Shown here: piece by piece, positions 1 to 64,000 of the stretch | How the letters are laid out: each line of letters begins with the position of its first letter | How positions within the stretch are numbered: position 1 is the first letter of the stretch | Source: Thermoplasmata archaeon | GTDB lineage: Archaea; Thermoplasmatota; Thermoplasmata; Lutacidiplasmatales; UBA184 | Assembly: GCA_021817605.1 (NCBI GenBank) | Contig: JAKAUN010000006.1 | Location: 62,001-126,000 of the forward strand | Direction: 5' to 3' | DNA: 64,000 nucleotides | Position numbers and translations under genes: made by a program | The notes under the pieces: generated by a model | What the model was told of the DNA's origin: nothing | Seen by the model: the letters and a program-made list of their open reading frames with translations, nothing else | The model's database searches: none

Positions 1-944
1 TGAGCCTCACCGTGGCCGAGGGCGAGCTGCTCACGCTGCTCGGGCCGAACGGGAGCGGCAAGACCACGCTCCTTCGCGCGATCGCCGGTTTCGAGCCGCC
101 GAGCTCCGGGGCGGTCCGCCTGAAAGGCGCCTCGCTCGAGGGAGTCGCTCCCCACCGTCGGTCGATCGGCCTGCTGTTCCAGGACCCGGCGCTCTTTCCG
201 CATCGGAGCGTCTACGAGAACATCGCCTACGCCCCGCTCCTCGCGCGAAAGCCGATTGGCACGGTCCGTGACGAGGTGGCGGACCTTTCCCGTCTCCTCG
301 GCCTCGAAAGGCTCCTCGACCGGGCGCCGGACCAGCTCTCGGGAGGGGAGCGGCAGAGGGTCGCCCTCGCCCGGACGCTCGCGGCGCGCCCGAGCCTGGT
401 CCTCTTGGACGAGCCGTTCGCGTCGGTCGACTACGAGGTGAGGGGTCTCCTTAACGCCGAGTTCCGACGCGCGCTGGCCGCGCGGGGGACCGCAGCGATC
501 CACGTGACGCACGACCGGGAGGAGGGCCTTTTCCTCGGCGATCGCGTGGCGCTCCTGTTCGACGGGAGCCTCGAGGCCCTCGGGGAGCCGGCGGAGGTGT
601 TCGCCCACCCGCCGAGCGCGCGAGTGGCGCGGTTCCTGGGCTACAACGTCCTTCCGAGCGCCTCCGGTGCGATCGCGGTCCTCCCCGAGGAGCTCGGGGT
701 CGTGGCGGCGGAGGCGGCGGAGCTGGGCGCGCCGGGGACCTACACGGTCCTTTCCTCCGGGACGGTCGGCCGCGGGTTCCGAGCGCTCCTCGGGAGCAGC
801 ACCGGCGAGAGGGCCGAGGTCCGCTCGCCGACCCCTCTCCCGCGGGCCGCCTGCTACCGCCTCCGCTGGGAGCGCTCGGTCCGTCTTCCCTCCACGGAGG
901 GGCTATCGGCCACTCCGCAGAGCCCAAGAGGGGCCGCACCCTAG
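1..944 (+). CDS. ABC transporter ATP-binding protein (5' end outside window)
   Basis: Nucleotide-binding subunit of an importer of the molybdate/tungstate/iron/thiamine (CUT/MOI) type; it would sit on the cytoplasmic face of a permease not seen here. The reading frame is open from base 3 and the first visible GTG (base 12) falls just before Walker A, so the normal N-terminal 20-30 residues lie upstream of the window. Seen in order: Walker A GPNGSGKTT, Q-loop LLFQDPALFPH, signature LSGGERQR, Walker B LVLLDEPF, H-loop VTHD. After the ATPase core comes a short C-terminal extension (about 100 residues) weaker than a full TOBE domain. The phrase RFLGYNVLP after the core is common in tungstate/molybdate ATPases, but the substrate cannot be fixed from this subunit alone. 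Confidence 0.85.
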   Translation, partial: SLTVAEGELLTLLGPNGSGKTTLLRAIAGFEPPSSGAVRLKGASLEGVAPHRRSIGLLFQDPALFPHRSVYENIAYAPLLARKPIGTVRDEVADLSRLLGLERLLDRAPDQLSGGERQRVALARTLAARPSLVLLDEPFASVDYEVRGLLNAEFRRALAARGTAAIHVTHDREEGLFLGDRVALLFDGSLEALGEPAEVFAHPPSARVARFLGYNVLPSASGAIAVLPEELGVVAAEAAELGAPGTYTVLSSGTVGRGFRALLGSSTGERAEVRSPTPLPRAACYRLRWERSVRLPSTEGLSATPQSPRGAAP

Positions 945-966
945 AGCGGCCGTGTCCGACTTCGAC

Positions 967-3699
967 ATGAGTTCCGTCCGCGAGTCGCTGCCCCTGGGAG
1001 ATGGTCGCGCGACGATCTATCGGGTCGACCGACTTGCGGGCGTCGAAAGCTCCCGCTACGCCCGACGTCCTCGCACGGTCCGAATTCTCCTCGAGAACGT
1101 GCTGCGCCACGCCCACGGCGCTGCGGTGCCGGACGGGCTCGTGGCCGTGGCCAACGGGGAGAGCACGGCCCGTGCGGCGGAACTCGCCTACTACCCCGAG
1201 CGGGTCCTCCTGCAGGACTTCACCGGCGTGCCGGTCCTCGTCGACCTCGCCACGCTGCGCTCCTCGGCCCAGCGCCGGGGGGCGGATGCCTCGCGGATCG
1301 ACCCGGTGGTGCCGGTGGATCTCGTGGTCGACCACTCGGTCCAGGTCGACAGCTACGGCTCGGCCCGCTCGCTCCAGATCAACCTCGACCGGGAGTACGA
1401 GCGCAACGCCGAGCGCTATCGGCTGCTTCGGTGGGCCAAGGAGGCGTTCGGCAAGGTCCGCATCGTCCCGCCGGGCAACGGCATCTGCCACCAGGTGAAC
1501 CTCGAGTACCTCGCGAGCGTCGTCACGCTGCGCGACGGGCCGGACGGACCCGTCGCCTTCCCCGACACCTTGGTCGGCACCGATTCGCACACCACGATGG
1601 TGAACGGGCTCTCCGTCCTCGGCTGGGGGGTCGGGGGCATCGAGGCCGAAGCGGTCCTCCTCGGCGAGCCGTATTTCCTCGATCGACCCAAGGTCGTCGG
1701 GGTCGAGCTCGTCGGCACGCTGCCCGCGGGGACGACCGCCACCGACCTCGTCCTCACCGTCACCCGACGGCTGCGGGAGAAGGGCGTGGTCGATCGCTTC
1801 GTCGAGTTTTACGGTCCCGGGCTTCGCTCGCTGAGCGTCCCGGACCGGGCGACGGTCTCGAACATGTGCCCGGAGTACGGGGCGACCTCGGCCCTGTTCC
1901 CCATTGACGAATCCACGATCGCGTACCTTCGGGCGAGCGGACGCGACGAGGCGACCGTCCGCCGGGTCGAGGCCTACGCACGGGCCACCGGCCTATGGGG
2001 GACGCCGGCCCCGGGGAGCCTCGACTTCGACGACCATCTGACCGTCGACCTTGCCGGCGTCGTCCCCACGATCGCCGGGCCGCGCAACCCCGAGGAGAGC
2101 GTTCCCCTTTCGGGAGCCCCCGCGTCGTTCCGCAAGGCGCTCGAGAGCTACCGCACGACGCACCCGAAGCCGGCGAACGGCTCGGGTCCCAGCTACCCGG
2201 CCGACGACCCGCTTCGCCCGTTCGACGGGGAGCTCGGCCGTCCTGTCGCCCCGTCCCGTGGCACCGTGTCGCTCGAGGACGGCGCCGTCGTGATCGCCGC
2301 GATCACCAGCTGCACGAACACCTCCAACCCTTCCGTGATGGTCGGCGCCGGACTCCTCGCGCAGAAGGCCGGCGCGCTCGGGCTCACGGTCCCTCGTCAC
2401 GTCAAGACCTCGCTCGCCCCCGGCTCGAAGGTCGTCACCGACTACCTCGGGCGTGTCGACCTTCTCCGCCCCCTCTCCGCGCTCGGCTTCGACCTGGTCG
2501 GCTACGGTTGCACCACCTGCATCGGCAACTCCGGTCCCCTCCCCCCCGAGGTCGACCGAGCCGTGCGCGAGAACGACCTGTTCGTCGCCGCGGTGCTGAG
2601 CGGCAACCGCAACTTCGAGGCGAGGATCCACAACGAGGTTCGGGCGAACTATCTCGCCTCGCCGATGCTGGTCGTCGCCTACGCCCTCGCCGGGCGGATG
2701 GACATCGATCTCACGCGCGAGCCGCTGGGCCGGCGGGCGGACGGCACCCCGGTGCTCCTTTCCGAGATCTGGCCCTCCGCCGAGGAGATCGCCCGCACGG
2801 TGCGCGCGGCGCTCGAGCCGTCGATGTTCCGGGAGACGTACCGCGCCATCGAGGTCGGCGACGCGCACTGGGAGGCGCTGGACGCGCCGAAGGGCCCGCT
2901 CTACCCGTGGGAGGCCGCCTCGACCTATCTGGCCGAGGCGCCGTTCCTCGAACTTCCCGCTCCGTGGCTCCCCCAGGACGGCCTCCTCGCCCGCGACGCG
3001 AGGGCGCTCCTCGTCCTCGGCGACAAGGTCTCGACCGACCATATCTCGCCCGCCGGCGAGATCGCCGAGGGCACGCCGGCGGCGACCTACCTCGAGGCCC
3101 ACGGGGTCCCCGCGCGGGAGTTCAACACCTACGGCTCGCGCCGCGGCCACCACGAGGTCCTTCTCCGCGGGACGTTCGCGAACGTTAGGCTCCGCAACGA
3201 GCTCGTCGCCCCGAGGGAGGGCGGCTACACCGTCCATCTCCCGTCGCGGGAGAGCATGACGGTCTTCGACGCGGCCGAACGCTACCGCGCCGAGAAGGTC
3301 CCGCTTGTCGTCCTCGCCGGGAAGAGCTACGGCCAGGGCAGCTCGCGGGACTGGGCGGCGAAGGGTCCGCGGCTCCTCGGCGTCGGGGCGGTGATCGCCG
3401 AGAGCTACGAGCGGATCCACCGCTCGAACCTGGTGGAGATGGGGGTCCTTCCCCTCACCTTCCCGGCCGGCCGGGGGTGGAAGGCGCTCGGCCTCACCGG
3501 CACGGAGAGCTTCACCCTCGGGCTTGCGGACGGCGTCTCGCTCGGCCCCGGCGCGGAGGTCCGGGTGCGAGCGGAGGCCTCCGACGGTCGCACCACCGAG
3601 TTCCTGACGAGCTGCCGGCTCGGCTCCGCGGTCGAGCTCGCCCACTACCGCTCCGGCGGGATACTTCCCTACGTCATGGACCACCGGTTCCGGCGGTAG
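967..3699 (+). CDS. acnA: Aconitate hydratase A (citrate/isocitrate isomerase)
   Basis: Isomerises citrate and isocitrate through a [4Fe-4S] cluster in the cytoplasmic citric acid cycle. The 910-residue length fits AcnA/IRP1-type enzymes. The cluster ligands are visible as Cys449 (in SCTNTSNPS) and Cys515/Cys518 (in GCTTCIGNSG); the C-terminal swivel domain follows with GKSYGQGSSRDWAAKG carrying the catalytic Ser region. The ATG at 967 is chosen because aconitases begin with a short segment before the TIYRVDRL strand; a GTG at 952 in the same frame is the alternative. It lies 22 bases after the ABC ATPase gene on the same strand. It pairs functionally with the isocitrate dehydrogenase gene at 30.7-31.8 kb. 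AcnA-type aconitase in an archaeon is usually read as acquired from bacteria. Confidence 0.97.
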   Translation: MSSVRESLPLGDGRATIYRVDRLAGVESSRYARRPRTVRILLENVLRHAHGAAVPDGLVAVANGESTARAAELAYYPERVLLQDFTGVPVLVDLATLRSSAQRRGADASRIDPVVPVDLVVDHSVQVDSYGSARSLQINLDREYERNAERYRLLRWAKEAFGKVRIVPPGNGICHQVNLEYLASVVTLRDGPDGPVAFPDTLVGTDSHTTMVNGLSVLGWGVGGIEAEAVLLGEPYFLDRPKVVGVELVGTLPAGTTATDLVLTVTRRLREKGVVDRFVEFYGPGLRSLSVPDRATVSNMCPEYGATSALFPIDESTIAYLRASGRDEATVRRVEAYARATGLWGTPAPGSLDFDDHLTVDLAGVVPTIAGPRNPEESVPLSGAPASFRKALESYRTTHPKPANGSGPSYPADDPLRPFDGELGRPVAPSRGTVSLEDGAVVIAAITSCTNTSNPSVMVGAGLLAQKAGALGLTVPRHVKTSLAPGSKVVTDYLGRVDLLRPLSALGFDLVGYGCTTCIGNSGPLPPEVDRAVRENDLFVAAVLSGNRNFEARIHNEVRANYLASPMLVVAYALAGRMDIDLTREPLGRRADGTPVLLSEIWPSAEEIARTVRAALEPSMFRETYRAIEVGDAHWEALDAPKGPLYPWEAASTYLAEAPFLELPAPWLPQDGLLARDARALLVLGDKVSTDHISPAGEIAEGTPAATYLEAHGVPAREFNTYGSRRGHHEVLLRGTFANVRLRNELVAPREGGYTVHLPSRESMTVFDAAERYRAEKVPLVVLAGKSYGQGSSRDWAAKGPRLLGVGAVIAESYERIHRSNLVEMGVLPLTFPAGRGWKALGLTGTESFTLGLADGVSLGPGAEVRVRAEASDGRTTEFLTSCRLGSAVELAHYRSGGILPYVMDHRFRR

Positions 3700-3735
3700 C
3701 TCACGGCCGGGGCGCGGGACGATCGGGCGGACGCG

Positions 3736-5112
3736 ATGATACGGGTCTGCATCAATTCCCAGACCCCTCCGCTACGTCCGCTCCGAGGCGCCGGCCGGTC
3801 CGGCACCCTCTGGCGCTCCGGGGTCGACTACGAGCCCAATGTCGGCGGCGTGGTGCCGATGATGCGTGCGCTGCTGCGAGCGAGCGTCGGACGCTGGATC
3901 GCGCCGCACCCGCGCTGGGTGGCCCTCGGCGGCCCCGGCCTGCCTCCTCTCGTACGGACCGACGACGGCTTCCTCCTCGAGACGTTCTCGCTCGAGGGGT
4001 CCGCGCGCGCGCGCTACTCCGACTTCAAGGAGGCGATCTGGCGCTCGTTCCACGGACCGAGCACCTTTCGCTTCCCGATGGAATCGTACCCGGCCTTTGT
4101 CGAGTACAGCTGCCGCGCCGCCTCGCGCCTCCTCGACCACCTCGAGAGCTACGACCTGTTCTACGTGAACGACTTCCAGCAGCTCCTGGTCGGAGGCCTC
4201 ATCGGCTCGGCGGCGCCGGCGCTGCTTCGCTGGCACATCCCGGTCGATCTCCAGGGGTATCCGGAGCCGGTGCGGCGTTTCTTCGTCAAAGCGATGGAGG
4301 GGTTCGACGCCATCGTCGTGAGCACCCGCGCCGGCCTCGAGGAGCTCATCCGTTCCGGCTTCCAGGGACGCGCCTTCCAGGTCTACCCGTACCTCGACCC
4401 TACCGCCCAGCGGACCGCCTCCCCCTCGGAGGTCTCGGCGTTCCGTGCGCGCTACGGGCTCCCCGAGCGCTCGCCGATCGTCCTGTCCGTCGCGCGGATG
4501 GACCCGGTGAAGCGCCACGACCTCCTCCTTGCCGCCTTCGCCCAGGTGCGCCGCCGGCACCCGAGCGCCCGTCTCGTGCTCGCCGGTGGGGCGAGCTTCT
4601 CCACGCAGAGCCTCTCGGGCCGGGACGCGCCCTCCAAGGCCGAGAGGTGGGAGCGCGAGCTGCGCCAGGAGATCCGCTCGCGGGGGCTCGAGGGATCGGT
4701 CGTCCTCCCAGGGAGCCTGACCGAACCCGAGCTCCAGGCCGTTTACACCTCGGCGCAGGTGTTCGTGCATCCTGCCCCGTGGGAGGGATTCGGCCTGGTC
4801 GCTGTCGAGGCCTGGTGCCATAAGCTGCCCGTGGTCGTGAGCGACGGCGCGGGGGTCTCCGAGTTGGTCGACGACGACGTCAACGGCTACACCTACCCCG
4901 CGGGTTCGGTATCGGCCATGGGACAGCGGATCTCCCAGTTGCTCTCCCGACCGGAGGAAGCGCTGCGGATGGGCGAGGTGGGAGCCCTCTCGGCACGACG
5001 CTGCTTTGTCGGCCCGGCCGCCGCCCGGCTGCGGGATATCTTCGAGCGGACGATCGAGCTCTACGACCAGGCCGGCCTGCGCGTGCCCGTCCCGCCCGGA
5101 GGGCTCGCGTGA
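3736..5112 (+). CDS. Glycosyltransferase, GT-B fold, family 4-like (TreT-like features)
   Basis: A 458-residue retaining glycosyltransferase that would move a sugar from a nucleotide-sugar donor. The C-terminal Rossmann half has LSVARMDPVKRHDLL and the E-x7-E region EGFGLVAVEAW (about residues 350-360), typical of GT4. The N-terminal half has FYVNDFQQLL and LLRWHIPVDL, which resemble the acceptor-side segments of trehalose glycosyltransferring synthase (TreT) and its relatives. The stop overlaps the start of the HAD phosphatase gene by 4 bases, so the two are co-translated. The pairing suggests synthesis of a sugar or sugar phosphate followed by dephosphorylation, for example a compatible solute, but this is inference. 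Acceptor unknown. Confidence 0.85.
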   Translation: MIRVCINSQTPPLRPLRGAGRSGTLWRSGVDYEPNVGGVVPMMRALLRASVGRWIAPHPRWVALGGPGLPPLVRTDDGFLLETFSLEGSARARYSDFKEAIWRSFHGPSTFRFPMESYPAFVEYSCRAASRLLDHLESYDLFYVNDFQQLLVGGLIGSAAPALLRWHIPVDLQGYPEPVRRFFVKAMEGFDAIVVSTRAGLEELIRSGFQGRAFQVYPYLDPTAQRTASPSEVSAFRARYGLPERSPIVLSVARMDPVKRHDLLLAAFAQVRRRHPSARLVLAGGASFSTQSLSGRDAPSKAERWERELRQEIRSRGLEGSVVLPGSLTEPELQAVYTSAQVFVHPAPWEGFGLVAVEAWCHKLPVVVSDGAGVSELVDDDVNGYTYPAGSVSAMGQRISQLLSRPEEALRMGEVGALSARRCFVGPAAARLRDIFERTIELYDQAGLRVPVPPGGLA

Positions 5113-5903
5113 GTCTCCGCAGCACCTTCGGAGCCGGCGCCGGGCGTCCGGGACCCGAGCCGAGCGCGCTGAGCTCGGATGCCTGGTACACGCTCATCTA
5201 CCTCGCGCCGGCACGACGGCAGGAGCTTCACCGGGCACGCCGTCGCGTCTGGCTTGCGCCCCTCCTCCGGGCGGGCCTCGGCCGCCCCGAGGCGGTCGGC
5301 CTGCTCGAGCGCCTCGACGCCTGGAAGCGTGCCTGCGAGTCGCGGGGGAGGACGCCCACCCTTCCCGAGCAGGTCGCCTGGCTCGCCGGGCGCGCGGGTC
5401 GGCCCCTCCCCGACGACGGGATCTACGCGGAGCTCGACCAGGTGCTCCTACGCTCGGGCGTCCGACCGGCTCCCGACGCCGCCCGGGTGCTCCGCACCCT
5501 CTCCGACCGCGGGGTACGGCTCGCCGTCGTCTCCAACGTTACCAACGAGAGCCCCACGGCCGCGCGAACGGTCCTCGACCGAGCGGGACTCCTGCCGCTC
5601 TTCGAGACGGTCTACCTCTCCTCCGAGCATCCGTGGTCGAAGCCACGCCCCGAGCCGTTCTGCCAGGTCGCAGGGTTCCTCGGCGTGTCCCCGCGCTCGA
5701 TGGTCCATGTCGGCGATCTCACCTACGACCTCCGCGGAGCGCATCGGGCCGGAGCCGCGGCCGTCCTGTTCACCGGCTACGCCCGCTGGAACCGCTTCCT
5801 TCCCGGGGCTCCTCCCGCGTCCTTGCGCCGCCGCGTCCCTTCGGCCTCACGCTGGACGGAGGTCCTGGCCCAATGGCCGTTCGCCCCTTCCCGGGGGTCT
5901 TGA
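5109..5903 (+). CDS. HAD-superfamily hydrolase (L-2-haloacid dehalogenase-like fold)
   Basis: Predicted soluble phosphatase. HAD motif I is SSDAWYTLI with nucleophile Asp24; motif II is VVSNVTNE (about residue 141); the motif III lysine is in HPWSKPRPEP; motif IV is HVGDLTYDLRGA (about residues 200-208). An alpha-helical cap of roughly 80 residues lies between motifs I and II, as in class C1 HADs. The GTG start sits inside the stop region of the glycosyltransferase gene. The second acid of motif I, usually two positions after the nucleophile, is Trp here, as in dehalogenase-like members, so the chemistry is not certain. Substrate unknown; a sugar phosphate made by the neighbouring glycosyltransferase is one possibility. 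Confidence 0.85.
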   Translation: MSLRSTFGAGAGRPGPEPSALSSDAWYTLIYLAPARRQELHRARRRVWLAPLLRAGLGRPEAVGLLERLDAWKRACESRGRTPTLPEQVAWLAGRAGRPLPDDGIYAELDQVLLRSGVRPAPDAARVLRTLSDRGVRLAVVSNVTNESPTAARTVLDRAGLLPLFETVYLSSEHPWSKPRPEPFCQVAGFLGVSPRSMVHVGDLTYDLRGAHRAGAAAVLFTGYARWNRFLPGAPPASLRRRVPSASRWTEVLAQWPFAPSRGS

Positions 5904-6061
5904 GCGGGCGTCGGTCGGGCCGGCCCACGCCTCCTTGCTTGGGGCAGCGAGCCGTCGGGCGGACCGTCCCCGCCGAAGCGACGGCGGGAGGGCACCCACC
6001 TCGGTAACCGTTTCCGAACGGACAGAACGTTCTTAGACCTCATCCAGGTCGTCTCGGCGAA

Positions 6062-9000
6062 ATGCTCGCACCGCGAAGGTGGAAGCTAGGTCTGTGGATC
6101 ACGCCAATCGTACTGGTGGTCTGCGCCCTGATGGTGCTGCCGGCCGGCGCGCTCACGAGCGCGCACGGGACGAGGAGTCCCTCGGGAGCTGCCCCGACCG
6201 TCACGCCGGCCTCGGGTGCCGCCAGCCCGTCGGCCTTGGAGACGCGCTACGCCTCGCTGGGCGCGCCGCCGCCCGGCGCGACAACGCTCTCGAGGCAGAG
6301 CGTCGGACTGGGAGCTCCCGGGACCCGCCTCGTGCCTTCGATCTCCGGTGCGCCTGGCCTTTCCCGCCTCGCGTCGAGCCTTCCGCTCTCCAACGTCTCC
6401 CCCTCCCTGACGTCCTCCGCCTCCGCTGCCCAGCAAGTGCTGGGCCTGGTCCGCTCGGGCTCCCTCCCGGCGAACGTGGCCTACCTTCCCAGCAGCCGCC
6501 TCTTCCCCGGGGCCCTCTCGAGCCCGTCGCAGGTGGTGAGCCCTAGCTACAACCGCACTCCGGCTCCGATGGGACTTGCCGACCTCGGCCTGCGGGCGAG
6601 CGGTGCCTACGCGGTCTACACCCCGGAGGTCCAGGGCTCCGTCACGCTCGTCGGCTACAACGCGAGCGGCGGGTCGCTCTACGAGGACACGGGGGGCCTG
6701 TTCGCGGGTCGCAGCCCGAACGCCGCGCTCACCCCCTGGCAGTCCGGTCTCCAGCTCAACACGGTCGTCACCAACGTCTCCGATCCTACCTCGAACACGG
6801 GCGTGTTCTGGACCCAGAACGTGCTCGACGTCTCCGGCTCGACCCTTCAGTTCATCGACAACATCTGGAACTTCTCGAGCCCCGGGGCCCGCCTCGGCAA
6901 CGGAACGATCTCGAGCGGGAACGGGACCGTGGCTCAGGGTCTCTTCTACTACGACTACGGCCCCTCGATCCCTCTCTCGTTCCCGGTCTCGATCGACCTC
7001 TACAACACGGTCGCGAACGTCTTGGGCCGGACGACGGTCTCTTTCGGCTACACGATCACGGAGGGCGCCACTGTCTACCAGGGCATCTACGACACGGTCG
7101 CGTTCACCTCGGACCCCTCGCTTCCGCTGCTCGCGCCCTCCAACCTCATCGACGGCAAGGCGTTCACTCCTGCGGGGGCCCTCTACGATGCCGAGCTCGT
7201 CCTCGGTGGCCCCGGGGCCGGCTCGAACGCGGTGGTCCAGTCGCTCAACGGAACGATGTCGCTGCGCTACCGCAACGCGACGGGCTGGTTACCTTCGCCC
7301 GCGGCCTACTCCTACGGCGCGGACACCGGCGAGACGGCGATCGGAGTGGCAGGAACGTGGGCGGCGACCGGTGTCGAGCACGTCCTTCAGGGACCCTCGA
7401 TGACCTACGGCCTCTGGAACACGACCGCCGGCGTCCCGGCGGGTCACATCAATGTCAACCTTGTCCTTCAGCCGATCTACGGCCTCGTCTTCATCGGGCC
7501 CCCGTCTACCAACGACTACAACCTCTCCTGGGCGCCGACGACCGCCGGCGGTCAGCTCGTCACCGAGCTCCCCCCGCTGCCGACCTACGATCTGACCGCC
7601 TTCGCGGACGGGTTCGACCAGACCAACCAGACCCTCACGGGCAACACGATCGGCTCTCTTTCCCTGGCCAGCTCGCTCTCGCCGGTGTGGAACGCGCCGA
7701 TCTACATGAACGGCAACGCCCAGGCCGCCGCACTAGGGGCCGACACCGGGACCTGGAGCGGCACCGGTCCGATCAGCTTCTCGCACTTCGAGGTCGATGT
7801 CAACCTCACCTTCAACCAGCTCAACGACTACGGCTACCCCGAGTTCGACCTCTTCTGGGCCAACGGGGTTTCGAGCTACGCGCTGAGCGTCGACAACGTT
7901 TCCCAGGGACCGGACGTGCACCTCTTCCCCGCTCCGTTCACCATCTACTACACCGTCTACCACGAGTACGGGCGGCAGAGGACCCTCCCCAACCTCGGCG
8001 ATCAGTTCGCGGTCTGGGGCGGGGTCAACGACGTGTTCTCCAACCTCTCCCTGGTGGGCATCGCGCCCACCCCCAACTCGACGCCTCTCGGGGGCGCCGT
8101 CTCCCTCTGGCACTCGGCAGGGGTCCGGGTGACCGACGTGACGGCGACCAACGACACCTTCGGGGTTTGGGCGGCGAGCTCGGACGGCCTCGTGATGACC
8201 GACTCGTCCGTCGACCTCGGGTTCAGCGTCCTCGCGCTCGCCGACAGCTCGAATGCTCTCGTGACGAATCTCTCGGCGGTGGGTTCCTTGGCGGCCGTCT
8301 TTGCCATGGGCGGCTCGGCCAACCACTTTGTCGGCCTGAACGCGGACTCCGGCTTCACCGGCCTCTACGACCTCTCCTCGAACTCTTCGACCGTGAACTA
8401 CCTGAACGCGAGCTACGGGGCGAAGGGGGCCTATCTCGCGAACACCTCGGGGGTCGAGATCACGAACTCTCGGCTCACCGGGTCTTCGACCATCGGTGTC
8501 TTGGCCGTGAATTCCGACCGGGTCCTCGTCCAAGACCTCGTGGCGAACAACGGCTCGACCGGCGCGGTACTGTTGGGTGGCAACTACAGCACGACCACCC
8601 AGATCCTCGCCAACGACTACTCGACCGGCGTCTTGGTGGTCTTCGCCAACAACACGACGGTACGTGGGGTCTCCGCCTTGAACGGTTCCAGGTCGACGCT
8701 CCTTTTCGGAGCCAACTACACCTCGTTGAGCTCGGTCTCCGCGAGGAACTTGTCGACCGGACTCCTTGCCCAGGGCAGCAACCACACGTCGGTGAGCGGT
8801 CTCACGGCAGCTCTCTCCTCGGCGGGGGCCCTCGGCTCGGAGCTCAGCTTCACCAGCTTTGACGGCGTCACAGTCTCCCTCGGCTCCGACGGGGTGTTGC
8901 TGGCCCACGCCGTCAATACGACGGTCACGAACCTCCTCGCCAACGATTCCACCGGCTTCGAGGCCTCCGTGAGCAATAACACGTCGGTCTCCTCGGTCAC

Positions 9001-10774
9001 GGCGGAGAACTTCTCGATCGGCGTCGAGCTCCTCGGCTCCCTACGAGGTACGGTGAGCGGCGTGACGGCGAACGGGAGCGAGGGCGTCGCCGCCGTCGGC
9101 AGCAGCGACATCTCCGTCAGCGAGGTCCGCGCGACCAACCAGAGCCTCGCGGTGCTCGGTGTCGGGGACGAAAGCTGCTGGGTCAACGCGACGAGCGCTA
9201 CCACGGGTTCGATGGCGGTCGACCTCGTGAGCACGGACGCGGTCCATGTCGTTGGCGTCAGTGCGACGGCCGCGGTCTCGGGAGGCGCGAGCTACAACTA
9301 CGTCGGGCTGCCGCCGGTCGTGGCGACCGTCCGGACGACCTCGACGACCCTCTCGTCGATCCGCTCCACAGGCTACCCGGTCGCGCTCGTCGACGTGGAC
9401 TCGGTGGATCTCGCGGTCCAGACGCTCAACGCGAGCTGGGGGGAGTATGGCCTCCGCCTCAACGGGACCTACGGCGGGCTCTTCTCGGGGATCGCGGCCT
9501 ACCACGACGGCGTCGGTCTCCTGATGAACGACAACGCCGGGGCCAACGTGGTCAGCATGAGTTCGTTCGTCGACTGCACGAGCTTTGGCGTGATGATCGC
9601 CTCGGGGTCGGGCAATCTCGTCTACGACAACAGCTTCGTCGGCAACAACGGCGCGACCAGCAGCTACAACGCGACCCACGTCCAGGCCTACAGCGACGGG
9701 GCGTTCAACAGTTTCAGCAGCCCTTCCGGGATCGGAAACTACTGGGCCGACTGGCACACCTACTCCCACGGCGTGCTCGCGCCGTACTACGTCGGCAACG
9801 GGGCCTGGGACTTCCACCCGCTCGGCGCCCCCGAGGGGATGTTCCTCGTCACCTTCCAAGAGGCCGGCCTCGCCCCGGGGATCTCCTGGTCGGTGACCTT
9901 CAACGGCCAGACCGAGAGCTCCCAGGGCAGCAGCCTGAGCTTCGCGGCCTACCCGGGCAGCTACGCCTTCACGGTCGGTGGAGCCACGGGCTGGCAGATC
10001 GGGATCCCGTCCGGGACGGTGGTCGTCAGCAACGCGGGGCTCAACGTCTCGATCCCGTTCTCGGCGCTGGTCGAGGTCGAGCTGCTCCAGAGCGGCCTCG
10101 CCTCCGGGGCGAGCTGGTCGGCAATCGTCGGCGGGCAGATGGAGACCGGGCAGGGCTCCGCGCTGCTCTTCTTCGTGCCGGCGGGAGCGAGCTACCTCTA
10201 CCAGGTCGTGCCGGTCGCCGGCTACGAGGTCTCCCCCGCGAGCGGGACCGTGCCCGTCGGCAGCGCGACCTATACGGTCGCCGTGACGTTCCGGGCCGTC
10301 GTCTACCCGGTCACCTTCTCGGAGACCGGGCTCTCCCCCGGGACCGTCTGGACGGTGACCGTGGACGGGGTCGCGCACGCGACCTCCGGCGATGCGGTCA
10401 CGGTCGATCTGCCGAACGGCTCGTTCAGCTACTCGTTCGCCAACGTGACCGGGGCCTCCGTCTCGGCCGGCCGCGGCTCGGGAACGGTGGACGGCAGCGC
10501 GACAGGTGTCGCGGTGAGCTACGTGCCGACCCATCCGCCGGTCTACGTGCAGGTCACCACGTTCGACGAGCTCTGGGGGCTCGGCCTCGCGATCGCCGTG
10601 ATCGCCCTCGTCGTGGGGCTGGTCGCGTGGCGTGCCCACCGCCAGCGGCCTCCGATGCGCCGCGACCCGGTGGCGCCAGCCCCGTCGGCGTCGGTCGCGA
10701 CGCCCGCGGCGGGGAGCGCCTCCGGGCCAAAGGCCGACTGGAGCGAGGAGTCCTCCTCCGGGAGCCCGAAGTAG
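6062..10774 (+). CDS. Giant surface protein: thermopsin (peptidase A5) domain, beta-helix, beta repeats, C-terminal membrane anchor
   Basis: A 1570-residue exported protein. Residues 9-32 are a hydrophobic signal/anchor ending in LPAGAL. About 35-160 is a Ser/Ala/Pro-rich leader like a propeptide. Residues 165-455 match thermopsin, the acid protease family A5: PAPMGLADLG, VFWTQNVLDV, FIDNIWNFSS, a run of Tyr near 296-299, and an IYDTVAF strand. About 470-655 is a second beta-rich domain. About 660-1226 is a long run of right-handed beta-helix (PbH1) coils rich in Asn, Thr and Ser, ending in the NosD-like GNYWADW. About 1260-1495 hold three beta repeats of the F-x-E-x-GL-x-x-G-x-x-W type. Residues 1504-1525 are a membrane helix followed by a 45-residue basic/acidic tail inside the cell. 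Many N-x-S/T sites suggest N-glycosylation. Confidence 0.88.
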   Translation: MLAPRRWKLGLWITPIVLVVCALMVLPAGALTSAHGTRSPSGAAPTVTPASGAASPSALETRYASLGAPPPGATTLSRQSVGLGAPGTRLVPSISGAPGLSRLASSLPLSNVSPSLTSSASAAQQVLGLVRSGSLPANVAYLPSSRLFPGALSSPSQVVSPSYNRTPAPMGLADLGLRASGAYAVYTPEVQGSVTLVGYNASGGSLYEDTGGLFAGRSPNAALTPWQSGLQLNTVVTNVSDPTSNTGVFWTQNVLDVSGSTLQFIDNIWNFSSPGARLGNGTISSGNGTVAQGLFYYDYGPSIPLSFPVSIDLYNTVANVLGRTTVSFGYTITEGATVYQGIYDTVAFTSDPSLPLLAPSNLIDGKAFTPAGALYDAELVLGGPGAGSNAVVQSLNGTMSLRYRNATGWLPSPAAYSYGADTGETAIGVAGTWAATGVEHVLQGPSMTYGLWNTTAGVPAGHINVNLVLQPIYGLVFIGPPSTNDYNLSWAPTTAGGQLVTELPPLPTYDLTAFADGFDQTNQTLTGNTIGSLSLASSLSPVWNAPIYMNGNAQAAALGADTGTWSGTGPISFSHFEVDVNLTFNQLNDYGYPEFDLFWANGVSSYALSVDNVSQGPDVHLFPAPFTIYYTVYHEYGRQRTLPNLGDQFAVWGGVNDVFSNLSLVGIAPTPNSTPLGGAVSLWHSAGVRVTDVTATNDTFGVWAASSDGLVMTDSSVDLGFSVLALADSSNALVTNLSAVGSLAAVFAMGGSANHFVGLNADSGFTGLYDLSSNSSTVNYLNASYGAKGAYLANTSGVEITNSRLTGSSTIGVLAVNSDRVLVQDLVANNGSTGAVLLGGNYSTTTQILANDYSTGVLVVFANNTTVRGVSALNGSRSTLLFGANYTSLSSVSARNLSTGLLAQGSNHTSVSGLTAALSSAGALGSELSFTSFDGVTVSLGSDGVLLAHAVNTTVTNLLANDSTGFEASVSNNTSVSSVTAENFSIGVELLGSLRGTVSGVTANGSEGVAAVGSSDISVSEVRATNQSLAVLGVGDESCWVNATSATTGSMAVDLVSTDAVHVVGVSATAAVSGGASYNYVGLPPVVATVRTTSTTLSSIRSTGYPVALVDVDSVDLAVQTLNASWGEYGLRLNGTYGGLFSGIAAYHDGVGLLMNDNAGANVVSMSSFVDCTSFGVMIASGSGNLVYDNSFVGNNGATSSYNATHVQAYSDGAFNSFSSPSGIGNYWADWHTYSHGVLAPYYVGNGAWDFHPLGAPEGMFLVTFQEAGLAPGISWSVTFNGQTESSQGSSLSFAAYPGSYAFTVGGATGWQIGIPSGTVVVSNAGLNVSIPFSALVEVELLQSGLASGASWSAIVGGQMETGQGSALLFFVPAGASYLYQVVPVAGYEVSPASGTVPVGSATYTVAVTFRAVVYPVTFSETGLSPGTVWTVTVDGVAHATSGDAVTVDLPNGSFSYSFANVTGASVSAGRGSGTVDGSATGVAVSYVPTHPPVYVQVTTFDELWGLGLAIAVIALVVGLVAWRAHRQRPPMRRDPVAPAPSASVATPAAGSASGPKADWSEESSSGSPK

Positions 10775-11187
10775 TCGGGCCGGCATTCCCAACGGTGGCC
10801 GGCCGTCCCCTGGCGGCTCCCGGGCTCTCCCCGGGAGGGCGCGGGGGCGAGCGGGCCCAACCTGTTCCGAGCCCTTTTCTCCACCGCAGTTCGGTGCCGG
10901 CCCTCCTCCCCCCTCCGCGAGGGCGGGGACCCGGGCGCGGGATGGCGGTCGCGTCGCTAACGGCCGGCGCAGCCGCGACGGGCGGAATGGCTCGAACGGC
11001 TCTCCGATCCGTGCGACGGGATCAGTGGCAGCCGGGGCTGCGGTCGACCCCGCAGACCTACGGTCCGTAAAGAGAACCCCGCGGCGAGGACTTCGCGGCC
11101 GTTCCGAGCCGGCCCCGACGGAGGTCCGCCAGCGGGCCCGCACGAGGCCTGCGCGGTCGTCCTAGGAGAGCAGGTGCGCTTCCGTGC
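10775..11187. other. Intergenic gap between convergent genes, no gene recognised
   Basis: 413 bases between the ends of the surface-protein gene and the membrane-protein gene. It is GC-rich with several perfect or near-perfect hairpins, for example the CCCGGG inverted repeat near 10825-10841, and a short T-run near 10871. I found no tRNA, no RNase P or SRP RNA signature, and no ORF with protein-like composition on either strand. Confidence 0.6.
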
Positions 11188-11853
11188 TCAGGGCGGGCTC
11201 TCGAGGTGAGCCCAGGCCGTGGAGAAGCCGTAGAGCAGCGCGGCGATCCCGGCGAGGACGACGACGGCGAGGAACACGAGGAGGAGCGCCGACCAGACAC
11301 GCGGGTAGGTCGGCTCGGGACCGGACGGCAGGGGAGCGCTCGCCGGGTTCGTCGGGCCGGTCACGAACCAGTCGGTGTAGAGCGTCGCGGGCAGCGCGAG
11401 GATTCCCATCGCGCCGAAGCCGAGGTAGAGCAGGAGGGTCTCGACAGGCTCCCGGGTGAGCGACAGGTAGAGCTCGGCGCGCACCCCGTAGTAGATCGCC
11501 CCCGAGCCGATGACCAGCCCGAGCATCCCGACAAAGTGGGTCGGCAGCCGGTTCCAGACCGTAACACCGAAGGCGACGAGGAGCAGCGCGAGCATGAACA
11601 GCGGGTCGAAGAAGTAGAGGTTGTAGGCGCTGTTGCCCTTGATCGGCCAGGTGAACTCGCCCCAGAGGGCGATGGCACCGACGAGGCCGCCGAGGAGCGC
11701 CATGAGCAGGGCACCCTCCTTGAGATGGCTGTAGGCGCGCTCGAGATCCTTCTTGCGCGTGTGCCACCAGACGAGAAAGCCCGTGTAGAACACGACGGCA
11801 CAGGCCAGGATCATCAGGTTGAGGATGATCGTCAGGTCGTCGATGAAGGCCAT
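11188..11853 (-). CDS. Multi-pass membrane protein resembling DUF981
   Basis: A 221-residue protein with about six hydrophobic segments (roughly residues 7-28, 45-65, 80-100, 105-125, 138-160, 188-212), so an integral membrane protein. The segments LWGEFTWPI and AYNLYFFDPL between helices 2 and 3 resemble the DUF981 family, known mainly from acidophilic archaea and of unknown function. A TATA-like ATTCTTAG segment lies about 40-50 bases before the ATG on the minus strand. No operon partner: the cupin gene is divergent and the surface-protein gene convergent. The family name is from recall of the motif, not a search. Confidence 0.6.
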   Translation of the reverse strand: MAFIDDLTIILNLMILACAVVFYTGFLVWWHTRKKDLERAYSHLKEGALLMALLGGLVGAIALWGEFTWPIKGNSAYNLYFFDPLFMLALLLVAFGVTVWNRLPTHFVGMLGLVIGSGAIYYGVRAELYLSLTREPVETLLLYLGFGAMGILALPATLYTDWFVTGPTNPASAPLPSGPEPTYPRVWSALLLVFLAVVVLAGIAALLYGFSTAWAHLESPP

Positions 11854-11972
11854 CGGCTTTCTGCTGCCGGGCAGAGAGGATGGCTCCCCGCCCTAAGAAT
11901 CTATCCACGACAGGCGGGCGCCGCGGTCGGCCTCGCCCGACGGCACGTCGACGCCGGATGCCAACGAAAGGT

Positions 11973-11980
11973 CCATAAGA
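11973..11980 (+). promoter_or_regulatory. TATA-like box before cupin gene
   Basis: CCATAAGA lies about 30 bases before the ATG at 12009 in otherwise GC-rich sequence, the spacing expected for a leaderless or short-leader archaeal transcript. Confidence 0.45.
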
Positions 11981-12008
11981 CGGCGGTTCGCATTCCGGAT
12001 TTGGACCG

Positions 12009-12401
12009 ATGCGGACGCGTTCCCCGACGGCCGAGGCGTCCCCCCGATGGACGGTGGCGGGCGACGGAGTGGAGATGCGGCCCCTGGTCGGGGGGGGCGG
12101 GACCGCGCTCGTCCTCTACCGCATCGAGTCCGGGAGGACGTTCGCCTCCCACACGCACCCGTTCCCAGAGTACGGTTCGGTGATCCTCGGGCGCGGCCGG
12201 CTAGTGCTCGAGGGTAGGGCCCAGGAGCTTGCCGAGGGCGATTCGTACTACATTCCCTGCGGGGTCTCCCACGGATTCGAATCGCCGGCCCAGCCGGGTC
12301 CGGTCGTCCTTCTCCACGTCGGGGTCGGCTCGGAGAACGAGGGCTCCACAGGAATGTTCCGTGAGCTCATCGAACGGACGAGCGCCGTCGTCCGTGCGTG
12401 A
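12009..12401 (+). CDS. Small cupin-fold protein
   Basis: A 130-residue single-domain cupin (cupin_2 type), probably cytoplasmic. Motif 1 appears as SHTHPFPEYGSVILGRG with two His and a Glu as metal ligands (about residues 48-60), and motif 2 as GDSYYIPCGVSHGF with the last His. The conserved beta-barrel layout is visible between them. Such stand-alone cupins bind a metal and act as dioxygenases, isomerases or small-molecule sensors; no substrate can be named. It is monocistronic, preceded by its own TATA-like box. Confidence 0.8.
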   Translation: MRTRSPTAEASPRWTVAGDGVEMRPLVGGGGTALVLYRIESGRTFASHTHPFPEYGSVILGRGRLVLEGRAQELAEGDSYYIPCGVSHGFESPAQPGPVVLLHVGVGSENEGSTGMFRELIERTSAVVRA

Positions 12402-12511
12402 GCCCCGCCCGCCTCCCTTCCCCGAGGGGTCGCGTCGCGCCAGGGGGGGAGGGATGCCCCCCGGGCGGGATGGCCAGGAGTGCTTCGGAACCCCGCCCCG
12501 CGCGACCCGGA

Positions 12512-12871
12512 TCAGCCAGATGGCTCGAGCGTTTCGTCGAGAAGCTCCTTGAGCACCGATGCGTTCGAGTTGTCCGCGTCCTTCGCGGCGAACACGAGGG
12601 TGACGGTCCCTGCTTCGGCCGCGAGCACGAGGTCCGCGACCGCGTCGGTCCGACGGAGGAGTTCCATGCGGTAGCGGGCGCGGAACAGCCGGTACTTCTT
12701 CGGGTCGTGTCCGAACCAGCGGCGAAGCTCGTCGCTGGGGGCGAGGTCCTTACGCCACTCGTCGATCCGCGCCCGGTCCTTGCGCACGCCTCGCGGCCAG
12801 AGCCGGTCGATGAGGATCCGCTTGCCGTCCTGGGGGGAGGGCGGCTCGTAGACCCGCTTGATGCGTATCAC
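12512..12871 (-). CDS. DUF488 (YeaO-like) family protein
   Basis: A 119-residue soluble protein. It has the family hallmarks RIKRVYEPPSPQDG, ILIDRLWPRGV, WRKDLAPSDELRRWFGHD and LVFAAKDADNSNA spread over the full length. The GTG at 12871 is chosen because it gives the family's normal N-terminus; the longer open frame upstream has no similarity. Function of the family is not established. It ends 110 bases from the convergent cupin gene. Confidence 0.88.
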   Translation of the reverse strand: MIRIKRVYEPPSPQDGKRILIDRLWPRGVRKDRARIDEWRKDLAPSDELRRWFGHDPKKYRLFRARYRMELLRRTDAVADLVLAAEAGTVTLVFAAKDADNSNASVLKELLDETLEPSG

Positions 12872-13170
12872 GGTCCTCTCGAGTGCACGGGCCCCGCTCT
12901 TGGGGCTCCCTCCCTCCTTCAGGACGAAGGACCTTGAGCCTCCTTGGACGAACCGTCTAGATGGCCCGACCCCCCCCGGCCAGGTGTCGGCTGGGCTTTC
13001 CTCCAGCGGCCACCGCCCAACGTCTTGAAGCCGCGGGTGGCTTCGGGCGACGGGGGTGCGTGCGGGTCCGCCGGGAAATGCCTCGCTCCCGAGCTCCACG
13101 CACTCCCGGGTCGGCCGTCGCCTCGCCGCCCCTTCGGAGAGTCCCACCCATTCTCTCCTGCCGTCTCCGT

Positions 13171-13845
13171 GTGGAACTTCCCGAGAGCCTGTGGACGCGC
13201 CAATTCACGGTCGACAGGCCGGAGGTCGTGCTCGAGGTTGAGGACCGTCTCGAGCTCGGCGGCGGGGTGACGATGCTCGAGGTCCGCGTGAGCGCCTTCG
13301 AAGGGGGCGGGTGGAGCGAGGAGGTCCGCTCCCTGCCGGGCGTCGAGGACGTGGAGCTGTTGGACGCGGTCGAGGGTTCGGAGACCTTTCGCGTCTTCTT
13401 CCGGGGCCGGACGTTCCTCCCGCTCATGCGACGTCTCGGGCTCGTGCGGCACTTCCCGTTCCCCATCCAGAACGGCGTCGCGACTTGGACGCTCACCGGG
13501 CCCGAGCCCAAGGTGAGGGCGCTGCTTCTGTCCCTCGAGAAGGCGACCGACGGGGTGCGCGTGGTGGCCGTTCGTCACGGCCCGTTCGCGCCGGGCACCT
13601 CGCTCCTGACCCCGCGCCAGCAGGAGGTCCTGCGACGCGCCATGGCGGAGGGGTACTTCGACGTGCCCCGACGGGTCTCGCTCACCGGGCTCGCGGCCAT
13701 GCTGGGCATTGCGATCTCGACGCTCTCCGTCACTCTGGCCGTGATCGAGAAGAAGATCCTCGAGCCGCATGCTGCTGACGCCCTCGGGGGGTTCCGGGGT
13801 GAGAGCCGGTCGACGCCGAGTCGCCCGTTCTCCCGGCGTGGATGA
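13171..13845 (+). CDS. HTH-10 (bacterio-opsin activator-like) transcription regulator
   Basis: A 224-residue protein. Residues 1-150 form an alpha/beta sensor-like region seen in small archaeal Bat relatives (two related beta-alpha segments around LELGGGVTMLEV and VRVVAVRHGPF). The C-terminal 60 residues carry the HTH_10 signature LTPRQQEVLRRAMAEGYFD, then RRVSLTGLAAMLGI and STLSVTLAVIEKKIL as recognition region. The GTG at 13171 is chosen since the family starts at this strand; the in-frame extension to 12961 reads as non-protein low-complexity sequence. A regulator of unknown targets. It faces the divergent DUF488 gene. Confidence 0.82.
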   Translation: MELPESLWTRQFTVDRPEVVLEVEDRLELGGGVTMLEVRVSAFEGGGWSEEVRSLPGVEDVELLDAVEGSETFRVFFRGRTFLPLMRRLGLVRHFPFPIQNGVATWTLTGPEPKVRALLLSLEKATDGVRVVAVRHGPFAPGTSLLTPRQQEVLRRAMAEGYFDVPRRVSLTGLAAMLGIAISTLSVTLAVIEKKILEPHAADALGGFRGESRSTPSRPFSRRG

Positions 13846-14025
13846 GCCAAGGGACGCCCAGGTTGTCCCCTCGATCCGGCGACGGCTACGCGGCGGGGAG
13901 CGCGTGGCGACGCAGCGGCCGTCGCCCTCCCCTCGTGGTTCGCCGTGCGGGCTCACTTCCCCGGCCCGACAGCCCGCAGGGCTCCCCGTACGCCGGGGCG
14001 GACGCCGGGGGTGCCTGAGGGGCCG

Positions 14026-14364
14026 CTAGGGCGGCAGTCCAAGGCTCGCCCACGACGGGTAACGGGGGAGCGTTCCCTCGCAGACATTCCCGACGTAGCG
14101 GCCCCGGTAGGAGAACTGCATGATCCGCTGTCCGGCGCGGGCAAGTTTGGCCCATCGGGAGGACGTCGAGGGGTTCTGCTCTATTCCCTCGATCTTGATC
14201 TCACCAAAGCTGAGGTAGACGCTCCGCAGCCCCTTCTTGGGCGTCCGAACGACCTCAAGGAGCTGGCCCCCGAGCTTGACCTTCCCGCGCCCTTCGACAA
14301 GCGTCTGCGCCCAGACCGAGACGAGGGCATCCCCGAGCGACCCAAGGGGGACGGGAGACGGCAT
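14026..14364 (-). CDS. Hypothetical protein, 112 residues
   Basis: Not recognised. From the ATG at 14364 the product is 112 residues, basic in the C-terminal half, with no membrane helix or signal. A beta-rich centre (GRGKVKLGGQLLEVVRT, LRSVYLSFGEIKIEG) is followed by SSRWAKLARAGQRIMQF. The protein-like composition and balanced hydrophobic spacing argue that it is real. It lies in a block of small orphan genes, 163 bases downstream of the Dabb gene on the same strand. Confidence 0.55.
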   Translation of the reverse strand: MPSPVPLGSLGDALVSVWAQTLVEGRGKVKLGGQLLEVVRTPKKGLRSVYLSFGEIKIEGIEQNPSTSSRWAKLARAGQRIMQFSYRGRYVGNVCEGTLPRYPSWASLGLPP

Positions 14365-14527
14365 CGAGGCTCCGGAACTCCGGACGGGCTCGCTCAGGGC
14401 GACACGGGCGGCGACCCTAGGACCGGTACCTTCCCCGGTCCGGGCGCGCGACGGCCCCGTAGCCGAGCGGACGCTTCGGGCGGCGGGGACGGCTCGAAGA
14501 GGAGGGACGCCCCGGTGTGGGCGTGGC

Positions 14528-14818
14528 TCATGCCTGGAGGTTCGCGCCCGACAGGTTGGACGCCAGAGTTCCAATGAGGGTCGAGAGGTGGTGGTGGTCG
14601 GGGTGCGCGTGGTAAGCTTCGAGGGCGGCTGGATCCTCCGCCATCACGACCACGCCGTGGGCGAAGCCGTCCGAGCTTCCCTTCTCGCTCTCGCCCCAGT
14701 AGGCTCCCGTGAGGCCGGAAATCTTCGACACGAGGTTGAGGAAGGTGGTCTTCGCTTCTGAGGCCTGAGAAGGGGTCGTCGACTCTTTCCAGCGGACAAG
14801 AACGACGTGGACGATCAC
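14528..14818 (-). CDS. Stress-responsive alpha/beta barrel (Dabb) domain protein
   Basis: A 96-residue protein with the Dabb pattern: N-terminal IVHVVLVRWKE strand, a helix, then GAYWGESEKG, GFAHGVVVMAEDPAALEAYHAHPDHHH near residues 50-77 (the typical strand plus Y-x-x-H-P-x-H segment). Members are small dimeric ferredoxin-like barrels of mostly unknown role. The GTG at 14818 gives the standard N-terminus, and a TATA box about 28 bases before it supports a leaderless transcript. Confidence 0.78.
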   Translation of the reverse strand: MIVHVVLVRWKESTTPSQASEAKTTFLNLVSKISGLTGAYWGESEKGSSDGFAHGVVVMAEDPAALEAYHAHPDHHHLSTLIGTLASNLSGANLQA

Positions 14819-14842
14819 GCCGGTCCGCAGGGGTTCCCTTGC

Positions 14843-14848
14843 TATAAG
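14843..14848 (-). promoter_or_regulatory. TATA box for the Dabb gene
   Basis: CTTATA on the minus strand, centred about 27 bases before the GTG start at 14818; it stands out from the GC-rich surroundings and fits leaderless initiation. Confidence 0.5.
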
Positions 14849-14990
14849 ACGAGCGCGCGCGGCGCGCGTCCGCCCGTGCCGGCCCAGACGGCAGGCAGGC
14901 CGCGGACCGACGCGCAGGGGGTTACGGAGGTCGATCGCGGCGCACGTCGGCGGCTCGTGCCCGAGGCGCCGCGCGGGCGAGTCCCTCCGT

Positions 14991-15371
14991 TCAGCCGATC
15001 CAGTTCCAAAAGTCGTCCTGCCAGAGGTCGACCGACTCGCGGACGTGGCGCAGGGGGACCGGTTTGAGCCCTCCGCGCTGCGCCTCCTCGAAGCGTTGCC
15101 GAAGCCCTTCCGGGCTCTGCTGGGAGAGGGTGTGGAGGATCTCCTGCAGGTCGCGAGCGAAGCCGAGGTCGAGAACGCGATCCGGGTGACGGACGATGAG
15201 CCGGAAGTGGTGGTGACCGGTGAGCTCGACGCGGAGCACCTGCCAGTCGAGCCGTTCGCCCCGGCGCGAGGCGAGCTCGAAAGCGGCAAGGTTGCCAAGC
15301 GCCTCCGCGACGAATCCATCGTTTGGCAGGCCCGCCCTCAGACCGATGTCGATCTCGACCCCTCGATGCAT
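14991..15371 (-). CDS. Hypothetical protein, 126 residues
   Basis: Not recognised. From the ATG at 15371 it encodes a 126-residue soluble protein of protein-like composition: MHRGVEIDIGL, DWQVLRVELTGHHHFRLIV, then a helical region rich in Gln and Arg and a Trp-rich end (DLWQDDFWNWIG). The GHHHFR segment inside a beta strand could bind a metal, but nothing confirms this. No clear partner gene; the Dabb gene downstream has its own promoter. Confidence 0.6.
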   Translation of the reverse strand: MHRGVEIDIGLRAGLPNDGFVAEALGNLAAFELASRRGERLDWQVLRVELTGHHHFRLIVRHPDRVLDLGFARDLQEILHTLSQQSPEGLRQRFEEAQRGGLKPVPLRHVRESVDLWQDDFWNWIG

Positions 15372-15763
15372 GACCCCACAAGACGCCCACCGCGGATAGA
15401 CCCCTCGGCAGGGGAGTCTGCCGGAGCCTTGGGGTGCGCCGACGCCCGCGAGGCGGCTCACGGAACGCGGTCGTCTCCCCTCGAGCCCCGGTCGGACGAG
15501 GCCGCAGACCCGCAGATGCCCTGGGGCGTCCCCTGCCCCTCGATCCAGCCGCCGACGACTCCAAAGTCGGGCGGGTCCCGCTCCCCTCTGCCCCGAAACC
15601 GCTCCGGCTCGTCTACTCTCCTCTCCCACGGCCCCCGTGGTCCTCTGGGGAAGTGGGGTGCGTTTGTTTGGCTCCGAACGAACGGGGGAGCGGAACGGGT
15701 GGGTTTCGAGCGAGGGGCCCGTGGTAGGTACCGCTAGCGCCCGCTGAGGGTGCACCGCGGGTC
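15372..15763. other. Intergenic gap, nothing recognised
   Basis: 392 bases between two minus-strand genes. ORFs through it are Arg/Pro/Ser-rich shadows; I see no RNA gene, repeat or clear promoter. Confidence 0.5.
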
Positions 15764-16147
15764 TCACCGAGCAATGACTTCTGTCAGAACCTCGAAAGGA
15801 TTCCCGTCGGGGTCGGCGAGGGTGACGTAGTCGAAACCTTCTCGCGCAGGTTGCACCATGGACGCGCCGAGGTCCATGAGCCGTCGCACTTCACCCGCGG
15901 GCTCGGAAGAGAAAAGGTCAAAGTGAAACCAGTAGACCTTCCCGGGACCGTCGGGGTCCTTCTGGAACGCTAGATTGGGACCTCTTCCCTGAGGATCAGC
16001 AATGAGCGCCCAGTCGTTTCCTGCAAACGCGTCGGGACGCCGCTGGTACTCGTAACCGAGAGCTTCCTTCCAAAAGTCGATCATCCTCTCCCGGTTCTTG
16101 CAGTCACTGACGATGGTGCCAATCCACGTACTTTTCGGCTCGAGCAT
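15764..16147 (-). CDS. VOC (glyoxalase/bleomycin-resistance-like) family protein
   Basis: A 127-residue protein built of two beta-alpha-beta-beta-beta halves. Recognisable pieces are WIGTIVSDCKNRERMIDFWKEALGYE at the start, WFHFDLFSSEP in the middle and DYVTLADPDGNPFEV near the end. The last Glu and the HFD histidine are at usual metal-ligand places. Stand-alone members of this kind are common and their substrates are mostly unknown. The lower G+C of this gene and its bacterial-like sequence suggest acquisition, which is inference. Confidence 0.85.
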   Translation of the reverse strand: MLEPKSTWIGTIVSDCKNRERMIDFWKEALGYEYQRRPDAFAGNDWALIADPQGRGPNLAFQKDPDGPGKVYWFHFDLFSSEPAGEVRRLMDLGASMVQPAREGFDYVTLADPDGNPFEVLTEVIAR

Positions 16148-16252
16148 CCCACTCTCCAGGAGACGCCCCCGATAAGGGGCTTGTTGACCACGGTTGCCCT
16201 TGGTGCGGGAAAGTCCGGCGGATTGGGCACGTCGAGGCCAAGGGCGCGGACG

Positions 16253-16426
16253 CTAGGTTGCAGTTAGGGAGGTAACCATGGGGCTGGCGAGGAACTTCTC
16301 TCTCAGCTCCATGTCCGAGATGCTTCCGGCGAGCTGTTGGACGGTGCTTGCCGCCTTCGCCCGAGCTTCGCGCGGAAGCGGTTTCGCCAAGGGCGAGGTG
16401 AGCACGAGATTTGAGTACTTGGCCAT
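16253..16426 (-). pseudogene. Short ORF (57 residues) resembling the C-terminal end of a TPR/ATPase regulator
   Basis: From an ATG at 16426 to TAG at 16253 the frame reads a compact helical protein beginning MAKYSNLVLTSPLAKPL and continuing STVQQLAGSISDMELREKFL. The pattern L-x-x-S-I-x-D-x-x-L-R-x-x-F-L is what one sees at the very end of large TPR-containing LuxR/AAA regulators, whose other parts are absent here. It is read as a remnant or a tiny orphan gene. The composition is less GC-rich than the neighbours. Confidence 0.35.
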
Positions 16427-16910
16427 CCATCGTCAATAGCGAGCGTCGGATTTGGCCCGATGCCGGGGGAGCCCCGCGTTGAAGCGAGGGACACCGTGGA
16501 CAGCTCGGTGCGTACCAAATGCCCGCGGCGACGGCCGTTAGGCCGTAGCCTCAAGAACCCGCCGGCGAGAGAAATACTCACCGCCGTCGGACGAATCGGT
16601 CCCTCACGCACCGCGAGGTGCGACGTCAGGCGCACCTATGGTTGATCCCTCTCCTCACGTCGGCTTTGGCCCATGCCTCCTCTCCCAAGGCACGGCGGGA
16701 TCTGGCCGGTCTGGTCCTTCGAGCGGCCCGTGAGCGTTCCTCCGTCACTCACGCTCGCGCTCGCTGTCGTCGAGGGGCCTCCGACCGTCACGCCCGGCGC
16801 CTCCTCGCTGCCCTCGACCTCGGGCTCACCCAGCGGGCCCTCAGCCGGGCGCCTCGGAACGTGGGGTGCGGTGAGCTCCCGGGTGAGGGCCCGGAGGACC
16901 CCTGGGGGTA
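16427..16910. other. Intergenic gap between a gene remnant and tRNA-Arg
   Basis: 484 bases without a supported gene. The open frames here (for example plus strand 16673-17026) run through the tRNA and read as Pro/Ser-rich non-protein. No RNA or repeat recognised. Confidence 0.5.
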
Positions 16911-17019
16911 CGCCCGTGCTGGGATTCGAACCCAGGTCTGAGGCTCCGCAGGCCTCTAGGATAATCCACTGTAGCGGCCCGAGGGTGGATCCTCGGGACC
17001 GTAGCTACCCCACACGGGC
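16911..17019 (-). tRNA. tRNA-Arg(GCG) with a 36-base insertion in the D-loop
   Basis: Minus strand. Acceptor stem GCCCGTG (17019-17013) pairs with CACGGGC ending at 16912, discriminator G at 16911, no encoded CCA. Anticodon arm is GAGGC-CTGCGGA-GCCTC, anticodon GCG. The T-arm is CTGGG-TTCGAAT-CCCAG. Between the D-stem 5' half GGGT plus AG and the rest of the loop TGGATT-ATCC lies an extra segment (about 16969-17004). Without it the tRNA is 73 bases and normal. The insert folds by itself (CCCGAGG with CCTCGGG), and the flanking GTAGC can pair with GCTAC at its end, leaving 3-base bulges, which resembles a bulge-helix-bulge splice motif. Exact ends are uncertain by a few bases because of short repeats. 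Confidence 0.88.
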
Positions 17020-17064
17020 GTGTTGATGCCGGTCCTCTCTCCGACGGGGCGGAGGACCCCGCGC

Positions 17065-17072
17065 TCATAAAG
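17065..17072 (-). promoter_or_regulatory. TATA-like box for tRNA-Arg
   Basis: CTTTATGA on the minus strand about 47 bases before the first base of the tRNA; the only AT-rich octamer in the upstream region on that strand. Confidence 0.4.
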
Positions 17073-17095
17073 GCGGGGGTCACCGCCTCCCCACA

Positions 17096-17103
17096 CTTTA
17101 TAC
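17096..17103 (+). promoter_or_regulatory. TATA box for the gatD-gatE operon
   Basis: CTTTATAC in a GC-rich context. A start about 25 bases downstream would lie near 17122-17125, which argues that the GTG at 17142 rather than the one at 17112 starts GatD. Confidence 0.55.
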
Positions 17104-17141
17104 CGGGCGGCGTGTCGGAGGCGCGGGCCCGAGCGAGGGAC

Positions 17142-18458
17142 GTGAGCACGTCGGAGGACGCATGGAAGGTGCTCCGTTCGCTCCCGATGGGGGAGCGGAT
17201 AGAGGTTACCGATACCAACGGGTGCCGATGGACCGGGACCGTGATCCCGCCGCACGAGCTCTCGGGGGATCGTGTCCTTTCGTTGAAACTCGCAAGCGGC
17301 TACAATGTCGGGATCCGGATTGGCTCGCAGGTCGAGTACCGTCGCCTCGCCCCGTCGCCGACCCGTAGGGTCGAAGCTCAGGAAGGATTGCCCCCCTCGG
17401 CGACAACGGTTCCCGACGACGGTCGCACCGTCGACCTGCTCACGACCGGCGGGACGATCGCCTCGCGGGTCGATTACGAGACCGGCGGCGTCCGCCCCGT
17501 GAGCGACGAGAAGGAAATCCTCGAGTTCTATCCGGAGCTCAAGGAATCGGGGGGGGTCCGTGTCGTACCGGTCCTCGACCGGCTCAGCGAAAACATCGCT
17601 CCGTCCGACTGGCTCCTCCTCGCCGACAAGGTCGTCGCGTCCTTCGCGCGGGGCGCCTCGGGCGTAGTGATCGCCCACGGGACCGACACGCTCGGCTTTA
17701 CCGCGGCCGGTCTCAGCTTCCTTCTCGCCGACCTTCCCGGCCCGGTCGTCCTGGTCGGAGCCCAGCGCTCCCCGGATCGTCCTTCCTCCGACGGGCCCTC
17801 GAACATCGCCGCGGCGGTCGCGGTCGCCCGCGACCGACGGCTCGGCGAGGTCGTCGTCGTCATGCACGAGACCGTCTCCGACGGCCGGTTCTCGGTCCAC
17901 CGGGGTTGCTGGGTGCGCAAGATGCACGCGAGCCGCCGCGATGCCTTCGAGAGCCTCAACGGTCCGCCCCTCGGCACCGTCGAGGGGACGAGCGTCCACC
18001 TCCTCCCCGACGTGCGCCCCCCGGCGCGCGGGCCGCCGCGCGTCGACGGTCCGATCGACGAGCGTGCCGGCCTTCTCTGGTTCTACCCAGGGCTCTCCCC
18101 TCAGAAAGCCGCGCAGTTCGTCGACGGCCTTCGGGGGGTCGTCCTCGCGGGCACGGGGCTTGGGCACGTGAGCTCGGTGCACACGGACTGGATCCGGGCT
18201 GCCACCAAGCAGGGGGTGGTCGTGGCCATGACGACCCAGTGCCTGAGCGGAACGGTCGACCCGTACGTCTACGCCACCGGCCGCGACCTCCTCCGGTCCG
18301 GTGTCCTCTACCTGGACGACCTGCTGCCGGAGACGGCGTACGCGAAGATGGCCTGGGCGCTCGGACGCGCGCGCGCGCCCGAAGAGGTAAGGCGCCTCCT
18401 CTCCGAGGACCGCGCGGGCGAGTTCCACCACCGGCGGCGCCCGGAGGCCACCGCGTGA
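17142..18458 (+). CDS. gatD: Glutamyl-tRNA(Gln) amidotransferase subunit D (asparaginase-like)
   Basis: With GatE it converts Glu-tRNA(Gln) to Gln-tRNA(Gln); GatD releases ammonia from an amide donor. The N-terminal 80 residues are the small beta-barrel seen in GatD (GERIEVTDTNG, WTGTVIPPHE). The L-asparaginase domain follows with LLTTGGTIAS (first catalytic Thr), VIAHGTDTLGF (second Thr and Asp) and the Lys in WVRKMHA. C-terminal domain ends near VYLDDLLPETAYAKM. GTG 17142 is preferred over the in-frame GTG 17112 from the position of the TATA box. The stop overlaps the GatE start by 3-4 bases. This pathway is universal in archaea, which lack direct GlnRS. Confidence 0.95.
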   Translation: MSTSEDAWKVLRSLPMGERIEVTDTNGCRWTGTVIPPHELSGDRVLSLKLASGYNVGIRIGSQVEYRRLAPSPTRRVEAQEGLPPSATTVPDDGRTVDLLTTGGTIASRVDYETGGVRPVSDEKEILEFYPELKESGGVRVVPVLDRLSENIAPSDWLLLADKVVASFARGASGVVIAHGTDTLGFTAAGLSFLLADLPGPVVLVGAQRSPDRPSSDGPSNIAAAVAVARDRRLGEVVVVMHETVSDGRFSVHRGCWVRKMHASRRDAFESLNGPPLGTVEGTSVHLLPDVRPPARGPPRVDGPIDERAGLLWFYPGLSPQKAAQFVDGLRGVVLAGTGLGHVSSVHTDWIRAATKQGVVVAMTTQCLSGTVDPYVYATGRDLLRSGVLYLDDLLPETAYAKMAWALGRARAPEEVRRLLSEDRAGEFHHRRRPEATA

Positions 18459-20326
18459 AGGTCGGTCTCGAGGTGCATCAGCAGCTCGCCGGGGCGAAGC
18501 TGCACTGCGGCTGCCCTACCGAGCTCAGCGAGACGGTCGAAGGGTCGATCCTGCGTCGGCTTCGCCCGTCCGTCGGCGAGGAGCATGTGGTGGACGCCGC
18601 AGCCGCCTTCCAGGCGGCGCGTCGGCTGACGTACCGCTACGAGCTCGGGCCCTCGAACTGTCTGGTCGAGATGGACGAGGAGCCTCCCCGGCCGCTCAAC
18701 GAGGAGGCGCTCGACGCCGCGTTGTCGGTCGCCCTGCTGCTCGGCTGCAGGCTTGTGGACGAGATCGAGATCATGCGCAAGATCGTCGTCGACGGCTCGA
18801 ACACCTCGGGGTTTCAGCGGACGGCCCTGGTCGCGGTCGACGGGACCGTGGAGGTCGCCGGCCGACGCCACGCCATCCTCTCCGTCTGCCTCGAGGAGGA
18901 TGCCGCCCGGAAGGTGGGCGAGCGCGACGGCGAGCTGGTCTACCGCCTCGATCGCCTCGGCATCCCGCTCATCGAGATCGCGACCGGGCCCGATATCGCC
19001 TCGGGGGCGGAGGCGAAGGAGGTGGCCCAGGAGATCGGCGCGCTCCTCCGAGCCACGCGCAAGGTCCGACGCGGGATCGGGACCATCCGCGAGGACCTCA
19101 ACGTTTCTACCGAGGGCGGGCGTCGCATCGAGATCAAAGGCGTCCAGGAGCTCCGTCTCATCGACAGCTACGTCGAAAAGGAGGTCGCCCGCCAGGAGTT
19201 CCTCCTCGGGCTAAGGGCCGAGCTCCAACAGCGCGCGGCCCGCGTCCCTTCCGACGTGGCCAACGTGACGGACGAGGTGGCGGGGGTCGGCCACAGCCTC
19301 CTGAGCGGAACCGTGCGCCGAGGAGGAATCGTGCTCGCCGTGTCGTTGGTCGGCTTCGCGGGCCTGCTCGGGTCGAAGAGTGGCGGCGAGGAGCGCCTTG
19401 GCCGCGAGCTGGCCGACCACGCACGCAGTGCCGGGGTCGGAGGAATCGTCCACTCCGACGAGCTCCCCGGCCACGGCATCACCGAGGAGGATGTCGCCCG
19501 CCTCAAGGCTCGGCTGGGCCTCGGCGCTTCGGACGCCTTCGCGCTCGTCGCCGACAGTTCTTCCGACCGCGGGATGCGGGCGGCGCTCCGGGTCGCCGCC
19601 AGGGCGGAGGCAGCCCTCGAGGGGATTCCCGAAGAGACCCGCGACCCCTTGCCCGCGGGCCGGACCCGCTATTCGCGCCCGATCCCCGGGCGGTACCGGA
19701 TGTACCCCGAGACGGATGTTCCACCGGTGCCGGTCACCGTCGAGCGGATCGCCCGGCTCCGGGCAACGTTGCCCGAGCGCCCCGGAGCCACCCGCCACCG
19801 TCTCGAGGGCGAGCACGGCCTCTCCCCGGAGCTCAGCCGCCAGCTGGTCTACGGGGGCGAGCTCGACCGGTTCGAGGAGCTCGTCGGGCGCGCCCACTCT
19901 GCCGTCCGAGTCGCCCGACTCCTCACCCAGGAGGTCCCGGAGGTGGCGGCGGCGATGGCCCCCGGGTTCGATCCCCCCCTCGGCTCGCTGGACGAACTGC
20001 TCACGGCGGAGGAACGTGGCCAGTTCGCCAAGGAGGGGGCCTCGCGCGTCCTCGCCGAGCTCGCGCGGGGAGCGCCGAACATCGAGGTGGCGGTGGCTGC
20101 GAGCGGCCTCAAGGGCCTCGGGAGGGAGGAGCTCGTGCAGATCGTCGAGCGGCTCGTCGGCGAGCACGTGGACCTCGTGAGGGCTCGAGGGGGCGAGGCG
20201 TTCTCCCCTCTCATGGGGGACCTCATGAAGGAGGTGCGGGGCCGAAGGGACGGTGCCGAGGTCGCAGCGGCCCTCCGCGAGGCGATCCGCGCCAAGCAAG
20301 AACAGCTCGGCGGCCCTCCCCCCTGA
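18455..20326 (+). CDS. gatE: Glutamyl-tRNA(Gln) amidotransferase subunit E
   Basis: A 623-residue kinase/amidotransferase subunit that phosphorylates the glutamate on Glu-tRNA(Gln) and adds ammonia delivered by GatD. It starts with the GatB/GatE hallmark VGLEVHQQLAG and LHCGCPTELSE, has FQRTALVAVDG, EIATGPDIASG and the long insert unique to GatE (about residues 250-420), then the helical and YqeY-like tail domains. The GTG at 18455 overlaps the GatD stop, giving translational coupling. The usual length (about 620-630) fits. Confidence 0.96.
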   Translation: MKVGLEVHQQLAGAKLHCGCPTELSETVEGSILRRLRPSVGEEHVVDAAAAFQAARRLTYRYELGPSNCLVEMDEEPPRPLNEEALDAALSVALLLGCRLVDEIEIMRKIVVDGSNTSGFQRTALVAVDGTVEVAGRRHAILSVCLEEDAARKVGERDGELVYRLDRLGIPLIEIATGPDIASGAEAKEVAQEIGALLRATRKVRRGIGTIREDLNVSTEGGRRIEIKGVQELRLIDSYVEKEVARQEFLLGLRAELQQRAARVPSDVANVTDEVAGVGHSLLSGTVRRGGIVLAVSLVGFAGLLGSKSGGEERLGRELADHARSAGVGGIVHSDELPGHGITEEDVARLKARLGLGASDAFALVADSSSDRGMRAALRVAARAEAALEGIPEETRDPLPAGRTRYSRPIPGRYRMYPETDVPPVPVTVERIARLRATLPERPGATRHRLEGEHGLSPELSRQLVYGGELDRFEELVGRAHSAVRVARLLTQEVPEVAAAMAPGFDPPLGSLDELLTAEERGQFAKEGASRVLAELARGAPNIEVAVAASGLKGLGREELVQIVERLVGEHVDLVRARGGEAFSPLMGDLMKEVRGRRDGAEVAAALREAIRAKQEQLGGPPP

Positions 20327-20352
20327 CGGGGGCCGGAGGCGAGGAAGGAAGC

Positions 20353-21054
20353 GTGGCGGGGCCGTTGCCCTTCCGGGCGCTGGTGACGGACGTCGACGGC
20401 ACGCTCACCGACAGGGAGCGCCGTCTCGACCCGCGGGCCGTCGCCGCCGTGCGTTCGCTGGAGGCGCGTGGGGTTCCGGTGATCCTCGCCACGGGCAACG
20501 TCCTGCCCATCGCCTTGGCGCTCTACCGCTTTCTCGGCCTCTCGGGGCCGATCGTCGCCGAGAACGGCGGACTTCTCTATCACGAGCTCGACGGCAGGTC
20601 GGTCGTCGAGCGCTTCTCGGACGGGAAGCTCCCGCGTCGGGCCTTTCGTCACCTGCTCGACGCCGGCGTGCCCGCGAGGAGGCTGTTCACCGACCGCTGG
20701 AGGGAGACCGAGGTCGCCCTGGAGCCGAGCGTCCCGGTCGCCTCCGTGCGCCGTGCCCTCGGCGGTTGGGCGATCACCGTCGAGTCGACCGGCTACGCCC
20801 TCCACTTGATGGAGCGCGGCGGCGGAAAGCTCCCCGCGCTGCGGAGGGCCCTCGCACCGCTCGCCCTCGTCCCCCGCGACTGCGTCGTCCTCGGGGACGG
20901 GGACAACGACGTGGCGATGCTCCGGTCCGCCGGCTTCGCCGTGAGCTTCCCTTCGGCGAGCCCCCGTGCCCGACGGGCCGCGAAGTGCGTCACGCGCGCC
21001 GAGTACGCCGGCGGTTTCCTCGAAGGCGTTAAAGCGAGCGGCCTGCTGGCGTGA
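20353..21054 (+). CDS. Archaeal phosphoglycolate phosphatase-like HAD hydrolase
   Basis: A 233-residue HAD phosphatase of the type IIB cap group, like the Thermoplasma TA0175 protein. Motif I is LVTDVDGTLTD, motif II is VILATGN, the lysine lies in ERGGGKLPAL and motif IV is VVLGDGDNDVAML. The cap domain is between motifs II and III. Family members act on phosphoglycolate, a by-product salvage reaction. The GTG start is 26 bases after gatE on the same strand, so the gene is probably in the same operon. Confidence 0.9.
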   Translation: MAGPLPFRALVTDVDGTLTDRERRLDPRAVAAVRSLEARGVPVILATGNVLPIALALYRFLGLSGPIVAENGGLLYHELDGRSVVERFSDGKLPRRAFRHLLDAGVPARRLFTDRWRETEVALEPSVPVASVRRALGGWAITVESTGYALHLMERGGGKLPALRRALAPLALVPRDCVVLGDGDNDVAMLRSAGFAVSFPSASPRARRAAKCVTRAEYAGGFLEGVKASGLLA

Positions 21055-21081
21055 CCGCTCCCTCGAAGAGCGGGACGGTCC

Positions 21082-21324
21082 GTGCTCGTCGGTCAGTGCG
21101 CTCGCTGCGGGATGCCGGCGGCGCTCGCATGCACGATCTGCGGGCGCACCTTCTGCCGCAGATGCTTGGACGCCGACGAGCGGGTCTGCTCGGACTGCCT
21201 TGAGGGCCAGAAGGTCGCCAAGAGCCCCGTCGACCAGCGCTCCCCTCCCTCGCGTCGCCTCGTGCGTCGGCGGGCCGGCGCGCATGCCGAGGGCCCCTCC
21301 GAGGGCACCTCCGGCTACCCGTAG
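21082..21324 (+). CDS. Small B-box-like zinc-binding protein
   Basis: An 80-residue protein. Its first 45 residues contain four Cys pairs, CARCG, CTICG, CRRC and CSDC, spaced as in B-box or AN1-like double zinc sites. The remainder is a basic, probably disordered tail. No enzyme domain is present, so a role in protein or nucleic-acid binding is likely. It starts with GTG 27 bases after the HAD gene and ends exactly where the convergent gene ends. Confidence 0.65.
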   Translation: MLVGQCARCGMPAALACTICGRTFCRRCLDADERVCSDCLEGQKVAKSPVDQRSPPSRRLVRRRAGAHAEGPSEGTSGYP

Positions 21325-21642
21325 TCAGTAGTCGTAACCCGGGAGGACGACCGGTCCCCTCGGGGAGTTCCGCCCGAGCACGAGAAGGACCACGCCGAAC
21401 GCCCCCGCGAAGAGCCCCAGAGCGAAGACCCCCCACGCATACGGCCCGAAGGTCGTCAGGAAGAAGATCCCCAGGACGCGGTGGCCACCGGCCGGAGCGA
21501 AAAGGTGGAGCAGGATGTTCGCGACGACGCCGAGCCCCCACCCCAGCAGGATCAGAAGGCCACCCGCGGCGAAATATCCGACCCGCTCGTCTCCCTGAGG
21601 GTCGAACGGAGGCACCGCCGGGGTCTCCTGCAGATCGGTCAC
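21325..21642 (-). CDS. Small membrane protein, about three helices
   Basis: Not assigned to a family. 105 residues: an acidic/proline N-terminus (residues 1-20), then hydrophobic segments at about 23-45, 55-72 and 74-92, and a short tail ending GYDY. This is a plausible integral membrane protein of the kind seen beside heat-shock and cell-division genes, but no function can be given. Its stop abuts the stop of the zinc protein gene with no gap. Confidence 0.55.
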   Translation of the reverse strand: MTDLQETPAVPPFDPQGDERVGYFAAGGLLILLGWGLGVVANILLHLFAPAGGHRVLGIFFLTTFGPYAWGVFALGLFAGAFGVVLLVLGRNSPRGPVVLPGYDY

Positions 21643-21795
21643 CGCCGGACGACCCTCGGCGCGGGTATAGGCGTTTCGCGGGAGCCGGGGCCCCCGGGGC
21701 TCCGTGGCCCGTCCACGGACCGGCGTCGCGTAGCCGGCCCCGCGATGCGCCGAGGGGGCCTCCGAGGCGCCGCGTGGGTTCGAGCGAGTGGTGTA

Positions 21796-21803
21796 TTTAT
21801 ATA
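21796..21803 (+). promoter_or_regulatory. TATA box for hsp20
   Basis: TTTATATA, the best TATA box in the window, inside an AT-rich stretch (21791-21829). Transcription should begin near 21825-21828, right at the first ATG. Confidence 0.75.
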
Positions 21804-21845
21804 GTCACGCAAACTTACTATTCGCGTATGCCTGGAGGCGTTAGC

Positions 21846-22334
21846 ATGACGAAAGCGATCCAACCCCAGCGAGAGGAGAGGGATGTCTGGTCCGAGCTCG
21901 ACCGTCACCTGGACGCGTTGCGCTCGAGTTTCTTCGACACGTACGGGATCACCCCGTTCGGTCAGCTCGTGTCCGTGTCTGCGAGCGAGGAGGGCGGTTT
22001 CCTCAGGACCGCCCGCGCTGACGTGAAGGACACCGGCCCGTCGTTCAAGGTCGTCGCCGAGGTCCCCGGGATCCCCAAGGAGAAGCTCGACATCCGCGTG
22101 CGCGGCACGACCGTGGAGATCCGCGGCGAGTCGTCCCAGCAGACCGAGGAGAGCCACGCCGAGTACGTCCAGCACGAGCGCAGCTACAGCGGCTACTACC
22201 GCGCCCTCGAGCTCCCCGAGCCGGTCGTCGGCTCGGAGGCGAAGGCCAAGGTCGAGAACGGGCTCCTGGAGCTCGACCTTCCCAAGCTCCACCCTAGCCC
22301 TTCCCCCGAAGAGGTCAAGGTCAAGATCGCCTAG
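21846..22334 (+). CDS. hsp20: Small heat shock protein, Hsp20/alpha-crystallin family
   Basis: ATP-independent chaperone that holds unfolding proteins. The 162-residue product has an N-terminal helical arm (DVWSELDRHLDALRSSFFD), the alpha-crystallin domain (FKVVAEVPGIPKEKLDIRV through ENGLLELDLPK) and a short C-terminal tail ending EEVKVKIA, whose V-x-I could serve as the I-x-I-type assembly motif. Two ATGs are in frame, 21828 and 21846; GGAGG at 21834-21838 lies 7 bases before the second, while the TATA box would put the transcript start on the first. The second is chosen. A terminator follows. Confidence 0.93.
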   Translation: MTKAIQPQREERDVWSELDRHLDALRSSFFDTYGITPFGQLVSVSASEEGGFLRTARADVKDTGPSFKVVAEVPGIPKEKLDIRVRGTTVEIRGESSQQTEESHAEYVQHERSYSGYYRALELPEPVVGSEAKAKVENGLLELDLPKLHPSPSPEEVKVKIA

Positions 22335-22354
22335 ATCGGACCGCGCCCTTCGGT

Positions 22355-22388
22355 CCCGGGGGGGTTCCCCCCCGGGCACCCTTTTTTT
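22355..22388 (+). terminator. Hairpin plus T-run terminator after hsp20
   Basis: A nearly perfect inverted repeat, CCCGGGGGG then TT then CCCCCCGGG (22355-22376), is followed six bases later by seven T. It separates hsp20 from the convergent operon that ends at 22413. Confidence 0.75.
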
Positions 22389-22412
22389 CCCTCGTCAGGA
22401 AAGGACGGCGTC

Positions 22413-22712
22413 CTAGCCGAACCCTGGAAGGGAACCCGTCTCGCGCCCGGTCGGCGGGCGGAGCGGTGGCTTTCTCAGTTCCTTGGGGCTCTCCACGAGG
22501 CGCGTAAGGGTCGCCGACGGCACCACGTAGGTGGGCAGGCCGGTGTTGGGGTCGTTGCCCGCCCGAAGGACATTCATCACCTCGAGGCGGACCTCGATGA
22601 CCGAGCCGTCCTTGAGCTTGAGGCGGAGCCGGCCGTCGCCTTCGATGACCTGGTAGTCGACGATCTCGGCGTTGGAGAGATCGGTCGGGGGAGGGCCGGC
22701 CGGCCCGATCAC
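22413..22712 (-). CDS. Orphan protein translationally coupled to ribosomal protein L11
   Basis: A 99-residue protein of no recognised family. Its ATG overlaps the rpl11 stop by 4 bases, so it is the last gene of the ftsZ-secE-spt5-rpl11 operon. The centre (EIVDYQVIEGDGRLRLKL, GSVIEVRLEVMNVLRA) looks like a small beta barrel followed by a strand pair; there is a proline-rich N- and C-terminus. Coupling to L11 hints at a role in translation or transcription, but that is inference. Confidence 0.7.
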   Translation of the reverse strand: MIGPAGPPPTDLSNAEIVDYQVIEGDGRLRLKLKDGSVIEVRLEVMNVLRAGNDPNTGLPTYVVPSATLTRLVESPKELRKPPLRPPTGRETGSLPGFG

Positions 22713-23185
22713 GGGTTCTCCCGGGCCTTCACCCGCGTACGCAGGAGGGTCCGGGGGTCCTCTCCGCCGACGCTCAGCCCGAGCGAGACGCAGGTCCCGA
22801 TCACCTGGTTCATCCGCTCCTCGATCGTCCGGCCGAAGAGGTCCTCGCCTTTCGCCTCGGCGATGCGTCGGACCGCCTCGAGGGAGACGTCGCCGATGAC
22901 CTCTCCCTTCGGCTTGCCCGAGCCCTTCTCCTTGCCGGCCTCCTTGAGGAGGAGCGCGGCGACCGGCGGGCGTCCCACGACGAGCGTGAACGCCCTCGTC
23001 GCGGGGTCGACCCGCACGACCACGGGAACGCGCATCCCGGCGAACTGCCGGGTCTCCTCGTTGATCTTCGCCACGACCTGTCCCACGTTCACCCCGAGAG
23101 GCCCGAGAGCGGGCCCGAGCGGGGGCCCGGCCGAGGCCTTGCCGCCCTCGACCAGAACGCTCACTTCATCCGCCAGATCTGCCAC
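22709..23185 (-). CDS. rpl11: 50S ribosomal protein L11 (uL11)
   Basis: A 158-residue ribosomal protein binding the GTPase-associated region of 23S rRNA. It has the N-terminal GGKASAGPPLGPALGPLGVN motif and the C-terminal rRNA-binding helices (GTCVSLGLSVGGEDPR). Length matches archaeal L11. Its start overlaps the 3' end of spt5 (23166-23185), consistent with coupling. In archaea this gene often lies beside secE and spt5. Confidence 0.97.
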   Translation of the reverse strand: MADLADEVSVLVEGGKASAGPPLGPALGPLGVNVGQVVAKINEETRQFAGMRVPVVVRVDPATRAFTLVVGRPPVAALLLKEAGKEKGSGKPKGEVIGDVSLEAVRRIAEAKGEDLFGRTIEERMNQVIGTCVSLGLSVGGEDPRTLLRTRVKARENP

Positions 23186-24161
23186 CTCCCTTTTCGAGCA
23201 TCCGGACGTGGTCGCCGCGGACCGTCACGGGGATGGGGACGACCGCCTCGATCAGCTCGACCGTGATCTCCTCCTTCGCCTGGTCGATCTTCTTCACCCG
23301 GGCCTTCTCGCCCTTGAACGGGCCCGAGATGAGCTCGACGATCGCACCCTCGACGAACCCTTCCACCGTGATCTTCGGGACGAGGAGCGGCTCGACCTCT
23401 TTCAAGGTCGTCTCTCCCTCGACAAGCCCGCGGGCCTTGCGGATGCCCTTGAGCATCTCGCGGACCCCTTCGAAGCTCATCCCTTCGGCGAAGACGTAGC
23501 CGCGCAGCGAGGACGGGACGAGGAGCGCGAAGACGACGTCGGGCTTCTCCTCCGCCCGCGCGAGGAGGGTGTCGGCGACCTCGCGCTCGTAGCCGCGCGA
23601 GGTCTTGATCGCGAGGACCGCCTGGCGGGCGACGCAGGCGAGGGTGAGCTTGGCCGGCGCGCCGCCCCCCGGCCCTTCGACCGAGAGGCGCACTTCGACG
23701 CGGTCGCCGTACCGGACGCCCACCGGCGCCTCGATCTCGAAGGAGAGCGGGATTCCGCCGTTCGGCGGGAGGGCGACCGCGTGAGGCTCCTTGCGCGGGA
23801 ACAGCTCGGCGCGGCTCCGCTTGCCCGGAGGCGACCATCGGACCGGCCACTCGGCCCCCTCGCCCGGATAGGTCGAGGTGTAGCCGACCTCCACGGTCAG
23901 GGTCACGTCGAGCGGCTCGGGCGAGAGGCTCGAGAGCACGGCGGACAGCGTGGTCACGGTCCCGGCGGTGACGTCGCGGCTCGTGTCGTCCGCCGCCTTG
24001 AGAGCGAGCAGGCGGCTGAGCTCGACCTTCGGGGGCGGGGGCGGAGGCGCCGCCGCGGCGGGCAGAGGGGCAGGCGCGGGGGTGCTGACGGTCGGCTTCG
24101 GCGGTGCGGGCGGGACCCCTGTGAGGAGGCCGATACCCTCGTCGTTCCCTTCGCCCTGCAT
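23166..24161 (-). CDS. spt5: Transcription elongation factor Spt5 with a large N-terminal extension
   Basis: Spt5/NusG homologue that clamps the RNA polymerase cleft and raises processivity. In a 331-residue product the NGN domain is at about 180-262 (AVLAIKTSRGYEREVADTLL, GYVFAEGM) and the KOW domain at about 268-325 (FVEGAIVELISGPFKGEKARV). Typical archaeal Spt5 has only these two parts and is near 150 residues. Here they follow a Pro/Ala-rich linker (17-46) and a beta-sandwich-like domain (about 50-170). The ATG at 24161 is the first after the overlapping secE stop. The position between secE and rpl11 confirms identity. Confidence 0.95.
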   Translation of the reverse strand: MQGEGNDEGIGLLTGVPPAPPKPTVSTPAPAPLPAAAAPPPPPPKVELSRLLALKAADDTSRDVTAGTVTTLSAVLSSLSPEPLDVTLTVEVGYTSTYPGEGAEWPVRWSPPGKRSRAELFPRKEPHAVALPPNGGIPLSFEIEAPVGVRYGDRVEVRLSVEGPGGGAPAKLTLACVARQAVLAIKTSRGYEREVADTLLARAEEKPDVVFALLVPSSLRGYVFAEGMSFEGVREMLKGIRKARGLVEGETTLKEVEPLLVPKITVEGFVEGAIVELISGPFKGEKARVKKIDQAKEEITVELIEAVVPIPVTVRGDHVRMLEKGGGRSGG

Positions 24162-24184
24162 GCTGCTCCTAACCGCCCGGAAGG

Positions 24185-24430
24185 CTACAGCGCCGAGATG
24201 ACGTTGTGCCAGATCCACGGCCCGGCCTCGGTGAAGAAGATGTAGAAGGCAAAGCCGATGATGCCGATGAGCACCGCGCCGAGCCAGGTGACCTCGAGGA
24301 CCTTGACGTACTCCTCCGAGGTGGGCCGCCGGGCCATGCGGAGGATGCGGCCGAACTTGCCGTGGCCGACGCTGTGGAGTCGGCCGTCGACATCCTCCTG
24401 GATCTGGCGGGCGCGGTCAAGGAACGCCAT
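24185..24430 (-). CDS. secE: Preprotein translocase subunit SecE (Sec61 gamma)
   Basis: An 81-residue component of the SecYEG channel. It has an amphipathic N-terminal helix (about 1-45, with RPTSEEYVKV) and one membrane helix (about 50-72, AVLIGIIGFAFYIFF), the standard archaeal layout. It lies 11 bases after ftsZ and just before spt5 on the same strand. Confidence 0.93.
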   Translation of the reverse strand: MAFLDRARQIQEDVDGRLHSVGHGKFGRILRMARRPTSEEYVKVLEVTWLGAVLIGIIGFAFYIFFTEAGPWIWHNVISAL

Positions 24431-24441
24431 GCTCTTGCCTT

Positions 24442-25605
24442 CTAGTGGACCATGTCGAGCTCGGGCCCGGAACGCTTGGCCGGGGCCGCGGTTGACCCAC
24501 CACCGAAAATCTGGGGGGATTTAACCCCGGTTACCACCAGCATCACGCGGATCGAGCTCTGCATCGTGGGGTCGACCGCCGCGCCCCAGATGATCCGGGC
24601 GTTCGGGCTGACCGTCCTCTGGACGACCTCGGCGGCCTTCTGCGCCTCGCTCACCGTCATGTCCGGGCCGCCCGTGACGTTGATGAGGGCCCCCGTGGCG
24701 CCGGCGATGTCGACGTGGAGGAGCGGGGAGTTGATCGCCTCGAGGACGGCGTCCTCGGCGCGGTTGTCGCTCTCCGACTCGCCGATCCCGATGAGGGCGA
24801 CTCCGCCGCCCTTCATGATCGTGCGCAGGTCGTTGAAATCGAGGTTCACCAGCCCGGGCCGCGTGATGATCTCCGTGATCCCCCGGATCGCCCGGGCGAG
24901 GACCGAATCGGCGACCTTGAAGGCGGTCTGGATCGGGAGGCGCGGGACGAGCTCGAGCAGCCGGTCGTTCGGGATGGTGATGACGGTGTCGACCGACGCC
25001 CTAAGGTGGTCGAGGCCGTAGGCCGCGTTCTCCTGGCGGACCAGTCCCTCGGAAGCGAACGGGAGCGTGCAGACGGCGATCGTGAGAGGAGGGTTCACCC
25101 CGTTGGCCTCCCTGGCGCACTGCGCGACGACCGGGGCCGAGCCGGTCCCGGTACCTCCGCCGAGCCCCAGGGTGATGAAGACCATGTCCGAGTTGCCGAG
25201 CGACTTTCGGAGCTCCTCCTCGGCCTCGTGCGCCGCCTGCTCTCCGACCTGGGGGAGCGCCCCGGCCCCGAGTCCCCGGGTAAGGCGGCGCCCGAGGAGG
25301 ATCTTGCGGGGGGCATGGATCGTGAGAAGGTGCTGGGCATCCGTGTTGCACGCGATCATGTCGGCGCCCGAGAGCCCCTCGTCCGCGAGGCGGTTGATCG
25401 TGTTGCAGCCGCCGCCCCCGCAGCCGACCACCTTAATGCTCGTTTTGAGCGAGGCGAGGAGCGCCTCGAGCTCGGCGTCGTCGTTGGAGGGGGGAGGAGG
25501 CGCCTCGGCCGCTCTCTTTCCTTCGACGGGCAGGTGGGCTAGGATCTCTTGAGCGAGCGGGCGCGTCACGCCGATGGGCCTCGGTCCGCCGAGCACCGGC
25601 TTCAT
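24442..25605 (-). CDS. ftsZ: Cell division GTPase FtsZ
   Basis: Tubulin-like GTPase forming the division ring. In the 387-residue product the G-box motif GGGTGTGSAP is in the first third, NTDAQHL precedes it, and the T7-loop region GLVNLDFNDLRTIMKGGG carries the catalytic acids. The N-terminus has a 55-residue extension before KVVGCGGGGCNTI; the C-terminus is short, with Pro/Ala linker. First gene of the ftsZ-secE-spt5-rpl11 cluster, an arrangement known in Euryarchaeota. The ATG at 25605 is used; a TATTA stretch only a few bases upstream leaves room for a later start. Confidence 0.96.
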   Translation of the reverse strand: MKPVLGGPRPIGVTRPLAQEILAHLPVEGKRAAEAPPPPSNDDAELEALLASLKTSIKVVGCGGGGCNTINRLADEGLSGADMIACNTDAQHLLTIHAPRKILLGRRLTRGLGAGALPQVGEQAAHEAEEELRKSLGNSDMVFITLGLGGGTGTGSAPVVAQCAREANGVNPPLTIAVCTLPFASEGLVRQENAAYGLDHLRASVDTVITIPNDRLLELVPRLPIQTAFKVADSVLARAIRGITEIITRPGLVNLDFNDLRTIMKGGGVALIGIGESESDNRAEDAVLEAINSPLLHVDIAGATGALINVTGGPDMTVSEAQKAAEVVQRTVSPNARIIWGAAVDPTMQSSIRVMLVVTGVKSPQIFGGGSTAAPAKRSGPELDMVH

Positions 25606-25614
25606 TATTAAGGG
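25606..25614 (+). promoter_or_regulatory. TATA-like box before mptE
   Basis: ATTATTAAG lies about 40 bases before the GTG at 25652, within the short divergent region beside ftsZ. Confidence 0.4.
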
Positions 25615-25651
25615 TTGGCGCAGAGCGGGCGTCGGTCCCGGCGGAGGGGGC

Positions 25652-26389
25652 GTGCGGTACGAGAGCTGGGCCCCGTTCTACGGGGAGATCCGTCGCTCCT
25701 TCGGCTTCGCGTTCGAGCGGGAGGAGCTTGCCGCGGCGCGCCTGGAGGCGCTCCTTGGCGAGCCGGCCCGCGTCGAACCGCTCGCGCGCCTGCGTCCCCG
25801 CCTCAAGGGGCGCGACGCGATCGTGGTGGGAGCGGCTCCGGGCGGCGGCCCTCCGCCTCTCTGGCGGCTCGCCCCTTCCGAGCCGGCCCCGGCCCTCCTC
25901 GCGGCGGACGGTGCGGCCGCCGCCTGCCTGGCCGCCGGCCTCGTGCCGACGGTCGTCGTCACCGACCTCGACGGACCGGTCCCGGCGCAGATCGCGGCCA
26001 ACCAGCGCGGCTCTCTGGTCGCCGTCCACGCCCACGGCGACAACGTCCCCGCCCTGGAGCGCTGGGTCCCGGAGTTCCCGGGGGAGCTGGCGGGCTCCTG
26101 GGCCGGTCCGCCGCGATCGTTTCTCCTCGATGTCGGCGGGTTCACCGACGGCGACCGCGCGGCGTTCCTCGCCGAGGAGCTCGGCGCCCGTCGCATCCTC
26201 CTCTGGGGCTTCGATTTTGCCACGGTCGAGGAGCCGACCGCCGAGGAGCGCGAGCGCAAGCTGCGCAAGCTCGCCTGGGCCCAAAGGCTCCTCGGGGAGC
26301 TCGACCGCACGGGCCGCTCGCCGCTCTTTCTCTGGCGGCGCGACGGGCGCCTACTGCCCTACGGCAGCGCCGAGAGCTCGACCAGGTAG
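25652..26389 (+). CDS. mptE: 6-hydroxymethyl-7,8-dihydropterin pyrophosphokinase (MptE-like)
   Basis: Transfers pyrophosphate from ATP to the pterin alcohol in archaeal folate/methanopterin synthesis. The 245-residue product has DUF115/MptE marks: AIVVGAAPGG near residue 55, LLAADGAAAACLAAGLVPTVVVTDLDG (about 80-108), AVHAHGDN and the late LLWGFDF. The GTG at 25652 is chosen because the family starts with W-x-P-x-Y; the longer frame upstream overlaps ftsZ. Divergent from ftsZ. Its last 31 bases overlap the convergent membrane-protein gene. Confidence 0.88.
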   Translation: MRYESWAPFYGEIRRSFGFAFEREELAAARLEALLGEPARVEPLARLRPRLKGRDAIVVGAAPGGGPPPLWRLAPSEPAPALLAADGAAAACLAAGLVPTVVVTDLDGPVPAQIAANQRGSLVAVHAHGDNVPALERWVPEFPGELAGSWAGPPRSFLLDVGGFTDGDRAAFLAEELGARRILLWGFDFATVEEPTAEERERKLRKLAWAQRLLGELDRTGRSPLFLWRRDGRLLPYGSAESSTR

Positions 26390-28212
26390 ACGACCTCGCG
26401 CCCGTTCTCGTAGAGCGGGACGAACGCCGGCAGCCCAAACCATCCGATCGCCGCGTCGCTCAGCGGGCGCGCGAGCGCGCCCGGGTCGAGCGCCACGCCC
26501 GCATACATCACGGAGTCGATCGCCACGAAGTCGATCGCCGACGGATGAGCCGGGTCAGGAACCCCCACGCTGCGTAGCTCGGCGAAGGCGGCGGCTTGGT
26601 TCGAGCCCGTGAACAGGGCCGGGGTCGTGACCCAGGTCGCCCGAAGCCCGTCGACGCCGAAGACCATCGAGCTCAACCGATGGTCGCTGGCGAGGGTCGC
26701 ACCGGCGGGCAGGGCGATCCCGATCCACATCCACAGCGCCGCGTCGCCGTGGGTGAGCCCCTCCTGGAAGCCGCCGAAATCGGCCTGCGGCGGGTAGACG
26801 ATCGCGGCGTTGGCGGCGAGGACGAGCGCGACGGCGAGGCTCGCGGCCAGCAGCCCTCGACGGCCGGCGCGGCTCTGGGCCCGGGCGACCAGGCGTCCGG
26901 TCCCGACGGCGAAGAGAAGCCCGAGGGGGATGAGCAGGTACTCGACGTGGCGGTCGGGGGCGATCGCGTTGGCGAACTCGAGCACCCCACCGAGCGACGG
27001 GTCGCTCGCGCCGACGGCCGCGAGCAGCAGCATGAGAGCCGCCGACAGCCCGATCGCGCCGAGGAGCGTGAGGGCGAAGGGTCCGAGCCGCGCGGGGGTG
27101 AGCGCCCTTCGGCTGCCCGAGCAGAGGATCCCCACGAGGAGGACCGGTGCGAACCAGAGGATCGCGCCGGGGGCGGTGTGCTGGGTGGTGCCGGGTAGGT
27201 CGACCACGAGCAGCACCGAGACCGCGCCGAAGATCCCCGCGCTGAGGAGAGCGGCATCCCGCACGACGCTCCTATCGCTCGGGACGCGGACCCAGCGCCG
27301 CTCCCTCTGCGCGAGGGGGCGCGCCCGAGCCCTCCGCCAGCGGAGGAGGAGCGCGGAGACCCCGAGGACGGCCAGCGCGAGGGCCTCGAACGCCGCGAAG
27401 CCGACCTGGGGGCTGCCCCCGAACCCGGGAAGGAGCACCTTGGCGACGAACTCCCGGGTCCCGTAGAACCAGAAGAGGAAGGTCCCGGTCACGAACGCAG
27501 CGAGGAAGACGAACTCGCGCCGCGGGAACCGTCGGCTCCACAGGCCCGGCCGCCAGAGCTCGAGGAACAGGATCCCGAACAGCGAGCCGACCGCGAAGAA
27601 GTAGCTCGAGAGGTGGTGCGTGACGACCAGCGCCCCGGCGGTCGGCACGAGGAGCGCGTACCAGCGGCCGTCCCGGCGTCCCTCAACGAGCATCCACCAC
27701 GCCGCGACGCAGAACAGGTCCCCGAGGGCGAGCGGGGCCGGGTGGGCGAGGGAGAAGAGCCGGGGCATCCCCACCGAGCTCATCCCGGCCGCGAGCAGGG
27801 CGACCGTGTCGTGCGGGTAGAGGCGACGGAACAGAAGGAAGAGCGGCAGCACCGAGAGCACGCTCGCCACCGGCACGACGACTCCGAGCGCCGTGAACGG
27901 GTCGAGGCCGAGCGCCCCGGAGGAGCCGGCGGCCAAAAGGAAGATCCCGGGGAAGTCCGGGTAGGCGGTGCCCCAGCCGGCGTAGGCAGCTCCGTGGGGC
28001 AGCGTGCCGGTCGCGACCAGGTCGGAGGTCAGGCGATAGTACTCGCCCGTGTCGGAGCCGAACGCCGAGAAGTTCGCGTACGGCTCGAGGACGAGGAAGC
28101 AGAGCAAGAGCGCAAGCCCGACGAGCAGGAGGAGCGACTCGACCCGCAGCGGAGGGGCGCCGCGCGCGGACCCCGGCGACGGCGAGCTCTCGGTCCGCGC
28201 GGAGCGGTCCAT
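26359..28212 (-). CDS. Large membrane protein, GT-C-like glycosyltransferase or related
   Basis: About 617 residues with a dozen or more hydrophobic segments, beginning at residue 24 or so. The first extracellular loop holds the acidic pattern SAFGSDTGEYYRL, similar to the D-x-E/D-x-Y loop of GT-C enzymes that use lipid-linked sugars. A TVAL-to-PAPLALGDLF region and a final soluble portion of about 130 residues after the last helix also fit. No family can be named with certainty. The ATG at 28212 gives a cleaner N-terminus than the one at 28224. The 3' end overlaps mptE by 31 bases. Confidence 0.65.
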   Translation of the reverse strand: MDRSARTESSPSPGSARGAPPLRVESLLLLVGLALLLCFLVLEPYANFSAFGSDTGEYYRLTSDLVATGTLPHGAAYAGWGTAYPDFPGIFLLAAGSSGALGLDPFTALGVVVPVASVLSVLPLFLLFRRLYPHDTVALLAAGMSSVGMPRLFSLAHPAPLALGDLFCVAAWWMLVEGRRDGRWYALLVPTAGALVVTHHLSSYFFAVGSLFGILFLELWRPGLWSRRFPRREFVFLAAFVTGTFLFWFYGTREFVAKVLLPGFGGSPQVGFAAFEALALAVLGVSALLLRWRRARARPLAQRERRWVRVPSDRSVVRDAALLSAGIFGAVSVLLVVDLPGTTQHTAPGAILWFAPVLLVGILCSGSRRALTPARLGPFALTLLGAIGLSAALMLLLAAVGASDPSLGGVLEFANAIAPDRHVEYLLIPLGLLFAVGTGRLVARAQSRAGRRGLLAASLAVALVLAANAAIVYPPQADFGGFQEGLTHGDAALWMWIGIALPAGATLASDHRLSSMVFGVDGLRATWVTTPALFTGSNQAAAFAELRSVGVPDPAHPSAIDFVAIDSVMYAGVALDPGALARPLSDAAIGWFGLPAFVPLYENGREVVYLVELSALP

Positions 28213-28294
28213 CCGGGGGTGCAACGGACTCCCTTGCTAAAGGGGCATGTTCGAGTCGCCCCGGCCCAGAGGGTCGGACCGGCCGGGCACCATA

Positions 28295-28302
28295 CCTAAA
28301 TA
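28295..28302 (+). promoter_or_regulatory. TATA-like box before the Lys/Ala/Pro-tail gene
   Basis: CCTAAATA about 40 bases before the GTG at 28339; the only AT-rich octamer in this gap. Confidence 0.5.
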
Positions 28303-28338
28303 GGGGGGCTTGGTGCCGCCGAAGCGAGGTTTCCGAGG

Positions 28339-28692
28339 GTGCCCACGTCCCGCCGAGCCAAGCCCCACACCCGCCCTGCCGCCAAGAAGGCCCGGCATGG
28401 GCCCGTCCCGGCGCCGTCGCGCACGAAACCCGCGGCGAAGAAGCCCGCGGCCAAGCCGGCGAAAAAGGCAGCCCCGGCGGCCCCCAAGGCCGCCGCTGCC
28501 CCGGTGCCGGAGCTCAACCTTCCGCTCCCTGGGGGCCGCCGCCACCTTCTCTCGCTGTCCTTCGTCCGGGACGGAGACGAGTTCCTCGCGCGCCTGGAGA
28601 CCGACTCCGGGCACATCACCGAGCTCAAGAACCGCTCCCTCGACCAGCTGCTAACGCTGGTCGCGGGGGAGCTCGAAGACCTCCTGGCCTAG
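28339..28692 (+). CDS. Small protein with histone H1-like basic tail
   Basis: A 117-residue protein. Residues 1-57 are rich in Lys, Ala and Pro with repeats of AKK and KPA, like eukaryotic H1 tails or bacterial Hc1/AlgP tails. Residues 60-117 form a compact acidic domain (LPGGRRHLLSLSFVRDGDEFL, LLTLVAGELEDLLA). The tail probably binds nucleic acid and the small domain may bind protein; both are inference from composition. GTG start chosen by the TATA spacing. The gene stands alone between a divergent membrane-protein gene and a convergent one. Confidence 0.65.
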   Translation: MPTSRRAKPHTRPAAKKARHGPVPAPSRTKPAAKKPAAKPAKKAAPAAPKAAAAPVPELNLPLPGGRRHLLSLSFVRDGDEFLARLETDSGHITELKNRSLDQLLTLVAGELEDLLA

Positions 28693-28713
28693 GCGGAAGG
28701 CGGGCGGGAGCGC

Positions 28714-29196
28714 TCACGCCGCCGCGGGGGGGAGTGGCCCCCCCACGTGGGAGGGCTCGAGAAGGCCCTCCTCCACGAGGAACGTGACCCGTCGTCCCTT
28801 CGTCCTCGGGGTGAGCTCGACCTGCTGGACGGGCGCCGCGGAGAGCAGCCCCGCGCGGTACTGTCGGACGACCCGCACGTCGAGCGCCCCGAGGGGCGGC
28901 AGCCGCCGCCGCTGGCCGAAGCGGCCCACGAGCACGGTGGCGTCTCCCGCGAGCTCGATCCGTCGCGGTGCCGAGCTCAGCGCCAGGCCGACTCCGAGGA
29001 GGCCGACGACGACCGCCACCCCCCCGAAGAGGGCGAGGCCGGCGGTCGCGCCGGGGCTCTGGCCTCCGGTGGCGCTGCGCGCGATGACGGCGAGGAACGC
29101 GTAGAGCGCCGCGAGCACGACCGCGTAGAGCAGGGAGAGCCTCAGCGCCCTCTGGGTCGCCGAGCGGTTGTCGAGGACCCTTAGCTCGCTCGTCAC
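28714..29196 (-). CDS. Membrane protein with two helices and a PH-like domain
   Basis: A 160-residue protein. Two hydrophobic helices (about 21-42 and 52-72) are joined by a short loop, and the C-terminal 85 residues ([22 protein letters not shown] to [17 protein letters not shown]) look like a small beta domain of the bacterial-PH type. Similar two-helix plus PH proteins are widespread and uncharacterised. Membrane position is predicted from the helices. It ends 22 bases from the convergent H1-tail gene. Confidence 0.6.
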
Positions 29197-29366
29197 GGGA
29201 GGGGCGGCCGCGGAGCCTCCCCTGCGGACCGGGACGCGGACCGCCCGGTCCCGCGGAGAGGAGCCGGCGCGGGCGACGCGGACAGGCCGGTACGCGCTCA
29301 GGGGCCCTCCGCGTCAGAGAGCGTACGACCGTGGCCTTAAAGCTAGGCGAGGAGGATCGGGAGGCG

Positions 29367-29783
29367 ATGGCGAGCCGTACGGAGTATCTGGTGATGCGGA
29401 CGGAGAACGCGCACGAGTTCGTGAACCTCACCGAGAAGGTCCGCTCCCTCGTCCGCTCGAGCGGGATCGCCGAAGGGTTCGTCCTCGTCTCGTCCATGCA
29501 CATTACCTCGGCGGTCTTCGTCAACGACAACGAAGCCGGCCTGCTCTCCGACATCGAGGAGTGGGCCGAGCGCCTCGCCCCCCGCGGCGACTACGCCCAC
29601 CACCGCACCGGCGAGACGAACGGCGACGCCCATCTCAAGAACCTCCTCCTCGGCCACGAGGTCGTCCTGCCCGTGACCAAGGGAGATCTCGACCTCGGAC
29701 CCTGGGAGCAGGTCTTCTACGGGGAGTTCGACGGCCGCCGGCCGAAGCGCGTGGTCGTCAAGGTCGTGGGAGACCCGCGTTAG
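29367..29783 (+). CDS. YjbQ (UPF0047) family protein
   Basis: A 138-residue trimeric protein family known to have weak thiamine-phosphate synthase activity. The product has the signature [43 protein letters not shown] and [12 protein letters not shown], including the conserved His residues and an Asn/Glu set for metal binding. The ATG at 29367 is chosen over the in-frame GTG at 29331: GGGAGG lies just before it and the family starts there. The end overlaps the convergent protease gene by 26 bases. Confidence 0.9.
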
Positions 29784-30663
29784 CGCTCGTCGGAGGCGAC
29801 AGGGGCGCGAACGACATCCGGCCCGTCGCCAGGTCGTAGCCGGTGTCGAACCGGTCGAGGAACCCCCCGCCGACGAGGCCGTCGTAGATGATCCTCTGGA
29901 AGAGGGTGGGACCCGCCGGCGCCCGCACCGTAGATGCGTCGGCAAGGGCGATCGCCCCGTCGAGCCGCGTGGCCCAGCGCACGTAGTTCTGCCCGGTCTC
30001 GTCCACCCCCTCGGTCCGGCGGACCTTGGGGTCGTCGGGGCGCACGCCGAGCCCCGCCATGAACCTCTCGTCCAGGATGAGCGCCTCCGAGCCGGTATCG
30101 ACCTCGACGCGCACCGCGGTGCCGGTCGGAAGGAGGAGGTCGAGGAAGAGCTGGACGGAGGGCCCCTCGCGCACGAGGTGCACGGGGACCTCGGCGAGGC
30201 GGTCGCGGAGCTCCTTCGGCGTGGGCTCCTCGCCGATCCGCACCTCGCCGGCGCGGGGGGCGATGACGAGGCGGCGACCCTCGAAGAGCCCGAGCGAGAG
30301 GAACCCGCCGATCCCCCTCAGCGGGTCGGGGAAGCCTGTCGTGTCGATCGTCCCGAAGACGGCGTCGGCCCAGGCGCTCCGTCCCACGGCGAGGGAGGGA
30401 AGCGTGCCGAGCGGAACGCTCACCGCCTGGCCGGACATGCGACGGCCGGTAAAGCGCGTGCCATCCGGCTTCCAGCCGACGCGCTCGGCGAGCTCGGAGC
30501 TGAGGAGGTTGACTCCGATGCCGGTGTCGAGGACGAGCCGCGTGTCGACCGTCCCGGCGAGGCGGGCCGGCAGGGTCAGCAGGTGAGCCAGTCGACCGAA
30601 ACGCACGACCGCCGGTCGCAAAGGGAACTCCCGTCGCTCGCCCGAGGGGTCCTCGGGAGCCAC
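29758..30663 (-). CDS. Retropepsin-like aspartic protease, two-domain
   Basis: A 301-residue soluble protein with two copies of the retropepsin Asp-Thr-Gly triad, [12 protein letters not shown] (about residues 34-45) and [12 protein letters not shown] (about 184-195). Each is followed by the expected hydrophobic-hydrophobic-Gly segment (LLRGIGG-type and VGGGFLDRF). Unlike retroviral proteases, which work as dimers of one domain, both halves are in one chain, as in pepsin and in two-domain archaeal/bacterial aspartyl proteins. Start GTG 30663, just 2 bases after the isocitrate dehydrogenase stop, so co-transcribed. No signal peptide, so cytoplasmic. Confidence 0.75.
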
Positions 30664-30665
30664 GC

Positions 30666-31778
30666 CTAGGCCTCGAGCGTCGGGTCGCTCGCCCCGGCCC
30701 CGAAAGCGGAGGCAGCCTTCGGGAGGGGAGCGTCCAGATCGACGAGGGGGACCTTGCGCGCGATCTCCGCGGCCATCGCCGAACAGCTCGACGGGGTGAC
30801 GGGCCGGGCGGTGTAGCCGGGAAGGGCGAGGTCGTAGGTGACGACCTTCTTCTCCGCGATCGTCTCCCAGACGGCCCGGAAGACGCGGTCCGCCGCCTCC
30901 TTCTCTCCGAGGTGACGCAGCAATAGCTCGACGCAGAGGATCTCGGCCACCGGGTCGGCGCGGTCCTGTCCGGCGTACTTCGGAGCCGAGCCGTGGACCG
31001 GCTCGAACGCGGCGATGGTGTCCCCGTAGAGCGCTCCCGGGGCGACGCCGAGCCCGCCGGCGAGCCCCGCGCAGAGGTCGGAGAGGATGTCGCCGAAGAG
31101 GTTGGTCGTGACGATCACGTCGTACTCCCCCGGCTTCTTGGCGAGCTGCATGCACATGTTGTCGATGAGCCGCTCGTCGGAGGCGATGTCGGGGTACTTC
31201 GAGGCGACCTCGCGGAAGACCGTCTGGAACAGCCCGCCGGTCGTCTTCATGATGTTGGCCTTGTGGACGCCGGTCACCCGCTTGCGGCCGAGCTTGCGGG
31301 CAAGTTCGAAGGCGAACCGCACGATCCGCTCGGAGGCCTTGCGCGTGACCACCGCGACCGTCTCCGCGGCGCTGTGCTCCCGGTCCACCCAGTGCTCGAC
31401 CCCGGAGTAAAGGCCCTCGGTCGCCTCGCGGACGACGACCAGATCGGTCTCGGGGAACCGGGTCCCCTCACCGGCGATCGCCCGTGCGGGGCGGACCGAG
31501 GCGTAGAGATCGAGCTGCTGGCGCAGCGCCACGTTCACCGAGCGAAAGCCGCTGCCGATCGGCGTCGTGATCGGCCCCTTGAGGGCGAGGCGGTTGCGGC
31601 GGACCGACTCGAGGACCTCGTCAGGGAGCGGCGTGCCACGCGCGCGGATCGCCGGCTCGCCGGCCTCGACCACTTCCCATTCGAAGGGGACGCCGGTCGC
31701 CTCGGCGATCTTGCGGGCCGCGGCGGTGACCTCCGGACCGATGCCGTCCCCCGGGATCACCGTCACCCGATACGTCAT
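30666..31778 (-). CDS. icd: Isocitrate dehydrogenase (isocitrate/isopropylmalate dehydrogenase family)
   Basis: Oxidative decarboxylation of isocitrate in the citric acid cycle. The 370-residue product has IPGDGIGPEVT, the substrate loop GFRSVNVALRQQLDLYASVRPAR with the Ser and Asn used by isocitrate dehydrogenases (isopropylmalate enzymes differ), and the family end motif HGSAPKYAGQDRADP. The Lys-Tyr pair in SAPKYAG is the one that fixes NADP in E. coli enzyme, where NAD enzymes have Asp-Ile; a KKVVTYD with the other Tyr also fits. The expected later Arg is missing, so NADP is likely but not certain. It works with the aconitase at 1-3.7 kb. Confidence 0.85.
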   Translation of the reverse strand: MTYRVTVIPGDGIGPEVTAAARKIAEATGVPFEWEVVEAGEPAIRARGTPLPDEVLESVRRNRLALKGPITTPIGSGFRSVNVALRQQLDLYASVRPARAIAGEGTRFPETDLVVVREATEGLYSGVEHWVDREHSAAETVAVVTRKASERIVRFAFELARKLGRKRVTGVHKANIMKTTGGLFQTVFREVASKYPDIASDERLIDNMCMQLAKKPGEYDVIVTTNLFGDILSDLCAGLAGGLGVAPGALYGDTIAAFEPVHGSAPKYAGQDRADPVAEILCVELLLRHLGEKEAADRVFRAVWETIAEKKVVTYDLALPGYTARPVTPSSCSAMAAEIARKVPLVDLDAPLPKAASAFGAGASDPTLEA

Positions 31779-31825
31779 GGAATCTCGACCTCGTCGGCCG
31801 AGACGCGACGGGATTTAAGCGGCGC

Positions 31826-32746
31826 TCACCGAGCCGGCCTTCCGCTGCCCGCCGGGGGCCCGAGCGCGGGCAGGAGGAGCCGAAGGACCTTGTCGCGGAC
31901 CGCGCCGGGGTCGCGCACCGGGCTCCAGAGGACCACGACGAGGTCGTAGGAAGTGCTGCCTACCTCCGCGAGCTCGATCCGCGCCGGAGGGGCTCCGGCG
32001 AACGGCGGGGGGAACGCCTCGGAGATGGCGGGCAGGAGTCCCTCCACGCCGGCGATCCCGACGCTCGTAGGGACCGAGAGGCGCACCCGGTGGAGCAGCG
32101 GGCCGCGCGGGGCGAGCAGAAGCGCCGAGATGACGACCGCGTTGGGGACCCGGGCCTGTCCGCCCGAGTCGAGGGCGAGGATGGTGTAGACGAGTCCGAT
32201 GTCCTCGACGGTCCCGCCGTAGCTCGGGTAGATCGCCTCGTGGGGATAGGTCGGCGGCAGGACCCCGTAGCTCGCGCTCACGAGGCTCACGCGGTCCCCC
32301 GGGCGGAACGGGTCGGCGAAGACGAGGAGGAGCCCGGCAAAGACGTTCGCGAGGACCGTCTGGGCAGCGAGGCCGAGGACGATCCCCGTGAACCCCGCGC
32401 CGAGGAAGATCGAGTCGGCGGAGACTCCCGCAAGCCGGAAGAGCGCCAGGACCGCCCCGATGGCGATGAGGAGGTTGAGGAAGATACGGACGGCGTGACG
32501 ACGGCTCGAGAGCCCCTCGCGCTGGAGCACGCTGGTCGCCGCGTGACCGAGCGCGCGGGCGACCAGGTAGGCGACCAGAACGATCGCCCCCGCTTCGAGC
32601 AGGTCGACCTCGGACGAGGTGAACGGCGCGAGGTGCCGCACGTCGAAGATGGCGAACAGGAGGTACAGCGCGACAGCAAACACCCCGGCGAGGAAGAGGT
32701 CGCGGGCGAGGATGCGCAGCGGCCGGGGCACAGGGGCGGGTTGCAT
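31826..32746 (-). CDS. MscS-family mechanosensitive channel
   Basis: A protein of about 306 residues. It has four hydrophobic segments, the last being the pore helix pattern SIFLGAGFTGIVLGLAAQTVLANVFAGLLLVF (Gly/Ala-rich, about residues 110-140), followed by DPFRPGDRV and a beta domain, GTVEDIGLVYTILALD and RVPNAVVI. This is the classic MscS core. It would protect the cell against osmotic downshock at the cytoplasmic membrane. The ATG at 32746 is chosen; GTG at 32758 in frame is the alternative. Gap of 48 bases to the isocitrate dehydrogenase gene on the same strand. Confidence 0.92.
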   Translation of the reverse strand: MQPAPVPRPLRILARDLFLAGVFAVALYLLFAIFDVRHLAPFTSSEVDLLEAGAIVLVAYLVARALGHAATSVLQREGLSSRRHAVRIFLNLLIAIGAVLALFRLAGVSADSIFLGAGFTGIVLGLAAQTVLANVFAGLLLVFADPFRPGDRVSLVSASYGVLPPTYPHEAIYPSYGGTVEDIGLVYTILALDSGGQARVPNAVVISALLLAPRGPLLHRVRLSVPTSVGIAGVEGLLPAISEAFPPPFAGAPPARIELAEVGSTSYDLVVVLWSPVRDPGAVRDKVLRLLLPALGPPAGSGRPAR

Positions 32747-32808
32747 GGGAGGAGCCACGGGCGAGGGGAGATGGCAGTTTCCATGCGGCGTCCTCTCTTC
32801 TAACAGTA

Positions 32809-32818
32809 TTCTTATACA
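32809..32818 (+). promoter_or_regulatory. TATA box for the Orc1/Cdc6-like gene
   Basis: TTCTTATACAA stretch (TTATAC at 32812-32817) about 25 bases before the ATG at 32839, fitting a leaderless transcript. Confidence 0.55.
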
Positions 32819-32838
32819 ACGCAGAGAATCGTCAGGGC

Positions 32839-34026
32839 ATGTTCCTCGTCACGCACCCCGAAGTGCTCGCCGACGACTGGCTCCCTCCGGTGGCGCTCGG
32901 CCGCGAGGCCGAGACCCGCGAGGTGGTCCGACGGCTCGACCCTCCCGCGCCGTCTTCGCCGCCCCCGTGGATCGTCACCGTGGCCGGGCCGAGCGGTTCG
33001 GGCAGCTCGACCGTGGCCCGTCGCGCCGCGCGCGAAGTCGCCGACCGGGTGCGCGAGGCGACCGGCAGCCTTTCCCGGCTCCTGGCCGTGCGGGTCGGCA
33101 ACCTCCGGGGAGCCCACGGGGTCGCCACGGCGTTGCTGCGCAGGATGGACGACGGGTTCGACGGCCGCGGGTTCCCTGTCGCCGAGGTGCTCGCCGGTGT
33201 GCTGCGACGGGTGCGGAGGGAACGCCGGCCCACGCTAATCGTCCTGGACGACGTCGCTCTCGGAGGGCCGGATCTCGCTCCCATCGTGCGGGCTTTCGCA
33301 GAGCCGGACCGTTTCCTCCCCGAGGGAGAGAGCGGGCTTCCGCCCCTCTGGACCGTGCTCGCCGGCACCCCGGAAGGACTGGAGGGCTCGCTCTGCACGG
33401 CCGCGGGCCTGTCGGGCGTCGGACCGTCCGTGAACCTGTCGGTCTACGACGCGCGGACGCTCGGGGCGATCGTCCGGGACCGCGCGGGTCGCGCGCTGGG
33501 CCGCGACCCTCCCGACGGGCTCGTGCGGACGGTCGTCGAACGTGCCGTCGCGGAGGGAGGCGGCGCCTCCCACGCGGTCGACCTGTTGCGTCACGAGCTT
33601 CTCGGGACGGAGGCGGGCCGCCGCCGCGCGAGCAGCTCCCGGTTCGCGCCGGGGATCAGGGTCGAGCGCCACGTCGTGCACGCCATCGGGCAGGCGGTCC
33701 ACGGCGCGACGGCCCGCGTCGGCGAGGTACGTCGGTGGGAGGCCGAGCTCGCCCGGCGCGACGGGCGCCTCCCGCTCCCAACGACGACCCTCTGGCGGAG
33801 GATCGTCCGTCTCGAACGTGCCGGCTATCTCCGACGGGAGATCCGCACGGGGGGGCCCGGAGGTACCGTCTCGCTCGTGCGCGTCCTCACCCCGATCGAC
33901 GAGTGGGTCATGGACCCGGTTCGGCAGGGAACTCGTCGAGACGACGGGGCTTCGAGCGAGGGGGAGCGGGGCGGGAGCGTGCCGGGGTCGCCCGCTCGGG
34001 CGGAGTGGCCGAGCGCCCTCCCGTGA
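32839..34026 (+). CDS. Orc1/Cdc6-like AAA+ protein with altered Walker A
   Basis: A 395-residue relative of the archaeal replication initiator. It has the AAA+ N-terminus (PPVALGREAETREVVRRL), a Walker A position GPSGSGSST (residues 50-58) where the Lys is Ser56, a Walker B-like LIVLDDV (133-139) with Asp-Asp rather than Asp-Glu, then a lid region and a C-terminal winged helix (about 270-350, with TTTLWRRIVRLERAGYLRREI). The length and layout fit Cdc6, but loss of the P-loop Lys predicts weak or no ATP hydrolysis. It may be a regulator or a plasmid-derived relative. Its last 119 bases overlap Hel308. No ORB repeat was recognised. Confidence 0.7.
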   Translation: MFLVTHPEVLADDWLPPVALGREAETREVVRRLDPPAPSSPPPWIVTVAGPSGSGSSTVARRAAREVADRVREATGSLSRLLAVRVGNLRGAHGVATALLRRMDDGFDGRGFPVAEVLAGVLRRVRRERRPTLIVLDDVALGGPDLAPIVRAFAEPDRFLPEGESGLPPLWTVLAGTPEGLEGSLCTAAGLSGVGPSVNLSVYDARTLGAIVRDRAGRALGRDPPDGLVRTVVERAVAEGGGASHAVDLLRHELLGTEAGRRRASSSRFAPGIRVERHVVHAIGQAVHGATARVGEVRRWEAELARRDGRLPLPTTTLWRRIVRLERAGYLRREIRTGGPGGTVSLVRVLTPIDEWVMDPVRQGTRRDDGASSEGERGGSVPGSPARAEWPSALP

Positions 34027-36211
34027 GCTGCTGGGAGACCATCTCGGCGAGGCGCCGCGAGCCCAGGGCCCGCTCGATCCGGTCGAGGGGCGCCTGCCGG
34101 AGCGCCTCGCGATCGGCAAAGCCGGCTCGGTAGAGGAGGCGCCCGCGAACGCGGCCTATCCCGCGCAGGCGGACCAGGTCGAGCAGTTCCTCCTTGACCC
34201 CGTAGCGGACCCGGAGCGAGAGGTCGTCCACCGGGCGCACGAGACGGGGGGCGAAGGCGCTCGCGAGCCGGCCCGCGCCGAAGAGCAGCCAGTCGGCGTC
34301 CTCGACCCGCGTGCGGAGGTCCCCGGCGCCGATCCCGTAGCGCTCGGTGATCTGGACGATCGGGGTCTCGTCGAGCCACTGCTCGAGGACGGAGGCGGTC
34401 TTGAGCACGGAGAGGAACTCGTCCAGCGAGAGGTCGAGCGGAGGCTCCTCCGGTCGGACGAGCAGCTCCTCGGCCTCGTCCGAGTAGCGGGCGAGGAGCT
34501 CGGCCTCCTCGCCCCGTCGCACGAAGAGCGGCGAGAGGTCCGGTGTCGCCGAGACCGCGGCGAGGAGGGGGAACGCGGCGACCCCGATCGGGGCGCGCTC
34601 GAGCGCGCCACGGAGGGTGATCGCCGTCATCGGATCGAGGTAGAGCTCGCTGGTGAGCCGCCCGAACCGGGTCGCCGAGAGCCGGGCGCCTCGGACGAGC
34701 AGGCCGTGATGGTCGAGGAACGACTCGACGGCAACGACCGTGCGATCGAGCTCGTCCATCGAGCGCGTGTGGCCGTAGAACGTCGCGCGGAGGAACCCCT
34801 GGAGCGCCTCGTCGGAAGGGGCCACGCCGCTCGCCACGAGCGCGAGGAGATGGGTCCGCAGCGCGGCCTCCGAGGCGAGCTGGCTCTCGACGGCCTCGGG
34901 CGAGGAGGTAAGGTAGGCGTCGATGAGCTCCTCCTCCTGCTCGGCGCTGCGGGCGAGGACGAGCGCCTCTCCGGTCCGGTCGTAGCGAGGCCGGCCGGCC
35001 CTCCCGAGCATCTGCTGGACCTCGGTCGCCGGGATCGGGGCCTGTATGCCGAGACGTGCGTCGTACCGCGCGAGGTCGCGGACGATCACCCGACGGGCCG
35101 GCAGGTTGATCCCCGCCGCGAGGGTCGGCGTGGCGACCAGCGCCTTGAGCACCCGGGTGCGGAAGGCGTGCTCGACCAGCTTGCGCTCCGGATCGGTGAG
35201 CGAGGCGTTGTGGAACGCCACCGCATGCGGCACCAGTGCGCTCAGCCGACGGACCCCCTCGGTCTCCTCTTCGCCGATCGTCGCGAGCTCCTCGCCGGCC
35301 TCCCGCGAGCGGGCCCTCTCCTCCGTGGAGAGCGTCGATTCGACGGCGGGAACGAGCTGCTGGGCGACCTGCTCGCTCGCCCGTCGGCTGTTGACGAAGA
35401 CGAGCGCTTGGCCCCCCTCCTTGAGGACCGTCCGGACGAGGCGGGGGACGGGCTCGCCCGGGGGCGGGACCTCCTGCGTGGAAAGGTCGGTGAAGGTGAT
35501 GCGGCCGCCGTGGTAGACCCCGAGCTTGAGCGGCACGGGCCGAAAGCTGCTCGCGATGTGGCGTGCGCCGAGCCAGTCGGCGAGCTCCTCGGAGTTGCCG
35601 ACCGTGGCCGAGAGGGCCACTACCTGGAGATCGGGGTAGGCGCGTCGCAGGCGGGTGAGGCTCACCTCGAGGGTCGGTCCCCGCTCGGGGTCGCGCAGGA
35701 GGTGGACCTCGTCGGCCACGACGACGCCCAGCCGGTCGAGCCACGGACTGCCGCGCCGCAGCAGGCCGTCCGCCTTCTCGCTCGTCGCCACGAGGATGTC
35801 GAGCTTCTCGAGCCGGTCGGCCGGAAGGTCGAAGTCGCCGATCGAGAGGCCGACCTTGATCCCGAGGGAGGCGAACCGTCCTAGCTCCTCGGCCTTCTCG
35901 TGCGCGAGGGCTCGCAGGGGCACCAGGTAGAGGCCGGTCCTGCCGGCCCGTGCCGCGCGCAAGAGCGCGAGATAGGCCACCAGCGACTTTCCGCTCGCGG
36001 TGGGGCAGGCGAGCAGAAGGCTCTCCCCCGCGAGGACCGGGGGGAGCGCGGCCGCCTGCGGCGGGTAGAGCTCCGTGATCCCGTCGGACTCGAGGAGGCC
36101 GCGGACCGATGCGTCGAGCGGCGTCTCGGAGAGCGGCACGGAGCGCTCCGGCTCGCTCCGGGGCGGGGCGGCCGCAGCGGGGCCGGAGCGCGAGCGGGGG
36201 GAACGGGGCAC
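33908..36211 (-). CDS. hel308: Hel308-type DNA helicase
   Basis: Superfamily 2 helicase acting at stalled forks. In 767 residues it has a Q-motif (YPPQAAALPP), Walker A CPTASGKS, DEVH box, SAT-type LSATVGNSEE, motif V ATPTLAAGINLPARRVIVRD and motif VI QMLGRAGRP. The C-terminal ratchet and helix-hairpin-helix region (LRGIGRVRGRLLYRAGF) complete the family. The tail ending RRLDEFPAEPGP looks like a PCNA-binding-type end. The gene overlaps the convergent Orc1/Cdc6-like gene by 119 bases, and both overlapping tails are low in complexity. Confidence 0.93.
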   Translation of the reverse strand: MPRSPRSRSGPAAAAPPRSEPERSVPLSETPLDASVRGLLESDGITELYPPQAAALPPVLAGESLLLACPTASGKSLVAYLALLRAARAGRTGLYLVPLRALAHEKAEELGRFASLGIKVGLSIGDFDLPADRLEKLDILVATSEKADGLLRRGSPWLDRLGVVVADEVHLLRDPERGPTLEVSLTRLRRAYPDLQVVALSATVGNSEELADWLGARHIASSFRPVPLKLGVYHGGRITFTDLSTQEVPPPGEPVPRLVRTVLKEGGQALVFVNSRRASEQVAQQLVPAVESTLSTEERARSREAGEELATIGEEETEGVRRLSALVPHAVAFHNASLTDPERKLVEHAFRTRVLKALVATPTLAAGINLPARRVIVRDLARYDARLGIQAPIPATEVQQMLGRAGRPRYDRTGEALVLARSAEQEEELIDAYLTSSPEAVESQLASEAALRTHLLALVASGVAPSDEALQGFLRATFYGHTRSMDELDRTVVAVESFLDHHGLLVRGARLSATRFGRLTSELYLDPMTAITLRGALERAPIGVAAFPLLAAVSATPDLSPLFVRRGEEAELLARYSDEAEELLVRPEEPPLDLSLDEFLSVLKTASVLEQWLDETPIVQITERYGIGAGDLRTRVEDADWLLFGAGRLASAFAPRLVRPVDDLSLRVRYGVKEELLDLVRLRGIGRVRGRLLYRAGFADREALRQAPLDRIERALGSRRLAEMVSQQLTGGRSATPPERATPARSRPAPPRSKPRRLDEFPAEPGP

Positions 36212-36235
36212 GGGCCCAAGGAACCGGGGGGCCTA

Positions 36236-37372
36236 CTAGACGGTTCGGCCGTCCGACGCCTTGAGGAAGCCCCGGGCGAGAAGGAGCTCCTGAATCTCGC
36301 TGGTCCCCTCCACGATAGGGAAGACCCGGGCGTCCCGGAAGATCCGCTCCGCGGCGCTTCCCTGGCGGGTCGCAGCCTCGCCGCCGACATCCAGGCCGCG
36401 CGAGGCGATCGCCACCGCGGCCCGCGAGGCGAGGAGCTTGGCGGCGGACGCCTGGTCGACGAACGGCTCGTCGGCGTCCTTTCGACGCGCGGCCTCCTCG
36501 ACCAGGGCTCTGGCTGCGAGGAGTTCCGCGTAGGAGCTTCCGAGGAGCTGCCGCTTCCACTCGGTGTCGTCTGCGCGGACGTTCCTGCGCATCTCCTCGA
36601 GCGCGGCTCGGGCGACCCCGAGCGCGCAGCTCGCGATCCCGACGCGGCCGCCGGCGAGGGCCGAGAGGGCGATCGCAAGGCCCCTTCCTTCCGGGCCGAG
36701 GAGGGCCTCGGGGGGGAGCTTAACCCGGTCGAGGACGAGCTCGGTCGTCTCGCTCCCCCGGAGCCCGAGCTTGTCGAACCGCTGCGCGACCGAGAACCCC
36801 GGGGTTCCGGGCGGGACGACGAACGCCGAAATGCCCGCGGGGCCGAGGGCCGGGTCGCGCGTCGCGAAGAGGACGATCGCCCCGGCGCTCGCCGCGTTGG
36901 AGATGAACATCTTCGAGCCGTTGAGCTCGTAGCCGGAGGCAACGGTCCGGTACCGGGTCCTGAGCGCCGCGGCATCGGACCCCGCGCCCGGCTCGGTGAG
37001 CGCGAACGCCCCGAGACGCCGTCCTCCTGCGAGGTCGGGAAGGTAGGTCTCACGCTGCGCGTCGGTTCCCCACGCGAGGATCGGCGCGGCGCATACCGAC
37101 ACGTGCACCGCGAGGACGACCGCGATGGCGGGGTTCGCTGCGGCGAGCTCTTCGAGGACCGCGACGAACTCTCGGGCGCCTCCGCCCTGACCGCCCCAGC
37201 GGGCGGGGGTGCCGAGCCCGAGGAAGCCCTCGCGTCCGAGCGCCGCGACGACCGCCTCCGGCAGCAGGTCGGTACGATCGATCTCCGCGGCGAGGGGCTC
37301 GAGCTCGCGGCGGGCGAACGAGGCGGCCTTGTCCTTCCAGGCCTGGACAGCGCTTTCCGACGCGGTCGCCAC
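36236..37372 (-). CDS. Acyl-CoA dehydrogenase
   Basis: FAD enzyme that oxidises an acyl-CoA to the enoyl-CoA. The 378-residue product has the full pattern: AFALTEPGAGSDAAALRT, LNGSKMFISNA, FDKLGLRGSETTELVLD, and the catalytic base in IVEGTSEIQELLLARGF (Glu). The substrate chain length cannot be read. It lies after (upstream on the minus strand from) hel308 and divergent to the NFACT gene, with CCCTTAAG near 37391-37398 as a possible shared AT-rich promoter element. Confidence 0.94.
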   Translation of the reverse strand: MATASESAVQAWKDKAASFARRELEPLAAEIDRTDLLPEAVVAALGREGFLGLGTPARWGGQGGGAREFVAVLEELAAANPAIAVVLAVHVSVCAAPILAWGTDAQRETYLPDLAGGRRLGAFALTEPGAGSDAAALRTRYRTVASGYELNGSKMFISNAASAGAIVLFATRDPALGPAGISAFVVPPGTPGFSVAQRFDKLGLRGSETTELVLDRVKLPPEALLGPEGRGLAIALSALAGGRVGIASCALGVARAALEEMRRNVRADDTEWKRQLLGSSYAELLAARALVEEAARRKDADEPFVDQASAAKLLASRAAVAIASRGLDVGGEAATRQGSAAERIFRDARVFPIVEGTSEIQELLLARGFLKASDGRTV

Positions 37373-37437
37373 GCCGGCAGCAGAGCGCCCAACCCTTAAG
37401 CCGTCGGGGGAGTCGACGGCCCCGGACGCCGAACGCC

Positions 37438-39333
37438 GTGACGACCGAGCCGAGCCCCAAGGACCGGTTCACTTCGCTGGACACCTTCGCCCTCGTCCAG
37501 GAGCTTCGCTCGCAGCTGGGGGCGCATGTCGACAAGGTCTTCGACGCCGGCGAGTCGGCCTTCTCACTTTTGTTCCGTCTTCCCGGCGGACAGAAGACCG
37601 AGCTGCGTCTGGTCCCCGGCCGCTACGCGGCCCTTCTTCCCCCGGAGCGCGAGCATGCCGAATCGCTCTCCCCGCTCGCCCGCGAGCTCCGTAGGCTGCT
37701 CACGGGGACGGTGCTCCGCGGGGTCTCCGAACCCGGAGGGGAGCGCTATCTCGAGCTCTCGCTCCAGCGCGCCGCGGAGGGCACCTCGATTGTCCTCGCC
37801 GTCGAGCTGTTCGGCACCGGCAACCTCGTCGTCGCCAAGGACGGCAAGATCGTCGCGGTCGCGCACGCCCGTCGCTGGGCGCATCGCGAGCTTCGGATCG
37901 GCGCCGACTACGCACGACCGCCGTCGCGCGAGGACCCCTGGAAGCTCGGAGCGGCGGGGATCGAGGCGGAACTTGCCCGATCGCGCAACGACCTTGCCAG
38001 CACGCTTGCCGCGAGGCTCGCCCTCGGCGGGCCGGTCGCCGAGGAGGTGATCGCCCGGGGCCGCTGGAGCCCCCAGGCGCCCGCCGCTCAGGACGCGGCC
38101 CGCGTTGCCGGCCGGCTCCAGGCGATCCTCTCGGAGATGGTCGCGGAGATCGGTGCCGCTCCGCGGGGCTACCTTCTCCTCCGCGACGGGGTCGCCGTGG
38201 ACGCAACCCCGTATCGCTCGCATCGCTGGGAGGAGGTCCCCGGGGTCGAGCAGGCGGAGCGAGCGCGGTTCTCCGAGGCCATCGCGGAGTACTTCGCGAC
38301 GGTCGTCCGCCCCGCCCCCTCGCCCGAGGAGCGCGCCCGCAAGGCCGAGAGGGAGGAGCTCCTGCGGCTCGCCTCGCGCCAGGAGCAGGCGGCCTCCGCG
38401 CTTCGCCAGAGCGTCCTCGATCGGAAGGCGGACGCCGATGCGCTCTACGCGCACTACGCCGAGGCCCAGGCTGCGCTGGAGCGGGCCGAGGCCGGATCCG
38501 AGCGCCTCCAGGAGCTCACGATCGAGCTCGCCGGCCGGTCCGTCAGGGTCCCCACACGGAGGGGCGTGGAGGGGGCGGCGAGGTCGCTCTACGAGGAGGC
38601 GAAGAGGCTTTCCGGCAAGCTCGAAGGGGCCGAGACGGCCCTCGTGAGCACCCGTGCGCGGCTGGCGAGCGCCGAGCTCTCGGCCCCCCTGGCCTCGCCC
38701 TCCGCCCGGCCCCAAGCCGCACGGAAGCCCCGCTGGTTCGAGAAGTACCGCTGGTTCCTCAGTTCCGAAGGGGTCGTCGTGATCGCGGGCCGGGACGCTC
38801 CCTCCAACGACGTGGTCGTCCGACGCCATCTCAAGGAAGGCGACCGCTACATCCATGCCGACCTTCAGGGAGCGGCCTCCGTCGTCGTGAAACGTCCTCA
38901 GGGCGCTACCGAGATCCCTCCGGCCACCCTTCGCGAGGCGGCCCAGTGGGCGGTCGCCTACTCCAAAGCGTGGAGGGCGGGCCTCGCCTCCGCGTCGGCG
39001 TTCTGGGCGAGCCCGGACCAGGTCTCAAAGTCCGCCGCCAGCGGGGAGTTCGTTCCCAAGGGGGCCTGGGTGGTGCGCGGCACCAAGCATTTCGAGCGGG
39101 ACCTGCCGCTCGAGCTCGCCCTCGGGACCGTCCGCTACGAGGACGAGGAGCGGTGGACCGTCGCGCCGCCGTCGGCGGTCCGAGCGCGGGGTGTCGTCCG
39201 GGCCCTCCTCACGCCGGGCCCGGAGCGCGATCGCTCGCGGATCGAAGAGGAGCTCGTCCGAGAGCTCGGGATCCCTCGGCCCGTGCTCCAGCGCCTCCTA
39301 CCGGCAGGGGGCCTCTCGGTGCGACGTGCGTAG
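37438..39333 (+). CDS. rqcH: NFACT/RqcH (Rqc2-like) ribosome quality control protein
   Basis: Binds stalled large ribosomal subunits and recruits tRNA to tag nascent chains. The 631-residue product has an NFACT-N domain (1-about 200, FALVQELRSQLGAHVDKVF), helix-hairpin and long coiled-coil (about 300-430, rich in Glu/Ala/Arg), and NFACT-R (about 435-560) with RWFEKYRWFLSSEGVVVIAGRDAPSNDVVVRRHLK spread around residue 440-470. Archaeal members are of this size. The start at 37438 is GTG. The final 199 bases overlap the convergent zinc-protein frame. Confidence 0.92.
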   Translation: MTTEPSPKDRFTSLDTFALVQELRSQLGAHVDKVFDAGESAFSLLFRLPGGQKTELRLVPGRYAALLPPEREHAESLSPLARELRRLLTGTVLRGVSEPGGERYLELSLQRAAEGTSIVLAVELFGTGNLVVAKDGKIVAVAHARRWAHRELRIGADYARPPSREDPWKLGAAGIEAELARSRNDLASTLAARLALGGPVAEEVIARGRWSPQAPAAQDAARVAGRLQAILSEMVAEIGAAPRGYLLLRDGVAVDATPYRSHRWEEVPGVEQAERARFSEAIAEYFATVVRPAPSPEERARKAEREELLRLASRQEQAASALRQSVLDRKADADALYAHYAEAQAALERAEAGSERLQELTIELAGRSVRVPTRRGVEGAARSLYEEAKRLSGKLEGAETALVSTRARLASAELSAPLASPSARPQAARKPRWFEKYRWFLSSEGVVVIAGRDAPSNDVVVRRHLKEGDRYIHADLQGAASVVVKRPQGATEIPPATLREAAQWAVAYSKAWRAGLASASAFWASPDQVSKSAASGEFVPKGAWVVRGTKHFERDLPLELALGTVRYEDEERWTVAPPSAVRARGVVRALLTPGPERDRSRIEEELVRELGIPRPVLQRLLPAGGLSVRRA

Positions 39334-39944
39334 ACGACCGAGACCTCGGCGACGGGGAACGCATCCCCCGGACGACGCCAGGTGTGATTCCTCGCGCGCA
39401 ACGCGGCGATGAGGAACTCGGACTCCCCGAGCCGGAACCGTGCGCCGACCTCCAAGCGAGGGATCCCCCGCGTCGGAAGCCGCATCGTCGACGAGCGGTC
39501 TCCCTCGACCAGGGCCACCCGTACCGTGGGCTCGCGTTCGAGCACCGCCCAGAGCGTCGCGACCTCCTCCGAGAGGGCCTGGCGGCAGGGCCTCCCATCG
39601 CGGCGGTCGATGCGGGTGAGGACGACCGGGCCGATCTCGGGGAGCTCCACCGGGGCCGCGTTGCGAAGGACTAGCCCTGCCGGCAGCGTGATCCGCGTCC
39701 GTGTCGAGGCAGGGCCTTCCGAGACGATCGCCTCGACCGCGACCGACGGCTCGGGCGACGAGACGAACGGGTGCGTCCATCGGCAGCTCTGGCAGCGGGC
39801 GGTCCCCCGGACCACTGCGGCACCGCTCCTCCCGCGTCGGTCGATGCGAAGGATGCGATGGGCCGTCGTCTTTCCGCAGGTCTCGCAATAGAGACTGGCG
39901 TGTCGGATCTCCCCCGTGGCCGGGCGCTCTTCCGACTCGGTCAC
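39135..39944 (-). CDS. HVO_0476-type archaeal zinc finger protein
   Basis: A 269-residue frame from a GTG at 39944. The first 70 residues have two CxxC pairs, YCETCGK and RCQSCRW, a zinc ribbon. The rest is beta-rich, with IGPVVLTRIDRRDG and FLIAALRARNHTWRRPGDAF. Archaeal proteins of this kind (COG1326) are about 200 residues; here the frame continues about 66 residues further as Arg/Ser-rich sequence, all of it inside the convergent NFACT gene. The tail may be translated but not functional. Function of the family unknown. Confidence 0.75.
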   Translation of the reverse strand: MTESEERPATGEIRHASLYCETCGKTTAHRILRIDRRGRSGAAVVRGTARCQSCRWTHPFVSSPEPSVAVEAIVSEGPASTRTRITLPAGLVLRNAAPVELPEIGPVVLTRIDRRDGRPCRQALSEEVATLWAVLEREPTVRVALVEGDRSSTMRLPTRGIPRLEVGARFRLGESEFLIAALRARNHTWRRPGDAFPVAEVSVVYARRTERPPAGRRRWSTGRGIPSSRTSSSSIRERSRSGPGVRRARTTPRARTADGGATVHRSSSS

Positions 39945-40538
39945 GAACCGCCTCCGGGGAGCGTCAACGGCCTGGGACGGTCGACCGAGGAGAGGGTGGA
40001 GCGAGAGGACCCGCGGCGCTTCGCGGCGGCGGCTCCTGTCTCGCCGGGCGATATCCCGACGACCGGGCGAGCCGAACGGCCGGTGGCAGGGCAAGCTCCG
40101 TTCGTGAGCCCGGGGAGATCGCCAGGGTTAGGCCCAGCATATCGGCCGGTCCTCCAAGGTCGGGCCATCTTAAAGGGGTCGGAGGGGCCGGTAGGCTTCG
40201 CTGCCGGCGGTTGGGCCGGTTGCGAAGACGACCCGGGGTCCACAGCTGGGAGACGGCTCGGGCGGCCACGCACCGAGCCGACGCCGCCCCGGGGGACGAC
40301 GCCGCCGCGAGGGGGACGCTGCGCGTCGCTCGCGTGGCGACGCGGCACTTGGATCAAGCAGGAGGACGACAAGCGGTCGTGTCGGTCCCGAGGGTAATCC
40401 GAACGCCCCCTGGGGTTCTGCGCGGCACGGGTCTCGAGCTGCCGGGGGTGCGCCGCGACCCCTTGCTCGTATCCGCGAGAGTCGCCTAGCGGCAGGCGCC
40501 CCAAGCCTCGGGCCCCGTCGTGGGGTCGGCGAAGCCGA
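39945..40538. other. Long intergenic gap, hairpin-rich, no gene recognised
   Basis: 594 bases between the zinc-protein gene and tRNA-Pro. A CTTAAAG element near 40168-40174 could be a plus-strand TATA box, and 20-30 bases later a strong hairpin begins, GCCGGTAG with CTGCCGGC around 40188-40209. Other inverted repeats follow. ORFs here are Arg/Gly/Pro-rich. I looked for SRP RNA (GGAAG loop with AGCA) and RNase P RNA (GAGGAAAGTCC) marks and found neither, so it is either an unrecognised RNA or spacer. Confidence 0.45.
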
Positions 40539-40646
40539 TGGGGCTGCCCGAATTTGAATCGGGGTCCCGGGCTCCCAAAGCCCGAAGGATGGACCAGTAG
40601 AGCGGACGGAGGGGCTCCCTCGCGCCCGTAGCTACCCCACAGCCCC
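40539..40646 (-). tRNA. tRNA-Pro(TGG) with a 35-base insertion in the D-loop
   Basis: Minus strand. Acceptor GGGGCTG (40646-40640) pairs with CAGCCCC ending 40540, discriminator A at 40539. Anticodon arm CGGGC-TTTGGGA-GCCCG, anticodon TGG. T-arm CCCGA-TTCAAAT-TCGGG. The D-stem half GGGT plus AG is followed by an extra segment (about 40597-40631) before TGGTCC-ATCC, the same site as in tRNA-Arg. Without it the tRNA is 73 bases. The insert also begins CTACGG and ends CTAC, as in tRNA-Arg. It starts 10 bases after the UPF0179 stop on the same strand, so it may be processed from that transcript. Confidence 0.88.
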
Positions 40647-40656
40647 GCATGAGCGC

Positions 40657-41085
40657 CTAGCTCGCGTCGACCTGCTTGAGCTGCCGTCCGATGCGGCACT
40701 CGGCCGGGCCATCGGCTACGGCGACGACGCGGAACTTCTGCTTGGCTGGCAGGGTCGGGCCGGCGCAAGGGGTCCAGTTCGGACAGTCGAGCCTTCGGCA
40801 GGAGTAGCGGCCGGCCTCGACCGTGCTGCCCACGACCGCCGAGCGCGGGTCGACCAGGAGAGCACGGGAGACGACGCGGACCTCGACCACGTGCGCCTCG
40901 GTCTCCTGGAGCGCGCACGGGTGCGTCACGTCGCGGACCCGTTCTACAGCGTAGCGTCGCCCGGCGTCCAAGGTGAGGCAGGCATGCCGGTACGGGCAGG
41001 TGCGGCAGACCGGCGCCCCGCCCTGGTAGACGAACTCGAACCCCTCGCGGGCCTCGTCGACCGCGAGCAGCGTGATCTCTGCCAT
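40657..41085 (-). CDS. UPF0179 family protein
   Basis: A 142-residue archaeal protein with two Cys clusters, CRTCPYRHAC near residues 27-36 and CRRLDCPNWTPC near 96-107, plus a DVTHPCAL motif. The pattern suggests an Fe-S or zinc site. Function is unknown. It lies 12 bases after egsA on the same strand, and tRNA-Pro follows after 10 bases, so egsA-UPF0179-tRNA may be one unit. Confidence 0.88.
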   Translation of the reverse strand: MAEITLLAVDEAREGFEFVYQGGAPVCRTCPYRHACLTLDAGRRYAVERVRDVTHPCALQETEAHVVEVRVVSRALLVDPRSAVVGSTVEAGRYSCRRLDCPNWTPCAGPTLPAKQKFRVVAVADGPAECRIGRQLKQVDAS

Positions 41086-41097
41086 GGAGCGGTTAGC

Positions 41098-42207
41098 TCA
41101 GCTCGTCACCCCCGTCACGAGGGCCAGCCGTTCGGCGGCGTCGCGCGTGAGCCCCTTGTCGCCCAGGATAGTGTAGCGGTCCGGCCGCAGCGAGTGGGCG
41201 AGGACGAGGGCGCGGACGATCTCCTCGTTCGTCACGCCGAGCTCGCGCGCGGTGGTCGGGGCCCCGATGGTGAGCAACGCGGTCTTCACCCTCCTCCAGT
41301 CCCCCCCATGCAAGTACATCATCATGACGGCCCCCACCCCGCACTGCTCCCCGTGAAGACTGGGATGCTCGCTGACCCGTTCGAGCGCGTGGGAAAAGAG
41401 GTGCTCGCTCCCCGAGCAGGGACGCGAGGAGCCCGCGACGCTCATCGAGATGCCGGCGACCAGGATCGGGCGGATCGCCGTCCAGACCGACATCTCCAGG
41501 TTCGGCTTGATCGCGGCGGCGTGGTCGATGATCTCCTGGGCGGCGTACTCGCTCAGCGTCGCCGCGGTGCTCGAGTACTCCTCCCCCCGAAGGCGCACGG
41601 CGAGCCTCCAGTCGAGGATCGCGGTCACGTTGGAGATCACGTCCGCGCACCCCGAGGCGAGGAGGCGGAACGGTGCCTGGACCAGGATGCCGGTGTCGGC
41701 GATCACGCCCATCGGGACGGCGCCCTCCGTGCTCGTGACGCTCTCGGAGTTGCGCAGCGAGGCCCTCGGCGAGGAGATGCCGTCGTGCGCCGCCGAGGTC
41801 GGGAGGCTCACGAACGGGATGCGGAGGCGGGCGGCGACGACCTTCGTGATGTCGATCTTGCTCCCGCCCCCCACGCCGACCAGGAACCTCGCCTCGGCCC
41901 GTCGGGCCTCGGCGGCGACGCGGTCGACCTCGTGGAGGCTCGCCTCGTGCGCGATGATCGTCTCGACCGCGAAGCCGTCCGCCGCGAGGATCGCCGCGGC
42001 GCGGTTGCCTGCGAGCTCCGCGGTCCTCGGGCCGGTGATGACCGCTCCCCGGCTCGGAAACCCGAACTGGCGGCAGGTGCTCGCCAGGTCCTCGATGACC
42101 CCGTGGCCGACCAAAACGGTCCGCGGGAAGACCATCCCTTTGGCCTTCCCGAACGGGATTTCGCTCGGCCCCGAAAGGTCCTGACCTTCCGGCTGGCCCT
42201 CCGCCAT
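41098..42207 (-). CDS. egsA: sn-glycerol-1-phosphate dehydrogenase
   Basis: Makes glycerol-1-phosphate from dihydroxyacetone phosphate with NAD(P)H, setting the archaeal lipid backbone. The 369-residue product has LVGVGGGSKIDITKV (nucleotide site), SLPTSAAHDGISSP with the metal-ligand Asp, CSGSEHLFSHALE with one His and SLHGEQCGVG with the second. This is the definitive archaeal marker in the window. It begins a short operon with UPF0179. Confidence 0.97.
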   Translation of the reverse strand: MAEGQPEGQDLSGPSEIPFGKAKGMVFPRTVLVGHGVIEDLASTCRQFGFPSRGAVITGPRTAELAGNRAAAILAADGFAVETIIAHEASLHEVDRVAAEARRAEARFLVGVGGGSKIDITKVVAARLRIPFVSLPTSAAHDGISSPRASLRNSESVTSTEGAVPMGVIADTGILVQAPFRLLASGCADVISNVTAILDWRLAVRLRGEEYSSTAATLSEYAAQEIIDHAAAIKPNLEMSVWTAIRPILVAGISMSVAGSSRPCSGSEHLFSHALERVSEHPSLHGEQCGVGAVMMMYLHGGDWRRVKTALLTIGAPTTARELGVTNEEIVRALVLAHSLRPDRYTILGDKGLTRDAAERLALVTGVTS

Positions 42208-42291
42208 GGTCCGAAAGGGCGAACGGCAGGCCCGGGCTCTTTAGCCTATCTCTCGGCCACGGCGAAGGAGTCCTCCCCGAGGCGGTCCGGG

Positions 42292-42921
42292 CTAACGGCC
42301 CGGGACATCTCCCCAGATGAGCTTGTGCTCCTGGAGCATGACACGCACGTCGAGCCGGTCGGTGAGGACCCAGCCGGCGAGGCGTGCCGGGTCGCTTTTC
42401 CAGACCGGCTGGAAGACGAGCTCGGCCGGCCCGCGGTAGCGGCGAACGACCCGCCGCGCGAAGAGATAGTCGCGGCGGTCACCGATGACGAACTTGATCG
42501 TGTCGTCCGCCCCGAGCTTGAGAAGGTTCTGCCAGCGGTTGCGAGCCTCCATCCCGGAGGACGGGCACTTCACGTCGACGCTCAGGTGGACCCCGGGGAG
42601 ACCCGCGTACGGCCCCACGTCCAGCGAACCGCCGGTCTCTATCGACGTGACAAGGCCCTTTTTGGAAAGGCGGCGGACGAGCTCGAGCGACTCCTTCTGC
42701 AGCAGGGGCTCGCCGCCGGTGAGGCAGACGTGCCGGGTACGGTGCCGGCGGATCTCGGAGAGGAGCGAGGGGATCGAGCGCTCGCGTCCCGCCCCGAACG
42801 AGTAGGTGGTGTCGCACCACCGGCAGCGCAGGTTGCACCGAGCGGTCCGGACGAACGTGGTCCGCACCCCGCTGAGAGGGCCCTCTCCCTGGAGGGAGTG
42901 GAATACCTCGATGATCCGCAT
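42292..42921 (-). CDS. queE: 7-carboxy-7-deazaguanine synthase (QueE)
   Basis: Radical SAM enzyme making the 7-deazaguanine ring for archaeosine/queuosine in tRNA. The 209-residue product has VFHSLQGEGPLSGVRT, the [4Fe-4S] motif CNLRCRWC (CxxxCxxC), LTGGEPLLQ and SVDVKCPSSGM. The ATG at 42921 gives the right N-terminus; the frame continues upstream without similarity. Divergent from leuS, with a 103-base intergenic region. In archaea the product leads to archaeosine at position 15 in the D-loop of tRNA. Confidence 0.95.
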   Translation of the reverse strand: MRIIEVFHSLQGEGPLSGVRTTFVRTARCNLRCRWCDTTYSFGAGRERSIPSLLSEIRRHRTRHVCLTGGEPLLQKESLELVRRLSKKGLVTSIETGGSLDVGPYAGLPGVHLSVDVKCPSSGMEARNRWQNLLKLGADDTIKFVIGDRRDYLFARRVVRRYRGPAELVFQPVWKSDPARLAGWVLTDRLDVRVMLQEHKLIWGDVPGR

Positions 42922-43024
42922 GCCGGCCCCCGTGGCTAGCTCCGCCACGGGAAACCGTCTTCTCCCTCGGCCCGGGGGTGTCGGGCCGCTCCCGTCATAA
43001 GCGCGGAGCACTCGTTCGGCGACC

Positions 43025-45976
43025 GTGGAGCGCTCGCGCGTAAGGTTCTGGCAGGAGGCGTGGGCTCGGGCCGGCCTTGCCTCGGCGCATCGCGACGGGG
43101 CGCGTAGAAAGTTCTTCGCGCTCAACGCCTATCCGGGCCCCAGCGGGTTCCTGCACGTTGGCCACCTGAGGGCCTACGCCTACCTGGACGCGGTCGCCCG
43201 GTACCGCCGGATGCTCGGAGAGGTCGTCCTTCTCCCCTTCGGGGTCCATGCTTCCGGTCTCCCCGCGGTCGCCTGGGCGCAGAAGGTGCGCGACCGCGAC
43301 CCCTCGACCCTCGAGCAGCTCGCGCAGGCCGGCGTGGGACCGGAGGAGATCCAACGACAGGAAGACCCCGAAGAGGCTGCACGCTTCTTCCTCCGCAGCT
43401 ACGTCTCGGTGCTCGACGCGATCGGGGTCCTCTACGATCCCGCGACCGCGCTCACGACGATCGACGACGATTACCGGGCGTTCATCCGCTGGCAGTTCCG
43501 CACTCTCGCCCGCGAGGGGACCCTCGTCCAGGCGGCCCACTACGCCTCCGTCTGTCCGGTCTGCGGACCGGTGGCGGTGGACGCGGCCGAGACCGACCTC
43601 TCGAGCGGCGGAGACGCCGAGGTCGTTCGCTACACCACCGTTCCGTTCGCCCTGGACGACGGTCGGATCCTTCTCGCCGCGACCCTTCGACCGGAGACGG
43701 TCTACGGGGTGACGAACCTCTGGCTGGCCCCCCGCAGCTCCCTCGTGGTCTGGCACCACGGGGAGCGAGCCTACCTCGTCGCCCGGGACGGCGCCGAGCG
43801 GCTGGTCGAACAGCACGGCGGACGGATCGGCCACCCCGTCGAGGCAGGTGAGCTGCTCGGGCGCCCGGTCACGGTGCCCCTCGCCGGACACCGCGTGCCG
43901 ATCCTGGAGAGCGCGGTGGTCGACCCGGCGGTCGGCACCGGCGTGGTGATGAGTGTCCCGGCGCACGCGCCGGCGGACGCGGCGGCGCTCTCCGAGCTCT
44001 CCGAGGAGTCCCGAGGCCTTCTCACGGGGACCCCGCCCGTCCTCCTCCGTGTTCCCGAGGAGGGGGCGCTCTCGCCTTCCGAAGCCGAGCTCCTCCGTGG
44101 CCACGGAACGCCTGCGGAGAAGGCGCTGCGGGCGGTCGGGGCCCGGGGCCTCGGGGATCGCGGCCGTCTGGACGAGGCGACCGAACGGCTCTACCGGCTC
44201 GAGTTCGTGCGCGGCACGATGACCGTCCCCGCGCTCACCGGCGTGCGCGTTCGCGAGGCCCGCGAACGAATCGCCGACGAGCTCGAGGCCGGAGGAAAGA
44301 GCTTCTCGCTCCAGCAGTTCACCAAGCCCGTCCTCTGCCGCAACGGCCACGCGGTGATCATCCGACGGCTCGACGACCAGTGGTTCCTCCACTACGGGGA
44401 CCCGGAGTGGAAGGCCCTGACGCGGGAGACGATCGCCCGGCTGGCGACCTTCCCGGAGGAGTACGCCCGGGAGCTTCCCGGGATCATCGACTGGTTCGAG
44501 GACCGACCGTGCACCCGTCACGGCCGATGGCTCGGAACGCCGTTCCCTCTGGACCCCGCCTGGACGATCGAGCCGATCGCCGACTCGACCTTCTACATGG
44601 CCTACTTCGTCGTCCGTCGTTTTGTCTCGACCGGCCGTCTCCGCACCGAGCAGCTCACCGACGCCTTCTTCGACTACGTCTTCCTGGGAAGGGGCGACGG
44701 CGAGCCCGGCGTCCCTCGAGAGCTCCTCGAGGAGGTCCGCTCCGAGTTCCTGTACTTCTACCCGCTGGACGTCAATTTCGGCGGCAAGGAGCACAAGCGG
44801 GTCCATTTCCCGGTCTTCCTCTACACGCACGCCAAGCTCCTCCCGCCGGAGCTCCAGCCCCGGGCGATCTTCGTCAACGGCTGGATCACGGGAACGACCG
44901 GGGCGAAGCTCTCCAAGAAAGGGATCACGGCCTCGGGAGGCCGCATCCCGCCCATCGACGACGCCTTCGAGCGGTGGGGGCCGGACGCCCTTCGGCTGTT
45001 CTACACGGTCGCCGCATCGCCGGCAGCCGACATCGAGTTCGACCCCGCGCCGGTGGACGCCGCGGCTGCTCGGCTCGACGAGGTCGCTCGCCTCGTTCGG
45101 GGCTCCCAAGGGGACGCCGACGGCCCCCCCGAGCTGGACGCCTGGCTCCTCTCCCGGCTCCACGACGTGGTCGCACGGGTCCGAGCCGCCTACGATCGGC
45201 TCGACCTACGCGCCGCGGGCGAGGCGACGTTCGTCGAGCTGGCGGCGATCCTCCGGCGCTACTACGCGCGGGGAGGAGTCCCGGGACGGGCCACCGATGC
45301 CTACGCGCGGGCGTGGGTCCTCCTGCTCGCTCCCATCGCGCCCCACCTCGCCGAGGAGCTCGGAGAGGGTCGGTTCGGCTCGCTGGTCGCCACGCAGAGC
45401 TTCCCTGCGCCGGACCGGTTCCCTTCCTCGCACCCTGCCGAGGCGCGGGAGGCCTACCTCGAAAGGGTCGAGGAGGACCTCCGCTCCGTCCTCCGCCCGC
45501 TGGCCGAGAAAGGAGAGGCGACGCCCGAGGAGCTGCTGTTCTACCTCGCCGCTCCGTGGAAGGCGACGGTCGAAGAGTGGCTGCGGGAGGCGCTCGACCG
45601 CGGCGAGGCGCCCACGATCCGCTCGATCATGGAGCGCGCCGCGCACCACCCCGAGGTCGCCTCGGCACGCGGCGAGATCGCCCGATACGTCGAGCGGGTG
45701 CTTCCGAGCCTGCGCTCTACTCCGGGTAAGCTCCCGAGCGTCGACGAGGCCGAAACGCTCCGCTCGGCGGAAGGCTACCTCCTGCGTCGCTACGGGGTGA
45801 AGTCGATCGCCGTCTATCGGGAGGCGGAAGCCGCCGCGCACGACCCCAAGGGCCGGCGCGAGCGGGCCCGGCCCGGGCAGCCGGCGTTCTACCTGGTGCG
45901 TCCCGGCGAGGAGGACCGCGAGCGGACCGGCCGCTCCCCTGCGGAACGGACGAAACCGTCCTCCAGCCGTCCGTAG
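43025..45976 (+). CDS. leuS: Leucyl-tRNA synthetase, divergent archaeal type
   Basis: Charges tRNA-Leu. In 983 residues: the HIGH motif as GFLHVGHLRA (about residue 44), the CP1 editing domain with LLAATLRPETVYGVTNLW and VPAHAPAD (the conserved Asp kept), DRPCTRHGRWLGTPFPLD, FYMAYFVV, and the KMSKS region as GAKLSKKGITA (about 628-638), where Met-Ser-Lys-Ser is Leu-Ser-Lys-Lys. The C-terminus is a long archaeal tail. The changes to the KMSKS loop and the KEH segment before it suggest a divergent copy. It could be the sole LeuRS or a paralogue like LeuRS-I of Sulfolobus. Overlaps the GNAT gene by 88 bases. Confidence 0.88.
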   Translation: MERSRVRFWQEAWARAGLASAHRDGARRKFFALNAYPGPSGFLHVGHLRAYAYLDAVARYRRMLGEVVLLPFGVHASGLPAVAWAQKVRDRDPSTLEQLAQAGVGPEEIQRQEDPEEAARFFLRSYVSVLDAIGVLYDPATALTTIDDDYRAFIRWQFRTLAREGTLVQAAHYASVCPVCGPVAVDAAETDLSSGGDAEVVRYTTVPFALDDGRILLAATLRPETVYGVTNLWLAPRSSLVVWHHGERAYLVARDGAERLVEQHGGRIGHPVEAGELLGRPVTVPLAGHRVPILESAVVDPAVGTGVVMSVPAHAPADAAALSELSEESRGLLTGTPPVLLRVPEEGALSPSEAELLRGHGTPAEKALRAVGARGLGDRGRLDEATERLYRLEFVRGTMTVPALTGVRVREARERIADELEAGGKSFSLQQFTKPVLCRNGHAVIIRRLDDQWFLHYGDPEWKALTRETIARLATFPEEYARELPGIIDWFEDRPCTRHGRWLGTPFPLDPAWTIEPIADSTFYMAYFVVRRFVSTGRLRTEQLTDAFFDYVFLGRGDGEPGVPRELLEEVRSEFLYFYPLDVNFGGKEHKRVHFPVFLYTHAKLLPPELQPRAIFVNGWITGTTGAKLSKKGITASGGRIPPIDDAFERWGPDALRLFYTVAASPAADIEFDPAPVDAAAARLDEVARLVRGSQGDADGPPELDAWLLSRLHDVVARVRAAYDRLDLRAAGEATFVELAAILRRYYARGGVPGRATDAYARAWVLLLAPIAPHLAEELGEGRFGSLVATQSFPAPDRFPSSHPAEAREAYLERVEEDLRSVLRPLAEKGEATPEELLFYLAAPWKATVEEWLREALDRGEAPTIRSIMERAAHHPEVASARGEIARYVERVLPSLRSTPGKLPSVDEAETLRSAEGYLLRRYGVKSIAVYREAEAAAHDPKGRRERARPGQPAFYLVRPGEEDRERTGRSPAERTKPSSSRP

Positions 45977-46518
45977 AGGAGCTCGTCCCGCCAGCCCAGG
46001 CTCGGGTGACGGAAGCTCTGGCGGAGGCGTCCCTCCCGAGAAAAGCCGAGCGATCGGAGCACCTTCGTGGAACCGACGTTCCCCGGGAAGACGTGCGCCT
46101 CGATACGGTGAAGCCCCAGCTCGGCGAAGCCGAGGCGCAGCAGCCGGCGGCTGGCCTCCACGGCGTAGCCCTGGCGACGGAACGGGCGGCCCACCCAGTA
46201 GCCGAGCTCGCCCCGGAGCCGCCGCGGGTTCAACCCGTGGAGTCCGACCCCGCCCACGAGCCTGCCGTCCGCGCGTAGGACGATCTGGAGGGCTAGATCG
46301 GTTCCCTTGCGACGCGAGGCCGCCGCCCGTCGCCGGAACTCCGCAGCGTCCCGGCGTGTGTACGGTCTCGGGATCGTCGTCCAGCGCGCCACGCCCGGGT
46401 CCTCGAGCAACTCGACCAGCTCGAGGTCGCGGGAGGCGGAGGGGGCGTAGAGCAAGAGCCTCTCGGTCCGCAGCGGAAGCCCAACTCGCGCGAGCCGCCC
46501 GGAGAGCGGAAGGCTCAC
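45889..46518 (-). CDS. GNAT acetyltransferase, RimJ-like
   Basis: A 209-residue N-acetyltransferase of the RimJ/RimL type. It has RTERLLLYAP, GYWVGRPFRRQGYAVEASRRLLRLGF (acetyl-CoA site, R/Q-x-x-G-x-G/A) and LHRIEAHVFPGNVGSTKVLRSLGF. The start GTG at 46518 overlaps the dcd stop. The Arg/Ser-rich tail overlaps leuS by 88 bases. Target unknown; could modify a protein N-terminus or small molecule. Confidence 0.88.
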   Translation of the reverse strand: MSLPLSGRLARVGLPLRTERLLLYAPSASRDLELVELLEDPGVARWTTIPRPYTRRDAAEFRRRAAASRRKGTDLALQIVLRADGRLVGGVGLHGLNPRRLRGELGYWVGRPFRRQGYAVEASRRLLRLGFAELGLHRIEAHVFPGNVGSTKVLRSLGFSREGRLRQSFRHPSLGWRDELLYGRLEDGFVRSAGERPVRSRSSSPGRTR

Positions 46519-47096
46519 GGGTCGACCCGCGCCGGATGCCGCGTCCGGCGACGACGCTGCCCGGCAAAGTTGAGGTACATGCGCGACGGCGTCGGATGCG
46601 AGGAGAGCCGACGGTACTTGGCCGAGCGCTTGTGCCCGTAGCTCCGCTCGACCCGGCCGGAGATCTCGAAGTAGATGAGCTGCCCGACGGGCATTCCTGC
46701 GTAGATGCGGACGGGAAGCTTCACGCTCATCTCGAGCGTCCAGTGGTTGCAGAACCCCTCGTCGCCCTTCCCCGCCGTCGAGTGGATGTCGATGCCGAGG
46801 CGACCGACGCTCGATTTCCCCTCGAGGAACGGGACGTAGCCGTGCGTTTCGGTGTACTCCTCGGTGACCCCGAGGTAGAGCTGGCCGGGGACGAGGACGA
46901 AGCCCTGGGATGGGATGCGGAACTCGCGGGCGGGATTCGGCTTGGCCGCGTCCAGCGCCCCGGTGCGGTAGACGGAAAGGTACCGACCCAGGTGGACGTC
47001 GTAGGAGTTCGTCCCGAGGCATTCCGGGTCGAACGGGCGGATGACGATCCTCCCTTGCTGCATCGCCGACCGGATCGCGGAGTCGGAGAGGATCAT
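46515..47096 (-). CDS. dcd: dCTP deaminase (possibly bifunctional)
   Basis: Deaminates dCTP to dUTP, and in some archaea also cleaves dUTP to dUMP. The 193-residue trimeric protein has MILSDSAIRSAM, GTNSYDVHLG, the loop EGKSSVGRLGIDIHSTAGKGDEGF with catalytic residues, and NHWTLEMSV. The C-terminal basic tail (HKRSAKYRRLSSHPTPS) is long. Part of HIT-MEMO1-dcd-GNAT, all on the minus strand. Confidence 0.94.
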   Translation of the reverse strand: MILSDSAIRSAMQQGRIVIRPFDPECLGTNSYDVHLGRYLSVYRTGALDAAKPNPAREFRIPSQGFVLVPGQLYLGVTEEYTETHGYVPFLEGKSSVGRLGIDIHSTAGKGDEGFCNHWTLEMSVKLPVRIYAGMPVGQLIYFEISGRVERSYGHKRSAKYRRLSSHPTPSRMYLNFAGQRRRRTRHPARVDP

Positions 47097-47122
47097 CGGA
47101 CCGCGCGGCCACGTCGCGAGCG

Positions 47123-47983
47123 TTATTTAAGCGGGGCCGCGGCCCCCGGCTCCTCGAGGAGGAGGGAGGCGTAGCCGACGACCTCGTCGGCGGCTCCCAC
47201 CTCCCCCGAGTGGCCCCACCGGAGCAGGGTCGCCGAAAGCGGCCTATCGGAAAGCGCGGCGAGGAGCACGGTGGTCGGGGCGATCCCGCACATCGAGATC
47301 CTCTCGCGCCGTACGATGTCGTAGAGGCCCCGCGCGTCCCGCGCCAGGATCCGATCGATCGCCAGGTGGTCGAGGCGCTCGGCGACGGCCGGCGCAACGT
47401 AGTGGGAAAAGTCGGTCGACGCGACGAGGAGCACGTCGCGGCCCCGGAGGGCGTCGCGGACGACGGAAGCGACCTCCTCGAGGAACGCGAGCGTTCCGAA
47501 ACGGACCTCGAGCGCCACGATCGACGGGCGGGGGAGGACGTACTCGAGGAACGGCAGCTGCACCTCGATCGAATGTTCGGAGGCGTGGGCCGCCTCGTCG
47601 ACCTCGACCGGCAGGACGGAGAGCGCGCCGAGCAGCTCTTCGTTGACCGGCGTGGGCCCGAGGGGCGTGAGCCAGGGCCGGGCGGAGAGCGAAGCCCCCC
47701 GGCTCGCCCCGTGGTGGTCGACCCCGAGCAGAAGGACCGCCTCCGGCGGCCTCTCCGCGGCGATCCGAGCGTAGGCGTAGGCCGCGATCGGCCCGGAGTA
47801 GGTGTAGCCGGCGTGGGGGACGATCGCCGCGACGATCCTGCGGTCCGCGGAGCGGCGGCGGGCCGGTAGCTTCCCCGGCCCCCGGGGGGAGAGGAAGCAC
47901 GCCTCGAGCTCCCGCGCCAGCTGCTCGGGACGCTCGGCGTAGAAGGCCCCCGCGACCGCCGGGGGTCGGGGACGGGCCGGCAT
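47123..47983 (-). CDS. MEMO1 family protein
   Basis: A 286-residue protein of the MEMO1/AmmeMemoRadiSam class, related to class III extradiol dioxygenases. Recognisable: RPPAVAGAFYAERPEQL at the start, IVPHAGYTYSGPIAAYAY, LLLGVDHHG, SEHSIEVQLPFL and VASTDFSHYV. The His residues form a metal-binding-like site. Role in archaea is unknown. It lies 6 bases from the HIT gene and 26 from dcd. Confidence 0.93.
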   Translation of the reverse strand: MPARPRPPAVAGAFYAERPEQLARELEACFLSPRGPGKLPARRRSADRRIVAAIVPHAGYTYSGPIAAYAYARIAAERPPEAVLLLGVDHHGASRGASLSARPWLTPLGPTPVNEELLGALSVLPVEVDEAAHASEHSIEVQLPFLEYVLPRPSIVALEVRFGTLAFLEEVASVVRDALRGRDVLLVASTDFSHYVAPAVAERLDHLAIDRILARDARGLYDIVRRERISMCGIAPTTVLLAALSDRPLSATLLRWGHSGEVGAADEVVGYASLLLEEPGAAAPLK

Positions 47984-47989
47984 GACCGG

Positions 47990-48406
47990 TTAGGGCGCCG
48001 AGAGCAGGCCGACCAGCTCCCGCGCGTCGGTCTCCCCCAGACGGTTGCGTCGGTTGGGATGGAACGGGTTCGCCTCTCCGTAGCGCGGGATGACGTGGAA
48101 GTGGACGTGGAAGACGATCTGCCCGGCGTTGGCGCCGGCGTTGAGCGCGACGTTGTAGTCGTCCGCGAGCCGCTCGCTCCTGCGGCAGACCCGGTCGAGG
48201 GCCCTGAGGAGCGCTACCTGACTCTCGAACGGAAGGTCGGTGAGCCGAGCACCGTGCTGTTTCGGCACCACGAGCGCGTGCCCCCGGGTGAAAGGGTAGA
48301 TGTCGAGGAACGCCATCGCGTCCTCGTCCTCGTAGATGATGTAGGCGGGGGCACGACGCCGGACGATCGCGCAGAAGACGCAGTCCTGCCCGTCCCCGCC
48401 CGCCAC
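47990..48406 (-). CDS. HIT family nucleotide-binding hydrolase
   Basis: A 138-residue HIT protein that would hydrolyse adenosine phosphoramidates or dinucleotides. It has the zinc-like CVFCAIVRR start, IYEDEDAMAFLDIYPFTRGHALVVPK and the His triad region HVHFHVIPRYGE. The GTG at 48406 is preferred because the family starts a few residues before CVFC; the frame reaches 48472. First gene of the minus-strand group, divergent from the sedolisin gene. Confidence 0.93.
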   Translation of the reverse strand: MAGGDGQDCVFCAIVRRRAPAYIIYEDEDAMAFLDIYPFTRGHALVVPKQHGARLTDLPFESQVALLRALDRVCRRSERLADDYNVALNAGANAGQIVFHVHFHVIPRYGEANPFHPNRRNRLGETDARELVGLLSAP

Positions 48407-48498
48407 GCCGGCGGACGAGCGAGCCGCGACCAAGACCCTTGCGCCGCGCGGCGGGGCGGTCGCCCTCCTCATTAGGAGTGCGTATTGTGGACCGGCCG

Positions 48499-50865
48499 AT
48501 GCATCGCGGTCTCGGGGTCGTCCTGGCGGTGGCCCTGGCGGTGTTCACTCTCCTGGCAGCCCTTGGGCTCTCGCCCGCGGAGCGCCCGCCGTCCTCCTCG
48601 GGAGCTCGGGCGGTTTGGCCGAGCGCTCTGTCCTCCTCCGTAACGAGCCCCGGCACGGCCGCCCTCCTCTCGGGCGCGCACGGCTCGCGCCTGGCGACGG
48701 ACGCCGTGACCGTGCCTCCCGGTGCCCTCACCGAACCTCTCGCGCCGTCCCGCGGGGTTCGCATCGGCCTCACGCTGGGATTTTCCCATCCCGAGGAGCT
48801 CTCCCGCCTTCTCGCCTCGCTCGAGGACCCCGCCTCGCCGGAGTATCGGCAGTTCCTCACCTACGCCGAGTTCGAGGCGAGCTACGCCCCCCCTCCGAGC
48901 TCCGTCGCCGCGGCCGAGGCCGCGCTACGGTCGGTCGGAGCGAGCTCCGTCGTGCTGCCCGCGGGCAGCACGACGGTGGAGGGCACCGTCTCGGCACGCG
49001 GCCTCTCCGAGCTGCTCGGGGTGCGCCCGGTGGAGTATGCCTCGGCCGGCGGGGGCTGGGGCTACACCGCGCTCGGGAGCCCGCAGCTTCCCGCCTCGCT
49101 CCAAGGTAAGGTCGTCGGGATCGACGGCCTTTCCGGCGTCGCGGGGCCCGTCGGCGCGGCGCGGCCCGGCGCTTCCGCTCCGGCCCTCTCCCCGCGGGCG
49201 GGCCTCGCCCCGCTCTTCGTCCGGCAGGCGATCACCGGCACGGACTGGTACTTCGGCTCGGACTTCGCGCAGGCCTACGAGGCGACCCAGCTCTGGCCGC
49301 TCAGCAACACGAGCGTCGCGCACGCAACCTTCCCTAAACACGTCGCCGTGGCGACCCTCCTCGCGAGCTCGTACAACGAGAGCTACGGAGTCAACCTTCC
49401 GCCGTTCGTCCCGTCGGTCGTCGACCGCTATTTTAACGACACCTTCAACTCCGGCTGGCCGCTGCCGATCCTCAAGGGGATCCCGGTGCACGAGAACGGG
49501 GCGGCCGACCCGCCCCCGCCCGGCCCGCTCGTCCAGGGTAGCGTCGCCCTGACCGACACGAGCGGGATGGAGACGGAGAACTCCCTCGACCTCGAGATGG
49601 CAGGAAGCATGGCCCCGGGGGCATCGCTCTACAACTTCTACTTCGCGGACAGTCTCCTCCTCAACGCCAACCTCTCGAGCGCCGCCCTCTACCTCTCGGA
49701 CGACCTCGCCTCGGCCCTCTCCTACACCGGCTACGGCCTCTCGCCCCTGGCGGTCGTCTCCTGTTCCTTCGGCCTCCCCGATCTCAACGAGACATCGTGG
49801 AACGCCCAGCTCGTCCTGGCCGCCGCGATGGGCGTGACGGTCGTTGCCGCCAGCGGCGACAACGGCGGGTCCCCTCCGCTCTGGCCGGCGTCCGTGGCGT
49901 TCAACACGAGCGGGGTGCTCTCCGTGGGGGGAACGAGCGTCGTTCTTTCCGGGAGCGCCACCTCGACCTACACGGCGCCCCCCCTGGTCGCTAGCTACGA
50001 CGACAAGGTCCAGGGAATCGGCTCGATGAGCGCCTGGTTCGCCAGCACCGGCTTCGGCCACTACCTCGGCAGCCAGGGAGGAGTGAGCTCGGTCTACCCC
50101 GAACCGTACTGGCAGTTCCACTCCGCCGCGCAGCCGGCGATCGTCTCGGCGGCGATCACCCAGGGGGTGAGCTCGCTCGGCCGCGCCGGCCCGGACCTCG
50201 CCTTTCCGGCGCGCGACACGATCGCCTACACCAACGGGACGGGAGCTTCCCCCTTCTTCGGCATCATCTCCGGCACGAGCGTCGCCGCTCCGGTGCTCGC
50301 CGGGCTCCTCGCCGACGTGGTGGCGGTCGAGACCAATATCTCGGGGTCGTTCCACCCGCTCGGCTACCTCACCCCGGAGATCTACCGCCTCGCGAGCTAC
50401 TACGCGGCCTACCCGAACCTCACGACGCCGTTCCTGGATGTCTACAACGGTTCGACCTCGGTGTTCTCGGCGGTTCCCGGCTGGGACGCGGCCACCGGTT
50501 GGGGAGGGCTGCTCGCCCCGCTGTTCCTCCTGGCGGACGAGAACCCGCCGCCGGCGAACTACACCTACACCGGACCGACGCCCGGGCTTCCCGGCCGACC
50601 GGGCCCCGCGTTCCCCCTCTGGACGGTTCTCTTGGTCCTCGCCGGGGCGTCGACCGCCTGCGTCGTCGGCGTGGTGATCCTCCTGGACGCCCGCTCGCGG
50701 GAGCGCTTCGGCTCCCAGGAACCGGACATCTTCGCTGCGGCGGTGCTTCCGGCCGGCGAGGTGACGGCCTCCTTCCCGGCGCCCGCCGCGGTGTTCTCCT
50801 GCCCTTACTGCGGCAAGGACCGTCCGGCGGAAGCCGGCCCGTGCCCGTCCTGCGGGGTCATCTAG
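48499..50865 (+). CDS. Sedolisin (S53) protease, membrane anchored, with a cytoplasmic zinc ribbon
   Basis: A 788-residue exported acid protease. Residues 1-25 are a signal peptide or anchor; about 60-200 are the prokumamolisin activation domain (LTLGFSHPEELSRLLASLEDP, SPEYRQFLTYAEF). The catalytic set is Glu360 and Asp364 in TENSLDLEMAGSMAPGA, the oxyanion Asp454 in SGDNGG, and Ser594 in SGTSVAAP. The calcium-site segment GWDAATGWG follows. Residues about 707-735 are a membrane helix, followed by 45 residues inside the cell that end in CPYCGKD and CPSCGVI, a zinc ribbon. Start ATG 48499; GTG 48487 is possible. Overlaps ScpB by 8 bases. Confidence 0.93.
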   Translation: MHRGLGVVLAVALAVFTLLAALGLSPAERPPSSSGARAVWPSALSSSVTSPGTAALLSGAHGSRLATDAVTVPPGALTEPLAPSRGVRIGLTLGFSHPEELSRLLASLEDPASPEYRQFLTYAEFEASYAPPPSSVAAAEAALRSVGASSVVLPAGSTTVEGTVSARGLSELLGVRPVEYASAGGGWGYTALGSPQLPASLQGKVVGIDGLSGVAGPVGAARPGASAPALSPRAGLAPLFVRQAITGTDWYFGSDFAQAYEATQLWPLSNTSVAHATFPKHVAVATLLASSYNESYGVNLPPFVPSVVDRYFNDTFNSGWPLPILKGIPVHENGAADPPPPGPLVQGSVALTDTSGMETENSLDLEMAGSMAPGASLYNFYFADSLLLNANLSSAALYLSDDLASALSYTGYGLSPLAVVSCSFGLPDLNETSWNAQLVLAAAMGVTVVAASGDNGGSPPLWPASVAFNTSGVLSVGGTSVVLSGSATSTYTAPPLVASYDDKVQGIGSMSAWFASTGFGHYLGSQGGVSSVYPEPYWQFHSAAQPAIVSAAITQGVSSLGRAGPDLAFPARDTIAYTNGTGASPFFGIISGTSVAAPVLAGLLADVVAVETNISGSFHPLGYLTPEIYRLASYYAAYPNLTTPFLDVYNGSTSVFSAVPGWDAATGWGGLLAPLFLLADENPPPANYTYTGPTPGLPGRPGPAFPLWTVLLVLAGASTACVVGVVILLDARSRERFGSQEPDIFAAAVLPAGEVTASFPAPAAVFSCPYCGKDRPAEAGPCPSCGVI

Positions 50866-51556
50866 CGGGGGTTCCGGCCGTCACCGAGGCCGGCTCGGCG
50901 TCCTCTCCCACGGGAGACCGGGCGGCGGTCTCCTCGGGAGCCGGGGCCTCTCCCTCGACCGGCACGGTGGCCGACGGGGCGATCGGAACGGGAGCCGTCT
51001 CCGCGTCCGCGACCGGCGCAGGGATGGCGGTCGTCGCGGGGGGAACCCCGAGCTTCTGCTCGAGGAACCGCCGGATCTCCTCCGGGCGAGAGGAGGGGAT
51101 GCCAAAGTACTCGGCGAACCGGCGGGTGGTGGTCAGTTCGAGGGTCGCTCCCTTCGGCTCCGTCCGGACGAGGCCGACGCCGCGCAGATGCTGTACCTCG
51201 CCGTAGGCGGCGTCGCCGATCATGCGGACGAGCACGCTCTGGAGGACGGGCTGGTGGTAGGCGATGAGCGTGAGGGCCTTGACGGTCCTCGGAGCCATCT
51301 CGACCGGGGTCACGGCGTGGACGGTCGGGACGAACCGGTCCTTGAGCTGCAGGGCGTAGCGCTCGCCCACCCGGCGGACCTCCAGGGCGCACGGGCGGAC
51401 ACGGTAGGCCTCCTCGAGCGCGTGAAGCGCCTTGGCCACCGAGCGCGGGTCGAGCCCGTCCAGCGCCTCGGAGAGCTCCCGGGCGGAGAGGGGCTTGCCG
51501 GCGGCGAAGAGGACCGCCTCGACCTTGAGGACGAGCTCGTCCGGGGCGTGCGGCAT
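50858..51556 (-). CDS. scpB: Segregation and condensation protein B
   Basis: A 232-residue partner in the SMC complex that binds ScpA with two winged helices. It has VLKVEAVLFAAGKPLSARELSEAL and MAPRTVKALTLIAYHQPVLQ at its start and centre. From about residue 165 the protein is an Ala/Pro/Glu-rich tail, longer than usual. Last gene of the smc-scpA-scpB operon, 5 bases after scpA. It overlaps the convergent sedolisin gene by 8 bases. Confidence 0.92.
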   Translation of the reverse strand: MPHAPDELVLKVEAVLFAAGKPLSARELSEALDGLDPRSVAKALHALEEAYRVRPCALEVRRVGERYALQLKDRFVPTVHAVTPVEMAPRTVKALTLIAYHQPVLQSVLVRMIGDAAYGEVQHLRGVGLVRTEPKGATLELTTTRRFAEYFGIPSSRPEEIRRFLEQKLGVPPATTAIPAPVADAETAPVPIAPSATVPVEGEAPAPEETAARSPVGEDAEPASVTAGTPAR

Positions 51557-51561
51557 CGGGC

Positions 51562-52590
51562 TCAGGCCTCCTCGCCGAGGGGCGTGCGCTGGGCGACGGT
51601 GCGGACGACGGTCACCGGTGAGCTTCCGAGGACCTCCTGCTGGAGGTCGACCGAGCGCTCGCGGGCGAGGAAGAGCATCGCCAGGAAGAGGGCGACCAGG
51701 CGGTCGCGCCCGGAGAGCGGGTTCCACAGCTCGAGGAGCGGGAACGGCTCGCCGACCGGGTGGCGCAGGACGGCCTCCCAGGCGTCCGCGAGGTCGTGCT
51801 CGGGGACGTCGCCGTGGACGAGGACCTCCGGCGGGGCCCGCTGCTCCTCGCGGAGCCTCTCCCTGAGCTGCTGGATCTTGAGGGCTTGACGTGCGTCGGC
51901 CTCCGCCTCGCCGAAGGCCTTGACGAGCTCGAGGAGCGAGACCGGCCGGCTTTCCGAGTGGCGGACCATCTCGAGGAGGGCGGGCGGCTCGCTCGAGCCG
52001 AGCACGGTCGACGTCACGTCCACCGCCTCGGGGGTCTCGAGGAGCGGCAGGTAGCCGTCGTCCCCGGGGAGCTCGAGGTCGGCGGCACCCGCCTCCGCTG
52101 TCGGGGGTTCGGCGGCCTGCTGGTGGCGTAGGACCTCCTCGGACTGCAGGAGGAGGATGCTCCAGGCCATGTAGAGCAGGCGGCCGGCGATCTGGAAGTC
52201 CACGTTGCCTTCGGTGCGGACCCGCTCGAGGTAGGCCTGGGTGAACCGTCCGAGGTCGATCTCCCACGGGTCGAACTGCTGGTCGAGGACGAGCTCGAAG
52301 AGCAGGGCGGTCGCCTTCTGGAACGGATCGGAGATCACCACGTGGACCCCCTCCTTGAGCCCCTCGACCAGGGTGAGGTAGCGCTCGAGCAGGACGGTCG
52401 GTTCCCCACCTTCCGGCTCGCCGAGCAGCGAGCGATGGAAGACGAGGTACTGGAGGACCTTCTCGGCGGCCTCGCGGGGAACCCCGCCACCGGCCCCGAG
52501 GCGGGCGCCCGCGCTTGCCGCGACGGATCCCGGCGCGACAGCGGAGGTCCTCTCGGGCGACGGCAGTCCTCCCGGTGGGTTCGCGAGCAT
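51562..52590 (-). CDS. scpA: Segregation and condensation protein A (kleisin)
   Basis: A 342-residue kleisin bridging the SMC heads. After a 40-residue low-complexity start it has the N-terminal helices (LYMAWSILLLQSEEVLRH, about 140-160) and a C-terminal winged helix (DRLVALFLAMLFLARERSVDLQQ). The SMC-ScpA junction is only 3 bases. Low sequence conservation in kleisins makes domain ends approximate. Confidence 0.92.
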   Translation of the reverse strand: MLANPPGGLPSPERTSAVAPGSVAASAGARLGAGGGVPREAAEKVLQYLVFHRSLLGEPEGGEPTVLLERYLTLVEGLKEGVHVVISDPFQKATALLFELVLDQQFDPWEIDLGRFTQAYLERVRTEGNVDFQIAGRLLYMAWSILLLQSEEVLRHQQAAEPPTAEAGAADLELPGDDGYLPLLETPEAVDVTSTVLGSSEPPALLEMVRHSESRPVSLLELVKAFGEAEADARQALKIQQLRERLREEQRAPPEVLVHGDVPEHDLADAWEAVLRHPVGEPFPLLELWNPLSGRDRLVALFLAMLFLARERSVDLQQEVLGSSPVTVVRTVAQRTPLGEEA

Positions 52591-52593
52591 GGC

Positions 52594-55500
52594 TCAGCGC
52601 GCCTCCACCGGCTTGGGAGAGGCCTCGACCGCCGAAGGGCCGCGCTCTTCCACGTCCTGGATGTCGTCCAGGTGGATCGCGACGACCCGGGAGCAGCCAT
52701 CCCCGCGCATCGTGACGCCGAAGAGCTGGTGGGCGAACTTGAGCGTCACCTTGCGAAGCGAGATCACCACGAACTGCGCGCGCTCCGAATTGCGGCGCAG
52801 CATCCTTCCGACATACTCGGCGTTGAGCCCGTCCAGCGACATGTCGACCTCGTCGAAGACGTAGAGCGGGCTCGGGTCGTAGCGCTGGAGCGAGAAGATG
52901 AAGGCAAGGCTGGCGAGCGACTTCTCCCCGCCGGAGAGCTGCTCGAGGCGTCCGACCGTCTTGCCCACGGGGCGCGCCTTGATGAGGAGCCCGCCGGCGA
53001 GCGGATCGTCCGGGTTCTCGAGGGCGATCTCACCCTCTCCGCCGGCGGAGAGCTCGCCGTAGATCGTACGGAAGTTCGTGTCGACCTGGCGGACGACCTC
53101 GGTGAGCTTCTCGCGCTTCTTCTGCTCGATCTCCTTGACGAGACCCACGAGCTCGTCCTTCTCGCGAGCGAGACGCTCGACCTCCTGGGTGAACTCGTCA
53201 CAGCGGGCCTTCTCCTGGTCGTACTCTTCGACAGCTCTCAGGTTGACGTCCCCGAGGGCGCGCAGTTGCTCGTCCAGGGCAGCGATCCGTCGCTTGAGCT
53301 CCTCGGGAGCCACCGACTGCTCCTCCGCGTCGGGCTCGGGGAACTGGCGGAGCGCCTCCTCGAACTCGGCGAGATGCGACTCGGCCTGCGCCACGCGGGT
53401 CGTCTCGTTGGTGAGCAGGGTCCTCTTCGTCGCGAGGTTCGTCTCGGCCTTGGCCAGCTCCTGGGCGAGCTTCAATCGCTCGTCGTTGAGGCGGGAGCGC
53501 CGCTCGGACTGAGCGCGGGCGGCCTCGCCCTGCTTGGCCTCGACGGCCTTGAGTGCCTCGACCGCCTCTTGGGCCCGGGCGAGATCTTGCTCCAGGCGGG
53601 AGATCTCCTTGCCCTTGGCCGTGAGCTCGGTGCGGAGCCGATCGAGCTCCTTGTGCCGCTGGGTCAGCTGGGAGTCCAGCGCCGCGAGGGAGGCGCGGAC
53701 CGACTGGAACTCGCCGTTGGCCTTGACGCGCTCCTCCTGGGTCGCCTGCGAGCGCTCTTGGAGCGTCTTGAGGCGGGAGGAGAGGGCTTGCGGCAGCTGG
53801 CCGAGATACTCCTCCTGGGCCTTCTGCCGTTCCTCTTTGAGGCGGGCGAGCTCGATGCCGACCGTCTCGAGCTTGGCCTCGCCGGCCCTAAGCGCCGCGG
53901 CGGCGTGCTCGTGAGCGTCCCGGGCGCGGGCAAGTCGCTCGCGCACCCCGCGGAGCTTCTCCCGCGCCGTCGAAAGGTCCTTCTCGAGAAGACCTCGGGT
54001 CGACTCGTGGGCCTGGTCCTGGATCGAGCGGGTCGAGAGCTCCTCGGCGACCCCGCGGAGCTTTTCCGCCACGCCCTTGAGCTCCTCGCGGGCGGCGGTC
54101 TCCGCGGCGCTCTTCTGTCGTAGCTCCTCGCCGAGACGCTTGAGCTCGACGGCGCTGTCGGCGCCCCGTCCCTGGCCGGACGGGTCGAAGTAGCCGCCCG
54201 AGATCGCGCCGGTCGCCTCGATGAGGTCGCCGGTGAGCGTGACCAAGCGCACCCCGCCCATCTGTTCGCGGGCGTGGGTGAGGTCGCTCATCACGACGGT
54301 CTCGGAGAAGACGTACCAGAAGGCGGGGCGGAGCTCCTCGTCGAAGCGGACAAGGTCGAGGGCGTAACCCTCGGCGCCGGAGGCCTTGGCAGCGATGAGC
54401 GACTTGCCGTGCGGCCGTCCCGGGAGCATCTTGTTGAGGGGAAGGAACGTCGCGCGCCCGCGCTTCTCCTCGCGGAGGAGCTTGATGCACGATTCGGCGA
54501 CCTGGTCGGACTCGACGACCAGCGCCTGGAAGCGGGCCCCTGCGGCGACCTGCAGGGCCGTCTTGTACTTCGGCTCGAACTCGGCGAGCTCCTCGACGGT
54601 CCCGCGGATGCCGGCGACCTTGCCGAGGTTGCGCTGCGAGAGGAGATAGTCGACAGCCGCCAGGGCGACCGGCCGGCTCCCCGACTCCGCGCGGGCCTTG
54701 AGGCGTGCGTCCAGGCCCACGTAGCGTCGGTTGATCTCGCCGACCTCCTGGGCGAGGCGCTCGGCTTCGGCGGTAAGCGACTTCTCCTTGGACTTGAGGG
54801 CGAAGAGCTCCTTCTGGAGCTCGGCGGTCGAGGTCTTCGGCCCTCCCTTGCCCTTGTCGGAGTCCTTGGTCCGCATCTCGAGGTCGCGGAGCTCCACCTC
54901 CCTCTCGGAGAGGTCCTCTTCCGCCTGGGCCCGGTCGCGCTCGGCGCTCTGGAGGTTGCCCGCGGCAGACTCCTTGGCCGCGACAGCGTCCTGCCAGGCC
55001 TTCTGATGTGCCTCGAGCCCCCGGTCGAGCTCGAGCTGGCGCTTGCGCGCCGCAACGAGACGGTCCTGGGGCTTTCCCGGAGCGGCGGTCGCCTGCTCGA
55101 GATCCTTGGCCTCCTCGGTCGCCCGGTCCTCGAGTCGCTTGAGCGATTGGGCGAGCTCCTTTTCCTGGGAACTGAGCGCCTTGTGCTGCTTCTCGTCGTC
55201 CGCCAGGGTCTTGGCGAGCTCGTCCGCCTGGCCCTTGAGCTCCCCGGCGACCTCCCTAAGGTTGGAGAGGTTCTGCTCGATGCGGGCGTGGGCGAGTTTC
55301 TTCTCGTCGAACTCCTTCTTGAACCGGACCGCGGACTCCCCTCCGGCCTCGGCGATCTCCCGCTCGAGAGTCTCTATGGTCGCGGCAAGCTCGCCCTGCT
55401 GATCGGCGAGCTTCTGCCGGCGTCCGTCCAGCTCCCCGATCTCGGCCTGGACGTGGGCGACCTGGGCGCGGCAGCTCTCGAGCTCCTTTTCGGCAAGGCG

Positions 55501-56220
55501 GTGGCCGGCTCGGGCGAGCCGGGCCTCGTTGTGGCGCTTGTCGTCCTGGAGCTGCTTGTACTGGATCGCCTGGAGCCTCTGGCCCTCGAGCGCCGCGAGC
55601 CGTCCCTTCACGTCGCCGAGGAGGGTGCCGATCCGCTCGAGGTTCTGGTCGAGCTCGGTGCGCTTGGCCTCCGCGCGCTCGAGCTCTTCGTCGTACTGGC
55701 TGATCCCCGCGAGGCGCTCGACCAGGCCCCGACGCGGGATGGGGCCCATGGTGACGACCTTGTTCACGTCGCCCTGCTGGACGAGGTTGTAGCCGTCGCC
55801 CGAGAGGCGGGCGTGGGAGAGGAGCGTGTCGATCTCCGACTGGGTCGTGCGCTTACTGTTGACGTAGAAGTAGGAGTAGTAGCCGTCCGGGTCGTTCGGC
55901 GCGAGCTTGACGTAGCGCGTGACCTCGACCTCGGCGGACTCGGACGGGAGGAGGTGGTCGGAGTTGTCGAAGACGAGGGAGACCTCGCACTCCGTGGCGG
56001 GCTTCTTCGAAGCCCCGCCGTTGAAGAAGAGATGGGTGAGGCGGTCTGCGCGCAGGGCCTTCGAACTGGTCGGGCCCAGCACGAAGAGAATGGCGTCGGA
56101 GATGTTCGACTTCCCCATCCCGTTGGGGCCGGCGACCCCGGTGAACCCCGGCTGGAAAGGGATCTCGGTCGCCCCGGCGAACGACTTGAAGTTCCTCAGC
56201 TTGATCCGTTTGAGGTGCAT
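52594..56220 (-). CDS. smc: Chromosome segregation ATPase SMC
   Basis: A 1208-residue SMC. Walker A is GPNGMGKSNI in the first 45 residues; two long coiled coils surround the hinge at about 515-680 (VAGIRGTVEELAEFEPKYKTAL, GAISGGYFDPSG); the C-terminal head has the signature LSGGEKSLASLAF and Walker B YVFDEVDMSLDGLN. With ScpA and ScpB it compacts and separates chromosomes. The ATG at 56220 lies about 100 bases after a TATA box. Confidence 0.97.
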   Translation of the reverse strand: MHLKRIKLRNFKSFAGATEIPFQPGFTGVAGPNGMGKSNISDAILFVLGPTSSKALRADRLTHLFFNGGASKKPATECEVSLVFDNSDHLLPSESAEVEVTRYVKLAPNDPDGYYSYFYVNSKRTTQSEIDTLLSHARLSGDGYNLVQQGDVNKVVTMGPIPRRGLVERLAGISQYDEELERAEAKRTELDQNLERIGTLLGDVKGRLAALEGQRLQAIQYKQLQDDKRHNEARLARAGHRLAEKELESCRAQVAHVQAEIGELDGRRQKLADQQGELAATIETLEREIAEAGGESAVRFKKEFDEKKLAHARIEQNLSNLREVAGELKGQADELAKTLADDEKQHKALSSQEKELAQSLKRLEDRATEEAKDLEQATAAPGKPQDRLVAARKRQLELDRGLEAHQKAWQDAVAAKESAAGNLQSAERDRAQAEEDLSEREVELRDLEMRTKDSDKGKGGPKTSTAELQKELFALKSKEKSLTAEAERLAQEVGEINRRYVGLDARLKARAESGSRPVALAAVDYLLSQRNLGKVAGIRGTVEELAEFEPKYKTALQVAAGARFQALVVESDQVAESCIKLLREEKRGRATFLPLNKMLPGRPHGKSLIAAKASGAEGYALDLVRFDEELRPAFWYVFSETVVMSDLTHAREQMGGVRLVTLTGDLIEATGAISGGYFDPSGQGRGADSAVELKRLGEELRQKSAAETAAREELKGVAEKLRGVAEELSTRSIQDQAHESTRGLLEKDLSTAREKLRGVRERLARARDAHEHAAAALRAGEAKLETVGIELARLKEERQKAQEEYLGQLPQALSSRLKTLQERSQATQEERVKANGEFQSVRASLAALDSQLTQRHKELDRLRTELTAKGKEISRLEQDLARAQEAVEALKAVEAKQGEAARAQSERRSRLNDERLKLAQELAKAETNLATKRTLLTNETTRVAQAESHLAEFEEALRQFPEPDAEEQSVAPEELKRRIAALDEQLRALGDVNLRAVEEYDQEKARCDEFTQEVERLAREKDELVGLVKEIEQKKREKLTEVVRQVDTNFRTIYGELSAGGEGEIALENPDDPLAGGLLIKARPVGKTVGRLEQLSGGEKSLASLAFIFSLQRYDPSPLYVFDEVDMSLDGLNAEYVGRMLRRNSERAQFVVISLRKVTLKFAHQLFGVTMRGDGCSRVVAIHLDDIQDVEERGPSAVEASPKPVEAR

Positions 56221-56316
56221 CGCTCGGTGCTCCTGGCTGGCCTGCTGACCTTCCGTCGCCGGACAGCGCCCGTTTGTCGGACGTCTGTCAGCGGCAGGCT
56301 CCGAGCGGTCCCCGAC

Positions 56317-56324
56317 TTATTTAA
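56317..56324 (-). promoter_or_regulatory. TATA box upstream of smc
   Basis: TTAAATAA on the minus strand (plus TTATTTAA). It lies about 100 bases before smc, so the leader would be about 70 bases. Confidence 0.5.
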
Positions 56325-56483
56325 CCGTTCTTTTGGACGGGTCCCGGCCCCGATTGCCTGTCGGGTCTCGGCGTTCCCACGGAGTCCGAGCCCTCGCGAG
56401 GCCCCCCGCACCGGCCCTCGGACGTCATGGCCCCCAGGCCCCGCCCCGCGACGGAGCGCCGTGGTCCGGACCTTGACCACGGC

Positions 56484-57077
56484 TCATCCCGGACGGGTGG
56501 CTCGTGGTCGCCGGGACGCGCCGGCTAGGTAGCTCAGCCCCTTGCTGAGCAGCTCCTCTCTCGGCCGTGTCGTGTCGAGCCTGAGGACGGGCTCGTCCCA
56601 CGGGAGGTACTCCCGCTGCTGGACCTCCTCCCATGTGGGAACCGGTAGTGGCGGCGTCGGCGCGGCCCGTCGTTCTACCCTACGGCGGTGTTCCGAGGCG
56701 TCCGTGCAGACCAGTTCGATCACGCGTCGGGGGACGCCGAGCTCCTTGGCGAGGTCCGCCCACATCCGTCGCGCTTCGGCGACCCCGTTGACCGCATCGA
56801 CGATCACCGACCGGCCGAGGGCGAGGTGGTCGCGGGCCTGGTCACGGACCCCAAGATAGGCGGCGAGACCACTCGCGTGCGATCGCGGGAGACCCGCCGC
56901 CAGCATCGCGGCCTCCAGGGTATCCACGCGCAACCAGACGGCGCCGGTCCTCTTCGCAAGGTCGCGGGCGAAGCTCGACTTGCCGCTGCCCGGCAGGCCG
57001 GCGAGGACGATCAGGCGGGGCGCCAGCGGCCGCGAAGGTTTCCTACGCCGGTCGTGGCGCGGAGGAGGCCGCCTCAC
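56484..57077 (-). CDS. P-loop kinase (AAA_33-like)
   Basis: A 197-residue nucleotide-binding protein. It has VLAGLPGSGKSSFARDLAKRTG (Walker A), LGRSVIVDAVNG and VCTDASEHRRRVERR, as in predicted kinases similar to aminoglycoside/tRNA-Ser-like kinases. The GTG at 57077 is chosen since the frame upstream is low-complexity; a 25-residue basic leader precedes the core. Substrate unknown. Confidence 0.78.
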   Translation of the reverse strand: MRRPPPRHDRRRKPSRPLAPRLIVLAGLPGSGKSSFARDLAKRTGAVWLRVDTLEAAMLAAGLPRSHASGLAAYLGVRDQARDHLALGRSVIVDAVNGVAEARRMWADLAKELGVPRRVIELVCTDASEHRRRVERRAAPTPPLPVPTWEEVQQREYLPWDEPVLRLDTTRPREELLSKGLSYLAGASRRPRATRPG

Positions 57078-57244
57078 CGATCCCCCCCGCTCAAGCGGAG
57101 GCTTCGAGCGGGGAAGCGTTGCCTGCGGCCGTGGGTCCCTGGCTGTCGCACGTCCCCTTCGATGTCGGGCACGAACGGTAGCTCCGTCCCCCGGGCGTCG
57201 GGGAGCGGAGCCCACCGACCGGCCCGGGTGGGGGAACCCAAACG

Positions 57245-57252
57245 CTATTTAG
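57245..57252 (+). promoter_or_regulatory. TATA-like box upstream of the nitroreductase gene
   Basis: CTATTTAG in the GC-rich gap, about 90 bases before the ATG at 57341, which would give a leader of about 65 bases. Confidence 0.35.
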
Positions 57253-57340
57253 TGGGTCACGCCCTCGGAGCTCCGGATGCGTCGGTCCGTTCCGGCGGGG
57301 TAGAGGGACCTACCCCACCGTTCCGGTATTCTTCTTCGGC

Positions 57341-57880
57341 ATGGACGTCTTCGACGCGATCCGCGCCTACCGCCCTTGCGCCTCGTTCCTCAACCAGCCG
57401 ATCCCCCCCGAGAAGCTCAAGCGCGTTCTGTCGGCCGTCCGGCTCGCCCCGAGCCAGCAGAACCTTCAGCCGTGGAGGTTCGTCGTGGTCCAGGACGACG
57501 AGCGCAAGCGGCTGCTTGCCCAGGCGTCGAGCCGGGGCAAGCTCATCGCCGCAGCGCCCTCGGTCGTCGTCGCGTTCGCCGTCGAGGAGGACATCCCGGT
57601 GACGATCGGCGGCTACATCTCCGCCTACCCTCTCGACGTCGCGGTGGCGATCGACCACCTGCAACTCGCGGCGACCGCCGAGGGGCTCGGAACGAACTGG
57701 CTCATCGAGTTCAACGAGCAGAAGGTCCGCTCGGTCCTCCATGTGCCGGAGGGGATCCACCCCATCGCCGTCATACCGATCGGCTACCCCGCCGAGGGGA
57801 ACGGCTCCTCCGCAGCGGCCGGGGGGCAGGGCCGAAAGAGCCCGGACGAGGTCATCGCCTACGACCAGTTCCCCTGGTGA
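57341..57880 (+). CDS. Nitroreductase family protein
   Basis: A 179-residue FMN-dependent oxidoreductase of the compact class. It has FDAIRAYRPCASFLNQPIP, LAPSQQNLQPWRFVVV, IDHLQLAATAEGLGTNWL and AVIPIGYPAE, giving the FMN contacts. The usual Arg-Ser-x-Arg start is Arg-Ala-Tyr-Arg. The substrate is unknown. The XTP pyrophosphatase gene starts 7 bases after it, so they are one operon. Confidence 0.93.
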   Translation: MDVFDAIRAYRPCASFLNQPIPPEKLKRVLSAVRLAPSQQNLQPWRFVVVQDDERKRLLAQASSRGKLIAAAPSVVVAFAVEEDIPVTIGGYISAYPLDVAVAIDHLQLAATAEGLGTNWLIEFNEQKVRSVLHVPEGIHPIAVIPIGYPAEGNGSSAAAGGQGRKSPDEVIAYDQFPW

Positions 57881-57887
57881 GGGGCGC

Positions 57888-58475
57888 GTGGTCGATGTCC
57901 TCTTCGTCACCTCGAACCCGGGCAAGGTCCGGGAGGTGCGCAGCGTCCTCGCTCCCTACGGAGTGAGCGTCCGGTGGCTCCGTCGCACCCTAACCGAACC
58001 CCAGGCGACCACCCTCGCAGAGGTGGCGGGCCACAAGCTCGAGGCCGTCCGGCGACCGGCCCGCTACGTCCTCGTCGAGGACTCCGGATTGTTCGTTCCC
58101 TCGCTCAAGGGGTTCCCGGGCGTCTATTCGGCCCACTTTCTCAAGATCTGGGGCTTCCCTCCCCTGCTCGAGCTGCTTCGCCGTCGGGACCGCCGCGCGG
58201 TGTTCCGAACGGTCGCCGGGCTCGCGCGGGGGAAGGAGCGCTGGACCTTCTCCGGGGAGGTGCGGGGAACGATCGCGTGGGCTCCGGCAGGTTCCCATGG
58301 CTTCGGCTACGATCCGATCTTCGTCCCGGAAGGCTTCACGAGGACGATGGCCGAGCTCTCCCCCGAGGTGAAGGATAGCATCTCCCACCGCGCCCGGGCG
58401 ATGCACAAGGTGGGCCGGTTCCTCGCGACGCGCTCGAGAGCTCCGAAAAGGAAGAGGAAGAAAGGGTTCGCCTAA
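57888..58475 (+). CDS. XTP/dITP diphosphatase (RdgB/HAM1 family)
   Basis: Clears non-standard purine triphosphates from the nucleotide pool. The 195-residue product has the N-terminal VTSNPGKVREV, a metal-site VEDSGLFVP, FPGVYSA and the HGFGYDPIFVPEG motif; the C-terminus ends in a Lys/Arg-rich stretch. GTG 57888 gives the family start. It converges on the thermosome gene with a 16-base gap. Confidence 0.94.
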   Translation: MVDVLFVTSNPGKVREVRSVLAPYGVSVRWLRRTLTEPQATTLAEVAGHKLEAVRRPARYVLVEDSGLFVPSLKGFPGVYSAHFLKIWGFPPLLELLRRRDRRAVFRTVAGLARGKERWTFSGEVRGTIAWAPAGSHGFGYDPIFVPEGFTRTMAELSPEVKDSISHRARAMHKVGRFLATRSRAPKRKRKKGFA

Positions 58476-58491
58476 GGCGACGGCGCGGGGC

Positions 58492-60147
58492 CTAGTCTTC
58501 GCCGAAGTCCCCGCCCATGCCGCCCATTCCGCCCATGCCCCCGTCGCCGGGGCCCTTGCTGGGCGGCGGGCTCGACTTCGAGGCGATGACGTCGTCGATC
58601 CGCAGGATCATCACCGCGGCGTCGGTCGCGCTCTCGATCGCCTGGCGGGCCACGCGAATGGGCTCGAGGACGTGGATCTCCAACATGTTGGAGACCTTGC
58701 CCTGCAGGACGTTGACCCCCGCCTCCTTCTGGCCGGACTTGTGGGCCTTCCGCAGCTCGATGAGGATGTCGATGGGGTCGAGCCCGGCGTTCTCGGCGAG
58801 CGTGCGGGGCACGGTCTCGAGGGCGTCGGCGAAGGTCTCGAAGGCGATCTGCTCACGGCCCCCGACCTTGGCGGCCTCGTCGCGCAGGTGCATGGCGAGC
58901 TCCTCGGCGGTCGCGCCGCCGCCGAGGACGAAGCGTCCGTCCTCGACCGCGACGGCGACCACGTTGAGCGCGTCGTCGAGGGAGCGCTCGATCTCGTCGA
59001 TCACGTGCTCGGTGCCGCCCCGGATCAGGATCGAGACGGCGCGGGCCTTCTTCGCTCCCGTGACGAACGTGAGCGCGTCCTCGCCGATCTTCCGCTCCTC
59101 GACGGTCCCGGCGCGGCCGACATCCGACGGGGTGAGCTCGCTCACCTTGGAGATGATGTTCGCCCCGGTCGCCTTGGCGAGCTTCTCCATGTCGGACTTC
59201 TTCACGCGGCGCACCGCGTAGATGCCTTCCTTCGCGAGGAAGTGCTGCGCGAGGTCGTCGATCCCCTTCTGGCAGAGGACCACGTTCGCGCCGGATTTCT
59301 TCACCTGGTCGACCATCCGGCGGAGCATGTTCTCCTCCTCCTGGAGGAAGGCGTTGAGCTGGTCGGGGTCGTTGATCTCGATCTTCGCGTCGATCTCCGT
59401 CTTCTTGATCTCGAGCGCGGCGTCCAAAAGGGCGATCATCGGGTTCTCGACGCGGGTCGGCATCCCGGAGTGGACCTTCTCCTTGTCGATGATGACGCCC
59501 TCGATGAGCTGCGTGTCGGTCATCGCTCCGCCCTGCTTCTTGATGAGCTGGACGTTGTCGAGGTCGACGTTGTAGCTGGTCCCGCGCTTCTCGGCGATCG
59601 CGGTGATGGCGTTGACCGCGATCTCGCCCATGAGCTCGCGGTTGAAGGAGACCGACTTGCTGGACATCGACGTGACCGCGATGCGCTTGAGGGTCTCGTG
59701 GTCGGTCACGGAAACCTCTCGGCTCACCTGGTTGAGGAGCTCGAGGGCCTTCTGGGCCGCCAGGCGGTAGCCCTGCGAGATCACCGTCGGGTGGATGTTC
59801 TGCTCGATGAGCTCCTCGGCGCGCTTCAGCAGCTCGCCGGCGAGGATCACCGCGGTGGTCGTCCCGTCCCCGGCCTCCTGGTCCTGGGTCTTGGCGACCT
59901 CGACCAGCATCTTCGCCGCGGGATGCTCGACGTCCATCTCCTTGAGGATCGTCACGCCGTCGTTGGTCACCACGACGTCGCCCATCGAGTCGACAAGCAT
60001 CTTGTCGAGCCCGCGGGGTCCGAGCGTGGTACGGACCGCGTCGGCGATCGCCTTCGCGGCCTGGATGTTGTTGGAGAGGGCGCCCCGGCCCTTCTCCCGC
60101 TTCGTCCCTTCCTTCAGCACCAAAATCTGGGTCTGTCCGGTCAACAT
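58492..60147 (-). CDS. thsA: Thermosome subunit (group II chaperonin)
   Basis: ATP-driven protein folding ring. The 551-residue product has [31 protein letters not shown] (ATP site), [14 protein letters not shown] and the GGM-type C-terminal repeats followed by an acidic end. Only one subunit gene is in the window. A TATA box at 60202-60209 leaves a leader of about 30 bases. Confidence 0.97.
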
Positions 60148-60201
60148 GGTTTCACCGTCCGAGAATCCCCTCGGGTTTCGGTTTCGGTAGAAAAGCGGTT
60201 C

Positions 60202-60209
60202 TATTTAAA
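60202..60209 (-). promoter_or_regulatory. TATA box for the thermosome gene
   Basis: TTTAAATA on the minus strand, about 58 bases before the ATG at 60147, in the most AT-rich spot of the divergent region. Confidence 0.65.
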
Positions 60210-60403
60210 GACACCCCACGCCCGTCCAAAAATTCCCTCTCGACACCGCCGGTAGGGTCTCCTCCATGCCCGCCGCCCGCGGCGGCCCGCCCGCCACGAT
60301 GAGGGGTCCGCTCGCGCGCTACCGGGGGATACCGTGCACGCCGCGCGCCGCACCGCCTCGGGCCGATGGCCTCAAATCTCGAGTTGGCGAGCGGTCCCTC
60401 GCC

Positions 60404-61555
60404 GTGACGTCGACGGCGCGAAGCGCCAAGGCCTGCCCACCGTTCCGGTCGCTTTCCGACCTTGCCGAGGCCGCCTCGGCCGCGACGCGCGGGGCTCTCC
60501 TAGAGTTCGTCGAGAGCGGCGCGGGGGCCGAGTGGACACGTCGAGCGAACCTCGCCGCTTTCGACGCCTGGTCGCTCGTCCCCCGCGTGCTGCGCAACGT
60601 GCGCGAGGTCGACCTTACGACCCGGCTGCTCGGCACCCCCGTGCACGCTCCGTTCTTCGCTTCGCCTACCGCCTACCAGGGTGCCGTCCACCCGGCAGGG
60701 GAGAGGGCGACCGCCCGGGCCCTCGGGCGGGCCGGGATCCTGGGGGTCTACAGCACCCTTTCGAGCCGGTCGCTCGAAGAGATCGCGTCGGCCGCCCCCG
60801 CTGCCCCGCGGTGGTTCCAGCTCTACCTCCAACCGGACCTTACGGCGTCCGAGGAGCTCCTAAGGCGTGCGGAGAGGGCGGGCTACTCCGCGGCCGTGGT
60901 CACGGTCGACGCTCCGGTGCTCGGACCCCGGGACCTCCAGTCCCGAGGCGGCTTCGCGCTCGACCGACCGGTGCCCGTCGGCAACGGCCCGGGGATCCGG
61001 AGCCCCGCCCGGGAGCTCGTCCCCCGGGAGAAGGGCTACGCCCTCGAAGGGGGCGCGGAGTACTCCTGGGACGATTTCGAGAGGTTGGTGAAGGGCACGG
61101 ACCTCCCCCTCGTGCTCAAAGGGGTCCTGAGCCCGGAGGATGCACGGGAGGCGGTGCGGAGGGGAGCGAAGGGGCTCCTTGTCTCGAACCACGGAGGTCG
61201 GCAGCTCGACCGCGCCCTCCCGTCGTTGGACGCCCTTCCCGACGTGGTCGAGGCCATCGGTTCGCGAGCGGAGGTCTACCTGGACGGCGGCGTGCGGCGG
61301 GCTCCGGACATTCTTATCGCGCGGGCCCTCGGCGCCCGGGCCGCCGGGCTCGGCCGACCGATCCTCTGGGCCCTCGCGGTCGGAGGGGAGCGCGGCGTCG
61401 AGAGGCTCGCGCGTCTCCTCTCGAGCGAGCTCGCCACGTCCCTCCTCCTCCTCGGCCGGAGGTCGATCGCCGAGGTCGACCGCACCGCCGTCCGGGAGAA
61501 CCGGTGGCGGAACCCTCCCCCGCCGCACGCGACCGGTCGGACCGTTGGCGACTGA
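60404..61555 (+). CDS. FMN-dependent alpha-hydroxy-acid oxidase/dehydrogenase
   Basis: Oxidises an L-2-hydroxy acid such as lactate or glycolate. The 383-residue TIM-barrel product has the N-terminal AFDAWSLVPRVLRNV, FFASPTAYQG, FQLYLQPD (Tyr), VVTVDAPVLGPRD (Asp), KGVLSPEDA and the active-site LVSNHGGRQLD (His, Arg), then YLDGGVRRAPD. The GTG at 60404 is chosen from the family start. It overlaps by 11 bases the broken MFS gene. Oxidase or dehydrogenase cannot be told. Confidence 0.9.
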   Translation: MTSTARSAKACPPFRSLSDLAEAASAATRGALLEFVESGAGAEWTRRANLAAFDAWSLVPRVLRNVREVDLTTRLLGTPVHAPFFASPTAYQGAVHPAGERATARALGRAGILGVYSTLSSRSLEEIASAAPAAPRWFQLYLQPDLTASEELLRRAERAGYSAAVVTVDAPVLGPRDLQSRGGFALDRPVPVGNGPGIRSPARELVPREKGYALEGGAEYSWDDFERLVKGTDLPLVLKGVLSPEDAREAVRRGAKGLLVSNHGGRQLDRALPSLDALPDVVEAIGSRAEVYLDGGVRRAPDILIARALGARAAGLGRPILWALAVGGERGVERLARLLSSELATSLLLLGRRSIAEVDRTAVRENRWRNPPPPHATGRTVGD

Positions 61556-62845
61556 ACCCACGCGCACCGGCGCTCCCGAGAACGCCGGCTCGCTGCCGCC
61601 TCCCTCGAGCTACCGGGCCCTCTTCGCGAACGGCGACTATCTCCGCCTGTTCAGCGCGGGCCTCGCCTCGGTCGCCGGCTCGGCGATCGCCGTCGTCTCC
61701 GTCACCTGGATCGTCGCCGAGGCGACCGGCTCGTTCCTCGCCGTAGGGCTCCTCGGCGCCTCCTAGACGCTCGCCTCGATCGTCTTCAGCGTCTTCGCCG
61801 GGGCCCTGGTCGACCGCTACGACCCTCGTCGGCTGATGGTCGTCTCCGACCTCGTCCGCGCGGCGGCGATGGTGCTCTCGGCGGTGGAGCTGCTCCTCTG
61901 CGGGTTCTCCCTTACGGTTCTCCTCGGAGCCTACGCGGTGGTGGGGGCGCTCAGCAGCCTGTTCAGCCCCGCGGAGAACGCGGCCATACCGCGTCTGGTC
62001 CCGAGCGAGCATACCTCGAGCGCGAACGGGCTCGTGAGCTCGACACGCTCGGCGCTTTGCTTCGCCGGCGCGGGGGCTGGCGGCGCGCTCATTGTCGGCG
62101 TGGGACCGGTCGCGGGCATCCTCGTGAACGCCGCGACCTTCCTTCTCTCGGCCGCCCTGCTCGGGGGGTCCGTCCGGTTCCCGTGGCGAGGCCGGTGGGA
62201 CGCGCGGTGCGGCAGACCTATCTACGGGACATCGGCGCCGGGTTCCGCTGGCTGGTCGGGGCCCGAGGCTTCTTCCAGCTCACCCTCTCGGCGACGGTCT
62301 TCAATTTCTGCTCGACGCTCATCGGCGCCTTCCTCGTCTTCTACGCCACGTCCGTGCTCCACGGCTCGGCGGGGACCTTCGCGCTCCTTCTCGCCTTCGA
62401 GGTCGCCGGGACCGGCGTGGGCGCGCTCCTGGTCGCTCCGACGCGGGCGCTGCGCTTCGCGGGGCTCGCCTGGACGGTCCCCTTGGGCGTGCTCTCCGGC
62501 GCCGTCGCCCAGGCGCTCGCTCTCGCTCCGTCGGCCCCTACCGCCTTCGTCGCGCTCTTCGCCCTCGGGACCTTCGGGGGGTTCGCCGGCACGGCCTGGC
62601 TCACCGCCGCTCAGCCGCTCGTCCCGCGGGAGATGCAGGGGCGCTACTTCGGCATCGACAACCTGGGAAGCGTCGCGATCGTCCCGGCCGCGCAGGTCGG
62701 AGGAGCTCTTCGGCTCGGGGCCTTCGGCATCCTTCCGACCAACCTCGCGGTCGCGGCCGTCTGGACGGTCGCCGGGGCCCTCTTCCTTCTCCCGCGCTCG
62801 CTCCGCGGCCTCGGGGCGCGGGCCGTCCCCTTGCGGAGCGGCTAG
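61545..62845 (+). pseudogene. Broken MFS transporter gene
   Basis: The reading frame from TTG 61545 begins with SYRALFANGDYLRLFSAGL, which is the start of an MFS exporter (enterobactin exporter type). It is stopped by TAG at 61764-61766, then continues in the same frame with VFAGALVDRYDPRRLMVVSDL. Near 62185-62205 a frameshift occurs: the frame that continues with RQTYLRDIGAGFRWLVG is the one starting 62057 and ends at 62845. Two lesions in one gene suggest real decay, though assembly errors are not excluded. About 12 membrane segments are visible over the composite. Confidence 0.85.
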
Positions 62846-63666
62846 CCTCCGTAGCGCCGCCGCCGCAGCTGGAAGGTGCGGATCGCCCGAAGGAACTCAA
62901 GATGGGTGAGCCCCGGCCAGAGCACGTCGGAGAAGTAGAGCTCGCTGTAGGCGGACTGCCAGAGCAGAAAGTTCGAGATCCGCTCCTCGCCGCTCGTGCG
63001 GAAGATCAGGTCGGGGTCGGGGAGGTCGCGGGTGTAGAGGTGGCGGGAGACCGCCTCCGAGTCGATCGCCTCGGGGGTAAGCTTGCCCTCGCTCACCTCC
63101 CGCGCGAGGGCCCGGATCGCCTGGACGATCTCGTCCCGACCGCCGTAGCCTAAAGCGACGTTGTAGAGGTAGTCGGAGTAGTCCCGGGTCGCCGCCTCGG
63201 CGATGTCGATCGCCTCGCGCACGTGCGGGGCGAGCAGCTCGCGGTTGCCGATCACCCGGACCCGGATGCGGTGGCGGTGGACGCGCTCGTCGACGGCGAT
63301 CTGACGGAGGCTGCGGTCGAACAGGTCCATGAGCCCCTCGATCTCCTCGGACGGACGACTGAGGTTCTCCGTGGAGAGGGCGTAGACGGTGAGGATGCGG
63401 ATGCCGAGGTCGAGGCACCAGTTGAGCAGCTCTTCGAGCGTGTCGCGTCCTTTCTCGTGGCCGTTCCGCACGTCGAGCCCGCGGGCTTCGGCGAACCGGC
63501 GGTTGCCGTCCATGATGATGGCCAGGTGACGCGGCACCGGCTCGGCCTTCACGAGCTCGAGGAGCCGCTTCTCGGTAAGGTCGCGCAGCGCGTCGGAGAC
63601 GACCTGCGAGAACGGAGGGACGCGCTCCTTGCGCGGGGGATTCGAGCGGGCCACGGAACCGACCAT
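62842..63666 (-). CDS. uppS: Cis-prenyltransferase (undecaprenyl/dolichyl diphosphate synthase)
   Basis: Makes the long-chain polyprenyl carrier for glycan transfer. The 274-residue product has HLAIIMDGNRRFA (Asp active site), HEKGRDTLEELLNWC, LTVYALSTEN, VALGYGGRDEI and the C-terminal LIFRTSGEERISNFLLWQSAYSELYF (Arg, Ser, Glu). It ends at the last 4 bases of the MFS gene. In archaea the product carries N-glycans, which fits the many N-glycosylation sites of the surface protein. Confidence 0.94.
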   Translation of the reverse strand: MVGSVARSNPPRKERVPPFSQVVSDALRDLTEKRLLELVKAEPVPRHLAIIMDGNRRFAEARGLDVRNGHEKGRDTLEELLNWCLDLGIRILTVYALSTENLSRPSEEIEGLMDLFDRSLRQIAVDERVHRHRIRVRVIGNRELLAPHVREAIDIAEAATRDYSDYLYNVALGYGGRDEIVQAIRALAREVSEGKLTPEAIDSEAVSRHLYTRDLPDPDLIFRTSGEERISNFLLWQSAYSELYFSDVLWPGLTHLEFLRAIRTFQLRRRRYGG

Positions 63667-63709
63667 GCAGCCACCGAGGATAAGCCGTCTCGGCCGAGCG
63701 CGGGAGAGG

Positions 63710-63814
63710 CGCCCTGGTCGGGAGTTCCGGCACGGAGGGGGGACCCTCCGTCGCCTTCGAACCCGAGTCCCAGGCTCGACAGACCTAGATCCTAGACCAC
63801 TAGACTACCAGGGC
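63710..63814 (-). tRNA. tRNA-Asp(GTC) with a 32-base insertion in the T-loop
   Basis: Minus strand. Acceptor GCCCTGG (63814-63808) pairs with CCAGGGC at 63717-63711, discriminator G at 63710. The D-arm is GTCT-AGTGGTCT-AGGA, the anticodon loop CTGTCGA with GTC. The T-stem starts TCGGG-TTCGAA, but the matching T-CCCGA follows only after an extra segment (63724-63755). The segment is a hairpin with ACGGAGGG and CCCTCCGT, 8 base pairs. Without it the tRNA is a normal 73-base tRNA-Asp. No CCA is encoded. A GGTTCATAG element about 30 bases upstream may be the promoter. Confidence 0.87.
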
Positions 63815-63982
63815 AGCCTCGGGGGCCTAACCGCCCCGTGCTATGAACCTTGCCTCGCGTACGGGTCCGCGGCGCCGAACCTTGCTCGAGGGCGACGGGG
63901 GTCGGGAGGAGGCCCGGGCGGGCCTGCTGCGCGTGGAGCCCGGGGTTTTTGTACCCCCTCTCCCGCTGGCATCCAACCGTGC

Positions 63983-64000
63983 GGAGGTGCCCACGATGAG
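63983..64000 (+). CDS. Start of a further gene (runs off the window)
   Basis: GGAGGTG at 63983-63989 is a strong ribosome binding site placed 6 bases before ATG at 63996. Only ATG and the next two bases are visible, so the product is unknown. Confidence 0.4.

Follow-up and report, generated by a model that had tools for sequence, protein, structure and literature searches.

A D-loop intron in the tRNA-Arg(GCG) gene of a Thermoplasmata archaeon and its predicted removal by a loop-less homodimeric endonuclease

The window analyzed here is a DNA stretch of 64,000 nucleotides within contig 12 of the 1.75 Mb genome of a soil archaeon, which comprises 16 contigs and is rated 100% complete. The named genomes closest to it are MAGs of Thermoplasmata, SubAcS13-64 and AcS1-36 among them, which were both placed in Ca. 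Lutacidiplasmatales by Sheridan et al. (PMC9287336). Based on these shared relatives, the window genome presumably belongs to the same order (Thermoplasmatota). The minus strand harbors a tRNA-Arg(GCG) gene (17019..16911) whose cloverleaf is complete once a segment of the D-loop is left out. This interruption, proposed in the initial annotation, is borne out by the sequence and by 27 other genomes of the genus. The following features were assigned to the locus:

17003..17019, minus strand: 5' exon of tRNA-Arg(GCG), GCCCGTGTGGGGTAGCT, tRNA positions 1-17 (sequence reading; near-invariant in 28 genomes)
16969..17002, minus strand: D-loop intron of 34 nt, ACGGTCCCGAGGATCCACCCTCGGGCCGCTACAG (intron-less orthologues, invariant exons and covarying inner stem)
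16911..16968, minus strand: 3' exon with anticodon GCG and discriminator G73 (sequence and homologue comparison)
17005..17008, minus strand: exon strand of the predicted 4-bp central splice helix, G12 U13 A14 G15, which pairs with intron CUAC
16971..16974, minus strand: intron strand CUAC of the predicted central splice helix (CTR(C/T) in nearly all homologues)
17067..17071, minus strand: TATA-like element TTTAT, about 48 nt upstream of the gene (comparison of relatives)

In most relatives, TTTTATA is located at the position matching the TATA-like element. The neighbors are gatD (17112-18458) and gatE (18455 onward), which we take to encode the archaeal Glu-tRNA(Gln) amidotransferase.

The intron boundaries were set by comparison with 61 related genomes. 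The interrupted gene was found whole in 27 of the 36 sampled congeners and split over two contig ends in one further congener; in the remaining eight, which are 56-90% complete, tRNA-Arg(GCG) was absent among the matches listed. Congeneric introns are 31-35 nt long and change freely in sequence, whereas the exons are near-invariant. In the set of genes found by BLAST, which was gathered without any splice pattern, variation is confined between ...GGGGTAGCT and TGGAT..., barring two exceptions: a compensated change in the acceptor stem (L140, GCCCGC/GCGGGC) and one T missing in two genomes. Intron-less orthologues of other families read GGGGTAGCTTGGACATCCTAGA or GGGGTAGCTTGGATATCCTAGA, which is the same join as the predicted spliced junction of GGGGTAGCT with TGGATTATCC. 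The empty site GGGGTAGYTTGGA...ATCCTAGA occurs in orthologues of families f2, f5, f16, f18, f21 and f25, where ...GGGGTAGCT is followed directly by TGGA.... The invariant exons together with the intron-less orthologues thus place an intron of 34 nt at 17002..16969, between U17 (17003) and U17a (16968), and give a product of 75 nt including G73. These values replace the 36 bases and the 73-base product of the initial annotation. Removal of the intron restores a standard tRNA with an ordinary D-loop, AGCUUGGAUUA, identical to that of the intron-less orthologues. The insertion between positions 17 and 17a differs from the canonical intron position 37/38.

The gene is not called by ARAGORN in standard mode, its RF00005 score lies slightly under the gathering cut-off, and at the gathering threshold Rfam returned no tRNA in the window. 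The first two of these results favor a dead or decaying copy. However, the exons hardly differ within the genus, changes to the acceptor stem are compensated as described above, the TATA element is kept, and no other gene with a GCG anticodon was found, which makes decay scarcely conceivable. A second, uninterrupted tRNA-Arg(GCG) gene, which had been named as a sign of a dead copy, was found neither in the window genome nor in 30 sampled genomes of its family. As this is the only tRNA found with a GCG anticodon and CGC is the commonest Arg codon in the three neighboring ORFs (55 of 140 Arg codons in gatD, gatE and the next ORF), the tRNA-Arg(GCG), which serves CGC and CGU, is probably essential. 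The only call of ARAGORN in the window, a tRNA-Gly at 13305-13398 on the plus strand, lies inside a longer ORF and is absent from the RF00005 search of the genome; it is probably a false positive.

The suggestion that the lineage carries non-canonical tRNA introns is confirmed by further genes of the genome, two of which are located in the window:

40539..40646, minus strand: tRNA-Pro(GGG), interrupted at the same D-loop site by an intron of 33 nt (40629..40597), as it also is in 14 congeneric genomes
63710..63814, minus strand: tRNA-Asp(GTC) at the right end of the window, interrupted in the T-loop at 59/60 by an intron of 32 nt; its T-stem and acceptor pair in full only once the intron is removed

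Eleven tRNA genes of the genome (Ser-GCT, Gln-CTG, Ala-GGC, Ser-GGA, Gly-TCC, Ser-CGA, Arg-TCG, Asp-GTC, Asn-GTT, Arg-TCT and Glu-CTC) contain T-loop introns of 26-34 nt at 59/60, and in each of them the 5-bp T-stem and the 7-bp acceptor stem are complete only after intron removal. Of 37 genomes of the genus, 29 match a strict T-loop pattern; the 24 other genomes searched gave no match. The 3' end of these introns often reads CGGAAC before TCC, and CGGA can pair with U54-U55-C56-G57. Altogether, at least 13 of the approximately 41 tRNA genes of the genome carry non-canonical introns, and at least four carry anticodon-loop introns. The D-loop introns of tRNA-Arg and tRNA-Pro in the family share the frame ACGG...CCGCT, and the genes have the exon GTGGGGTAGCT in common. 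This suggests that an intron may have been transferred, or a sequence converted, between the two genes. In the genus of the window the tRNA-Pro(GGG) intron ends with CTCTAC (or CTCTAT) before TGG, which provides only three of the four central pairs; in other genera it ends with CTACAA before TGG.

To assess the distribution of the D-loop intron, 400 genomes of the class Thermoplasmata were searched with the pattern GGTAGYT-N(14-44)-CTRCANTGG. It is present throughout the family of the window, in seven of seven sampled genera. Convincing matches in other families are restricted to a few genomes, namely G038, G049 and G143 for tRNA-Arg(GCG), G065 for tRNA-Arg(TCG), and G145, G130 and G089 for tRNA-Pro. 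The introns of G038 (21 nt) and G049 (31 nt) occupy the same site and have unrelated inner stems within the same GTAG/CTAC frame. The tRNA-Arg(GCG) of G143 has an irregular T-arm region. The other matches, in AT-richer genomes, look like chance, as a reversed-pattern control gave similar numbers there. That tRNA-Arg and tRNA-Pro are interrupted at one and the same D-loop site in several Thermoplasmata families points to intron transfer between tRNA genes or repeated gain at the favored sequence GGUAGYU/UGG as a possible origin. In two genomes of another family of the same order (G037 and G039; L196 and L197), tRNA-Arg(GCG) lacks the D-loop intron and contains one at 37/38, which indicates that the intron position switches between neighboring families. 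The tRNA-Arg(TCG) of G065 (L244, family f17) apparently has two introns, one in the D-loop and one at 37/38 in the anticodon loop.

The precursor of tRNA-Arg(GCG) folds with a z-score of -4.1 relative to shuffled sequences. The inner hairpin of the intron, initially described as 7 bp, is present and longer than that: CGG[U]CCCGAGG/CCUCGGGCCG. Counted over 77 distinct introns of the class, pairs form in 92% of cells at the first five inner positions, compared with 70 +/- 1.5% when 5' and 3' intron halves were exchanged between genomes (maximum of 5000 shuffles, 77%). An alignment of 19 sequences contains 13 pairs with changes on both sides, a count that includes pairs outside the intron. At their 3' end, homologous introns have CTAC, CTGC, CTAT or, in a single case, CTAA, and then an A plus any base. 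For the pairing of this element the BLAST-found set was used, since in introns found by pattern the central-helix counts follow from the search pattern itself; these counts were excluded as evidence. The predicted splice motif combines the 4-bp helix GUAG/CURC with a 3-nt 5' bulge and a 3' internal loop. Based on this geometry, both cuts would fall two nucleotides past the helix (5' side, CU^A or CU^U; 3' side, AN^U). Pairing of GTAGC with GCTAC had been proposed for the flanks of the segment; four of these pairs stand (G12-U13-A14-G15 with CUAC), and the remaining C is part of the 5' bulge C-U^A. Likewise, the site is of the bulge-helix-bulge (BHB) type as suggested, but the outer helix of a strict hBHBh' motif is absent, as G10-G11 face G18-G19 and no outer pairs adjoin the 3' site. 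Due to this lack of an outer helix the motif falls into the relaxed HBh' or bulge-helix-loop (BHL) class.

The motif rests on the comparison of homologues and is not returned by unconstrained folding or RNAalifold. The minimum-energy fold of the naked precursor is devoid of the central helix, which costs about 2.2 kcal/mol on average when enforced. RNAalifold favors an alternative D-arm pairing; this says little, because the exon pairs concerned hardly vary. The insert folds by itself into a hairpin at the D-loop tip and, in the minimum-energy fold, stacks on the D-arm. It could also be retained, so that the mature tRNA would be used unspliced with an extended D-arm resembling an expansion segment. 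We consider this very improbable. CTR(C/T), complementary to G12-G15, is kept while the rest of the insert drifts, although a retained hairpin would have no need of it; the empty-site orthologues match the exact predicted splice product; and the T-loop inserts of the same genome would break the T-arm if they were retained.

The genome was also analyzed for its processing enzymes. Searches with PF01974 (E up to 0.1) and PF02778 (E up to 10) identified a single EndA-like gene, one ORF with the unit order N-C-N-C that contains two PF02778 and two PF01974 units. The catalytic Tyr, His and Lys motifs (KYGAHFRAY, SAHARYLV and VRKEF) are located in the C-terminal half only, a feature shared with A. 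fulgidus and T. acidophilum EndA, both of which are (alpha')2 enzymes. EndA is thus predicted to be of the two-unit, homodimeric (alpha')2 type. No insertion precedes the LSLIE strand of the catalytic unit in the aligned EndAs of the family (YGSRVG-HRLELSLIE), the position at which A. pernix EndA has its Crenarchaea-specific loop (CSL), and no insertion corresponding to the ASL (ARMAN-specific loop) was found, as judged solely at the position it shares with the CSL. A gene for RtcB is present.

From these data we infer that the gene is a single functional tRNA-Arg(GCG) gene which is transcribed and spliced, and it is very probable that the 34-nt intron is cut by the (alpha')2 EndA and the exons are joined by RtcB. 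In the proposed precursor the intron lies between D-loop positions 17 and 17a, and CUAC at its 3' end would pair with exon G12-U13-A14-G15 to form a 4-bp helix adjoining the intron's own hairpin. With this helix formed, the 5' site would lie in a 3-nt bulge, C-U^A, and the 3' site in a loop, A-G^U. EndA, as a homodimer, would cut both strands two nucleotides past the helix, and RtcB would then join the exons to the 75-nt tRNA. According to reviews, (alpha')2 enzymes are restricted to canonical BHB motifs and non-canonical introns accompany loop-bearing enzymes (PMC6379350, PMC4033280, PMC4090602). The restriction stated in the first two of these would favor a true intron that is excised by a different activity than the (alpha')2 EndA, such as another nuclease or a divergent EndA beta subunit that escaped detection. 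Such an activity is improbable, as both Pfam domains retrieve only one EndA-like gene from a genome rated 100% complete, and one group reported that homodimeric enzymes also cut BHL motifs, the geometry predicted here (PMC8707768). For cleavage by the (alpha')2 EndA, the present genomes would favor the view of that group or a newly broadened EndA.

D- and T-loop introns are already known in archaea. Those of Thermoproteales and other Thermoproteota are similar to the ones described here, being short hairpin introns of the D- and T-loops with a 4-bp exon-intron helix and a relaxed BHB motif in many interrupted tRNA genes per genome. However, they occur with an (alpha beta)2 EndA that contains the Crenarchaea-specific loop, whereas the present host belongs to Thermoplasmatota and its predicted (alpha')2 enzyme lacks the loop. 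Korarchaeum cryptofilum also combines a homodimeric EndA with non-canonical introns; as of 2014, no other archaeon with an alpha2 endonuclease was known to harbor them (PMC4033280). Its EndA reportedly resembles the (alpha beta)2 enzymes in having their specific loop, an insertion not seen in Lutacidiplasmatales EndA. The epsilon2 EndA of ARMAN-1 and -2 is likewise a single-gene homodimer of archaea from acidic environments that have non-canonical introns, but Lutacidiplasmatales EndA is without the loop insertion and has a C-terminal catalytic unit as in alpha'. For Atabeyarchaeia and Freyarchaeia (Asgard), too, soil MAGs show numerous tRNA introns outside the canonical position, but these archaea belong to another phylum and carry introns in 92-95% of their tRNA genes (PMC11291895). 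No report of D- or T-loop introns in Lutacidiplasmatales was found in the searchable papers.

In the standard account, alpha4 and (alpha')2 enzymes are narrow and go with introns at 37/38, whereas loop-bearing (alpha beta)2 or epsilon2 enzymes go with introns elsewhere. Lutacidiplasmatales appear to combine an enzyme of the narrow class with introns of the loop-bearing class. The presence of many non-canonical introns alongside a predicted loop-less (alpha')2 EndA thus departs from the published rule. The order may have independently evolved a tolerant loop-less (alpha')2 EndA for relaxed D- and T-loop motifs, which would have allowed non-canonical introns in about one third of the tRNA genes, with reuse of the D-loop site by transfer or repeated gain; we see the chances of this scenario as evenly balanced. 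If it is true, it breaks the rule that ties non-canonical introns to (alpha beta)2, epsilon2 or loop-bearing enzymes. The order offers a natural test of the model of EndA-intron co-evolution and of the dispute in the literature over homodimeric cutting of BHL motifs. Dense species sampling, in which interrupted sites occur next to empty ones, makes it suitable for studying gain and loss of tRNA introns. In practical terms, tRNA genes with D- or T-loop introns are missed by ARAGORN in standard mode.

Two stretches of EndA were compared among relatives. LPRGG..NK.P..FW in the N-terminal half was considered as a cause of tolerance and rejected, as intron-less relatives also have it. Behind the catalytic Tyr region, the loop sequence of family f1 (e.g. 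L206) is YPRNPE, versus YEGDP or YEDDP in several intron-poor relatives. This charge change near the active site might bear on the substrate range, although other enzymes vary there too.

Follow-up and report, generated by a model that had tools for sequence, protein, structure and literature searches.

A conserved D-loop insert in tRNA-Pro(TGG), almost certainly a non-canonical intron, in a Thermoplasmata archaeon with a single homodimeric-type splicing endonuclease

The 64,000-nucleotide stretch of DNA that was analysed (the window) belongs to the 1.75 Mb genome, assembled in 16 contigs, of an uncultured soil archaeon of the Thermoplasmata. It contains the following interrupted tRNA genes with their predicted introns:

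40539..40646, minus strand: intron-bearing tRNA-Pro(TGG) gene (from sequence inspection, ortholog search and ARAGORN after intron removal)
40630..40646, minus strand: 5' exon of tRNA-Pro, GGGGCTGTGGGGTAGCT (from the sequence and empty-site orthologs)
40597..40629, minus strand: 33-nt D-loop intron of tRNA-Pro(TGG), between nucleotides 17 and 18 (from alignment and empty-site orthologs)
40539..40596, minus strand: 3' exon of tRNA-Pro (from the sequence and empty-site orthologs)
16911..17019, minus strand: tRNA-Arg(GCG) gene, with an intron at the same D-loop position as in tRNA-Pro (from sequence inspection, a permissive Rfam search and ARAGORN after intron removal)
16969..17002, minus strand: 34-nt D-loop intron of tRNA-Arg(GCG), with a GTAG:CTAC central helix and a 3-nt bulge on each side
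63710..63814, minus strand: tRNA-Asp(GTC) gene with a T-loop intron, missed by default tRNA searches
63724..63755, minus strand: 32-nt T-loop intron (59/60) of tRNA-Asp(GTC)

On the minus strand, positions 40539-40646 read as tRNA-Pro(TGG), GGGGCTGTGGGGTAG-CTACGGGCGCGAGGGAGCCCCTCCGTCCGCTCTAC-TGGTCCATCC... The first-pass annotation had described a 35-base extra segment in the D-loop of this gene, between GGGTAG and TGGTCC. Such a segment is indeed present and is shared by 35 of the 41 genomes of the genus, which is not what chance would produce. Its length of 35 bases stands, but the intron proper comprises only 33 nt (ACGGGCGCGAGGGAGCCCCTCCGTCCGCTCTAC), since the tRNA alignment and the insert-free orthologs assign the leading CT to the exon; the Arg intron is 34 nt because the leading CT of its segment is likewise exonic. 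The borders of the Pro intron are fixed and cannot be shifted, because its ends differ from the adjoining exon bases. The intron forms the hairpin CGGGCG-C-GAGGG/CCCTC-CGTCCG, and removing it in silico, with a predicted spliced junction GTAGCT-TGGTCCATCCTTCGGGCTTTGGGAG, restores a tRNA-Pro(UGG) of normal form, as is seen with archaeal bulge-helix-bulge (BHB) introns. Within the same genome the paralogs Pro(CGG) and Pro(GGG) have an uninterrupted D-arm, GGGGTAGCTTGGWCCATCC (GGGGTAGCTTGGTCCATCC and GGGGTAGCTTGGACCATCC, respectively, both without insert), and a search with the Pro gene found no second tRNA-Pro(TGG) gene in this genome. Both tRNA-Pro(TGG) and tRNA-Arg(GCG) were missed by ARAGORN and Rfam at default thresholds; a permissive Rfam search detected tRNA-Arg(GCG) below the gathering score and still missed tRNA-Pro(TGG). 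The sole ARAGORN call in the window, a tRNA-Gly at 13305-13398 (plus strand), is probably false, having no Rfam support and lying inside overlapping ORFs.

Orthologs of the Pro gene exist both with and without the insert. An insert-free Pro(TGG) ortholog from the same order (L221, GGGGTAGCTTGGTCCATCCTTCGGGCTTTGGGAG...) is identical at the splice junction, GTAGCTTGGTCCATCC, and three further genes from another genus of the same family (L222-L224) also have no D-loop insert, GTAGTTTGG. When the 41 genomes of the genus were searched, 35 had the full intron-bearing gene and one a fragment at a contig end; the five in which it was not found are 56-77% complete. Absence of the insert from relatives would have counted against the first-pass annotation, but it was found in relatives from both the genus and the family. 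When 200 genomes of the class were scanned, the D-loop type turned up in almost every member of the genus and in the majority of the family's other genera. Beyond the family it occurs in Arg in one genome of a second family of the order (G020) and in Pro in one genome of another family of the class (G134), and most other pattern matches outside the family look like chance matches in coding sequence. The T-loop intron type is present in several families of the class. Within this order Pro(TGG) is found in three states, namely intron-free, with the D-loop intron, or with an intron at 37/38, the last in two genomes of a sister family (L249 and L250) whose gene has no D-loop intron. Closely related genomes with and without the same intron are available for comparison.

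Across the genus the Pro exons are almost invariant, whereas the hairpin of the intron differs at most positions. Folding of individual precursors gave a mixed picture, with clear structures for the Pro and initiator Met introns but not for all; covariation was used in its place. In the basal 6-bp helix of 54 distinct Pro introns, 91.7% of cells were paired, versus 73.4% in shuffles, and 58 double-sided changes were counted, versus 18; none of 1000 shuffles reached the observed values (maxima 81.2% paired and 33 double-sided), the shuffles treating intron sequences as independent and ignoring kinship. The basal helix of 39 Arg introns behaved similarly (89.7% paired and 42 double-sided changes, with shuffle maxima of 79.5% and 25), and sliding the helix partners by one or two bases lowered pairing to 37-51%. 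Such covariation is strong evidence for a selected RNA hairpin outside the mature tRNA.

The exon-intron borders can be compared with the motif that the splicing endonuclease requires. In Arg, the GTAG of the 5' exon pairs with intron positions -6 to -3 in all 40 introns (GTAG:CTRC, 4/4 pairs), and three-nucleotide bulges, CU|A and AN|U, flank this central helix. The Arg motif is therefore the helix between two bulges required by EndA, save that the outer exon helix does not directly abut it, which by inspection holds for the D-loop introns. In Pro, the best register uses intron positions -4 to -1, with 4/4 pairs in 45 of 54 introns, and this perfect register places the 3' cut at the end of the helix, without the standard 3' bulge; the standard register, in which a 3-nt 3' bulge is kept, gives 3/4 pairs in 46 of 54. 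These counts bear out the earlier suggestion that the Pro splice motif is relaxed and weaker than that of Arg, and the borders of the Pro intron can be drawn as a bulge-helix-bulge in a somewhat relaxed form. For the T-loop introns, a central helix of TTCR with intron CGRR or GGRR is possible, with three-nucleotide bulges and the T-stem as outer helix, so that these appear close to the strict motif, as read by eye and with no statistical score.

The Pro intron is one of many in this genome. An inventory drawn from stretches around tRNA-like matches contains 44 tRNA genes, 16 of which carry non-canonical introns, 17 in all because Lys(TTT) has two, so that the genome has at least 17. Four are D-loop introns, in Pro(TGG), Arg(GCG), initiator Met and Lys(TTT), lying at 17/18 in Pro and Arg and further 3' in the other two; the remaining 13 are T-loop introns at 59/60, in Ser(GCT), Ser(GGA), Ser(CGA), Gln(CTG), Ala(GGC), Gly(TCC), Arg(TCG), Arg(TCT), His, Lys(TTT), Asn, Asp and Glu(CTC). 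Tyr, Met, Leu(TAA) and Trp have anticodon-loop introns at the canonical position 37/38. After removal of the predicted introns, ARAGORN recognised all 16 interrupted genes as standard tRNAs with the expected anticodon, whereas before removal it failed to recognise 12 of them and called the other four as altered tRNAs. The tRNA-Lys(TTT) gene (L068; contig 11 of this genome, G000, near 10171-10300, minus strand) seemingly has a 29-nt D-loop and a 38-nt T-loop intron, and the initiator tRNA-Met gene lies on the same contig (L023; 84080-84182, minus strand), its D-loop intron at a position unlike that of Pro and Arg. A pattern search of the genome found no tRNA-Ile(GAT), and tRNA-Leu(TAG) was likewise not found; both may be interrupted in forms that such searches miss. 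In practical terms, many tRNAs of this kind escape a default ARAGORN or Rfam scan.

The splicing endonuclease and the ligase expected alongside an archaeal tRNA intron are both encoded in the genome, each by one gene (EndA, and RtcB with an E-value of 4e-168); no second EndA gene was found in the genome. The EndA protein (353 aa) carries two PF01974 domains within a single reading frame and matches TIGR00324 above the cut-off and the NCBIfam models for fused-type tRNA splicing endonucleases below their curated cut-offs. Its closest solved relatives are the enzymes of M. kandleri, A. fulgidus and M. jannaschii, and its named relatives come from Thermoplasmata metagenome-assembled genomes, including Candidatus Lutacidiplasma silvani. 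On this basis the genome is assigned to the order Lutacidiplasmatales or close to it. A structure model of the EndA of a relative, 75% identical (pLDDT 92), matches the A. fulgidus and M. kandleri EndA structures, and the catalytic Tyr, His and Lys are invariant (Y292, H300 and K331, in the C-terminal domain). Judged by its fused domains, catalytic triad and single gene, the predicted enzyme is of the alpha-prime-2 (homodimeric) type. The CSL/ASL loops that confer broad specificity on the EndA of A. pernix and ARMAN-2 (PMC6379350) have no counterpart in it: the Lys-bearing insertion upstream of LSLIE is absent from the sequence, and the corresponding stretch, YGSRVGHRLELSLIEA, is equal in length to YGSEKGDLVTLSLIES of the narrow-specificity A. 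fulgidus enzyme. Compared with the A. fulgidus enzyme there is also a 6-residue insertion after GQLELR; the idea that it might serve as a specificity loop was set aside, because the narrow-specificity M. jannaschii enzyme also has residues there and because the CSL/ASL site is upstream of LSLIEA.

The insert in tRNA-Pro(TGG) is, with high confidence, a non-canonical archaeal BHB intron in the D-loop that would be spliced via EndA and probably RtcB. Pre-tRNA-Pro would be transcribed with the intron included; the intron hairpin (h) and a central helix H, formed by the 3' end of the intron and the exon GTAG, would present two cleavage sites; the homodimeric EndA would cut at CU|A (5' side) and C|U (3' side); and RtcB would most likely join the exon ends to yield a normal tRNA-Pro. 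The 13 T-loop introns and the other three D-loop introns, in Arg(GCG), initiator Met and Lys(TTT), would be processed by the same EndA. The computational results cover the position of the intron, its empty-site orthologs, its conservation and covariation, and the single genes for EndA and RtcB; from them we infer cutting and ligation. One might instead suppose that the insert is retained, so that the functional tRNA would permanently keep an additional hairpin arm in its D-loop, and the stability of the Pro hairpin and its conserved position would fit this. However, orthologs and paralogs without the insert have a normal D-arm, the sequence of the hairpin is free to drift next to exon bases that are retained, the pairing of the intron ends with GTAG has the geometry of a splice motif, and the genome encodes a splicing endonuclease and RtcB, so that we consider a retained arm very improbable. 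Even less credence can be given to a pseudogene or an assembly error: although default tRNA finders do miss tRNA-Pro(TGG), the same insert is present in 35 genomes of the genus, the exons are almost perfectly conserved and no alternative tRNA-Pro(TGG) gene was seen in the genome. The insert is thus almost certainly a conserved non-canonical tRNA intron, probably removed by an ordinary splicing mechanism.

A separate question, which concerns only origin and is compatible with splicing, is how two unrelated tRNAs came to be interrupted at one site. That the Pro and Arg inserts share their position, as the first-pass annotation had it, is correct: the position is identical, as is the flanking exon (GTGTGGGGTAGCT/TGG), and the introns have their first bases, ACGG, and their closing CCGCT in common. 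One could therefore view them as recent copies of a single intron that jumped between genes, as in the transposition known from Thermoproteales. Of the ends said to be shared, CTAC does occur in both, but at different distances from the splice site (-4 to -1 in Pro versus -6 to -3 in Arg), and the common ends are in part forced, since the exon GTAG is the pairing partner that both introns require. CTACGG, proposed as a marker of the shared type, proved uninformative, with 53 copies in the window versus 26 expected. Nor did the suggested recent spread between the two genes find support, because same-genome pairs of Pro and Arg introns are no closer than permuted pairs (similarity of 0.647 and 0.664, respectively). 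Both introns are widespread across the family, and a Pro intron occupies the same position in a further family of the class (L228); any copying would accordingly be old. Recent copying is therefore unlikely, and the coincidence is better explained by shared constraints on the site or by an old common origin, the latter being neither shown nor excluded.

Introns in the D- and T-loops of tRNAs are known from Thermoproteales, Thaumarchaeota, Caldiarchaeum and the Asgard Atabeyarchaeia and Freyarchaeia. In the open-licence literature we found no earlier report of non-canonical tRNA introns in Thermoplasmatota, and the genome paper on Lutacidiplasmatales (Sheridan et al. 2022, PMC9287336), for which tRNAscan-SE was run, does not mention introns in its main text. 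The transposed introns of Thermoproteales (a 2010 study) resemble those described here in sitting at the same position in different tRNAs, but they are near-identical copies between tRNAs, which the Pro and Arg introns are not. In published reviews, unusual tRNA introns are associated with heterotetrameric or epsilon-2 endonucleases (PMC4090602, PMC6379350). In Crenarchaeota and Thaumarchaeota non-canonical introns go with an (alpha-beta)2 EndA (PMC4090602), whereas here they occur in a euryarchaeal member of the Thermoplasmata with a single alpha-prime-2 EndA. According to Yoshihisa (2014), intron-bearing tRNA genes are few in euryarchaea whose EndA is of the alpha-4 or alpha-2 type, and carry one intron only, at the canonical position (PMC4090602), a generalisation that this lineage contradicts. 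It is thus a counter-example to the rule linking EndA type and introns, and offers many natural sequences for tests of enzyme specificity. The canonical 37/38 introns of Euryarchaeota, which are expected to be handled by the same class of enzyme, are represented here in Tyr, Met, Leu(TAA) and Trp; the Pro(TGG) intron differs from them in lying in the D-loop. The homodimeric EndA of A. fulgidus and Thermoplasma acidophilum has, as here, two fused domains and the catalytic Tyr, His and Lys; the two are counted among the narrow-specificity enzymes (PMC6379350), whereas in this genome at least 17 non-canonical introns need removal. The set of introns kept under this loop-less EndA, in both D- and T-loops, is large and includes some relaxed motifs. 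We therefore raise, tentatively and with rather more doubt than conviction, the idea that a loop-less homodimeric EndA may attain broad specificity in a manner so far undescribed, or may recognise its substrates via the mature tRNA body; if true, EndA architecture and intron diversity would no longer be linked in the way that is currently accepted. In a paper on the Ferroplasma enzyme, homodimeric EndA is said to be able to cut BHL-like motifs as well (PMC8707768).

Follow-up and report, generated by a model that had tools for sequence, protein, structure and literature searches.

We analysed a 64,000-nt stretch of DNA (the window, about 71% GC) from the genome of an uncultured Thermoplasmata archaeon, 1.75 Mb in 16 contigs, which is rated 100% complete. 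Judged by the uppS-like protein, its relatives are Thermoplasmata metagenome genomes, including UBA184. A stem-based scan found three tRNA genes in the window, all on the minus strand: tRNA-Asp(GUC) (63710..63814), tRNA-Arg(GCG) (16911..17019) and tRNA-Pro(UGG) (40539..40646; C12:102539-102646). The uppS-like gene (undecaprenyl pyrophosphate synthase type, a family name given by sequence resemblance) is an open reading frame at 62842..63666 on the minus strand, directly downstream of tRNA-Asp. The same order is kept in relatives, and the gene served as a synteny marker.

The tRNA-Asp gene is 105 nt long and was recognized from its stems and anticodon loop. The acceptor stem (GCCCTGG/CCAGGGC) and the T-stem (TCGGG/CCCGA) are complete, and the anticodon loop CTGTCGA is uninterrupted. 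The covariance model R1, which was built from T-loop-interrupted tRNAs, scored the gene at 97 bits, this gene being among the sequences used to build it. The original prediction had placed the interruption within the T-loop, with the 3' acceptor half displaced by 32 bases and an 8-bp hairpin as the insert, and all three points were borne out. Reading from 63814 to 63710, the insert lies between nt 59 and 60 and is exactly 32 nt long (63724..63755, minus strand). It contains the hairpin ACGGAGGG-TCCC-CCCTCCGT at 63732..63751 (minus strand), in which TCCC is the loop. The predicted exon 1 (nt 1-59; 63756..63814, minus strand) ends with TTCGAA at its 3' end, and exon 2 (nt 60-73; 63710..63723, minus strand) is TCCCGACCAGGGCG; the boundaries follow from the sequence and the register of a bulge-helix-bulge (BHB) motif.

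This motif is strict in tRNA-Asp. Starting at the T-stem and moving inwards, one reads TTCG-AAG-GC-G-ACGGAGGG-TCCC-CCCTCCGT-GC-CGGA-ACT. The 5' strand of the central helix, TTCG (nt 54-57; 63758..63761), pairs with CGGA of the intron (63729-63726), all on the minus strand. This 4-bp helix is flanked by two 3-nt bulges, AAG (63755..63757, minus strand) and ACT (63723..63725, minus strand), which contain the predicted 5' splice site AA|G and the predicted 3' splice site AC|T, and the hairpin of the intron is stacked on the inner side. Excision of the intron is predicted to yield a tRNA of 73 nt whose T-loop is the standard TTCGAAT, and 11 loci give one and the same predicted spliced sequence. 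A canonical 37/38 intron, located one nucleotide 3' of the anticodon, was ruled out by the insertion at 59/60 and the whole anticodon loop. A group I intron was also ruled out, as the insert has just 32 nt and no Rfam match was found at the tRNA-Asp locus. The minimum-energy fold of the precursor was -56.3 kcal/mol, compared with -44.4 kcal/mol for the cloverleaf plus BHB by evaluation. The same program likewise misfolded the predicted spliced tRNA-Asp, so the minimum-energy fold is weak as counter-evidence and was set aside as evidence.

The other two tRNA genes of the window had been predicted to carry the same kind of insert, and none of the three to carry it in the anticodon loop. All three are indeed interrupted with free anticodon loops, but the inserts of tRNA-Arg and tRNA-Pro are located in the D-arm rather than the T-loop. 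For the D-loop intron of tRNA-Arg(GCG), a strict BHB motif could be read directly (helix GTAG/CTAC, bulges CT|A and AG|T), and the junction of the D-arm intron of tRNA-Pro(UGG) is approximate. As had been expected of ordinary annotation tools, both ARAGORN and Rfam at the gathering threshold missed the tRNA-Asp gene. The sole ARAGORN call in the window, a tRNA-Gly at 13305-13398, was a false positive inside a protein ORF in GC-rich DNA. A tRNA-Ser-like stretch at 28205-28290 (GGACTCCCTTGCTAAAGGGG...GTTCGAGTC) was not counted, because no matching acceptor stem or T-stem was seen; it is possibly a tRNA remnant.

A gene that standard tools do not call may be a decayed pseudogene or an assembly artefact, with another tRNA-Asp serving the cell. 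The comparison with relatives, which the original prediction had proposed, spoke strongly against this. In those Thermoplasmata relatives whose flanks could be read, the same interrupted tRNA-Asp was found just upstream of uppS. The exons were 97-100% identical, whereas the introns (29-33 nt) were only 50-85% identical, which is the opposite of decay. The intron position was the same in these independently assembled genomes, and the introns kept the fold while their sequences diverged, with covarying stems. A second, intact tRNA-Asp(GUC), which would have told against the original prediction, was looked for as well, and none was found among the tRNA matches in the genome. In practice the conservation refutes the pseudogene or artefact reading, and we regard it as extremely unlikely.

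The register of the motif was then examined in 97 distinct T-loop-interrupted tRNAs with 18 anticodons from the source and related genomes. The scan that yielded them required only the acceptor, anticodon and T-stems in collected loci. Part of the set came from searches with R1, in which the central helix is modelled; this does not apply to the loci linked to uppS or to most of those from the source genome. Positions 54, 55, 56 and 57 paired with the intron in 96, 97, 96 and 72 of the 97 tRNAs, respectively, related sequences within the set being not independent. All four central pairs were present in 71 of the 97, tRNA-Asp among them, and shifting the partner by 1-3 bases reduced this number to between 0 and 2. 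All 97 had AAN as the 5' bulge and NNT as the 3' bulge, with T60 as the last base of the latter. The pairing of the inner stem exceeded that of all 1000 shuffles at 6/6 positions. Conservation in relatives and the register test together excluded chance as the origin of the tRNA-Asp insert.

Position 57 of this helix covaried with the base opposite. When it was G, the opposite base was C in 59 of 61 introns. When it was A, the opposite base was G in 24 of 36 and U in 12 of 36, and never C or A, yet C is the most frequent base of the introns. This suggests that an A-G pair next to the 5' bulge is tolerated or favoured. Within the source genome, A57 is opposite G in 8 of the 14 T-loop introns, and C56 is opposite C in that of tRNA-Asn; not all of these introns are therefore strict BHB motifs.

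We listed 45 tRNA genes in the source genome, with intron assignments made by reading the sequences of the match regions and not by a dedicated program; 21 were interrupted and 24 uninterrupted. They contain 14 T-loop, 5 D-loop and 4 anticodon-loop introns, and noncanonical (D- or T-loop) introns occur in 17 of the 45. Twelve genes have a T-loop intron only: Asp, Asn, Arg(UCU), Arg(UCG), Glu(CUC), Gln(CUG), Ala(GGC), Gly(UCC), His, Ser(GCU), Ser(GGA) and Ser(CGA). Arg(GCG), Pro(UGG) and one Met have a D-loop intron without a T-loop intron, and two genes apparently combine both, Lys(UUU) (L041) and Leu(UAG) (L157, G000:C12:4850-5000). Anticodon-loop introns were assigned to a Met, Tyr, Leu(UAA) and Trp. 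The tRNA-Trp(CCA) intron (G000:C8:105144 region, L039) is apparently long; in other Euryarchaeota, the long tRNA-Trp intron houses a box C/D guide RNA. The search with RF00005, R1 and a sequence pattern did not find Ile(GAU), the pattern giving unrelated matches only, so the list is possibly one gene short. Ile(GAU) may be heavily interrupted or lie in an assembly gap. Recent intron transposition was not supported, as the similarity between T-loop introns of different tRNAs in the genome was just marginally above that of shuffled sequences.

The breadth of these introns was surveyed with R1 at E<1e-10. Each of the 62 listed members of the source genome's family (62/62, itself included) gave 6-10 matches, compared with 0-3 in other Thermoplasmata. 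Across six further genera of the family, almost every match was as long as an interrupted tRNA, and a few were intact tRNAs of 73 nt. Some matches beyond the family were genuine T-loop introns, namely in sister families (Arg(CCG), Ala(CGC) and Asp), in Arg(UCU) of single-contig genomes of family f8, and in further cases elsewhere; others were intact tRNAs. T-loop introns were thus rejected as a mark of this family alone, since further families within the order and the class have them too. Our results indicate that site 59/60 is used across much of the class and that the family is enriched: it is the number of T-loop introns per genome, not their presence, that distinguishes it.

Genes with more than one apparent intron were also seen in other families. 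In one genome of another family of the order (G132), the tRNAs of four loci (L195, L202, L209 and L214) apparently hold an intron in the anticodon loop together with a very short one in the T-loop, the latter being 14 nt long in the Asp gene (L195). Lys genes of other families (L253 and L271) apparently combine a D-loop intron with one in the T-loop.

The splicing enzymes were searched for in the source genome. PF01974 matched one 353-aa ORF with two endonuclease domains, which is the layout of an alpha'2 enzyme. This ORF aligned nearly end to end with Archaeoglobus EndA 1r0v (E=1.5e-27), and its second domain has the Tyr/His/Lys triad with the motifs FRAY, HARYLVH and GVRK. By sequence alignment, neither half of EndA has an insert at the position of the CSL/ASL specificity loop in the Aeropyrum catalytic subunit, and likewise no such insert was seen in the aligned EndA of relatives. 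Two PF01974 matches were found in most members of the family and in 15/15 genomes checked across families. RtcB is also encoded (558.9 bits). The presence of both EndA and RtcB bears on the reading that the mature RNA retains the insert in an enlarged T-arm, or that the insert is cut out without rejoining of the halves. All 97 inserts have an EndA-type motif in the same register with the invariant bulges, and their removal always restores a standard T-loop, which makes this reading hardly credible.

Another possibility is that a second, undetected endonuclease of broad specificity, (alpha-beta)2 or epsilon2, removes the introns instead of the alpha'2 enzyme. Such enzymes are tied to noncanonical introns in the literature (PMC4090602, PMC4033280, PMC12397907), and a subunit could be too diverged for Pfam. 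However, PF01974 found just the two domains of one ORF in the genome, and two matches are also the rule in the family. We consider a second endonuclease very unlikely.

Taken together, the strict BHB motif, the perfect spliced tRNA, the conservation and covariation, the presence of EndA and RtcB and the lack of an intact copy favour a spliced T-loop intron. We assign a probability of about 95% to the reading that the tRNA-Asp insert is an archaeal protein-spliced BHB intron at 59/60 in the sole tRNA-Asp(GUC) found in the genome. Splicing, as judged from sequence, is by far the best explanation and almost certainly takes place. In the predicted precursor, T54-T55-C56-R57 would pair with the four intron bases that immediately precede the 3' bulge, and the BHB would stack on the T-stem. 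Cleavage at AA|G and AC|T would then fall to the two-domain alpha'2 EndA and joining of the tRNA-Asp halves into the 73-nt tRNA to RtcB, with the intron being discarded. As the bases paired with the intron are nearly invariant in T-loops, nearly every tRNA can accommodate the motif; this would account for the 14 T-loop introns.

The pairing of T54-R57 with the intron also has a consequence for maturation. Neither the T-loop fold nor its contacts with the D-loop can form before splicing, so T-loop modification and the steps that read the elbow would follow it. We infer, on sound grounds, that splicing comes before the T-loop is modified and the elbow forms, in agreement with the original prediction; the intron should thus hold back both of these steps and probably RNase P processing. 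There is also a consequence for annotation, because many such genes were missed or truncated by the tRNA finders that we used, which can bias estimates of genome completeness.

It is quite possible, though short of probable, that a loopless alpha'2 EndA removes many T- and D-loop introns in this Thermoplasmata family, including those with three standard pairs plus A57-G. If so, the specificity loop would not be needed for noncanonical introns, and the rule of enzyme-intron co-evolution would fail across a whole clade. With a loopless alpha'2 enzyme as the sole type detected and noncanonical introns in 17 of the 45 tRNA genes, either the motif and not the position is the constraint, or this alpha'2 enzyme is broader than thought. 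The published view is reconciled most easily if alpha'2 enzymes recognize the motif rather than the position; the majority of these introns retain it in its strict form. The A57-G pairs in 8 of the 14 T-loop introns of the source genome are the less expected part.

Position 59/60 is among the listed sites of noncanonical introns and is known in Crenarchaeota, and noncanonical tRNA introns have been described mainly from Crenarchaeota and Nanoarchaeota (PMC4090602). In the review view, alpha4 and alpha'2 enzymes process canonical introns only, and noncanonical introns arose with loop-bearing enzymes of broad specificity. A structure paper of 2025 describes alpha'2 enzymes as lacking the loop and having strict motif specificity (PMC12397907). 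In the open-access literature, which was the scope of our search, no prior paper on such introns in Thermoplasmata was found. The tRNA-Asp T-loop intron is of a kind already known, but neither the lineage nor the type of enzyme would have been expected for such introns.

In position, there is a close likeness to the introns of crenarchaeal Thermoproteales, which also use site 59/60, besides neighbouring sites, and a BHB motif and can occur several per tRNA (PMC4090602). Their enzyme is an (alpha-beta)2 type with the crenarchaeal loop, whereas the enzyme here is a loopless alpha'2 in Thermoplasmata. The euryarchaeal 37/38 introns cleaved with alpha'2 EndA (Archaeoglobus, Thermoplasma) share the enzyme architecture and BHB geometry with our case, but differ in position and in number. 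In Euryarchaeota with alpha4 or alpha2 enzymes, fewer than 10% of tRNA genes are said to be interrupted, each by one intron at the canonical position (PMC4090602), compared with noncanonical introns in 17/45 genes here. Korarchaeum cryptofilum also combines noncanonical introns with a homodimeric alpha2 enzyme and was, as of 2014, the only alpha2 archaeon known to do so; its enzyme is said to share a specific loop (PMC4033280), whereas the EndA of the source genome has no such insert. Finally, many noncanonical tRNA introns were reported in 2024 for Asgard genomes, the Atabeyarchaeia and Freyarchaeia, which like the present genome come from metagenomic archaea; they belong to another lineage, with 92-95% of their tRNA genes interrupted and more than half carrying several introns (PMC11291895).
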